Part shown: positions 1 through 32,102 of the stretch, in pieces
Layout of the letters: each line of letters opens with the position of its first letter
How positions within the stretch are numbered: position 1 is the first letter of the stretch
IMG/VR virus record: IMGVR_UViG_3300042520_000658
Span: 1 to 32,102 of that record
Origin: a virus
Reading direction: 5' to 3' (one strand)
DNA length: 32,102 nucleotides
The notes under the pieces: generated by a model
Told to the model about the DNA's origin: nothing
The model's input: the letters and a program-made list of their open reading frames with translations, nothing else
Database searches by the model: none
Made by a program: the position numbers and the translations under genes

Positions 1-2
1 CA

Positions 3-47
3 GAAGGTAGAAAGCACTTAAAAGGTAATTGGTTTTGGAGGCAGTAG
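3..47 (+). CDS. C-terminal end of an unidentified protein (partial)
   Basis: The frame beginning at base 3 is open from the left edge to a TAG at 45-47 and would encode the last 14 residues of a protein ending in KGNWFWRQ. The frame starting at base 1 stops at 21, and the frame starting at base 2 at once, so this is the longest open frame entering the window. Too little is present to name a family. A long palindrome starts 14 bases after the stop, mirroring the way the second palindrome (24835) begins inside a stop codon. Confidence 0.3.
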   Translation, partial: EGRKHLKGNWFWRQ

Positions 48-61
48 TAATTTTTATTTCT

Positions 62-190
62 GCTAACGGTTCTCGGCTTTGCGATGGTGGGGTTTCAAGG
101 CACAAATGTTCAACCCACCACTAAACTTAAATAGAATTACAAATGATTGATATAGTACTAAAGCCCCACTATTGCAAAACCGATGTTAGC
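62..190. repeat. Long imperfect palindrome A (attC-like element)
   Basis: The arms 62-92 and 164-190 can pair: GCTAAC (62-67) with GTTAGC (185-190), then an internal bulge of five bases (68-72) opposite one (184), then about 20 further pairs with one A/C mismatch and two G-T wobbles, including GCGATGGTGGGG against CCCCACTATTGC. The unpaired middle is about 70 bases. A second element at 24835-24923 has the same architecture and the same GCGATGGT/ACTATTGC core. The outer TAAC...GTTA ends, bulge and long loop resemble an integron attC site. No integrase is visible and this reading is inference. A competing inner pairing, GGTGGGGTT (86-94) with AACCCACC (112-119), is also possible. Confidence 0.7.
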
Positions 191-229
191 GGTATGTGCT
201 TATTCAATTACTAATTAAAAAACATAAAT

Positions 230-454
230 ATGTCAAATACAAAAGAAAAAATGAAACACTTACCAATTAATCTATTCCTTAGTTTAGGTTCATTTGGTAT
301 ATCGTTTAGTGCTTTTTCAATGATACAAGATAACAATTATCTTTCATTTTTTATAGCACTTGTAATTTACCTAAATAGTGCAATGACCGCAAGTCAAATT
401 GATTATTTAGACGAACAAATTAAAAAACTCAAAGGTGAGCAGGGTGCTTCATAG
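230..454 (+). CDS. Small two-helix membrane protein in cassette-like module 1
   Basis: This 74-residue protein has two hydrophobic segments at about residues 11-32 and 37-57, separated by a short polar turn. A lysine-rich amphipathic tail (DEQIKKLKGEQ) follows. I do not recognise the family. The start is the first ATG after the palindrome, preceded by an A-rich leader typical of this host group. An in-frame ATG at 251 is an alternative. The gene is the only cargo between palindrome A and the conserved 3' block at 450-503. The bases just before it (185-193) and just after it (459-467) are exact inverted repeats. Its function cannot be inferred from sequence. It could be a small accessory or membrane-active protein carried as a cassette. 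Confidence 0.6.
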   Translation: MSNTKEKMKHLPINLFLSLGSFGISFSAFSMIQDNNYLSFFIALVIYLNSAMTASQIDYLDEQIKKLKGEQGAS

Positions 455-503
455 CATTACCGCTAACTAACAAATACACGCTATTATTTAGCGCATATAC
501 AAC
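450..503. repeat. Conserved 3' cassette block, copy 1
   Basis: The block runs from the end of the 230-454 gene (its TAG is inside CATAGCATT) to ATACAAC. It is nearly identical to 25152-25206, which follows a different small gene. Shared pieces in order are CATAGCATT, CTAACTAACAAATACACG, CTATTATTTAGC and ATACAAC. The main difference is the bases before CTAAC, which here read ACCG and match, as an inverted repeat, the bases after palindrome A. CGCTA-TTATT-TAGCG (480-494) is a possible small hairpin. The block ends 16 bases before the next start codon. Confidence 0.75.
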
Positions 504-519
504 ATTTAATAATAACACA

Positions 520-1044
520 ATGAAAACACCACTAATAATCCTAATTGCCATACTCGCATCATGCTCAACTGCATGGCACTATCAGAAAATTGAGCGCAAA
601 GACCCTAATTTCTGGACGCAGTTCAATGACACTATTCAGATACCGTTCAAGACGTATGACACCATTTACCACGATGGTGACACGATAGCCATAATTGAGC
701 GCATCGAGTACCGCGATACAATCATTCGGACACGAACGATTAACCCGAAAAGCCGCTTTGATTATAAGGCACAACGCGACCAACTTAGGCATGAACTGAA
801 ATTGGAAAAGGAGCGCACTAAGCAACTCAAAGACGACAACAAAACGCTGCGAACACAATCAAGGACAAAGCGCACGGTAACACGCCAAACGAACCGCACA
901 GAGCGAACAGAAACACGAAAAGAGCACAAAGGTGCACGAACATTTCTATTGTGCCTTATATCGTTTGTAGTAGGCTGTTTGCTCGGCATGGCTTTCATGT
1001 TTAAGTATCGAACAAATGTTTTACGCTGGCTAAGAGGTTTTTAA
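520..1044 (+). CDS. Candidate unimolecular spanin (lipoprotein with C-terminal membrane anchor)
   Basis: The 174-residue protein begins with a lipoprotein signal, MKTPLIILIAILASC, with lipobox LASC and Cys15. Ser at +2 would direct it to the outer membrane. A charged, probably coiled-coil periplasmic region follows (about residues 75-135, rich in K, R, E, Q). Then comes one strong transmembrane helix (about 142-162) and a positively charged end (KYRTNVLRWLRGF), which would face the cytoplasm. An outer-membrane lipid anchor plus a C-terminal inner-membrane helix is the topology known for u-spanins such as phage T1 gp11, which fuse the two membranes in the last step of lysis. It lies far from the holin and amidase at 21.8-22.7 kb. 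Topology is read from sequence; function is inferred. Confidence 0.5.
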   Translation: MKTPLIILIAILASCSTAWHYQKIERKDPNFWTQFNDTIQIPFKTYDTIYHDGDTIAIIERIEYRDTIIRTRTINPKSRFDYKAQRDQLRHELKLEKERTKQLKDDNKTLRTQSRTKRTVTRQTNRTERTETRKEHKGARTFLLCLISFVVGCLLGMAFMFKYRTNVLRWLRGF

Positions 1045-1045
1045 T

Positions 1046-1053
1046 TACATTTG
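1046..1053 (+). promoter_or_regulatory. Possible Bacteroidota -7 box (TACATTTG)
   Basis: TACATTTG fits the TAnnTTTG -7 consensus. Its position would put the transcript start at or very near the GTG start at 1058, giving a leaderless mRNA for the sigma-like gene. No clear TTG -33 box lies 17-19 bases upstream, so the call is weak. Confidence 0.3.
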
Positions 1054-1057
1054 CCAC

Positions 1058-1498
1058 GTGTTTAACTTCAAAAAGCAATACGAGATAGCCTCTACAATGG
1101 TGGGTGAACTAAACAAAGACCTTGTGCATCATTGCTATATTCGTATCGTTGAACGCATTGATGTAAGCCGAATCAAATACCCTGACACCTACTTTTACTC
1201 GGTGATGCGAACACAGGTAAAAGAGTTTATGAAGATGCACGATAGACAAGTGTTTAACGAGCCATTAGATGACATCGAAACAACTGACAGTATAGAACAC
1301 ATCCGAAAGCAATTGGAGCAGCTTAGAGATGCGGGATTTATTGAGGAGGTTTATGTTTTTGAACGATTAGCTACTGGTACTAAAGCAGTTGACCTTAGCG
1401 AAAAAACGGGAATAAGCCGCGCACTATTAAAAAATATTTATAACTTTGTGAAAAATACGATATTACATGAACTTGACAACAGTAAATCAGACGCTTAG
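1058..1498 (+). CDS. Sigma-70-like (ECF-type) factor or related DNA-binding regulator
   Basis: The 146-residue protein has the two-part layout of small sigma factors. An all-helical N-terminal part (about 8-65) contains YPDTYFYSVMRTQVKEF, resembling region 2. An acidic linker follows, then a C-terminal helix-turn-helix (about 98-137, VFERLATGTKAVDLSEKTGISRALL) like region 4. Such proteins often sit upstream of the terminase genes in Bacteroidota phages and may direct late transcription. The start is GTG, because no ATG occurs before residue 14 (ATG at 1097 is the alternative). It overlaps the next gene by about 30 bases. I see no obvious shared late promoter to assign to it, so its regulon is unknown. 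Confidence 0.6.
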   Translation: MFNFKKQYEIASTMVGELNKDLVHHCYIRIVERIDVSRIKYPDTYFYSVMRTQVKEFMKMHDRQVFNEPLDDIETTDSIEHIRKQLEQLRDAGFIEEVYVFERLATGTKAVDLSEKTGISRALLKNIYNFVKNTILHELDNSKSDA

Positions 1499-1829
1499 AG
1501 ATTTGAGCGATAAACTTATGAAGCATCAAGGCGGACATAAATTCACCGATAACGAGAAACAATCTCTTAACGCTTTTTGGCTTGAATCAGGAAAGAACCG
1601 CAAGAACATCACTTGGGGCTGTGGTTCATGTGTTAACACCGCTTTGAAGGTGTTATACAACTACATCAACTTTCATGAGCCGAAACAAGCAATACAACCA
1701 CAAGTTACAGGCATAGACATCGAAAGCATGGATAGACCTGAGTTGTTTGAGCTTGCAACGGTCAAAGGATTGAAATTCTACAAGAACATCAAAACAGAGA
1801 AATTGATTGAATTGATTAAAAGCAACTAA
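1467..1829 (+). CDS. Phage protein with C-terminal HeH/LEM-like DNA-binding fold
   Basis: The 120-residue product has an unassigned N-terminal part (1-80) containing a WGCGSCVNTAL motif. Its C-terminus (about 85-119) has the pattern of a HeH/LEM or Rho-N-type helix-extended-loop-helix: IESMDRPELFELATVKGLKF followed by KNIKTEKLIELIK. In other phages such small domains occur at the ends of DNA-associated virion or packaging proteins. The ATG at 1467 overlaps the end of the sigma-like gene in another frame, implying co-transcription. The role is not known. Position next to ParB-like and terminase genes suggests DNA handling, which is inference. Confidence 0.65.
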   Translation: MNLTTVNQTLRDLSDKLMKHQGGHKFTDNEKQSLNAFWLESGKNRKNITWGCGSCVNTALKVLYNYINFHEPKQAIQPQVTGIDIESMDRPELFELATVKGLKFYKNIKTEKLIELIKSN

Positions 1830-1830
1830 G

Positions 1831-1932
1831 ATAAAAAAACTAATAATTTTAGCAGCACTTGTGATTAGCTTTACAGCCTGCAAAAAAGAAACACCATTAA
1901 AACACTTAGGTAATGAATATCGAATCAGTTAA
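1831..1932 (+). CDS. Tiny lipoprotein frame with ATA in the start position
   Basis: A 33-codon frame reads (M)KKLIILAALVISFTAC then KKETPLKHLGNEYRIS. This is a textbook Bacteroidota lipoprotein signal with lipobox FTAC followed by KK. There is no ATG, GTG or TTG at the expected start: the codon at 1831 is ATA, and the only accepted start in frame is GTG at 1861, which would cut off most of the signal peptide. It fills the gap between the HeH/LEM gene and the ParB-like gene and overlaps the latter by 20 bases. Either translation starts at a non-standard codon, or a single ATG-to-ATA change has silenced it. A small outer-membrane lipoprotein is the likely original product. Confidence 0.4.
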   Translation: MKKLIILAALVISFTACKKETPLKHLGNEYRIS

Positions 1933-2614
1933 AATATCAACGGTTAAATCAAACCCAAACAATCCGAGAGTAATCAAAGATGACAAGTTTAATAAGTTGG
2001 TGCAGTCGATTAAAGACTTCCCTCAGATGTTGGAAATACGTCCGATTGTAGTCAATGATGACATGATTGTTTTGGGCGGCAATATGCGCTTGAAAGCGTG
2101 TAAGGAAGCAGGACTTAAAGAAGTGCCAATCATCAAAGCGTCAGACCTTACAGAAGAGCAGCAGAGAGAGTTTATCATTAAAGATAACGTTGGCTTTGGT
2201 GAATGGGATTGGGAGCAGCTGAAGGAATGGGATGGCGAAGAGTTGGAAGCATGGGGATTGGATGTGCCAAAAGATAAAACATTAGATACTGATGGACTGT
2301 TTGATATAGAAATACCATTTTATACAGCAAGTGATGAAAAACCAAACGAAATAGAGTTAGCAGATACTTCTCGTTCTGATGAATTAATAAAAAAAATTGA
2401 TTCATTGGATTTAGATACAAGGCTTAAAAATATTTTAAAAATACGTGCTGCTTTTTTTACTGATTTTAACTTTCAAAAAATAGCAGACTACTATCATAAT
2501 TCAGACAAAAATATAAAAGAATTGTTTGAAGATTTAGGAATGGTTATTTTGACACCTCGTAAAGCATTAGAAAAGGGATTTGTTGATATTAGTGAAAACA
2601 TAATGGAGTTATGA
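1913..2614 (+). CDS. ParB/sulfiredoxin-like N-terminal domain protein
   Basis: Residues 1-95 match the ParB N-terminal fold. They include NPNNPRVIKDDKFNKLVQSI, the PIVVNDDMIVLGGNMRLKAC box (GGNMR is the GxxR-type motif) and VPIIKA. Then follows EEQQREFIIKDNVGFGEWDW, a pattern common to phage ParB-type proteins linked to DNA modification genes. The C-terminal third (about 125-233), with FNFQKIADYYHNSD and ALEKGFVDIS, belongs to no family I can name with confidence. This half is clearly more AT-rich than the first and matches the next gene. It overlaps that gene by 4 bases (ATGA). ParB-like domains accompany methyltransferases or glycosyltransferases in phage DNA-modification modules, so a role in modifying or binding DNA is inferred. 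Confidence 0.7.
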   Translation: MNIESVKISTVKSNPNNPRVIKDDKFNKLVQSIKDFPQMLEIRPIVVNDDMIVLGGNMRLKACKEAGLKEVPIIKASDLTEEQQREFIIKDNVGFGEWDWEQLKEWDGEELEAWGLDVPKDKTLDTDGLFDIEIPFYTASDEKPNEIELADTSRSDELIKKIDSLDLDTRLKNILKIRAAFFTDFNFQKIADYYHNSDKNIKELFEDLGMVILTPRKALEKGFVDISENIMEL

Positions 2615-3405
2615 TTTTTTTTGTTTTATCTATTCAGGAAAAAAAACACAATAAAACTGTTCGTTATTTAGAAAAGCGAGGGTTTGATTATCGCGTTTTG
2701 ATTCCTAATTGTTTAAATGATGAAATACACATAAGTTACAAAGAAAATGCTATCGTATACGACACCGAAGAATGTAAGAGATTTGTTGATTTTTGCGGAA
2801 CTAACATAACAAATGGAGCGGCAGTAGGACGAGTTGCAAGCATACGTGAGTCAAAAAAAATAAGTGGCGTTTCAGTTTGTTTAGATGATGATTATGGTGG
2901 CGTGTTTGGAAGCAGACCAATAAACACATACACAAAAGACAGATTGATTTATTTAATACTTCAATTACATGAGATGCAAAAAAATACTGGCGTTATTTTT
3001 GGGGGCTATTCAGGGGGGGCAATGCCAAACCTAAAGAGAAATATTATGCAAATTTGGCTATTAGATAAATCATATCAAGAAAACGAACTAAACATGATTT
3101 TAAATGAAGATGTGAATTTTTCAATAAAAAAATGGCAAAGAGGTGTGGCAAATTTTGGATTGGCAACTATTTTAAGAAGTGGAGCACAAACAGCGGAGAT
3201 GGATAAAATAGATGGAAACACAAAACATATTTACGCAACCGATAGGAGTTATAGAAAGTCATACGGTAGTGTGTTACAAGACCCGAATAATGCTAAATTA
3301 ACAATAAACAGACATAACACGAAAAGAGGTGCTTTATGGCATCACAGAGTGAGTTGGATGGGTTTATGCCCAATGATATTAGATAAAGATGTATATTCGC
3401 GTTAA
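2611..3405 (+). CDS. Probable glycosyltransferase of the TET-associated (TAGT) type
   Basis: The 264-residue protein starts with a GT-A-like pattern: IQEKKHNKTVRYLEKRGFDY at the N-terminus, then NGAAVGRVASIRES, then SVCLDDDYGG, a DDD motif fitting a DxD metal/nucleotide-sugar site. Further on are NEDVNFSIKKW, resembling an acidic catalytic segment, and a closing HHRVSW...CPMIL segment. Together with the ParB-like gene directly upstream (4-base overlap), this fits the glycosyltransferases that decorate modified cytosine in some phages. No TET/JBP oxygenase is visible here, so the acceptor is unknown. Base composition is AT-rich, and homopolymers (G5 and G7 at 3001-3018) are unusual for the window. 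Confidence 0.5.
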   Translation: MIFFVLSIQEKKHNKTVRYLEKRGFDYRVLIPNCLNDEIHISYKENAIVYDTEECKRFVDFCGTNITNGAAVGRVASIRESKKISGVSVCLDDDYGGVFGSRPINTYTKDRLIYLILQLHEMQKNTGVIFGGYSGGAMPNLKRNIMQIWLLDKSYQENELNMILNEDVNFSIKKWQRGVANFGLATILRSGAQTAEMDKIDGNTKHIYATDRSYRKSYGSVLQDPNNAKLTINRHNTKRGALWHHRVSWMGLCPMILDKDVYSR

Positions 3406-3427
3406 AACAGCCAAAAAACAGCCTAAA

Positions 3428-3829
3428 ATGAATAATCCAATACCAAACAATAAGCCTTTCAAAAAAGGTCAGTCAGGAAACCCAAACGGGCGACCAAAAA
3501 AGATTGAAACCGTGCTGGCGGATTACTTTTTTTCTGAGCATAATTTGAAGCTATCGAAGACGCAAACGCAGGATATTATTCAAGTTATTTTGGGTAAGAC
3601 AAAAAAAGAGTTGATGGATTTGGCTGCGAATGATGAGTTACCGTTTTGGGTTGCTTTGATTGCCAAGAAAGCGAAACGTGATTTTGAGAAGGGCAGTATT
3701 CATATTCTCGATGTGTTATTCGATAGGGTGTATGGTAAGCCAAAAGAAGAAATTAGCCAAACTGTGCATAATGTAGAGATATTCAAAGGGCTCGAAATAG
3801 ATGTTAAGGAAGACGACAGCGCAGGATAA
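3428..3829 (+). CDS. terS: Small terminase subunit (DUF5681-type)
   Basis: The N-terminal FKKGQSGNPNGRPKK box (residues 12-26 from this start) is the hallmark of DUF5681-type proteins that precede large terminases. The rest is helical and charged. It would bind the packaging site and load the large subunit. I chose ATG 3428 (133 residues) because it directly precedes the conserved box. An ATG at 3389 is in frame and would overlap the preceding gene. It overlaps the large subunit gene by 29 bases. Confidence 0.75.
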   Translation: MNNPIPNNKPFKKGQSGNPNGRPKKIETVLADYFFSEHNLKLSKTQTQDIIQVILGKTKKELMDLAANDELPFWVALIAKKAKRDFEKGSIHILDVLFDRVYGKPKEEISQTVHNVEIFKGLEIDVKEDDSAG

Positions 3830-4964
3830 AATTGCAGCACTTCGCAAACGTGTTCGCATTGTACAAGGTGGTTCATCGAGTTCAAAAACGTTCACTATTA
3901 TACCGTTTCTAATCGACTACGCAAACAAGAACGCAGGCAAAGAAATAAGCATAGTATCTGAAAGCATACCACATTTAAGGCGTGGCGCAATGCGCGACTT
4001 TGTTAAGATTATGGAGTGGGTGGGCTTGATGGATTACTCAGCATGGAATAAATCAACACTTACATACTACTTTCCAAACGGTTCATTTATTGAGTTCTTT
4101 TCTGGCGACCAACCGGACAAGATGCGAGGGGCAAGGCGTGACGTGTTATTTGTGAATGAGGCAAACAACGTAGCATGGGAAACTTACTACCAATTAGCCA
4201 TTAGAACAAGGGAGTTCATTTACATTGACTTTAATCCAACTGCTGAATTTTGGGCACACACTGAGTTACAGAACCAGCCCGATGTTGACTTCATAATCCT
4301 TACCTACCGTGATAACGAAGCCTTAGAAGCGTCAATCATAAACGAGTTTAAGAAAGCAGAGGAGAAAGCCAAAACAAGCGAGTATTGGGCGAACTGGGTA
4401 CGGGTTTATGTGAATGGCGAAATAGGTAGTTTGCAGGGCGTTGTGTTCGACAATTGGAAGCAATGCGATTCAATACCTCAACAAGCGCGGTTATTAGGCT
4501 ATGGTTGTGACTTCGGGTATAGCAACGACCCATCTACATTAATGGCGGTTTATCAGTTAAACAATGAGTTCTATTACGATGAGTTGATTTATCAAAAAGG
4601 ATTGTTAAATAGTGACCTTGCAAGGCTAATCAAACAACACCCGACAGCAATGATTTACGCAGATAGCGCAGAGCCTAAATCAATCCAAGAATTAAAGACT
4701 TACGGCATACGAATTACAGCAACCGAGAAAGGTGCTGATTCAATCATGCACGGTATATCAAAGATGCAACAATCACCGTTCTATGTTACCAAACGAAGCA
4801 TTAATTTAATTAAAGAGTTAAGAGCGTACATATGGGCAACTAATAAGAATGGAGCCACATTAAATAATCCTATTGATGCTTTTAATCATGCTATTGATGC
4901 GATAAGATACTATCACTTAGGGCAAGGCAAATATTCAGGTAACTATGTAAGCGCAACAGTATGA
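3801..4964 (+). CDS. terL: Large terminase subunit (ATPase-nuclease)
   Basis: This is the motor that packages DNA into the prohead and cuts concatemers. The 387 residues carry a Walker A-like QGGSSSSKT (22-30), a Walker B DVLFVNEAN (114-122), a coupling-type motif near YIDFNPTAE, and an RNase H-like nuclease. The nuclease acidic residues lie in GCDFGYSNDPS (Asp237), IYADSAEP (Asp288) and the C-terminal DAFNHAIDAIRY (Asp359/Asp366). Length is on the short side of normal but all motor and nuclease motifs are present. It starts inside the small subunit gene and overlaps the next gene by 4 bases (ATGA). This is one of the surest calls in the window. Confidence 0.93.
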   Translation: MLRKTTAQDKIAALRKRVRIVQGGSSSSKTFTIIPFLIDYANKNAGKEISIVSESIPHLRRGAMRDFVKIMEWVGLMDYSAWNKSTLTYYFPNGSFIEFFSGDQPDKMRGARRDVLFVNEANNVAWETYYQLAIRTREFIYIDFNPTAEFWAHTELQNQPDVDFIILTYRDNEALEASIINEFKKAEEKAKTSEYWANWVRVYVNGEIGSLQGVVFDNWKQCDSIPQQARLLGYGCDFGYSNDPSTLMAVYQLNNEFYYDELIYQKGLLNSDLARLIKQHPTAMIYADSAEPKSIQELKTYGIRITATEKGADSIMHGISKMQQSPFYVTKRSINLIKELRAYIWATNKNGATLNNPIDAFNHAIDAIRYYHLGQGKYSGNYVSATV

Positions 4965-5554
4965 AGATAGTAATATTCAGCAGTCCACAACGCAAAGCCA
5001 TGCTTAAAAAGCTACGCAAAGAATTGAAAGGTATGGACGTTACTGTTATTGACAGTCCTGAAACATTTGGCAAGGAGCGTTTTTGGATGCGTATGGCATA
5101 TGCCTTTGCGATATGCTTAGATTCAGAGCATGACAACTACCTGCTACTACCTGACGATGTTTGCAAGGTAGATATTGAACGCATCAAAATACTCCATGAT
5201 AAAATGAAGCATTTGAAGTACACGATTAATGCAATAAATGACGGGCGCGTTTCTTGTTGGGGGAGTAGGTCAAACCCTAACTTAAAGATTGATGAATTAA
5301 TACATTCAGATTATTTTGATTGCGCTGGATTGACTAACAGAAAAACACTATCTTTGATTGGTGTTGAGCCTATTCCAGCGCATTGGTTTGACCGACCTGA
5401 TAAAAGTAGCGGAGTTGGTTATCAATTGACAACTAAGTTTAGAACAAAAAATGTATTGATGTACACGGCTCAAAAGTCACTTGTCTATCATGGCGACCAT
5501 GAATCAGTTATGCACAAGGAAGAGCGTAAACGAACACCATTGATTAGCAAATGA
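4961..5554 (+). CDS. Glycosyltransferase-like protein
   Basis: The 197-residue protein has an alternating beta-alpha N-terminus (MKIVIFSSPQRKAMLKKL). YLLLPDDVCKV (residues about 60-70) places an acidic pair in the position of a GT-A DxD motif. A C-terminal YHGDHESVMHKEERKR segment looks like a conserved active-site or substrate-binding loop. No signal peptide or membrane helix is present, so it acts in the cytoplasm. It overlaps both neighbours by 4 bases. The two following genes are also glycosyltransferase-like, so the three probably form a pathway acting on a virion protein, on DNA, or on a host surface glycan. The exact sugar and acceptor cannot be read from sequence. Confidence 0.5.
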   Translation: MKIVIFSSPQRKAMLKKLRKELKGMDVTVIDSPETFGKERFWMRMAYAFAICLDSEHDNYLLLPDDVCKVDIERIKILHDKMKHLKYTINAINDGRVSCWGSRSNPNLKIDELIHSDYFDCAGLTNRKTLSLIGVEPIPAHWFDRPDKSSGVGYQLTTKFRTKNVLMYTAQKSLVYHGDHESVMHKEERKRTPLISK

Positions 5555-6150
5555 TAGCACACGTTATAAATTTAAAGCACCGTGAAGATAGGCTTCAATA
5601 CAGTCAAGAACTATTGCAACGCGAAGGATTGCAAATGATAGTACACGAAGCCACAAACGGGCAAGTCGAGTACTTAGAAATGTTTGATAGTAAACGAATG
5701 AGGGGGCACGCTGGATGCCATAATTCGCACATTACGTTATTGGAAAAGATAAAAGGCACGGCAAAGCATCACTTGATTTTAGAAGACGATTGTGAATTGA
5801 TTAATGGATTCAAAGATAAGGCGCAAGGCTATATTGACATGATGCCAAATGATTTTAGCGTGTTGTACTTAGGTGGGAATATTGGAGTGTTCAACAAAGC
5901 GATTGAACCACTAAATAAACATTTTAGTTTGGCTAAAAAAGTTATGGCAACCCATGCTTATGTAGTTAACGATTCACAAATTGACTTTATATTGTCTATT
6001 CTAAAAAGACGAGTGTATAAGATTGACATGATGTTTATGGAAGTGCAACAAGCAGTCGATGTGTACATAACAAATGAGTGTTTAGCATGGCAGCGTGAAA
6101 CATTTAGTGACATAGGATTTGATGTATTGAAAGTTAAAACAAAGTATTGA
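5551..6150 (+). CDS. GT25-family glycosyltransferase
   Basis: The N-terminal HVINLKHREDRLQYSQELL and GHAGCHNSHITLLEKI are the signature segments of GT25 (LOS/LPS and collagen-type galactosyltransferases), followed by LILEDDCELI (ExDD acidic motif) and a THAYVV segment. At 199 residues it is a compact version that keeps the catalytic core. It is cytoplasmic. It overlaps the upstream gene by 4 bases and shares its last base with the next start (TGATG), so the glycosyltransferase genes are translationally coupled. GT25 enzymes normally act on lipooligosaccharide. In a phage between terminase and tail genes, virion or receptor-related glycosylation is an alternative, and this is inference. Confidence 0.75.
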   Translation: MIAHVINLKHREDRLQYSQELLQREGLQMIVHEATNGQVEYLEMFDSKRMRGHAGCHNSHITLLEKIKGTAKHHLILEDDCELINGFKDKAQGYIDMMPNDFSVLYLGGNIGVFNKAIEPLNKHFSLAKKVMATHAYVVNDSQIDFILSILKRRVYKIDMMFMEVQQAVDVYITNECLAWQRETFSDIGFDVLKVKTKY

Positions 6151-6779
6151 TGAAAACAGTAATCGGAATAGCAACGTTCAAAGGACGTGAGCCGTATTTG
6201 GCTAAAGCGCTTGAATCTTTGCAAGGACAAGCTGACCACATACACGTATGGGATAATAATGTAGAGCCAGTAGATTTAACGGATAACGGAAAGTTTTATT
6301 TCTTGAAGTTGTATAAAGAGCCCATTTATTATTTCAGTTGTGATGACGACATAATCTACCCACCTACATACATATCCGACATGGTGTCAAAGATTGAGCA
6401 GCACGGTTGTATCGTTACGCATCACGGGCGTAAGTTGTTAGGATTGAATCGGAGTTATTACAGAGGGCATGAAGTGTTTAGATGTTTAGAAGCGAACCAT
6501 TACGAAGGTCAAATCCATGTTGCTGGTACGGGCGTGACGGGCTTTAGAACTGACTACATAAACCCTACTGATATTTGGAAATGCAAAGACCAAAAGATGA
6601 GTGATTTAGTGTTTAGTTTGGAAGCGGCAAAGCAAAGAAAAAAAATAGTAGTTTTGCAACATGATAAAGGCTATCTGAAATATTTGAACGTGCCGCCTTC
6701 GCAAACGATACACGGCACAGAATCAAATAGGGAGCAAAGACAAATTGAAATAGCAAACGATATATGGAAACAATTATAA
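6150..6779 (+). CDS. GT2-like glycosyltransferase
   Basis: The 209-residue protein begins MKTVIGIATFKGREPYLAKA, the usual GT2 opening, has SCDDDIIYPPTYI as the DxD region and VAGTGVTGFR as the GTG motif before the catalytic helix. A C-terminal HDKGYLKYL plus HGTESNREQRQ segment follows. I chose ATG 6150, which overlaps the preceding TGA by one base. TTG at 6147 is in frame but less likely. It ends 16 bases inside the next gene. It is the fourth glycosyltransferase-like gene within 4.2 kb. Confidence 0.7.
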   Translation: MKTVIGIATFKGREPYLAKALESLQGQADHIHVWDNNVEPVDLTDNGKFYFLKLYKEPIYYFSCDDDIIYPPTYISDMVSKIEQHGCIVTHHGRKLLGLNRSYYRGHEVFRCLEANHYEGQIHVAGTGVTGFRTDYINPTDIWKCKDQKMSDLVFSLEAAKQRKKIVVLQHDKGYLKYLNVPPSQTIHGTESNREQRQIEIANDIWKQL

Positions 6780-7432
6780 CAATCCCAACGCTTAACGGGT
6801 TACGAATTAAGCACGTGAAGGCATTACACGAATTACATAAGTTTGATGAAAAGCAACCCTTCAAACATTACTGCAAGGTGGTTTCTATTCTTTCAGGTCG
6901 CTCCATGCAATACCTATACACCCGTTGTGATGCTCGTGATATTGTTTCTGCTTACAATACTGCTATCGGTATATTTGCCAAACTTAACGACGCTTTGGCA
7001 AAAACACACAAGCAGCCGTTACCGCAAGAAATTGAAGTGAACGGCAAACAATATGAACTTATAAACCTTGACCGTCCGAATGTATCTTTTATCATTGATA
7101 GTGATATGAGCGACTTTGAGAAAGACCCCGTTAGATTGGCTTGTATGTGCTATGTACCTAAAGGCAGCGTGTATGGTGAAATGGATGATGCTGAGAATGT
7201 AATACATCCAATACAATCGCGTTGGGATGATTTTAATGAACACTTTGATTTATTGCTTTACCTAAGATTACACGCTTTTTTTTTGAGAAGATTCAAGAAG
7301 TGGGGCGACGCTTACATGGCGACTCAAAAGATAATGGCAAAGCTAAGAAAAGCAGCCTCAATGATTGGCTATTATCGGTTGACCTCGTGGCTAAAGAAAC
7401 GAACACAACTTGGAGAGATGTATTCAAACTAA
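6764..7432 (+). CDS. Probable tail assembly chaperone, zero-frame product
   Basis: The 222-residue zero-frame protein has a small alpha-beta N-terminal region and a central segment (LPQEIEVNGKQYELINLDRP) before a run of nine T at 7276-7284. The -1 frame is open across that run for 82 codons, to 7524, and reads like genuine protein (GRRLHGD, NTTWRDVFKLNVFSFYNKV). The last 48 zero-frame residues look like an accidental reading. A two-product gene with a -1 slip upstream of other tail genes is the pattern of G/GT tail chaperones. No family motif names it beyond doubt. A sequencing indel in the T run would give the same picture. Confidence 0.5.
   Translation: METIITIPTLNGLRIKHVKALHELHKFDEKQPFKHYCKVVSILSGRSMQYLYTRCDARDIVSAYNTAIGIFAKLNDALAKTHKQPLPQEIEVNGKQYELINLDRPNVSFIIDSDMSDFEKDPVRLACMCYVPKGSVYGEMDDAENVIHPIQSRWDDFNEHFDLLLYLRLHAFFLRRFKKWGDAYMATQKIMAKLRKAASMIGYYRLTSWLKKRTQLGEMYSN
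7276..7284 (+). other. Candidate -1 ribosomal slippery site (T9)
   Basis: The zero frame reads GCT TTT TTT TTG. The heptamer T TTT TTT allows perfect re-pairing after a one-base backward slip, giving a fusion of about 253 residues (173 zero-frame residues plus about 80). I did not find an obvious strong stem just downstream. The run is also a place where sequence length errors are common. Confidence 0.45.
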
Positions 7433-7524
7433 ACGTGTTTAGCTTCTACAACAAAGTGAAGTTCATTAGTCACAAAAACAAGGCGCAAACGTCTAATATA
7501 AAAAAGACGGCACGTGCAAAATGA
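7276..7524 (+). CDS. -1-frame extension of the tail chaperone gene
   Basis: This frame is open from the T run to TGA 7522-7524. It encodes FFFEKIQEVGRRLHGD, a lysine-rich linker, then WLLSVDLVAKETNTTWRDVF and KLNVFSFYNKVKFI, ending in a basic tail. The tryptophan/valine helix pattern is typical of the T part of tail chaperones that contacts the tape measure. An internal ATG at 7300 exists but sits in the middle of a continuing frame, so expression by slippage is more credible than a separate gene. It overlaps the next gene by 11 bases. Confidence 0.45.
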   Translation, partial: FFFEKIQEVGRRLHGDSKDNGKAKKSSLNDWLLSVDLVAKETNTTWRDVFKLNVFSFYNKVKFISHKNKAQTSNIKKTARAK

Positions 7525-8104
7525 GGCTGCAATACTCGCGAGTTTAGATTTAGGTAAGGCAAAACAAATGATTGATGCACCAGCGGATAGCCCACTGGGA
7601 GTGTTATTATCTTTGCTTTGTCAAAACGTATTGGATGAGATAATACAAAACGCATTCAAGTACGATATAAACGCATCAGGAACTTTGATGCAATCTTTTC
7701 AAGTTAGTGAAGCGTTTATGGAGAACGGCGGCGTGACCGTTCAATTAACACTTCCTGAAGACAAAGCATATTGGAAATACATTGACCAAGGCGTTAACGG
7801 CACGTTGGTAAATCGCGGTGCTCCCAATTGGGGGCGTGCTCCAAAATCAACACAATCATTTAAGCAATCTATTACCAATTGGATGTTTCAAAGAGGTGTG
7901 CAATTAGATGACAGACCAAACGGGGCGCAAACACTTGAGCAACTTAACTACCTTATTCGACGTCACATAGTAGAGCAGGGTAAAGAAAAGCGTCCTTTTG
8001 TTTCGGATGTACTTAACGAAAATATTGTATCTTTGTTTCGTGAACCGATTGAGCGTCTGTTAGGACGTGCAATTCAAATAAACATAGTATCACCATGGCA
8101 GTAA
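7514..8104 (+). CDS. Tail completion / head-tail neck protein (HK97 gp10-like)
   Basis: The 196-residue protein has an N-terminal helical part and LMQSFQVSEAF followed by YWKYIDQGVNGT, resembling the WxxYxxxGT segment of HK97 gp10-type tail completion proteins. A closing helix carries EKRPFVSDVLNE, where the PF segment is also typical. It would cap the tail tube for joining to the head. The only usable start is GTG at 7514, inside the end of the -1 frame of the preceding gene. The ATG at 7521 is in another, quickly closed frame. It overlaps the next gene by 10 bases. Confidence 0.6.
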   Translation: MQNEAAILASLDLGKAKQMIDAPADSPLGVLLSLLCQNVLDEIIQNAFKYDINASGTLMQSFQVSEAFMENGGVTVQLTLPEDKAYWKYIDQGVNGTLVNRGAPNWGRAPKSTQSFKQSITNWMFQRGVQLDDRPNGAQTLEQLNYLIRRHIVEQGKEKRPFVSDVLNENIVSLFREPIERLLGRAIQINIVSPWQ

Positions 8105-9222
8105 CTATACATCAGACTCCACCAACATATTCAACAAGTGATAATCCACTCGTTTATGTGTTTAGTAGTAATCAAACAGCACAAGCAAACTTTCTTTACA
8201 GGGTGCGAACATACCTTAACGGTAATTTAGTAAGTACAGATGATGTGTTTGTTCAAGTTGGTATTCGCGCTATGTTTAACGCTTCAAAGGTAGTTAAATC
8301 ATTAGTTCCGTTTCCTGAGATTAGCCAAACATTGATTTGGTCAAACAACAAACTAAGGTCGTTGTATGTTACCGTTACTGAGGTTTACGGCACAACACCA
8401 ACAGAGCAAGCAAGCGCTACAAGTGCAACGACCTACACATGGAAAGGCTCAGTAAGTGACTTTAACTTTACTCAAGGATTTAGTGCTTATTCAACAGGCG
8501 GCGAGCGTTTGTTTTTAACACGAATGCCGCGCGAAAGGCAAAAAATATTAAGAGGTCAAGATACGGGTTTTGTGCAAATTACTCAAGGGCTTACTTCATT
8601 AGACGCGGTTGTGACTGCTTACGATTCAGACATGGGCGTGTTGGGTACGTTTACAAGCGCAGCAACGACAGGTATGAGGCAATTTAATATCAAGGCTTCA
8701 TTGGTTGCCGCTGCTTTGAGTATATCAGACCCTTTAACAATTAAGTACGTCAACATATTTACAGACCAATCCGAAACACTATACTTTGAGTATTGGGATG
8801 GTTGCGGTGATGCACATTCTTTGTTATGGCTTAACGACATGGGCTCGTTTGACACGTTCATTTTTGAACACAACAAAAGGCTTTCAGGTGATGTTCAAGG
8901 GTTCGACTACATTAAACCGTTTGGAGCATGGAGCGGCAATGATTTTGTTTTCAACTTACAAAACGCTGGAGTTAAAACAGTATTTACACGACAAACAGAC
9001 AAAGGACTTATTGCAACAGATTACATAGGGCAAAACAATCAAAACTTTTTAACAGAAACTTTCAAAAGCCCTATTCATATTTTGTATTCAACAACCGACA
9101 GCCCAAAGCCAATTAATCCAACGGCGCGAAGATTTGAACTTGAACAATCGAGATTTGAGGAGCTGATTAGTTTGGAGATGACTTACGATTATAGCAATTC
9201 TAATTACGGAATAACAGCATGA
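8095..9222 (+). CDS. Tail/baseplate structural protein (distal-tail-like)
   Basis: The 375-residue, beta-rich protein has no signal peptide and few charged runs. It contains LLWLNDMGSFDTFIFEHNKR (about residues 241-260), the LxWLNxxGxxD pattern seen in distal-tail or baseplate proteins of Bacteroidota siphophages. It ends with an ELISLEMTYDYSN segment and overlaps by 4 bases with the larger baseplate gene that follows. The pair would form the tail tip. Assignment to the Dit group is by pattern and position, not by a catalytic motif. Confidence 0.55.
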   Translation: MAVTIHQTPPTYSTSDNPLVYVFSSNQTAQANFLYRVRTYLNGNLVSTDDVFVQVGIRAMFNASKVVKSLVPFPEISQTLIWSNNKLRSLYVTVTEVYGTTPTEQASATSATTYTWKGSVSDFNFTQGFSAYSTGGERLFLTRMPRERQKILRGQDTGFVQITQGLTSLDAVVTAYDSDMGVLGTFTSAATTGMRQFNIKASLVAAALSISDPLTIKYVNIFTDQSETLYFEYWDGCGDAHSLLWLNDMGSFDTFIFEHNKRLSGDVQGFDYIKPFGAWSGNDFVFNLQNAGVKTVFTRQTDKGLIATDYIGQNNQNFLTETFKSPIHILYSTTDSPKPINPTARRFELEQSRFEELISLEMTYDYSNSNYGITA

Positions 9223-11471
9223 TAACGCGGCTCACATCACAGGGGTTTGAACTTGACTTAACGGATGGGGTGGCAACGCCTTTGAATTATTCGATTAGTG
9301 ATATTAGAGAACCGAATAAACGAAAGCGAAACTTTAGCAAGGAGATTGTTTTGCCAGCCACAATGAATAACATCGAGTTTTTCAAGGGTAGCTTCAATTT
9401 GACTTTAAGCGGTACGGGTGCATTCTTTGACCCTACTATTCAAGTTGAAGCTCAGTTGTATAAAGACGACTTTGTTGTGATGCGTGGATTGATTCAGTTG
9501 AAGTCCGTAACGATTAATAACGGAAGCGCAACTTTTCAAGTGCTTATCTATTCAGAAGCGGTTGATGTGTTCTTGAGTTTATCAAACATCAAAGTAAGCG
9601 AGTTGGATTGGAGTGCTTATACGCACACTTTGAACAAAACGAACATAGAGAATACATGGGCAACATCAAACGGCTCAGGGTATTACTATCCAATGATTGA
9701 CAAAGGTAACAGACCAAGTACTTTGACATGGAGAACAACCGACTTTGTGCCTTACATTTATCTTCGTGAGGCGTTTATCAAGTGCTTTGAGTTCGCAGGT
9801 ATCGACATTACGGGTTCATTTGTTGATAGTGCTCGGTTTAGTCAAGTGTTGTTTGGTTATGGTGGTGGGGAAATTGTTAGTGTGCCTGCGAGTGTGGCGG
9901 CACAAAGACGTGTAGAAATATCGGATATTGATTTAGTTAACCCACAAATTGAACCCACCATTGGAATACAAGTTGTTGGCTTAGGTCAAGAAATAGTTCA
10001 TGTTATACCCTTCAACCTTACTACCTTAGCGGCGTTTACAGACTTTAACCCGTTACTACAATTTGACGGCAACGCGTTTACAGCTGCGTTTACGGGTAAT
10101 TATGAAGTCCGATTTGATTTAAACTTTGATATTACTTTGCCGCTTGGTGGATGGGAAGTTGTTTCTCCGTTTATTGAGTTTGTTATTTTTAAAAACGGTC
10201 AACAAGTTAACCAACAAGAAGGCACGTTAACATATGGCTCAGGAATTGTGACAAATGTAGCAGCGGCTTTTAACGTCAATTTGCCTTTGGATGTTACAAC
10301 GGGTGAACAAATCACTTTTGCAATGCGATTCAGATACAACGCTACTCAGGTGCTATCTTCACCAATTGTATTAAACGACTTAACAACAACGGGCGGGCTT
10401 GAGATATTATTTACATCGGTTGCTATCTCAGACGGCGACGATGTTTTAATAAGTCGCTTCATTCCTGACATGACTTGCGCCGACTTGGTTATGAATACAT
10501 TTAGGCAGTTTAATTTATACATGACCGACATTGATGATGACACCGTAGAAATATTACCTTTCCCGAACTTTTACAGTCCGACCAATCAGTTTGACGATTG
10601 GAGCGAATTGGTTGATTTAGGTAAGGATATAATAGTTAAGCCAGCAGCAAATGAATACGGTAAAAGAGTGAAATTCACATTCGCCGAAATAAACGAAACG
10701 GATGCGGTCACTTACTTTGATAGATGGGCAAAGCGATACGGCGACTACATACACAATCAAGGAAGTTACTTCGCTAAAGACGACAAAGAAATCAAGTTAG
10801 GGTGGGGAACTATTATACCTTACGACTTAGGAATAACAGACCCGCTAATTGCGCCACGTTTTTACATATCCGATACAACAAGCCAAAAGGCGTGTAAAGC
10901 GGTGGCACGTGTAATGAATAGACTCCCACAACAAGCGATTGCAAGCGGCTGGACTTTTCAGAATGCTGCACAAACATCACCAACAAATCCGACTACATAC
11001 CCACTTGTGCATCACTTTAACAGCATAAGCGCTCCAACTTTTGATTTAAACTTCATGCTTGTTGATGAAGTGTTTTATGTTGCAACGATAGCCACAACGG
11101 TAAACGCATTTAGTGAGTACTACTTTGACATGATTAACGAAATAGTTAGTCCTGAGTCAAAGTTAGTTGAGTTGTTTGTTTATTTAACGCCCGAGGACAT
11201 CAAAAACCTTTCATTTAAGCGATTGAAAATGATTGACGGGGCATTGTTTAGGCTTAACAAAGTAGTGGACTTTGATAGCGATATAGCAGCAACCACAAAA
11301 GTCGAATTGATTAAAGTATTAAGAGCGCGAAATTCAGGACGTGTACAACTTACTTTGCCGTTAGTTGGATTGCCTGCTGACATTATAGCACCACAACCAA
11401 CAGACCCAACGGGGGATGTAATTAGAACGCCGCAAAACGGTATTTTTTCACCATTAATAATAAGAGGATAA
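9219..11471 (+). CDS. Large baseplate / tail-tip protein
   Basis: The 750-residue protein opens with GFELDLTDGVATPLNYSISD then IREPNKRKRNFSKEIVLPAT and NNIEFFKGSF. This start is characteristic of large baseplate hub proteins in Bacteroidota phages. Middle regions are beta-rich (about 230-400, jelly-roll-like). The C-terminal third contains ESKLVELFVYLTPEDIKNLS and IDGALFRLNKV, as in the C-terminal tail-tip domain. It lies between the distal-tail-like gene and a small virion gene, overlapping the first by 4 bases and the second by 1 (TAATG). Confidence 0.6.
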   Translation: MITRLTSQGFELDLTDGVATPLNYSISDIREPNKRKRNFSKEIVLPATMNNIEFFKGSFNLTLSGTGAFFDPTIQVEAQLYKDDFVVMRGLIQLKSVTINNGSATFQVLIYSEAVDVFLSLSNIKVSELDWSAYTHTLNKTNIENTWATSNGSGYYYPMIDKGNRPSTLTWRTTDFVPYIYLREAFIKCFEFAGIDITGSFVDSARFSQVLFGYGGGEIVSVPASVAAQRRVEISDIDLVNPQIEPTIGIQVVGLGQEIVHVIPFNLTTLAAFTDFNPLLQFDGNAFTAAFTGNYEVRFDLNFDITLPLGGWEVVSPFIEFVIFKNGQQVNQQEGTLTYGSGIVTNVAAAFNVNLPLDVTTGEQITFAMRFRYNATQVLSSPIVLNDLTTTGGLEILFTSVAISDGDDVLISRFIPDMTCADLVMNTFRQFNLYMTDIDDDTVEILPFPNFYSPTNQFDDWSELVDLGKDIIVKPAANEYGKRVKFTFAEINETDAVTYFDRWAKRYGDYIHNQGSYFAKDDKEIKLGWGTIIPYDLGITDPLIAPRFYISDTTSQKACKAVARVMNRLPQQAIASGWTFQNAAQTSPTNPTTYPLVHHFNSISAPTFDLNFMLVDEVFYVATIATTVNAFSEYYFDMINEIVSPESKLVELFVYLTPEDIKNLSFKRLKMIDGALFRLNKVVDFDSDIAATTKVELIKVLRARNSGRVQLTLPLVGLPADIIAPQPTDPTGDVIRTPQNGIFSPLIIRG

Positions 11472-11674
11472 TGATAACGAACGCAAGAATGATAATTAAA
11501 CGTGGGCGGGCTTTACCAACCGTACCTGCAAGCAATGACAATAATGATGGCACATGGGTAAGTACCGATATATTTGAAGGTGAACTTTATTTAGACACTA
11601 CTCATGGTAAGTTATACACAAGGATTGGAAATGATATTTACGAGATAACAACAACCTTAGTAGTACACTCATGA
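11471..11674 (+). CDS. Small virion-associated protein
   Basis: This 67-residue protein contains GELYLDTTHGKLYTRIGND, a repeat-like motif (EL[YF]xDTxxGKLYxxxGxxI) common in the N-termini or shafts of tail fibres and hyaluronidase-like appendages. It begins on the last base of the baseplate gene's stop codon and overlaps the tape measure start by 4 bases. It may be a minor tail-tip or decoration protein. No enzyme motif is present. Confidence 0.55.
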   Translation: MITNARMIIKRGRALPTVPASNDNNDGTWVSTDIFEGELYLDTTHGKLYTRIGNDIYEITTTLVVHS

Positions 11675-13971
11675 CAAACGAAATAGTTTTTAAGACCCGA
11701 GTAGATACGGGAACGACATCCAAAGACCTTGCCGCAATTAACACCGAGTTAGGCAAAATTGATGAAAGCGCAAAGACCGTCGGCACGGATTCGGCGGCTC
11801 AACTTCAATCGCTAAACGCAAAGATAAAAGCAGGTGGTTTAAGCGCTCGTGAATTATCACGTTCGATTAAAGAATACATGACAATCGCTATTCAAGCGGG
11901 TACGGAAACACCTGTTGGAAAAGAAGCGATTGCCAACGCATCACAATTGAAAGACGACCTTCGCGGCTTAGGTGAAGAAGTATCAAGATTAAAAGACGGC
12001 GCAGCGGGTATGCAAGCAGCCTTACAATTAGGCAGTACTGTTGTAGCAGGGTATAGTGTAGCACAAGGTTCAATGGCAATGTTTGGTATTGAAAGCGAAA
12101 AGTTGATGGAGACAATGGTTAAGCTACAATCGGCAACGGCAGTATTAACAGGGCTTCAACAAATACACACTAACTTAGAAAAGGAATCATTTTTAATGCT
12201 TAAAGCCAAAGCATTACAAACTAAAGTAATGACTGTTTTAACGGGGGCTTATTCAGCAGCGGTGGGCACATCAACAGGCGCTTTAAAGTTGTTTAGATTA
12301 GCTTTGATTGCAACTGGCATAGGTGCTATCATTGTAGCAGTTGGATTGCTTATTGCCAACTTTGACAAGTTAGTTGAGTATGTAATGAAGGGTGTGCATT
12401 GGTTCAATAAATTAGGCACAGGAATAAAGATTGCGTTATCAATCATGCTACCTTTTGTTGGTATTATTTGGGGAGCAATTGAAGCGCTAAAATACTTTGG
12501 TATAATCCAAACAGAGGAAGCTACACGTGCCCAAGTCTTAGCAGCAGCAAAACAAAAAGCACTTATTGAGGAAACAGCAGCGCGTCGCAAAATGGTTGAT
12601 GATGCCTTAGCTGAAAACAAGCGTCTTCAATCTTCACTTGAAAAGCATTATGACTTTGAAATAGCCAAAGCAAAAGCAGCGGGCAAAGACACGTTTGAAC
12701 TTGAAAAAGAGAAACGTGCCGAAATGCGTAGAACATTAGAAGCTCAAATTTTACTGCTTGAGGAATCCTTAAAGCTAAATGCCAACAACGCTACTGCGAT
12801 GATGAAAATCATTAAAGACATGGCAGCGGTGCGTAGTGCAATAACTGAAAGCGAACAACAAGATGAGTTAGCAGGTATTCAAAGGTCAACAGATGCCCGT
12901 AAAAAAGCAGCCGAAAACAAAAAGAATATTGATAAAACACAAGAGGAAGAAACGGCAAAAGCATTAGAGCGTGAACGTTTGCTAAGGGACTACTTTATTG
13001 CATCAATTGATGATGAGAATATTCAGAAATTAGAGAAACTAAAAGAGCAACACAAGCGCGAACGCGAGGAACTTGTCAAGAAATACGGCGAAGATGCTGA
13101 GTTAATCAAGGCAATGGAAGGTAGGCAGTTCGACGAAATGAACGCTTTGAGAAAAGAACGTGCCGCTGCTTTATTGACCACACAAACAGAGGAAAACAGA
13201 AAGCAATTTGAATTACAAAGGCGTGATGAAATGGCAGCCTTGCAAGTTCGTTTAGTTGGATTGCAAGATGACTTTGAAGCGGAGATGGAAGTGAAGCGTT
13301 TAATGTGGGAAATGGAACGCGACGAAGCGCTATCCAATGCCGACTTAACAGAAAACGAAAAACTATTAATCAAGGCGAACTACAATCAAAAAATTCTTGA
13401 TGCTGACAAAGAAAGATTGGCAAAAGAGGTTGAACTTGAGAAACAAGTCGTTGATGAAAAAGAGCGCATACAAAAACAGCTTTACGATTCAATAAATAAC
13501 TTAACAGAAACAGCCTTTATTATAGGAGATGCACTTGGCAAACAAGACGAAAAAAGCAAAGAAAAAAGAGCACGTGCCCAATTCAAAATCACTAAGGCAA
13601 TGCAGTTAGGAATGGCAATTAATGATGGGTACAAAGCTATCACAGCATCTTTGGCTCAGTCACCAGTTGCTATCGGTGCCGTACCGAATCCAGCGGGTAT
13701 TGCATCTTTAGCTTTTGCAGCATCAACAGCGGCAGTAAATGTGGCTAAAATTGCAGCATCTAAGTTTGAAGGCGGCGGTGGCGCAATCACCCCACCAGAA
13801 CCACCAACTATACCACAAGTCGGAGCGCCTGAGATACCACAAGAGCCGAATGCGCAAACAACGCAAACAGCAGGCTTAGTAGGTGGCAATAAGGTTGTGG
13901 TTGTTGATTCTGAGATTAAAGCCGTTATGGATAACAGCCAGCAAATTCAAGTAGTATCTTCATTCGGATAA
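11671..13971 (+). CDS. Tape measure protein
   Basis: The 766-residue protein has the expected tape-measure layout. A helical N-terminus (KTRVDTGTTSKDLAAINTEL) comes first. A hydrophobic, glycine/alanine-rich centre contains two probable membrane-spanning segments (about 205-228 and 250-272). A very long coiled coil (about 290-610, rich in E, K, R, Q) follows, then an alanine-rich segment (about 625-700) and a proline-rich tail (PPEPPTIPQVGAPEIPQ). It sets tail length and is ejected into the host envelope. Length suggests a tail of roughly 100 nm by the usual residue-to-length rule, which is inference. It lies after the baseplate genes, the reverse of the common order. Confidence 0.85.
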   Translation: MTNEIVFKTRVDTGTTSKDLAAINTELGKIDESAKTVGTDSAAQLQSLNAKIKAGGLSARELSRSIKEYMTIAIQAGTETPVGKEAIANASQLKDDLRGLGEEVSRLKDGAAGMQAALQLGSTVVAGYSVAQGSMAMFGIESEKLMETMVKLQSATAVLTGLQQIHTNLEKESFLMLKAKALQTKVMTVLTGAYSAAVGTSTGALKLFRLALIATGIGAIIVAVGLLIANFDKLVEYVMKGVHWFNKLGTGIKIALSIMLPFVGIIWGAIEALKYFGIIQTEEATRAQVLAAAKQKALIEETAARRKMVDDALAENKRLQSSLEKHYDFEIAKAKAAGKDTFELEKEKRAEMRRTLEAQILLLEESLKLNANNATAMMKIIKDMAAVRSAITESEQQDELAGIQRSTDARKKAAENKKNIDKTQEEETAKALERERLLRDYFIASIDDENIQKLEKLKEQHKREREELVKKYGEDAELIKAMEGRQFDEMNALRKERAAALLTTQTEENRKQFELQRRDEMAALQVRLVGLQDDFEAEMEVKRLMWEMERDEALSNADLTENEKLLIKANYNQKILDADKERLAKEVELEKQVVDEKERIQKQLYDSINNLTETAFIIGDALGKQDEKSKEKRARAQFKITKAMQLGMAINDGYKAITASLAQSPVAIGAVPNPAGIASLAFAASTAAVNVAKIAASKFEGGGGAITPPEPPTIPQVGAPEIPQEPNAQTTQTAGLVGGNKVVVVDSEIKAVMDNSQQIQVVSSFG

Positions 13972-13989
13972 AGTTACAAAATACACACG

Positions 13990-14028
13990 ATGTCGTCTAA
14001 TAGGTAGAATGTTACCAATATACGACAT
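13990..14028 (+). promoter_or_regulatory. Hairpin enclosing the start codon of the protease/scaffold gene
   Basis: ATGTCGT (13990-13996) is complementary to ACGACAT (14022-14028). Inside it, GGTA (14003-14006) pairs with TACC (14013-14016), leaving the ATG at 14009 in a six-base loop. Folding would affect initiation. The stems are short and the pairing is not confirmed by covariation. Confidence 0.3.
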
Positions 14029-15061
14029 AGAAGTGGATAGCGAAAGCGGTGTTGATTTTAACGCTTTTGTAGATTCTCCTGCGCACATGAAAGGGTTTAT
14101 CGCTTTCGGTAAAGACCAAGCAATTCGCTACTCTTTTAATGAGGAAAAGAGAATTGTAACGGGTGTAATGATTTCAGCAAACACTTTGATTTATCGTGGT
14201 GCACGTCCTGAGATTGGTATTCCTGAGCATTATGTGAAGTTTGCTCCTGAAACAATCGAAAAAATCCAAAGAAATTTCCATAAAAACGGTTATCACAACA
14301 ACGTGAACTTGATGCACGACCCATCTAAAAAAGTTGAGGGCGTGTTTATGGTCGAGTCTTATATCGTTGGTAGCGACCCAAAACAACCTAAAGCACCTGA
14401 GGTATTTGCTAATCAAAAGTTAGCGGATGGAACGTGGATTGCATCTTACAAAGTTGAAAACAAAGAGGTGTGGGACATGGTGAAAAGCGGTAAGTTTTAC
14501 GGCTTTAGTGTTGAGGGAATGTTTGGTGTAAAAGAAGTAAAAATTCAAAAACAAATAAAAATGAGTAAATCAAAAAAAGGCTTATTCTCATACATCTTTG
14601 GTGGTGGTGAAGAAGATGCCAACACAGAGCAATCCTTTGCGGAAGCTACGACAGTTGACGGTGTGACCGTGTTCTATGAAGGCGAACTTGCCGAAGGTAC
14701 GTTGGTTCAAATCATTGTTGACGGCGAAATGTTGCCAGCACCAGCAGGTGACCACCAAATCATGTTGAGTGAAACAGAATCAGTTGTTATCACTTTAGAT
14801 GATACGGGCGTTATCACAGCAGTTGAAGCAGTTGAAGCCGAAACAGAAATGGAAGGCGAAACGGTAAACGCAGGTGAATTGAAAGAATTTGCCGTACAGT
14901 TCAAAGATGAAATCGGAGTGACTTTCGCAGCAATGCAAAAGCAAATCGACGGGCTTAAGGCTCAAATCAAAGCATTGGAAAGCGGTGACAAATTCCAAGC
15001 ACAAAAAAGAAAAGTAACAGAATCAAAAACCGTGTCTTACAAAGACCTTATCAAAAAGTAA
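14009..15061 (+). CDS. Prohead protease (XkdF-like) fused to scaffold
   Basis: Residues 1-180 match XkdF-type prohead proteases: AFVDSPAHMKGFIAFGK, IVTGVMISANTLIYR, YVKFAPETIEKI, a probable catalytic His in NLMHDP (His103) and a probable catalytic Ser in GFSVEG (Ser167). Residues 186-350 are acidic and end in a coiled coil (EIGVTFAAMQKQIDGLKAQI) and basic tail, typical of a scaffold that lines the prohead interior and is degraded. The capsid gene starts two bases after the stop. A good internal start at codon 185 could give free scaffold (separate entry). Confidence 0.8.
   Translation: MLPIYDIEVDSESGVDFNAFVDSPAHMKGFIAFGKDQAIRYSFNEEKRIVTGVMISANTLIYRGARPEIGIPEHYVKFAPETIEKIQRNFHKNGYHNNVNLMHDPSKKVEGVFMVESYIVGSDPKQPKAPEVFANQKLADGTWIASYKVENKEVWDMVKSGKFYGFSVEGMFGVKEVKIQKQIKMSKSKKGLFSYIFGGGEEDANTEQSFAEATTVDGVTVFYEGELAEGTLVQIIVDGEMLPAPAGDHQIMLSETESVVITLDDTGVITAVEAVEAETEMEGETVNAGELKEFAVQFKDEIGVTFAAMQKQIDGLKAQIKALESGDKFQAQKRKVTESKTVSYKDLIKK
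14561..15061 (+). CDS. Nested scaffold protein from an internal start (predicted)
   Basis: The ATG at 14561 is in frame with the protease gene at codon 185, exactly at the domain boundary. It is preceded by a long A-rich stretch (CAAAAACAAATAAAA) that looks like the other start regions of this genome. For example, 30804 is preceded by AAACAAATAACA. The 166-residue product MSKSKKGLFSYIFGG... would be scaffold without protease, as in lambda C/Nu3. The arrangement is inferred. The A-rich bases also encode QKQIK, so part of the signal may be coincidental. Confidence 0.4.
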   Translation: MSKSKKGLFSYIFGGGEEDANTEQSFAEATTVDGVTVFYEGELAEGTLVQIIVDGEMLPAPAGDHQIMLSETESVVITLDDTGVITAVEAVEAETEMEGETVNAGELKEFAVQFKDEIGVTFAAMQKQIDGLKAQIKALESGDKFQAQKRKVTESKTVSYKDLIKK

Positions 15062-15063
15062 AA

Positions 15064-16023
15064 ATGGGAAAATTAGCACAAAAAATCAGAGAAAAATTCG
15101 ACTGGGATGTTGAAAATTTAGCGCCGTACACAAACGAACAATCAACTGAGTTTATTCAAGACTTGATTGGTTCAAGTGTATTCTTATCCAAAGTTCGCAG
15201 CCTTGAGGGTGTGAAGCGCAGACAAGCAATTAAGTTGCTTTCAGGTGACGTGAAGTTACAAGCAATGGAAGGTTGTACAACCAATCCTGATGGCTCAATC
15301 ACTTTTGACGACAGAGTAATCGAAACAGTACGTTTGTACTTTGGTGTTGAATTGTGTAACGAAGACTTGAATGGTCACTACACAGAAATGCTTAACGCGG
15401 TTGGTTCAAACAATCAAGACGGTGTTATGCCATTGGAAGCGGTTTTGCTTGCATACCTTAACAAGCAGTTGGCTAAGAAAGCACAACGCGTTGGATTGAT
15501 TGGTGATGAAACTTCACTTGACACTGAGTTAGCTTTGTTTGATGGATTCATCACTTTGCTTGAGGCAGACACAGACGTGGTAACAGCAAACATCGGAGCG
15601 AACGCTTTTGAAACTGCAATGAACGTTGTAAACGCGATTAACGAAGACGTTTTGGACAACGAAGTTGAGCACGAAATTATTTGTTCACGTGCAACGGCTC
15701 AAGCTATCTTGACTTACATCTACAATGACAAAGACTACAACGCCTTGACTGTGGATGTTGAAAGAGCAAATGGTCAATTATCATTTGTGTTACCAACAAC
15801 GGCTACTCGTGTTACTTCTGTTAACACATTGCAAGGAAACTCAAATATGTATTTGGTGTGTTATCCTTATATGTTCTTGGGTTCTGATGTTGAAAGCGAC
15901 ATGGACGGTATCGAGGTGAAATACGACGACTACAACAACAAGTTGAAAGCGGAAGTTTCATTCAGAATGGGTGTTCAGTTTGTATATCCACAATACTTCG
16001 TTCGCACTGTTGTTGCATCTTAA
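15064..16023 (+). CDS. Major capsid protein (HK97-like fold)
   Basis: The 319-residue protein follows the protease/scaffold gene by two bases. It shows an N-terminal helical arm, the acidic pattern ERANGQLSFVLPTT, and a C-terminal beta-sheet ending with EVKYDDYNNKLKAEVSFRMG and VQFVYPQYFVR, as in capsid proteins of Bacteroidota siphophages. Codon use is the least AT-rich in the window and rich in preferred codons, fitting high expression. No separate decoration protein is recognisable nearby. The fold is inferred from context and pattern. Confidence 0.8.
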   Translation: MGKLAQKIREKFDWDVENLAPYTNEQSTEFIQDLIGSSVFLSKVRSLEGVKRRQAIKLLSGDVKLQAMEGCTTNPDGSITFDDRVIETVRLYFGVELCNEDLNGHYTEMLNAVGSNNQDGVMPLEAVLLAYLNKQLAKKAQRVGLIGDETSLDTELALFDGFITLLEADTDVVTANIGANAFETAMNVVNAINEDVLDNEVEHEIICSRATAQAILTYIYNDKDYNALTVDVERANGQLSFVLPTTATRVTSVNTLQGNSNMYLVCYPYMFLGSDVESDMDGIEVKYDDYNNKLKAEVSFRMGVQFVYPQYFVRTVVAS

Positions 16024-16030
16024 TTAAAGA

Positions 16031-16036
16031 AAGGAG
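16031..16036 (+). promoter_or_regulatory. Shine-Dalgarno sequence AAGGAG
   Basis: AAGGAG lies six bases before ATG 16043, the best Shine-Dalgarno match seen in the window. Most genes here rely on A-rich leaders instead. The next gene, 16650, also has an AAAGGA upstream (16638-16643). Confidence 0.55.
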
Positions 16037-16042
16037 CAGATT

Positions 16043-16576
16043 ATGTGTGAAGTAGCAGCAGGATATGATAGAGTGTGTGACAATACTGGCGGTGTAAAAC
16101 GCTGGTATTGGTTCTCCACTATCGACGCTTTAGGAGCGTCAAATTACAGTGCAGCGCCCGTTGTTGCAAATGGTGCTGTCGTTTCACTTTCATTGGTTTC
16201 AGGTAAATATGCCTACCCTTTGAATGTTGAGATGGAAACATCGACTTTTACCGATACAAGAATCGGCGAAAGAACAAACAAAGCATACGGACGCGAGCAG
16301 TCAGCAACAATCGTCTTGCATGGTAACACAGCGGAAATGATTGCTAACATCGACGCGGCTGCAAAAGGTCGTGTGACTGTTATTGCCGAACTTGAAGATG
16401 GAACTTATGAAGTTTTGTTCTTGGAAAACGGCGGCTTGATTACAGACGAAAGAACGCCAGGCACGGCATACGAGGACATGAACGGAAATACTTTGACCAT
16501 TACGGGCAAAGAAAAGGCAAAAGCGCCAAAGATTTCCGAGGCGTTAGTTCTTGCATTGCTTGAGCCAGTATCTTAA
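16043..16576 (+). CDS. Abundant virion protein, probably major tail tube
   Basis: The 177-residue beta-rich protein begins MCEVAAGYDRVCDNTGGVKR, carries a KYAYPLNVEMETSTFTDTR segment and an EMIANIDAAAKGRVTVIAEL helix-strand pattern compatible with a tail tube subunit. It ends in a lysine/alanine-rich tail. A strong Shine-Dalgarno, position right after the capsid gene, and the terminator just downstream all point to a highly expressed structural protein. A capsid-associated protein is the alternative. Confidence 0.55.
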   Translation: MCEVAAGYDRVCDNTGGVKRWYWFSTIDALGASNYSAAPVVANGAVVSLSLVSGKYAYPLNVEMETSTFTDTRIGERTNKAYGREQSATIVLHGNTAEMIANIDAAAKGRVTVIAELEDGTYEVLFLENGGLITDERTPGTAYEDMNGNTLTITGKEKAKAPKISEALVLALLEPVS

Positions 16577-16598
16577 CGGATTATAAACCAATATTAAG

Positions 16599-16632
16599 AC
16601 GGGGTGGGGTGGTTGCCCTATCCCGTTTTTTT
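16599..16632 (+). terminator. Intrinsic terminator after the capsid and tail tube genes
   Basis: ACGGGGTGGGG (16599-16609) pairs with CCCTATCCCGT (16616-16626) through a six-base loop, with two G-T pairs, followed by a run of seven T. It would end or reduce transcription between the capsid genes and the portal region. Confidence 0.85.
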
Positions 16633-16649
16633 ATTAAACAAAGGATTTT

Positions 16650-16829
16650 ATGAAAGTATTTGTAAAACAGTTGCAAAGATGGGTCGAAGTTACTGACGAA
16701 AATCAAGAACTTTTGATTAAATTTGGAGCATTAAAGCCGATAGAAAATGACGCTCAAGATAATAAAGGGACAGACAAGCCGATTAGTAGTAACACTAAGC
16801 GAGTTAGCAAACCCCGAAAACCCAAATAA
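16650..16829 (+). CDS. Small basic phage protein overlapping the next gene
   Basis: A 59-residue frame starts at ATG 16650 after the terminator, with AAAGGA six bases upstream. It encodes MKVFVKQLQRWVEVTDENQE, a hydrophobic LLIKFGALKP segment, and a basic tail (KRVSKPRKPK). It overlaps the following ORF by 83 bases in a different frame, which is long for this genome. The protein-like N-terminus and the purine-rich site favour a real gene. Function is unknown. Position suggests a minor head protein. Confidence 0.5.
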   Translation: MKVFVKQLQRWVEVTDENQELLIKFGALKPIENDAQDNKGTDKPISSNTKRVSKPRKPK

Positions 16830-17121
16830 TTGGTTATTCGTATTTAAGAAAGACCAAGGCGCTCAGGTTTACAAAACCTATTTGACGGACGTAAGCCCAT
16901 CACCTCAGAATTACAATGAGTTTGAATTTGATGAAACGGATTTAAACATGATGACAGGCGATTATATGTACAAAGCATACCAAATGCCAAACGGTGGGAG
17001 TGAAGATGAAAGCGAAGGATTAGAAGTTGAGATTGGCAAAGCAAAGGTTATAAATGAACTTGTAATGGCTACGGCTTACAGGAAATCACAAACAGAAGTA
17101 AAAGGATATGAAAGACAATAA
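16747..17121 (+). CDS. Small beta-rich virion protein (BppU/head-associated type)
   Basis: The 124-residue protein begins MTLKIIKGQTSRLVVTLSEL, with the pattern of short beta-sandwich domains at the N-termini of virion appendage proteins. It continues with NNWLFVFKKDQG and a YMYKAYQMPNG region, ending in a short helix. Its ATG lies within the preceding 59-codon frame and it overlaps the portal gene by 14 bases. No enzymatic motif is present. It may be a head or tail decoration protein. Confidence 0.6.
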   Translation: MTLKIIKGQTSRLVVTLSELANPENPNNWLFVFKKDQGAQVYKTYLTDVSPSPQNYNEFEFDETDLNMMTGDYMYKAYQMPNGGSEDESEGLEVEIGKAKVINELVMATAYRKSQTEVKGYERQ

Positions 17122-19159
17122 TTCAGGATATATTTCTTTCGATGCCGAAGTACCACAACCGATTGAAAAAGAGGTTAAGGGCTTCGTGCAATATGGTAAA
17201 GACAATCTTTATCCACAGTTTTTAAACTCGTTATACTACGACAATCCGATTCATCAAGGCATCATTAACCAAAAAGTTATGTTTGCTTTAGGTGATGGAT
17301 TGGAAGGTGACGAGGCGACTTTAAATAACAGCGTTTCTAAACATTCACTTGATGAAGTCATTGAGCAGGTGTTTTATGATTTGGAAATTCAGGAGGGGTA
17401 TTATTTGTTATTTAAATGGAGTGTGACAGACCAAATATGGTATGTTGAAAATTTGCCTTTTGAGCTTGTAAGACCAAACGAAGAATTAACGCGTTTTGCC
17501 TACTCTGAGGATTGGTTGCAAGCCACACAAAATGCCGAAAAAACAGGCTACAAAGAATATAATTCTTTTTGGAATCCAATGAAGGATGACGCTGGTCAAA
17601 TAGTGTCCAAAGAATTGGTTATGTACATCAAACCCAACTCAAAGCAAATAAAGATTGACGGCACAAAGAAACTGACATCAAACATTTTTCCTATACCAAG
17701 CTATTCAGGCGCTATTGTATCTATCATGGCAGGGATTGAAATGGATTGGTTTCATTATGCTGAATCTGTAAACGGGTGGAGTTCAAATACTATTATCAAT
17801 ATGAATAATGGTGTGCCTGAGCCCGAAGCAAAAAACGACTTAGAGAAAAACATTAAGGATAAAGCAACAGACCGTAAGAAAAAAGGCGGTATTACGATAC
17901 TTTACAACGACGGCAAAGAACGTGCTGCCGATATCGTGAACATGGGCGGCAACGGCAATGACACGAAGTACCTAACTACACAAGAACACGTAATGCAAAC
18001 GATTATGATAGGTCACGGTGTTCAAAATCCTGCTTTGTTTGGGCTTGAGATTGCTGGTAAATTGGGTAACAATGCAGACGGTGTAACTCCTTATTTACGA
18101 TTTATGGATACATACGTCAAAAGACGTAGAAAAAACGTCTTAGATTCAATATTGTACGGTTTAGGCAAGTTAAACGGAATACGTCCGACTATTGCATTCA
18201 AAGATTACATTCCTGAGTGGATTAAACCAAAAGAGGGAGCGCCTGTTACAATGCGCGAAGAGTTTGATAGCTACAACGACTATCCACAAAGCGCTACAAA
18301 CGCAGCAAAAAGGGCTTTAGAGTGGCGAGACAGCCACCCTGAACAAAGTTGTGGAACGCCAGTTGGATGGGCGCGAGCTAATCAATTAGCAAAGCGCGAG
18401 CGAATATCAGAGGAAACAATCGCGCGCATGGCTTCATTTGCGCGTCACTTAGGCAATAAAGACGTGCCATATTCTGAGGGATGCGGTGGTTTAATGGTTG
18501 ATGCGTGGGGCGGTCAAGCAGGTATTGAATGGGCGCAAAACAAGCTCAAGAAAATACGCGGTGAAATGAGTGCCGAAATTCAAGAAAGAGAAGTTTTAGA
18601 ATTGTTTGCAAATGTAGGGCGTTCAAAAGACGGTGTTCAATTCGTAAGCGGTCAAGCATTCAAAGGTCAATCAGATGACGAGTGTTTATATGCGTTCTAT
18701 TCAGGTCAATTTTCAGACTTGACGGGGCAACAAATTAAGATTTTGAATTTGATTAACACGGGGCAAAGTTTCCAAGCGATTATAGACGCTATGGAAATAA
18801 GCAAAGCACGTTTAGCTTATGAGATTATGAAGTTGACTGTAAGAGGCTACATTCGTGATTGGAAGTTAACACAAAAAGCAGAGGCAAACGTGCCGCGAAC
18901 GGAGCAAATCAAAGTTGTTTATTCTTATGAAGTACGACCCGATGTGCCACCAGCAAAACAATCACGCGAATTTTGCGAAACGTTAATGGAACGTAATAGA
19001 ATTTACACACGTGATGAAATAAACACGATTAGCGCAGCGATAGGACGCGACGTGTGGAGTTATCGCGGCGGTTGGTATCATAACCCTGACACCGACAGAA
19101 ACACGCCGTCTTGCAGACACTATTGGAAACAGAACGTAATAATTGACAGAAATGGATAA
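17108..19159 (+). CDS. Portal protein fused to two further domains
   Basis: The 683-residue protein is longer than a standard portal. Residues 1-380 are the portal: QYGKDNLYPQFLNSLYYDNP at the N-terminus, a long stem helix, and MIGHGVQNPALFGL in the core. Residues about 386-485 (SYNDYPQSATNAAKRALEWR, WARANQLAKRERIS, MASFARHLGNK, WGGQAGIEWAQ) form a separate domain that elsewhere accompanies phage morphogenesis proteins. Residues 490-683 contain a helix-turn-helix-like stretch (about 540-590), then YSYEVRPDVPPAKQSREFC and GRDVWSYRGGWYH, ending near CRHYW, a MuF-like minor head signature. The fusion would join portal and minor head protein in one chain. Confidence 0.8.
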   Translation: MKDNNSGYISFDAEVPQPIEKEVKGFVQYGKDNLYPQFLNSLYYDNPIHQGIINQKVMFALGDGLEGDEATLNNSVSKHSLDEVIEQVFYDLEIQEGYYLLFKWSVTDQIWYVENLPFELVRPNEELTRFAYSEDWLQATQNAEKTGYKEYNSFWNPMKDDAGQIVSKELVMYIKPNSKQIKIDGTKKLTSNIFPIPSYSGAIVSIMAGIEMDWFHYAESVNGWSSNTIINMNNGVPEPEAKNDLEKNIKDKATDRKKKGGITILYNDGKERAADIVNMGGNGNDTKYLTTQEHVMQTIMIGHGVQNPALFGLEIAGKLGNNADGVTPYLRFMDTYVKRRRKNVLDSILYGLGKLNGIRPTIAFKDYIPEWIKPKEGAPVTMREEFDSYNDYPQSATNAAKRALEWRDSHPEQSCGTPVGWARANQLAKRERISEETIARMASFARHLGNKDVPYSEGCGGLMVDAWGGQAGIEWAQNKLKKIRGEMSAEIQEREVLELFANVGRSKDGVQFVSGQAFKGQSDDECLYAFYSGQFSDLTGQQIKILNLINTGQSFQAIIDAMEISKARLAYEIMKLTVRGYIRDWKLTQKAEANVPRTEQIKVVYSYEVRPDVPPAKQSREFCETLMERNRIYTRDEINTISAAIGRDVWSYRGGWYHNPDTDRNTPSCRHYWKQNVIIDRNG

Positions 19160-19634
19160 CTACCTTTTAGATGCCGACGATTATAAGGCAATGAGTTTAA
19201 CAAATACCAATGTTGAAGATAGCATTGTGCGTGTAACCATTCAAAGGGTGCAGCGTCACGTATTGCAACCTGTATTGACTAAACCGCTTTATGAGCGATT
19301 ATTGCAGGGTGTTGAAGACGACGACTTGAATAGCGATGAAGTGATTTTGTTGGAGCGCTACATTCAGCCTTATTTGGCTTGTGAATGTGATAGAAAGATA
19401 CTAAACAACGTCACCTATCAAATCCGAAACAAAGCGCTAAACAAAGGGACAGACCAATATGCTAATCCCGTAAATGAGTCTGAGAATTTACGTTTAGATA
19501 ATTCTATTCGCTCAGATATTGAAGCGTCAAGAAAGTTATTGATTGACTACTTAATAGAAAACAAAGATTTTTTTCCTGAATACGTTGTTGATTGCAAGCC
19601 AACAGACTATACCCAAAACATTGGATTTATATGA
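19152..19634 (+). CDS. Head-tail connector (DUF6712-like)
   Basis: The 160-residue, mostly helical protein starts MDNYLLDADDYKAMSLTN. It includes VTIQRVQRHVLQPVLTKPLY, and it ends with FFPEYVVDCKPTDYTQNIGF, the pattern of DUF6712 connectors that bind the portal. I chose ATG 19152, whose overlap with the portal stop is 8 bases. A TTG at 19143 would add three residues. It is followed, with a 4-base overlap, by a 41-codon frame. Confidence 0.6.
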   Translation: MDNYLLDADDYKAMSLTNTNVEDSIVRVTIQRVQRHVLQPVLTKPLYERLLQGVEDDDLNSDEVILLERYIQPYLACECDRKILNNVTYQIRNKALNKGTDQYANPVNESENLRLDNSIRSDIEASRKLLIDYLIENKDFFPEYVVDCKPTDYTQNIGFI

Positions 19635-19756
19635 AGTCACCAATAACAGACCGCACAAGAAAAAAAATACAAAAATTCATAGAGAATGAACGTAACAGTA
19701 AATCAAATCCGTCAGGAAATGACAACCCTCGTGCAAGCGCACGAAATGGTAAATAG
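19631..19756 (+). CDS. Short basic peptide frame (41 codons)
   Basis: The ATG at 19631 overlaps the connector's TGA (ATGA), the coupling arrangement used throughout the late region. The product, MKSPITDRTRKKIQKFIENE followed by a polar tail, is strongly basic. It overlaps the fibre gene by 71 bases, so it may be only the leader carrying the fibre start. Confidence 0.35.
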   Translation: MKSPITDRTRKKIQKFIENERNSKSNPSGNDNPRASARNGK

Positions 19757-21572
19757 TTTCTTTTGGGGCGACTTTCATAGGGCATACAACGAAAAGGAGC
19801 AGTTTTATCCGTTGGTTTGTTCGTATCTTTCAGATGGTGCTATTAACACCAACTTAACGCAAATGCAGTTAGTTGTGATTGTGTGTGATAAGACGTTCAA
19901 AGGGTTTGAAAACTTAAATGATACCGAAAGCGATACCTTGACTGTTGCACGTCACTTGTATAATGTTATTAGACAGTCGCCAAGATGGAACGCTTTACTT
20001 CGCGTTAATTCAAGTACATTCACAAAGTTCTATGAAAACACATCAGATGAAGTTGCGGGCGTTATTTTGACTATGAATGTGGATATTAAACAGTCACGTT
20101 CATTGTGTGATTTGCCATTGGATAACTACGACTTTGACGGGACATTTGTAGGCAATGAATGCGAGCCCGTGTTGATTGTCAACTCCAATCAATCCTTTTC
20201 GTTTAACGCACCAAGTGGTACAATTGTAGAACTTGCAGACACGCCCGTATTAGTAACAGACCAAGACGGCAACCCCTTAGCGAATGAGAATGTACCAAGC
20301 GTAACGGGTGCAACGGTTGCGATTAATTTGCCGCCATGCGAAGATGCTAATTATGTAGTCGAATATGCAAATGGCGACCCCATCGAAAGCGGTACTATTC
20401 CGAGCGGTGGTTTTGAAATGGTTATCGTGCCTAATTGCCCCGCAGTCGACCCCTCTGATGTGTTCATAAACGGTGTTGAGATAGGCACTACAACAAACGG
20501 GGAGCAGTTTGATATAACAGTGGAACAAGGCGGTGTTGAGGTAGGCTCGTTTGTGGATGGTGTTTGGGTTGTGCCTGAGTGCGAACCATGCCCAGACGCT
20601 AAAGCGTTTTTGAAAGATACGGATGGCAACATACTAAGCATTACAAGTATTCCAAGCGGAACGAGCGAAGATATAATAGCGCCTGATGCAACATTCGATA
20701 TTAACGGTGTGCAAGTGGCAACTATTCTAAGCGGTGGCAGTGATTCAATAGAGGTGCGTCGCGCAAGTGGCTCAACTCAAGTCGGTTCGCTTCAAGGGCA
20801 ATATTGGAGGGTAGCCAACACAACGGTTCAACTTCGTGATTCAGCAGCAAATAACATCGGAGCGGTAAACTCTTATGGAGCAGAAACAGCCAACAACTTA
20901 ACCGCACCCGATGGCACGGTAACGGTAAGGCGCGATGGGGTGTTTTTTGCTACTCAGGTGGTGCGGTCAAACGGGACAGAGACTGTAAACGTGCCGAGTG
21001 TAGTATCTACTCCAAAAGGACAAATGCCTTTGAAGACATTCCAAACAACTCCACAAGGCAGCGGAACGGATGGGGACTTAGAACAAGGGTACGGGGTGTC
21101 TTATGCGGTGCTACCTTATAACAATCCGTTTGGAAATACCAATAGATTCACAGCGCCCGATGGAAGTCAAACGTACACGGATGCAATAGCGTGTGATTGG
21201 TTGACATGGAATGAAAGTACCAACACGGTGTTAATGATTCATTTCGGTAGTGCAGCGGGTCAAGTTTTGGCAACCAATAGAAGTTTGGCAGATGGAATAA
21301 CATACATCAATACGCTTACAGTTGGCGGGTATTCGGGATGGAATATGATTAATAAGAACCAACTTGAAAACATAGTTGACAACGAAGTGAGTATAAATAA
21401 TTTGAACGTCGCGCCTTTCAATATTGGGGCTTTAGCGATTCAAACAAACACAGCTTATTCAGCTACAAGTAGGGTAGTTAGGGAAGCGACGGGACGTATG
21501 GCAACACTTACTTCAACAGCCCGCACATTAGCAGTTAGAATAGGCACAGTTGCAGGAACAGTAATATCTTAG
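19686..21572 (+). CDS. Tail fibre / receptor-binding-type protein with DUF1566-like C-terminus
   Basis: In this 628-residue protein, residues 1-150 (NQIRQEMTTLVQAHEMVNSF, WNALLRVNSSTFTKFYENTS) look like a virion attachment or structural domain, unusual for a fibre. Residues 160-430 are beta-rich repeats with recurring FxINGVxxxTxxxG and IPSGxxExIxxP units. Residues about 435-628 resemble DUF1566: DAIACDWLTWNES, LADGITYINTLTVGGYSGWN, NKNQLENIVD and a YSATS segment. That domain is often found in receptor-binding roles and in C-type-lectin-like folds. No retroelement or template repeat is seen. It would mediate host recognition. Confidence 0.6.
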   Translation: MNVTVNQIRQEMTTLVQAHEMVNSFFWGDFHRAYNEKEQFYPLVCSYLSDGAINTNLTQMQLVVIVCDKTFKGFENLNDTESDTLTVARHLYNVIRQSPRWNALLRVNSSTFTKFYENTSDEVAGVILTMNVDIKQSRSLCDLPLDNYDFDGTFVGNECEPVLIVNSNQSFSFNAPSGTIVELADTPVLVTDQDGNPLANENVPSVTGATVAINLPPCEDANYVVEYANGDPIESGTIPSGGFEMVIVPNCPAVDPSDVFINGVEIGTTTNGEQFDITVEQGGVEVGSFVDGVWVVPECEPCPDAKAFLKDTDGNILSITSIPSGTSEDIIAPDATFDINGVQVATILSGGSDSIEVRRASGSTQVGSLQGQYWRVANTTVQLRDSAANNIGAVNSYGAETANNLTAPDGTVTVRRDGVFFATQVVRSNGTETVNVPSVVSTPKGQMPLKTFQTTPQGSGTDGDLEQGYGVSYAVLPYNNPFGNTNRFTAPDGSQTYTDAIACDWLTWNESTNTVLMIHFGSAAGQVLATNRSLADGITYINTLTVGGYSGWNMINKNQLENIVDNEVSINNLNVAPFNIGALAIQTNTAYSATSRVVREATGRMATLTSTARTLAVRIGTVAGTVIS

Positions 21573-21575
21573 AAC

Positions 21576-21809
21576 ATGAAATACAAATTTGAAAATTATA
21601 ACATCGAGATAGTTGACCCTACAATCGTAAGGCTGCAATTTATAGATGAATTTGGGGCAACTAAAATGCCAGTGATAGCAACCTTACAAACACCCGACGG
21701 TTCACGATTTGGAGGTATTGACTTAGGTACATTCGAATACGGGGAAACATACGAAGATGCAGACGTTATGGAGTGGGCAGTAAACCAATTATACACGTTT
21801 AAAGCATGA
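21576..21809 (+). CDS. Small phage protein, function unknown
   Basis: The 77-residue acidic protein (MKYKFENYNIEIVDPTIVRL then TPDGSRFGGIDLGTFEYGE) is predicted to be mainly beta-strand. It sits 3 bases after the fibre gene and overlaps the holin start by 4 bases. It could be a fibre-associated or chaperone protein. No motif supports a specific function. Confidence 0.6.
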   Translation: MKYKFENYNIEIVDPTIVRLQFIDEFGATKMPVIATLQTPDGSRFGGIDLGTFEYGETYEDADVMEWAVNQLYTFKA

Positions 21810-22246
21810 AAACATTAATGACCTTAGCCAATCATTGGGCGTATTTGGTAACGTTTATTTTGGTTTTTTTTCAGCCTATACAAGGCTTGTTCGTTTTGGT
21901 TGGCAGCATAGTGTTTATTGATATGGTGTTCGCTGTTTATACCAGTGTGAAGATGCAAGGATGGGCAAGTATTCAGTCGGGAAAGCTATTCAATACCGTA
22001 CCTAAGTTGATAATGTACTTTTTGGTCCTTATGGTGTTTCACGCGGTTGATGTGCTAATTCTTAAAGATGGTTTATTTTTTGGTATTCCTGAAATTACAG
22101 CCAAGTCAACTGCTATATTTTTGACTTTTATCGAGTTCAAAAGCATTGACGAAAAAGTGATTAAGTTAGGCAAAACAAGCCTATTCGAGCAGGCACATAA
22201 GTTTTTGAAATCGTTATTAAACTTCAAAAAAAACATTAACCAATGA
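21806..22246 (+). CDS. Holin
   Basis: The 146-residue protein has three or four hydrophobic helices: about 10-28 (WAYLVTFILVFFQP), 28-47, 67-85 (LIMYFLVLMVFHAVDVL) and 95-112 (TAIFLTFIEF). A positively charged C-terminus (LLNFKKNINQ) follows. The pattern resembles phage_holin_4-type proteins. It would form lesions in the inner membrane that release or trigger the amidase encoded just downstream, with a 4-base overlap. No signal peptide is needed. Confidence 0.75.
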   Translation: MKTLMTLANHWAYLVTFILVFFQPIQGLFVLVGSIVFIDMVFAVYTSVKMQGWASIQSGKLFNTVPKLIMYFLVLMVFHAVDVLILKDGLFFGIPEITAKSTAIFLTFIEFKSIDEKVIKLGKTSLFEQAHKFLKSLLNFKKNINQ

Positions 22247-22713
22247 AATACAAAGAGGTTTTCAGAAACAGTCCGAATAGTAGCCGAACAATGAAGCCTG
22301 AAGGCATTGTGTTACATCACACCGCTGGAGGGTATTCAGGGAGCGTTGCATGGTGTTTGAACGCACAATCTAAAGTTAGCTATCATTGCATCGTTAATAC
22401 CACGGGAGAACGCACCGTATTAGTTGCTGACAATGTTAGGGCATGGCACGCGGGCGTATCTTCATTCAAAGGCAAAGCGAATTGCAACAACTTTCTTTTG
22501 GGCATCGCAGTTTCAGAAAACACCAACGAGCGCGAATTGACTCCAGAAGAAACAGAATCGGTTGCTGAATGGTGCATCCGTAAAATGAAAGCATATGGTT
22601 TTGGATTGGATTCAATAACCACGCATCGCCACGTATCACCAAACAGAAAAAACGATGTTGATGCACGTGCTGAGAAAAGAATCAAAGATAAAATTATTGA
22701 ACTCATAAAGTAA
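22243..22713 (+). CDS. Endolysin: N-acetylmuramoyl-L-alanine amidase (Amidase_2)
   Basis: The 156-residue enzyme cleaves the bond between muramic acid and L-alanine in peptidoglycan. VLHHTAGG (His25/His26) provides the first zinc ligand, SYHCIV is the second conserved element, and THRHVSPNRKNDVDA (His128/130, Asp138) carries the remaining ligand region and the lysine of the T7-lysozyme-like family. There is no signal peptide, so release depends on the holin. Length is that of a single-domain endolysin without a binding domain. It shares a base with the next start codon (TAATG). Confidence 0.9.
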   Translation: MKYKEVFRNSPNSSRTMKPEGIVLHHTAGGYSGSVAWCLNAQSKVSYHCIVNTTGERTVLVADNVRAWHAGVSSFKGKANCNNFLLGIAVSENTNERELTPEETESVAEWCIRKMKAYGFGLDSITTHRHVSPNRKNDVDARAEKRIKDKIIELIK

Positions 22714-22934
22714 TGGCAACCGTTACAATGACATTTGATTTAGACACCGAGCTTGTGGAATTGCAAGACGCAATAGACGGTGGTAAATGGAAGTCAGTAG
22801 TGTGGAGCATCGACCAAGAATTACGCAAAAGAATACGATATTCTGATGAGCCAGAAACGAACAAACAAGTGTACGAAAAATTACGCAATGATATTCGTGG
22901 TTTTATAGATGACTACAAACTAATACTTGACTAA
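22713..22934 (+). CDS. Small phage protein with a common FDLD...W signature
   Basis: The 73-residue protein MATVTMTFDLDTELVELQDA then IDGGKWKSVVWSIDQELRKR resembles a short acidic phage protein often seen near lysis or replication genes. It is alpha-helical and soluble. The start overlaps the amidase stop (TAATG) and the stop overlaps the next start (TAATG), so the three genes are coupled. Function is unknown. Confidence 0.6.
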   Translation: MATVTMTFDLDTELVELQDAIDGGKWKSVVWSIDQELRKRIRYSDEPETNKQVYEKLRNDIRGFIDDYKLILD

Positions 22935-24007
22935 TGATTACAAGGAACATAATTAAAGGGATAAAAGAATTAGGTAAAAATACGCTTAGAGTGCGCGTTT
23001 ATCCTGACGAGTTGGAAATGATAAACAAAACAAGAACGCTTTGGAATGTAGCCATTGAAAACAATCAAAATCCACAAGAAGTAAAGCACGGTTGGGTAAA
23101 GTCAAAAGAAGCCAGTCTATTCGTTACCAATCACAACTACAAAGCAGCCGAAACAATTGCAGTCGAAAAAGCATTCACTGATTTACTGGAAGAGTTTAAA
23201 AACTATTCGCCAAAGTACCCCAAGATAAAACACGAAATAAGCAACGATGGACACTTATTTGTGGTTTCTCCTGCTGATGTTCACATAGGCAAACTTTGTA
23301 GTGCGTTTGAAACGGGGGAGGAGTACAATTCACAAATAGCAGTTAAGCGTGTTTTGGATGGTGTTAGCGGACTGATTAATAAGTCCAAAGGATATAAAAT
23401 TGACAAAGTTTTATTGATAATTGGGAACGACATATTACACACAGATACACCGAAACGAACAACGACAAGCGGCACGAATCAAGATACAGACGGAATGTGG
23501 TATGATAACTTTAAAGATGCAGTACGGTTGTATGTTGATGTAATTGAAATATTGATGCAATTAGCGGATGTTCACATAGTATTCAATCCATCGAATCACG
23601 ACTATACAAGTGGGTTCTATTTGGCTCAACTAATTGCAACACATTTCAGGCATTCGGTAAACGTTACTTCGGACGTAAGCATTTCGCATCGTAAATATTT
23701 CGTTTACGGTCAAAACTTAATAGGCTCAACACATGGGGATGGAGCAAAAAACGAAGATTTAGCGATGCTTATGGCTCACGAATCAACTGAATGGACTAAT
23801 TGCAAACATCGCTATATCTACACGCATCACTTGCATCACAAGACCGCAAAAGACCATATGAGTGTTTGCGTCGAAACGTTACGCAGCCCATCAAGCGCGG
23901 ATAGTTGGCATCACAGAAATGGCTATCAACACGCTCCCAAGGCAATTGAAGCGTTCATTCACAGCAAGAATTTTGGACAAGTTTCGAGAATTACTCATTT
24001 GTTTTAA
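22934..24007 (+). CDS. Calcineurin-like metallophosphoesterase
   Basis: The 357-residue enzyme carries the metal-binding motifs of the superfamily in order: ADVHIGK (Asp115, His117), GNDILHTD (Asn165/Asp166 in the GD position), NPSNHDY (Asn221, His222, Asp223), THGDG (His267) and YTHHLHHK (His298/299). An N-terminal helical region (about 30-90) precedes the fold. Substrates may be nucleotides or nucleic acid ends. Such proteins occur in many Bacteroidota phages. Being just before a terminator, it closes the late operon. Confidence 0.8.
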   Translation: MITRNIIKGIKELGKNTLRVRVYPDELEMINKTRTLWNVAIENNQNPQEVKHGWVKSKEASLFVTNHNYKAAETIAVEKAFTDLLEEFKNYSPKYPKIKHEISNDGHLFVVSPADVHIGKLCSAFETGEEYNSQIAVKRVLDGVSGLINKSKGYKIDKVLLIIGNDILHTDTPKRTTTSGTNQDTDGMWYDNFKDAVRLYVDVIEILMQLADVHIVFNPSNHDYTSGFYLAQLIATHFRHSVNVTSDVSISHRKYFVYGQNLIGSTHGDGAKNEDLAMLMAHESTEWTNCKHRYIYTHHLHHKTAKDHMSVCVETLRSPSSADSWHHRNGYQHAPKAIEAFIHSKNFGQVSRITHLF

Positions 24008-24051
24008 ATAAATCGTACATTTGCATCTCTTTTCATCAATTGTTTAGTTTG

Positions 24052-24081
24052 AAAGCCCGCCTCATCAGTGGGCTTTTTTTT
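24052..24081 (+). terminator. Intrinsic terminator at the end of the late region
   Basis: AAAGCCCGC (24052-24060) pairs with GTGGGCTTT (24068-24076) via CTCATCA, then more T. A -7-like TACATTTG at 24016-24023 sits just upstream and could give a very short transcript (see findings). Confidence 0.85.
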
Positions 24082-24119
24082 GTGCCTCAGAAAATAATTT
24101 ATTTTTTTTTACATTTTTA

Positions 24120-24149
24120 TTTGGTAATTAAAAATAATATGTATCTTTG
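24120..24149 (+). promoter_or_regulatory. Consensus Bacteroidota promoter for the early region
   Basis: TTTG (24120-24123) is followed by an 18-base spacer and TATCTTTG (24142-24149), matching the TTTG-N(17-19)-TAnnTTTG consensus. Transcription would begin near 24155, just inside ACTAAACAA. It drives the 24177 gene and probably the following short ORFs. Confidence 0.85.
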
Positions 24150-24176
24150 CCTCACTAAACAATTAAAAAAAACAAG

Positions 24177-24332
24177 ATGACAAATTTGAAATTAAACCAA
24201 TCGCAGCCTATTTTTTGGAGAGGCAATTTATGTAAGTTTATTAAGTGGGAAACGCTTAACATGGGCGGTAAACTCAAAATAAAAATTGACAAGAAGTTTA
24301 TTGAAGCCGACATTACAGAGCTTAAAAACTAA
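24177..24332 (+). CDS. First early gene: 51-residue protein of unknown function
   Basis: The frame from ATG 24177 to TAA 24330-24332 encodes MTNLKLNQSQPIFWRGNLCK and a lysine-rich C-terminus (GKLKIKIDKKFIEADI). Upstream, ACTAAACAA plus an A-run and CAAG precede the ATG, the start context used by other early genes. It lies about 20 bases downstream of the predicted transcript start of a strong promoter, so it should be among the first proteins made after infection. Small early phage proteins of this kind often act on host functions. No motif allows a guess here. Confidence 0.6.
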   Translation: MTNLKLNQSQPIFWRGNLCKFIKWETLNMGGKLKIKIDKKFIEADITELKN

Positions 24333-24387
24333 TCCAACAAACGGGGAGCAGCATCCGACCAACTGCATAACTTTAAAACTAAACAAG

Positions 24388-24837
24388 ATGAACAACTTTG
24401 AACGAACATTTGAAACGCGCTACGGCAACCAAACCACTGAAACGCATTATTCAGTTGACCACATAGCGCCAAACGCATGGTCACTAATATGTAACCTTAA
24501 CTTTGAGGGAGAACGTGAACTGAGAACGCTTAAAACGCATGACAGCGAATGGATAGACGAACTGACCTACCTACAAGGCGAAGAGAAACAAGATGCTATT
24601 GCTGAAAGGTTCTGGGCTTTGGACACGAAGCAAACGGTATTGCATTCTGTTATCGAATGGATTGAAACGGAACTCGAGGAAACGGACGAGGAGTGTAACC
24701 TTTGCGCTGGTGATGGCTCGCGATTGGTTAACACAACACGTTTTGACGATGGGAGCGGTGATGACTACGATGGTGATGATGTGGAGTGTTCACGATGTGA
24801 AGGTCGTGGGGAATGTTCGAAGGCTAAGAATTTATAA
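24388..24837 (+). CDS. Early protein with paired CxxCxGxG zinc-binding motifs
   Basis: I chose ATG 24388, which is preceded by AAAACTAAACAAG. An ATG at 24286 in frame would add 34 residues overlapping the preceding gene and lacks that context. The 149-residue product has an acidic N-terminal region (ERTFETRYGNQTTETHYSVD, WIETELEETDEE) and a C-terminal pair CNLCAGDG (Cys103/106) and CSRCEGRG (Cys134/137). These match the DnaJ-type CxxCxGxG repeat and should bind zinc. An Asp-rich linker (DDYDGDD) separates them. No J domain is present. The stop codon forms part of palindrome B. Confidence 0.65.
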   Translation: MNNFERTFETRYGNQTTETHYSVDHIAPNAWSLICNLNFEGERELRTLKTHDSEWIDELTYLQGEEKQDAIAERFWALDTKQTVLHSVIEWIETELEETDEECNLCAGDGSRLVNTTRFDDGSGDDYDGDDVECSRCEGRGECSKAKNL

Positions 24838-24923
24838 CGTTTTGCAGATAGGCGATGGTTGCCTACAATAAATTTAATTATTAACCGAGAAGTTTTTAGC
24901 AACTATTGCCTATGTGCTGTTAG
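24835..24923. repeat. Long imperfect palindrome B (attC-like element)
   Basis: TAAC (24835-24838, overlapping the TAA stop) pairs with GTTA (24919-24922). Beyond a bulge of five bases opposite one, GCAGATAGGCGATGGTTGC (24844-24862) pairs with GCAACTATTGCCTATGTGC (24899-24917), with one mismatch and two G-T pairs. The loop is 36 bases. The layout and GCGATGGT/ACTATTGC core repeat those of palindrome A. Confidence 0.7.
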
Positions 24924-24952
24924 GTGCAGTGCTTCTCACAAACTTAAATAAA

Positions 24953-25156
24953 ATGACAAACAAACAAATTAGAGAACACTTATTAAAAGCTGGTGTAAAG
25001 AACTTGAAAGAGTTTGGTTATCCCGAAGTAACAACTGAAACAATATTGACTGATGAAGTTTATAAAGAGTTATTCAAGTCTATGTTGGAAGATAATAAAG
25101 GGAATGGTAAACAAGTTGATGAAGTTATTGACCAGCTTTTATCGGAGGTCGCATAG
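24953..25156 (+). CDS. Small helical protein in cassette-like module 2
   Basis: The 67-residue protein begins MTNKQIREHLLKAGVKNLKE, has GYPEVTTETILTDEVYKELF and ends NKGNGKQVDEVIDQLLSEVA. It is predicted to be entirely helical, acidic and soluble. I chose ATG 24953 after an A-rich leader rather than the ATG at 24914, which lies inside palindrome B. The ORF is bounded by 15-base inverted repeats, 24919-24933 and 25155-25169, that match at 14 of 15 positions. Its stop codon is inside the conserved 3' block. Function is unknown; a cassette-borne accessory or regulator is plausible. Confidence 0.65.
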   Translation: MTNKQIREHLLKAGVKNLKEFGYPEVTTETILTDEVYKELFKSMLEDNKGNGKQVDEVIDQLLSEVA

Positions 25157-25206
25157 CATTGCACCTAACTAACAAATACACGCTATTATTTAGCACCTAT
25201 ACAACA
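25152..25206. repeat. Conserved 3' cassette block, copy 2
   Basis: This block is nearly identical to 450-503, from CATAGCATT through CTAACTAACAAATACACG and CTATTATTTAGC to ATACAAC. It differs mainly in the bases before CTAAC (GCAC here) and after TTTAGC. The two copies are 24.7 kb apart and follow unrelated genes. Confidence 0.75.
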
Positions 25207-25239
25207 AAAAAAGAAAATAAACGATAAAAACTAAACAAA

Positions 25240-25584
25240 ATGAAAACAGGAAAAGCAGTAAAAGTAAATCTTCCAAATTCAAAATATCACGAAAAAAGAG
25301 GCTTTGTAGTAAGTTGTAATGCTCACGAGTCAGTAGTCGACTTCAAAGATGGCACAGTTAAGAAAATAAGAAACAGACATTTGGTCGAGATTGCACCCTA
25401 CACCGATATGAGCGTTCAGAACCAAGTGGCTATTTCAATTAAATCAAAACTTGAAATGCAAGCAGAGTCTATCAAACGTCAAATTGCTGAGGCGGACAAA
25501 TATCAAACGCAGTTTTCTGATGGATTTATTTTCGCCATGAATATCATGCTGGGAAATATTAATGACATTTTAAACGGGAAATAA
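25240..25584 (+). CDS. Early protein with SH3/KOW-like N-terminus
   Basis: The 114-residue protein opens with MKTGKAVKVNLPNSKYHEKR, then GFVVSCNAHESVVDFKDGTV, a short five-strand barrel pattern as in KOW or SH3-like domains that bind nucleic acids or ribosomes. It ends in a helical, possibly coiled C-terminus (LEMQAESIKRQIAEADKYQT). The start follows AAAAACTAAACAAA, the early-gene start context. It shares a base with the next start (TAATG). Binding of nucleic acid is inference. Confidence 0.55.
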   Translation: MKTGKAVKVNLPNSKYHEKRGFVVSCNAHESVVDFKDGTVKKIRNRHLVEIAPYTDMSVQNQVAISIKSKLEMQAESIKRQIAEADKYQTQFSDGFIFAMNIMLGNINDILNGK

Positions 25585-25760
25585 TGAACAAAACACACAA
25601 ACACCGCATTTTAGACATTCTAAAAGGCTTAGACTACGCAGACCAAGCAAAGATATTAGACAGCTGCAAAAAGTCTCTTAAAACGATTGCAGAGCGCAAA
25701 GAAAGCCTAAACGACTGGGCAAACATTCACAAAACTTTAACTTTAGAAAATGACAACTAA
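25584..25760 (+). CDS. Short early helical protein (58 residues)
   Basis: The frame MNKTHKHRILDILKGLDYAD then QAKILDSCKKSLKTIAERKE starts at an ATG overlapping the previous stop (TAATG), which supports coupled translation. It is helical and basic at the start. It overlaps the next gene by 11 bases. Function is unknown. It is missed by a 60-residue cut-off. Confidence 0.6.
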   Translation: MNKTHKHRILDILKGLDYADQAKILDSCKKSLKTIAERKESLNDWANIHKTLTLENDN

Positions 25761-25917
25761 ACAAGAACAATGGATAGGCAACTTTGCCGAGTTCCTAAGC
25801 AGCGACGAGCATAGGGAAATAGTAATACAAAACTTTGCTAAAAGGTTCGACATCACAATCACACGAGCCAGAGTAGTAGTAAATGAGTTTTGGATGCAAC
25901 AAATACAACCAACATGA
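25750..25917 (+). CDS. Short early protein (55 residues)
   Basis: MTTKQEQWIGNFAEFLSSDE followed by IVIQNFAKRFDITITRARVV forms a small helical protein that may hold a helix-turn-helix-like segment (residues about 25-50, FAKRFDITITRARVVVNEFW). It overlaps its downstream neighbour by ATGA. Function is unknown; DNA binding is a possibility only. Confidence 0.55.
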   Translation: MTTKQEQWIGNFAEFLSSDEHREIVIQNFAKRFDITITRARVVVNEFWMQQIQPT

Positions 25918-26177
25918 AACAAGAACGAAAAAAACGTGTATTAGACAAAAACGGCGAGCAGTTTTACTTTATGCACTCAGCATTTGAACGCTTACAGAAT
26001 GATGAAATAAACGACCTGAAAACTGAAATGGCTGAAACGTTTGGCATTCAAGAAGAAACAGCGCACATCAAGTTAACAACGTATTATTTCAACCGAATGA
26101 TGGATAAACCGCTCAGGGGCTTTGAACAAGATGGGCAAATCATATTAGTTTACGCTTCTAAAATAAACAAGTCATGA
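25914..26177 (+). CDS. Early phage protein of unknown function (87 residues)
   Basis: I chose ATG 25914, overlapping the preceding TGA (ATGA). A start at 25890 would add eight residues inside the preceding gene. The product has a basic first segment (MKQERKKRVLDKNGEQFYFM), a helical middle (FERLQNDEINDLKTEMAETF) and a beta-like end (GQIILVYASK). It overlaps the exported barrel gene by 4 bases. No family recognised. Confidence 0.6.
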   Translation: MKQERKKRVLDKNGEQFYFMHSAFERLQNDEINDLKTEMAETFGIQEETAHIKLTTYYFNRMMDKPLRGFEQDGQIILVYASKINKS

Positions 26178-26524
26178 CCCTGCTACCCTTCATTATAACC
26201 TTCCAATTCACGTTCGTATCTGTTAGCCACTACTACCCAAGCGTTGCCCAATGCGATGCCGAGCCGCTTATAACAGCCGACATGAGCCGAATCGACACGG
26301 TGGCGCTTCGTTCCGGTCAACTGAAATGGTGCGCACTTAGCCGCGATATGCTGAAACGTTGGGGCGGTCAATACGATTATGGTGATAGTATCTATGTTAG
26401 CGGTTTGGGTTGGTACGAAGTACACGATTGCATGAACGCACGCTGGAAACAAAAGATAGACATCCTGAGTTTCGAGCGAACGGGCTACACGACAAGCGCA
26501 ATTGTAGAAATTAAAATAAATTAG
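26174..26524 (+). CDS. Exported 3D/RlpA-like double-psi beta-barrel protein
   Basis: The 116-residue protein has a hydrophobic export signal (MTLLPFIITFQFTFVSVS), then a short barrel. YYPSVAQCDAEPLITADMSR is the entry strand, WCALSRDMLKRWGG matches the AVSRDLL-type helix, and YDYGDSIYVSGLGWYEVHDC then MNARWKQKIDIL matches the GDxxxxxGxYxVxDxMNxRxxxxxDIL signature of 3D-domain proteins. Such barrels bind or cleave peptidoglycan. It is encoded in the early, not the lysis, region. It may alter the host wall or its recognition. Confidence 0.65.
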   Translation: MTLLPFIITFQFTFVSVSHYYPSVAQCDAEPLITADMSRIDTVALRSGQLKWCALSRDMLKRWGGQYDYGDSIYVSGLGWYEVHDCMNARWKQKIDILSFERTGYTTSAIVEIKIN

Positions 26525-26527
26525 AAT

Positions 26528-26758
26528 ATGGAACACTTAACAATGTCAGAATTAGAAGCATTAGGCTTCGAAATAGTAGAGTCTTTCGAGCATGATGAAT
26601 GGATGACTCAAAGAAGACAAAAGGGCTGCATAACAGTTGAAACAACATGGCTCAAGTCTGGCGAGTTTGTTAGTCAAGATTTGTGGGTTGAAGAAGTGAT
26701 GTGTGAATCATTTACCAAAGCAGATTTGTTTGTATTGGACAAAATTCTAAACCAATGA
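26528..26758 (+). CDS. Small acidic early protein
   Basis: The 76-residue product, MEHLTMSELEALGFEIVESF through CITVETTWLKSGEFVSQDLW, is alpha-beta, acidic and has no signal peptide. It is separated by three bases from the barrel gene and overlaps the next gene by 4 bases (ATGA). I do not recognise it. Confidence 0.55.
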   Translation: MEHLTMSELEALGFEIVESFEHDEWMTQRRQKGCITVETTWLKSGEFVSQDLWVEEVMCESFTKADLFVLDKILNQ

Positions 26759-27030
26759 CACCAACCCCTAACGACATCAACACAGCCCTTCGCGTGACCT
26801 TATGCGCGGAGGTGTTGCTTATGCTACTCGAAGACGTGGAGAACACAAACTTTTTTCGCGGCTCAATAAAGGCATACACAAATAACGCTATTAAGCATTT
26901 CGGAGCGATTTCCCGCACTTTCACGGATAACGTGGATAAAGACGAGGCGAACCAATACGGATTGATTACGGGCGAGATATACCGTAAATTTAAGGATATA
27001 GAAATAAGTTTAGAAAATCCGAGTGAGTAA
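26755..27030 (+). CDS. Helical early protein of unknown function
   Basis: The 91-residue protein (MTPTPNDINTALRVTLCAEV, then LLMLLEDVENTNFFRGSIKA) is mainly helical. It sits directly upstream of the leader-ORF region and is coupled to the preceding gene by ATGA. Codons are relatively GC-rich compared with the flanking genes. No function can be inferred. Confidence 0.55.
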   Translation: MTPTPNDINTALRVTLCAEVLLMLLEDVENTNFFRGSIKAYTNNAIKHFGAISRTFTDNVDKDEANQYGLITGEIYRKFKDIEISLENPSE

Positions 27031-27042
27031 CGGATTTATTTG

Positions 27043-27050
27043 TATATTTG
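27043..27050 (+). promoter_or_regulatory. Possible -7 box before the replication operon
   Basis: TATATTTG fits TAnnTTTG exactly. No TTG is present 17-19 bases upstream, so the promoter may need an activator or be weak. The implied transcript start is about 27055, 13 bases before the leader ORF. Confidence 0.4.
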
Positions 27051-27067
27051 CAATTCAAATACACCAC

Positions 27068-27160
27068 ATGAATAAAATATTTCGCAATGAAGCCTTACGT
27101 TATGATTGCCTGTGGTGGGCTAATTTCGTAGGGCTTCTTGCATTAAATACACCACATTAA
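27068..27160 (+). CDS. Leader ORF (30 codons) overlapping the replication gene start
   Basis: ATG 27068 opens a frame reading MNKIFRNEALRYDCLWWANF, then VGLLALNTPH, ending in TAA 27158-27160, which shares its last base with the ATG of the next gene. The second half is hydrophobic with a WW pair. It may be a small membrane peptide or a regulatory leader. A strong hairpin lies within its coding sequence. Confidence 0.5.
   Translation: MNKIFRNEALRYDCLWWANFVGLLALNTPH
27084..27141 (+). promoter_or_regulatory. Strong hairpin within the leader, with switch-like flanking repeats
   Basis: GCAATGAAGCCTTACG (27084-27099) pairs with CGTAGGGCTTCTTGC (27127-27141): 15 pairs, one of them G-T, with one bulged T. 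The loop contains TGTGGTG (27111-27117), complementary to CACCACA at both 27062-27068 and 27150-27156. Those copies are within 13-base direct repeats (27057-27069 and 27145-27157), the second ending two bases before ATG 27160. No T-run follows, so it is not a terminator. Confidence 0.5.
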
Positions 27161-27855
27161 TGGAAAATAGAAAGCAGTTTAAATTTTATCGGAGCTATTG
27201 GGATATAGCAAAAGAAATTACTAATGCAGAAGATAGGGCTGCATATTTAATGGCTATCTGCGAATATCAGTTTACTGGCGTACTTCCTGAGCTTTTAGGG
27301 ATGGCAAAATTTGCCTTATTAAGTCAAAAACATTCACTTGATAAACAAGTTGAAGGTTTTATTTTCGCGACAGAAACACCAAAAAAAGAAGATACCCCCG
27401 AGGGGATACCCCCTATGCATACCCCTGAGGGATGCCCTGAGGGGATACCCCTTAAGGAAGTCCCTATGGCAATAAATAATAATAAAGAAATAATAAATAA
27501 TACTAAAGATAGTATTGTCGAAAATCCTAAATCGGATTTTGACTACAATCTACAAAGATGCTTGGAATCTATTAATGCTGCATTTGGTAAAAAATACCGC
27601 TCAATAAACGATGCAAATAAAAAGAAGTATAAAGCACTTTTAAAACAATATGAATGGCGTGATGTGGTGAATGCTATCAAAGGAGTTAAATATGACAAGT
27701 TTCATATTGATAATAGTTACAAATATGCAACACCTGAGTTCTTTAGCAGACCCACAACAATAGACAAATACGGCTTTACATCCGAAGCAAAGACAGAGTA
27801 CCAAGGCGAAGACGCGAAGTTAGTAAATTACGTTACTAATTATTACAAGTCATGA
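27160..27855 (+). CDS. Replisome-organiser-like protein (DUF6291 N-terminus)
   Basis: Residues 1-70 (KFYRSYWDIAKEITNAEDRA, AICEYQFTGVLPEL, AKFALLSQKHSLDKQ) match the DUF6291-type start of phage replication initiators. A linker (about 78-105) contains PEGIP/PEGCP repeats encoded by GC-rich inverted repeats. The C-terminal part (about 130-215: INAAFGKKYRSINDANKKKY, KFHIDNSYKYATPEFF) resembles the DnaD-like C-terminal domain that binds DNA and helicase. It overlaps the ATPase gene by 4 bases, an initiator-helicase pairing. Starting replication at a nearby origin is inferred. Confidence 0.7.
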   Translation: MENRKQFKFYRSYWDIAKEITNAEDRAAYLMAICEYQFTGVLPELLGMAKFALLSQKHSLDKQVEGFIFATETPKKEDTPEGIPPMHTPEGCPEGIPLKEVPMAINNNKEIINNTKDSIVENPKSDFDYNLQRCLESINAAFGKKYRSINDANKKKYKALLKQYEWRDVVNAIKGVKYDKFHIDNSYKYATPEFFSRPTTIDKYGFTSEAKTEYQGEDAKLVNYVTNYYKS

Positions 27856-28859
27856 TACTAAAAAGCGGACATAGCACCCAATATTTGACCGACTATTTGG
27901 ATGGTAAAATAAAAATGGGCTTAGGATTAGACTGTGAGCTAGACGACAATCTACGTTTCAAACGTCAGCAGTTAAATATGTTTCTTGGACATGACAATGT
28001 AGGTAAATCGTATTTTATGAAATGGTACTACTTGGCTTTAGCCAGTCAACACGGTTTGCAGTTCTGTTTATTCATGGATGAAGACTATCACGGTCGAGTA
28101 ATGCGTGACTTAGTGCAGATGTACACAGGTTGCGACTTTAAAAGTCTTACACACAAAGAAGTGCGCAGGGCTGAGATTAGATTGGAGGATTGGTTTAAAT
28201 TTATCGACAATTCACAACGTTACGAACCCAAACACATTACAGATTTGTTTCTTGAAAGCCGAACAGATGTTTTGTTAATCGACCCATGGAACTCACTTAA
28301 AACTGATTTGAGTTATGGGAGTAATTACGAAGTTTTAAACGACCTCAAAATGATTACCAAGAACGAGAACAAAACAATCTACGCAAACTTACACCCACAT
28401 TCAGCGAGCGGTCGCCAAGGGGCTGTTTATCCAAAAGACCATCAATGGGCTGGACAAGTTAGGCTACCTTTGAAATCTGATGCTGAGGGCGGAAAAGCGT
28501 TTGCAAATAAAGCAGATGATTTTGTGGTGATTCACAGACTAATATCCGACCCTTTGATGTGGAAACAAACACTTGTCGAAGTGGTTAAGGTTAAAGATGT
28601 GGACACGGGCGGAAAGCCTACAATGTTTGAAGAGCCTGTAATGTTGGATTACAATTTCGGGCGCGGTTTCTTAGTGGGCAAAGAGCGCAAGGATGTAATT
28701 AAAAGACCAACGCCACCAACGACAAAACCGATGCCCGAAACAAAGGTCGATTCGGTTGCAAGTTTTAGATCTGACTTTGATAACGAGAAACAATTACCAA
28801 CAAGCGACAAACGAGATACCGATGGGTATGAGATTTGGGACACAATACCGATGCCATAA
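27852..28859 (+). CDS. RecA/DnaB-type replicative helicase or ATPase
   Basis: The 335-residue protein has a Walker A variant GHDNVGKS (46-53), DVLLIDPWNSL as Walker B (Asp144), and a sensor-like ANLHPHSASGR. A RecA-like core follows, ending around YNFGRGFLVG, and a proline/charged C-terminal tail closes the chain. It lacks the N-terminal DnaB domain, as in compact SF4 phage helicases or RepA-like ATPases. It follows the organiser gene by overlapping ATGA and precedes a small coiled-coil gene by TAATG. Unwinding DNA at the phage fork is the expected job. Confidence 0.75.
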   Translation: MILKSGHSTQYLTDYLDGKIKMGLGLDCELDDNLRFKRQQLNMFLGHDNVGKSYFMKWYYLALASQHGLQFCLFMDEDYHGRVMRDLVQMYTGCDFKSLTHKEVRRAEIRLEDWFKFIDNSQRYEPKHITDLFLESRTDVLLIDPWNSLKTDLSYGSNYEVLNDLKMITKNENKTIYANLHPHSASGRQGAVYPKDHQWAGQVRLPLKSDAEGGKAFANKADDFVVIHRLISDPLMWKQTLVEVVKVKDVDTGGKPTMFEEPVMLDYNFGRGFLVGKERKDVIKRPTPPTTKPMPETKVDSVASFRSDFDNEKQLPTSDKRDTDGYEIWDTIPMP

Positions 28860-29152
28860 TGGAAAAAGAACAATTACAAATAGTAGCCAAACTTGGTGTT
28901 AAGTTAGCAGCGCATCAACTTGAATCAATTGCAAATCAAGTTAAGCTAAAGAATCCAAGTCATGAAATGATTGAAACGAACTTAATAATTGCAAAGGATT
29001 TAAATTACGCTCGTTTGTACATTCTTGAATTGGAAAATGATTTAGGAGTTTGTAGGGAGGTGTCAATGCAACATTTTAGATTAAACACTGAAAAGGATAA
29101 AGAGATTGAAACACTAAAAAAACAACTTGCAGAACTGAAAGATTTACTGTAA
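28859..29152 (+). CDS. Coiled-coil protein coupled to the helicase gene
   Basis: I chose ATG 28859, which shares its first base with the helicase stop (TAATG). A start at 28835 would add eight residues inside that gene. The 97-residue protein is helical, with a C-terminal heptad pattern (TEKDKEIETLKKQLAELKDL). No motif identifies it. Position suggests a helicase accessory factor, which is inference. Confidence 0.55.
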   Translation: MEKEQLQIVAKLGVKLAAHQLESIANQVKLKNPSHEMIETNLIIAKDLNYARLYILELENDLGVCREVSMQHFRLNTEKDKEIETLKKQLAELKDLL

Positions 29153-29161
29153 ATTAGAAGC

Positions 29162-29596
29162 ATGAAAATCACAATCATAACCACTCCCGAAAACGGAACT
29201 ATCAAACGCAATAGGCAAACGCTTGTAGATGCTTTTAAAGCGTTTGAGGGCAAAGAGATTAGGATTAGTATTGAGCGCAACAGAAACAAGCGCAGCACCG
29301 ACCAAAACAGATACTATTGGGGCGTGGTTGTTTCAATTTGGCGCGGTTTATTTCGTGATGAATGGGGGGATATTTTGTCCCCAGATGAAACGCATGAACG
29401 ATTAAAAGAATTGTTTGGTCACAAAGACGAGCGAGTTATTGAAAGCACGGGCGAGGTGTTAAGCATAACACGCAGCACAACCACCTACACAACTACGGAA
29501 ATGATGGAATATCAAACACGCTGCCAACGTGAAGCGTTTGAAATGTTTGGCGCACACATTCCCGACCCAAATGAAGAATTAGAACTAAATTTGTAG
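29162..29596 (+). CDS. ninB: NinB/Orf-like recombination mediator
   Basis: The 144-residue protein has the family pattern: an N-terminal alpha-beta region, RNRNKRSTDQNRYYWGVVVS with the RSxxQNRYYW signature (about residues 43-52), then a helical region and TYTTTEMMEYQTRCQREAFE near the C-terminus. NinB (lambda Orf) binds single-stranded DNA and helps load recombinases. It precedes NinG and lies near an ERF annealing protein, which fits a recombination-dependent replication module. Confidence 0.75.
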   Translation: MKITIITTPENGTIKRNRQTLVDAFKAFEGKEIRISIERNRNKRSTDQNRYYWGVVVSIWRGLFRDEWGDILSPDETHERLKELFGHKDERVIESTGEVLSITRSTTTYTTTEMMEYQTRCQREAFEMFGAHIPDPNEELELNL

Positions 29597-29598
29597 AT

Positions 29599-29784
29599 AT
29601 GAAACACGAGGTATATTTTGAGATTTACGGCAAGAAGCTAAAGGTAACAGTTGACGCCAAAGACGTTGAACAGGCTAAATACATAGTTAGGGGTGCTATT
29701 AAGTTTCATAAGGTTAAGCCAGTTAACGATGCGCCACATGAATTTTTTGATATTTTTAATGACATTTTTAACGGTAAAAAGTAA
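29599..29784 (+). CDS. Small phage protein between ninB and ninG
   Basis: The 61-residue product (MKHEVYFEIYGKKLKVTVDA then KDVEQAKYIVRGAIKFHKVK) is alpha-beta, with an ending FDIFNDIFNGKK that includes a short repeat DIFND/DIFNG. Its stop overlaps the next start (TAATG). Function is unknown; context suggests recombination. Confidence 0.55.
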   Translation: MKHEVYFEIYGKKLKVTVDAKDVEQAKYIVRGAIKFHKVKPVNDAPHEFFDIFNDIFNGKK

Positions 29785-30320
29785 TGGCTCGCTGTAAACA
29801 TTGCAAGACCACATTCACACCAAAGCACTTTAATCAAAAGAACTGCATGGTTACAGATGAATGCGTAGGAGCGTTTCTAAGCGACTTAACTAAGGCGAAC
29901 AATACAAAGTGGCGCAAAGAGAAAAAAGAGCGCAAGGAAGCCTTAAAAACACGCTCTGAATGGCTTAATGACTTGCAAAAGGTGTTTAATGCTTTCATTC
30001 GTGAACGTGATAAGGGCAAAGAATGTGTTTCGTGTGGAGTGAACTTGCATAATAAAACCGTTCACGCCTCGCACTTTTGGAGCGTTGGGGCTTATCCGAA
30101 TTTAAGATTTAATGAAAACAATTGCCATGCTAGTTGTGACCATTGTAACCTACATTTGCACGGTAACATAGCAAACTATGCGTTAAGGTTACCTAAGCGA
30201 ATAGGTCAATACGAATTTGATTTGTTAAATGACAATAGAAATGGCGCACCGCTTAAGCTAACAGTGGATGAAATCAAAGAGCAAATCAAGGCTTACAAGG
30301 AAAAGATAAAACTTTTTTAA
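29784..30320 (+). CDS. ninG: NinG/Rap-like recombination endonuclease
   Basis: The 178-residue protein has an N-terminal zinc-binding group (Cys4, Cys7, Cys21, Cys27). A helical basic segment follows, then FIRERDKGKECVSCG (Cys81/84), HASHFWSVGAYPNLRFNENN and CHASCDHCNLHLHGNIANYA (Cys114/118/121), and RIG. This order is the NinG signature. Lambda NinG (Rap) cuts branched DNA such as Holliday junctions. The family length of about 200 residues is matched and all cysteines are present. It ends the operon started at about 27.1 kb. Confidence 0.88.
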   Translation: MARCKHCKTTFTPKHFNQKNCMVTDECVGAFLSDLTKANNTKWRKEKKERKEALKTRSEWLNDLQKVFNAFIRERDKGKECVSCGVNLHNKTVHASHFWSVGAYPNLRFNENNCHASCDHCNLHLHGNIANYALRLPKRIGQYEFDLLNDNRNGAPLKLTVDEIKEQIKAYKEKIKLF

Positions 30321-30338
30321 ATTTTTTTTACTTTTTTT

Positions 30339-30368
30339 ATTGCTATGTAATATTTTTTATTACTTTTG
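30339..30368 (+). promoter_or_regulatory. Consensus Bacteroidota promoter for the recombination operon
   Basis: ATTG (30339-30342) is followed by an 18-base spacer and TACTTTTG (30361-30368), matching TTG-N18-TAnnTTTG. The start site would be near 30373, giving a 40-base leader ending in AAAACTAAACAACG before ATG 30412. The flanks are extremely AT-rich. Confidence 0.75.
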
Positions 30369-30411
30369 TATCGTCTTAGCAACGGAGTTAAGGCGTAAAA
30401 ACTAAACAACG

Positions 30412-30753
30412 ATGACAAATTCAGGACTATTAATCACATTAGGATTTCAAAACACGGCAAACTTCACGAACAACGTTGCAAAACGTTTGCCAAACAGAGT
30501 TGAACAAGCGTACCTATCAAGTGTAGGCATGGAAAGAAAAGCTACTGGTTCTTATAACTATTTTCTTGATATCGAAGTCAATGGTGAAATGACCACTTTG
30601 AGAAAGCATACAAACGATTCAATGGCTTGGGATTTCTATACAGATTTAGAAGATGGTTCAAGAGCCTTAAGCAACTTTAAAAAACAGGTTGTGTTAATGA
30701 TTCTTGAAGATTGCAAAGATGAAATCATTGAGTTAACTGAAGAGTTAGTTTAA
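30412..30753 (+). CDS. First gene of the second early operon, function unknown
   Basis: The 113-residue protein starts MTNSGLLITLGFQNTANFTN, has a central beta region (YNYFLDIEVNGEMTTLRKHT) and a helical end (VVLMILEDCKDEIIELTEEL). It sits about 40 bases behind a good promoter and has the ACTAAACAA start context. No motif identifies it. It is probably produced early together with the ERF protein. Confidence 0.6.
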   Translation: MTNSGLLITLGFQNTANFTNNVAKRLPNRVEQAYLSSVGMERKATGSYNYFLDIEVNGEMTTLRKHTNDSMAWDFYTDLEDGSRALSNFKKQVVLMILEDCKDEIIELTEELV

Positions 30754-30803
30754 CAAATCAAAACGGGGGACGCATCCATAACGCACAAATTAAACAAATA
30801 ACA

Positions 30804-30986
30804 ATGGCAAACAAGAAAACAGCGGGTCGGCATCCAAAGCCCGAAAGCGAAAAGCTAAGTCACGCTTACAGATTGGCGTTCAATGAATCGCAGAACCAAG
30901 CGTTAAAGGCTAAGGCTAAAAAAGTATTAGGAATTGACGATGTACATATGTACTTACGCAGCCTTAGCTTGAGAGATATTAATTAA
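30804..30986 (+). CDS. Small basic protein, possible ribbon-helix-helix regulator
   Basis: The 60-residue protein begins MANKKTAGRHPKPESEKLSH then AYRLAFNESQNQALKAKAKK, ending DDVHMYLRSLSLRDI. The GRxPKPESEKLS...RLxFNESQxxALKxKA...VHxYLR arrangement resembles short MetJ/Arc-type (ribbon-helix-helix) DNA-binding proteins: basic arm, one strand, two helices. The upstream 50 bases include CGGGGGACGCATCC, partly like the sequence before the 24388 gene (CGGGGAGCAGCATCC). Autoregulation is speculative. Confidence 0.5.
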   Translation: MANKKTAGRHPKPESEKLSHAYRLAFNESQNQALKAKAKKVLGIDDVHMYLRSLSLRDIN

Positions 30987-31008
30987 ACAAAACAAAAACT
31001 AAACAACG

Positions 31009-31503
31009 ATGGAAAAGACAATTCTACAAAGGCTGTTTGATGCACAGAAAGAAATAGGCAAGGTAGTAAAGAACGCCAAAAACCCGCACTTCAAAAACAC
31101 GTATGCAGACATCAATGCAATAGTTGACGCGGTTGAGCCTATTCTTAACAAGCATGGATTGATGTTGATACAACCAATTGAGGACGGTATTGTAAAGACT
31201 AAGGTTATAAACGTAGAGAATGGCGAAACAATCGAGAGCGCTATGCCTTTGGTTATGAGTGGCACACCGCAAGCAATGGGCAGCCAGATAACCTATTACA
31301 GACGTTACACGCTTCAATCATTGCTTTGCTTACAAGTTGAAGACGACGACGCGCAAACAGCATCAAATCAAAAGCCAAACTTTACAGCGGCTAACTTCGC
31401 AGCAGCACACGCCAAAGGAAGCACTATTGAGCAAATCAAACAAGCGGCTAACGTAACCCCAGAGGTGGAAAAGGCATACAACGAATACATTAAAAACAAC
31501 TAA
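31009..31503 (+). CDS. erf: ERF-family single-strand annealing protein
   Basis: The 164-residue protein has a helical start, KNPHFKNTYADINAIVDAVE, and the ERF core MSGTPQAMGSQITYYRRYTL with SLLCLQVEDDDAQ (about residues 84-115). The acidic DDDA is the usual end of the core. It promotes annealing of homologous single strands in phage recombination and genome repair. A short C-terminal tail (HAKGSTIEQIKQAANVTPEV) follows. Length is at the short end for the family. The start follows AAAAACTAAACAACG. It is co-directional with the next gene, two bases downstream. Confidence 0.85.
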   Translation: MEKTILQRLFDAQKEIGKVVKNAKNPHFKNTYADINAIVDAVEPILNKHGLMLIQPIEDGIVKTKVINVENGETIESAMPLVMSGTPQAMGSQITYYRRYTLQSLLCLQVEDDDAQTASNQKPNFTAANFAAAHAKGSTIEQIKQAANVTPEVEKAYNEYIKNN

Positions 31504-31505
31504 AC

Positions 31506-31961
31506 ATGAAACAAGAAGAGATTTATCACAATGCCCAATGGGAACAAATGGAAGCCCGTTTGTCAATGAGCAAAAACGAAATCCAATTGGAAGCGCAGCA
31601 CCAACTCCAACAAATTTTAGACGCTGGCGAAACAGATGAGTTCAAGCTATTAGCCATTACGGAGCGAAATAAGACGTTTTGGGACACTTTCAGCAGCGAA
31701 GTAAGGGCAAAGATTAACGACACCCCTGAGAAGTCTTACAAAGCGTTTGGTTGTGAGTTTGCAATAAGAAACACGGGAGACCGTTTAGACTACGCATCCG
31801 ATACTATCTACGCTCAAATTCAAGAGCAACTCAAAGAAAGGGAGGCATTGTTAAAAACAGCGTTCAAATCAAAGCAACCAATCTACGACGAACACGGGGC
31901 AGAAGTGCCGAAAGTCCCCGTTAAAACTTTTGGCAAAGAAACATTAATCGTTAAATTCTAA
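31506..31961 (+). CDS. Phage protein coupled to the ERF gene
   Basis: The 151-residue protein has a glutamine-rich helical N-terminus (EIYHNAQWEQMEARLSMSKN), a middle with SYKAFGCEFAIRNTGDRLDY and a C-terminal helix (YAQIQEQLKEREALLKTA). It ends VPVKTFGKETLIVKF. Such proteins are found next to annealases and exonucleases in Bacteroidota phages, but I cannot name its activity. Two bases separate it from the ERF gene, so it is probably a partner in recombination or nuclease control. Confidence 0.6.
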   Translation: MKQEEIYHNAQWEQMEARLSMSKNEIQLEAQHQLQQILDAGETDEFKLLAITERNKTFWDTFSSEVRAKINDTPEKSYKAFGCEFAIRNTGDRLDYASDTIYAQIQEQLKEREALLKTAFKSKQPIYDEHGAEVPKVPVKTFGKETLIVKF

Positions 31962-31973
31962 AATCAATAAACA

Positions 31974-32102
31974 ATGAGTAATTACGACAACACCAATATT
32001 GGTGCAATTTTCAAGAACGAGCAAAAGACTGGCTCGCAGCCCGATTATCGAGGCACAATCAATGTCGATGGAGTGGATAAGCAAATAGCGCTTTGGGTTA
32101 AA
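31974..32102 (+). CDS. Small phage protein, DUF736-like (cut by the window end)
   Basis: The frame from ATG 31974 is open to the right edge: MSNYDNTNIGAIFKNEQKTG, then SQPDYRGTINVDGVDKQIAL and WVK. The pattern GAIFKNEQK...PDYRGTINV resembles the short DUF736-like proteins found near replication genes in phages and plasmids. The start has an A-rich ATCAATAAACA leader. Only the first 43 residues are visible. Confidence 0.6.
   Translation, partial: MSNYDNTNIGAIFKNEQKTGSQPDYRGTINVDGVDKQIALWVK

Follow-up and report, generated by a model that had tools for sequence, protein, structure and literature searches.

Integrons that encode IntI (NCBIfam TIGR02249), whether chromosomal or mobile, carry single-gene cassettes with G|TT boundaries and folded attC sites, and possess an attI site at their growing end. 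The additional domain of IntI has been described as necessary for integron activity (PMC9668308), and among Bacteroidetes proper IntegronFinder 2.0 recorded one complete integron, that of Salinibacter (PMC9024848). Clusters of attC lacking integron-integrases, or CALINs, are recognized where two or more attC sites lie close together without intI. Qi et al. 2023 (PMC9892861) described such clusters in phages, and found that IntI1 can recombine some of the phage attC sites with attI1. Nilsson et al. 2020 (PMC7077304) reported that methyltransferase content varies among isolates of Muminvirus and its relatives, and that plating on LMO6 was poorer for LMO9 phages without a specific methyltransferase; that gene has not been tied to a cassette, and the word integron does not occur in their paper.

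Here, we analyzed a viral contig of 32,102 bp that carries genes for terminase and endolysin (IMGVR_UViG_3300042520_000658; the whole of this stretch of DNA is referred to as the window). Sequence comparison makes a strong case that its two modules are, in all likelihood, integron-type cassettes located at attI-like anchors in a Bacteroidota phage. G|TT boundaries, folded attC, single-gene cassettes and what is best read as an attI-like site at the growing end are shared with IntI-encoding integrons, but the window has no integrase and the integrases of its relatives lack the IntI-specific insertion. The likeness to the CALINs of Qi et al. lies in attC-bounded genes, many of them DNA methyltransferases, and in their occurrence in virulent phages, including a Polaribacter phage, which gave a weak match (27.9 bits) to our attC model R1. 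Unlike those CALINs, in which gene orientation is typical or mixed, the genes described here are consistently inverted, with many starting inside attC, and arrays of the window type have an attI-like anchor at their end and, in some viral contigs, an IntI-like gene. Muminvirus and its relatives possess the same kind of attC ahead of the same kind of gene, and the cassette nature of these genes was recognized in the present analysis. What goes beyond known phage attC clusters is the inverted genes with an ATG in attC, an IntI-like family without the insertion, and a cargo of methyltransferase, Mom and anti-Thoeris genes; among open-licence papers, preprints excluded, we found no report of inverted phage cassettes, attC start codons or this integrase branch.

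Matched end boxes and attC sites of two cassettes

The window contains a 74-codon ORF (230-454, + strand; cassette 1) and a 67-codon ORF (24953-25156, + strand; cassette 2). The latter is flanked by GTTAGGTGCAGTGCT (24919-24933), an extended R'' box adjoining an attC, and AGCATTGCACCTAAC (25155-25169), which would act as R' after circularization. A sequence-only reading of the window had claimed that these boxes are inverse complements at 14 of 15 positions, that the flanks of cassette 1 are perfect inverse complements of a different sequence, and that flanks match within modules and differ between them. All three claims held. A search of the window allowing up to two mismatches returned only two copies of the cassette 2 end box and no third (0.02 expected by chance), and the cassette 1 flanks (185-194 and 458-467) match perfectly over 10 bases, a length that is unremarkable taken alone. 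The within-module matching could moreover be extended to a set of 58 cassettes drawn from the window and from related phages. The two ends of one cassette match, past GTT, over a mean run of 5.17 bases; when ends were shuffled among these cassettes the mean run was 1.48, and the observed value was attained in none of 5000 shuffles. The mismatch found in cassette 2, at position 11 (G versus A), recurs across many cassettes. The end-box matching in the window is real and not an effect of chance.

An attC site lies upstream of each ORF. We scored these sites with R1, which was built from a 26-sequence alignment that includes attC 2 of the window and one attC from the related phage contig L003, and excludes attC 1. 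This alignment has one hairpin, in which 15 of 18 pairs carry compensatory changes on both sides. The sequence-only reading had suggested running an attC covariance model on both regions, and both sites scored: attC 1 (61-192) at 125.4 bits on the - strand (E 6e-25, outside the training set) versus 23.5 on the + strand, and attC 2 (24832-24926) at 71.8 bits on the - strand, its canonical top strand, as a training sequence. Both sites (125 and 72 bits when rounded) show an imperfect hairpin with AAC...GTT ends whose structure is conserved more than its sequence, and no Rfam family for such hairpins was found in the sources scanned. The strand predicted to recombine folds better than the other at attC 1 (-19.6 versus -14.4 kcal/mol) and at attC 2 (-14.0 on the + strand, the canonical bottom, versus -8.9 kcal/mol), as it does at 106 of 113 viral and 79 of 98 genomic sites.

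The mobile unit of cassette 2 spans 24838-25168 (+ strand) and comprises the attC and the ORF, with cut points AA|C on the + strand and G|TT on the other. Cassette 1 (67-466, + strand) is likewise an attC with its ORF, bounded by comparison with L003, L006 and L008, in which other attC sites and genes lie between the same bounding sequences. With one gene and an attC, exact G|TT boundaries and R boxes that are complementary once circularized, these modules satisfy the definition of a cassette unit. Positions 1-66 (+ strand) are the 3' end of a preceding cassette truncated by the record start; they are 98.6% identical to L003 4593-4663, and in L003 that cassette is complete. The blocks downstream of the two modules are 91% identical over 55 nt and contain, on the - strand, copies 1 (467-504) and 2 (25169-25206) of the attI-like anchor, which were assigned by comparison of the block across the window and other phages and by motif likeness; copy 2 reads TATTTGTTAG|TTA and resembles the attI-like sites adjoining IntI-like genes. 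Where the sequence-only reading had seen a downstream block without a full second arm, an attI-like anchor explains the block better. The two attC sites of the window are 24.7 kb apart, with the third cassette truncated at the record start, and attC clusters are found in relatives. With regard to function, the 67-aa protein has no Pfam or PHROGs match of note and viral scans assigned it no function; for the 74-aa protein no relative was confirmed in viral contigs, and Pfam and PHROGs gave no function.

Cassette exchange and gene inversion among phages

The anchor block, or its first 18 bases, is present in ten other viral contigs, and between it and a common left flank (TTTGGTTATTGAGTAGTG) lie differing genes, including cytosine and adenine DNA methyltransferases. 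That different ORFs with matching flanks occur between the same boundaries supports the proposal, made in the sequence-only reading, of integron-type gene cassettes. L003 matches window positions 1-71 over 71 nt at 98.6%, continues with a different attC and gene, and then returns to the same block; beyond this common segment and the block, it shares no long stretch of DNA with the window. A clean locus without the module, which that reading had proposed to look for, was found in one related contig, L024, with phage genes on both sides and the array absent. Cassette X adjoins the block in L004, and in L009 it is followed by cassette Y, which itself adjoins the block; this order places the newest cassette nearest the block, as at attI. 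The exact block had no match in our collection of bacterial genome contigs, and the anchor therefore looks phage-side.

Several other features of these contigs were observed. At the junction after cassette X, L005 and L009 carry the same two cassettes, the second attC of which starts AAC|TAACAAATACACGCTGTG and AAC|GTTTTGCAGATACACGCTGTG, respectively, a hybrid of anchor and attC at the common ATACACGCT. L003, which shares a cassette with the window, contains a Hatchet ribozyme (119-256, 77.7 bits), and L022, a related phage contig, contains a DUF805b RNA motif (3164-3196).

Relatives of the 67-aa gene were found in 13 other viral contigs. In eight of these (L363-L370) the DNA match spans the gene and stops at CTAAC (25169) or a few bases past it, after which the sequences differ, giving several distinct right flanks next to the same end boxes, none of these flanks being that of the window. 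In L366 and L368 the matching DNA starts near 24833, which brings in the upstream attC, and the unit is set in other flanks; in L363-L365, L367 and L369 the core of the gene is found with a different upstream attC. The mobile unit is best read as the attC and the ORF that follows it (24838-25168), with attC replacement occurring as well, such that attC and gene are not inseparable.

A BLAST search with one such attC also identified the Muminviruses, isolated virulent phages of the Baltic Sea, whose genomes each contain about a dozen model matches, nearly all on the strand opposite the cassette genes. A clean 506-bp unit with an AACGTT junction distinguishes the genomes of mumin6-1 and mumin6-4, filifjonk9-1 has an additional cassette exactly between the last common methyltransferase and the conserved flank AAC|TACAATATTACATG, and tooticki6-1 has another methyltransferase cassette at that same place. 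Isolated virulent Flavobacterium phages thus differ by the clean gain, loss and replacement of cassettes.

We then compared gene orientation between viral contigs and bacterial genomes. A pattern built on the 3' arm matched contigs in both the genome and the viral collections; the genome contigs sampled are from Bacteroidota, apart from two records that bear the label Chlorobi or Kapabacterium. At 79 of 97 sites in bacterial genomes the nearest ORF lies on the attC strand and ends just before attC; judged by a stop within 80 nt, the same arrangement is found at 91 of 118 sites, as against 8 of 114 in viral contigs (Fisher p 6.8e-30). ORFs of at least 70 codons that start at an ATG inside attC and read outward accompany 73 of 114 viral sites and 5 of 118 genomic ones (Fisher p 2.6e-24). 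The viral matches are a capped sample with near-duplicates, and these p values overstate independence. Starts within attC cluster 45 or 46 nt ahead of the cassette junction, so one arm is read in two frames (MLIEEQNGNFAKPVL... and MIDRITEQPFCQTRV...). In the window, an ATG in attC 1 opens a 23-codon leader, MIDIVLKPHYCKTDVSGMCLFNY, that ends in a stop (143-214, + strand), with the real ORF beginning later, and cassette 2 has its own start. Full-length cassette proteins of L158 and L183 begin with the same leader sequence as the one in attC 1.

In the window and in most viral contigs, gene and attC are on opposite strands, and the usual arrangement, in which the gene lies on the attC strand with attC at its 3' end, is not met. 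A second correction to the sequence-only reading is that the attC upstream of an ORF belongs to that ORF's own cassette, and the gene therefore faces the opposite way from that of a canonical cassette. As facts of sequence, gene inversion and the start within attC are strong, and sequence comparison establishes cassette identity, precise boundaries, exchange, insertion polarity and the inversion of genes.

IntI-like recombinases and the proposed mechanism

As the sequence-only reading had stated of an integrase, no tyrosine recombinase is present in the window, nor is there one in its close relatives. Among 50 viral records searched, eight have a tyrosine recombinase, which in five of the eight is an IntI-like gene in a contig with this attC type; one such contig, G196, also has a terminase. 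Terminase confirmed only some of the large contigs as phage, and the viral status of the rest relies on IMG/VR. IntI-like genes also adjoin arrays of this attC in Flavobacterium silvisoli, Avrilella, Kaistella, Pedobacter and Runella, and 312 kb of control DNA from elsewhere in such host genomes contained no attC of this type. IntI-like genes thus lie beside arrays in hosts and in some viral contigs.

The IntI-like proteins of hosts and phages lack the IntI-specific insertion, having 64-70 residues versus 111 (about 42 fewer), and fall below the TIGR02249 cut-off by parts. In a phylogenetic tree the phage IntI-like proteins form one group (98/92), with canonical IntI separate (100/100). Two defining tests of an integron platform thus fail, as intI is absent in cis from the window and the IntI-specific domain is absent from the proteins of its relatives, and for this reason we describe the system as integron-like. 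As for attI, the newest cassette adjoins the anchor, and the motif TAT..NTAG|TTA is common to the window block and to the attI-like sites adjoining IntI-like genes; no recombination has been shown. This motif is short and is fit poorly by the Pedobacter and L333 sites, making it the weakest link.

Canonical IntI was first suspected as the mobilizing enzyme, given that 46 of the 148 genomes drawn from the phylum had a TIGR02249 score exceeding the cut-off. It was set aside when a model search of seven loci (including L272, L273, L277, L284, L289 and L291, with the IntI-like L264 and L266 kept apart) found no such attC beside intI, and the four canonical loci read by eye had another kind of repeat or none.

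Additional observations concern the recombinases themselves. The 46 of 148 genomes with canonical IntI (phylum of G003) are more than the Bacteroidota literature suggests. The 169.7-kb viral contig G177 (IMGVR_UViG_3300043411_001575) has about 19 attC sites at 98357-117575, ending at an IntI-like gene, and in size parallels, on the phage side, the large integrons of bacterial chromosomes. Two Flavobacterium genomes encode IntI-like recombinases of about 580 aa with a long N-terminal extension (L295:8302-10044 and L268:1168-2925). Lastly, Freya_1 to Freya_10 (MT732463-MT732472), records of one Polaribacter phage species, encode an integrase related to the phage IntI-like proteins and differ in length and in the DNA before the integrase. 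R1 detected no attC within the initial 7 kb of Freya_10; these records might represent another kind of array, or merely a difference in where they start.

We propose that the mobile unit, an attC and the ORF that follows it, would be inserted beside the attI-like anchor by an IntI-like tyrosine recombinase acting in trans from the host or a co-infecting phage. The circular cassette would be joined to the anchor at G|TT via the folded bottom strand of attC, leaving the newest cassette adjoining the anchor. Reversal of the gene relative to attC would let it read with the phage operon, often with a start codon supplied by attC, and the cargo would largely serve counter-defence. This joint reading is likely, but no recombination has been demonstrated, and the action of the recombinase on these sites, its supply in trans and the function of the cargo are only inferred. 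Mobilization in trans is inferred because the recombinase is missing from the window; we regard it as probable, with the host of this phage unknown.

The first of three rival explanations is that these are canonical cassettes, in which attC trails its own gene, the upstream attC belongs to the previous gene, and the attC of the last cassette has decayed into the common block. In its favor, this attC type does trail its gene in bacterial genomes, and matching end boxes alone cannot separate the two readings. However, one cassette is common to L003, L006, L008 and the window while the attC after it differs, L366 and L368 retain the attC found upstream of the window gene, none of the eight contigs has the right flank seen in the window, and array growth adjoins the block. 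We consider this reading very unlikely.

A second possibility is that palindromic repeats recombine with one another, homologously or illegitimately, with no integrase involved. Phages recombine readily, the L005 and L009 junctions resemble a hybrid formed at a 9-bp identity, and gene cores are found with different attC sites. Against this, breakpoints recur at G|TT, boxes match within cassettes and differ between them, which homologous exchange would not yield, and an IntI-like gene sits at the array end in related phages and hosts, making this explanation very improbable as well. Finally, that the hairpins are regulatory or terminator-like elements or the ends of small transposons, with no recombination site, is suggested by their position ahead of genes and frequent overlap with start codons but is all but excluded, as end boxes vary by cassette unlike transposon ends, presence or absence is clean in isolates, the same hairpin trails genes in bacteria, and no Rfam family matches in the sources scanned.

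Cargo and implications

Domain searches of 68 phage cassette genes gave 31 matches to DNA methyltransferases (17 N6/N4, 9 C5, 3 D12 and 2 MT-A70), a tally in which one protein may count in several families, along with one Mom and one Tad3, an anti-Thoeris protein. Host cassettes beside IntI-like genes, a small sample picked by eye, encode an AbiP2-type defence reverse transcriptase (1e-211) and a PD-T4-6-like kinase, with a type I methyltransferase deeper in one host array. The cargo of the phage cassette family is probably counter-defence for the most part, a function that is inferred; that of both window ORFs is unknown.

A bolder reading, toward which we lean only slightly, is that Bacteroidota phages and their hosts share an overlooked class of integron with IntI-like recombinases that lack the IntI-specific domain. 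Hosts would use it to stock defence genes and phages to stock counter-defence genes, phage cassettes would be reversed with attC as 5' leader and start codon, and some phages would bear the integrase, with others, including this one, keeping only the anchor and borrowing the enzyme.

The attC type is perhaps common, given how readily the 3'-arm pattern was matched in both collections. An integrase family without a domain held to be necessary would, if active, challenge that rule, and start codons that lie within a recombination site are an uncommon way of linking mobility with expression. The existence of isolated phages and hosts (Muminvirus; Flavobacterium LMO6 and LMO9) makes these claims directly testable. 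For the phages themselves, such cassettes would mirror the bacterial integrons in which defence genes are stocked, and may provide a route by which counter-defence genes are traded singly and with defined boundaries.
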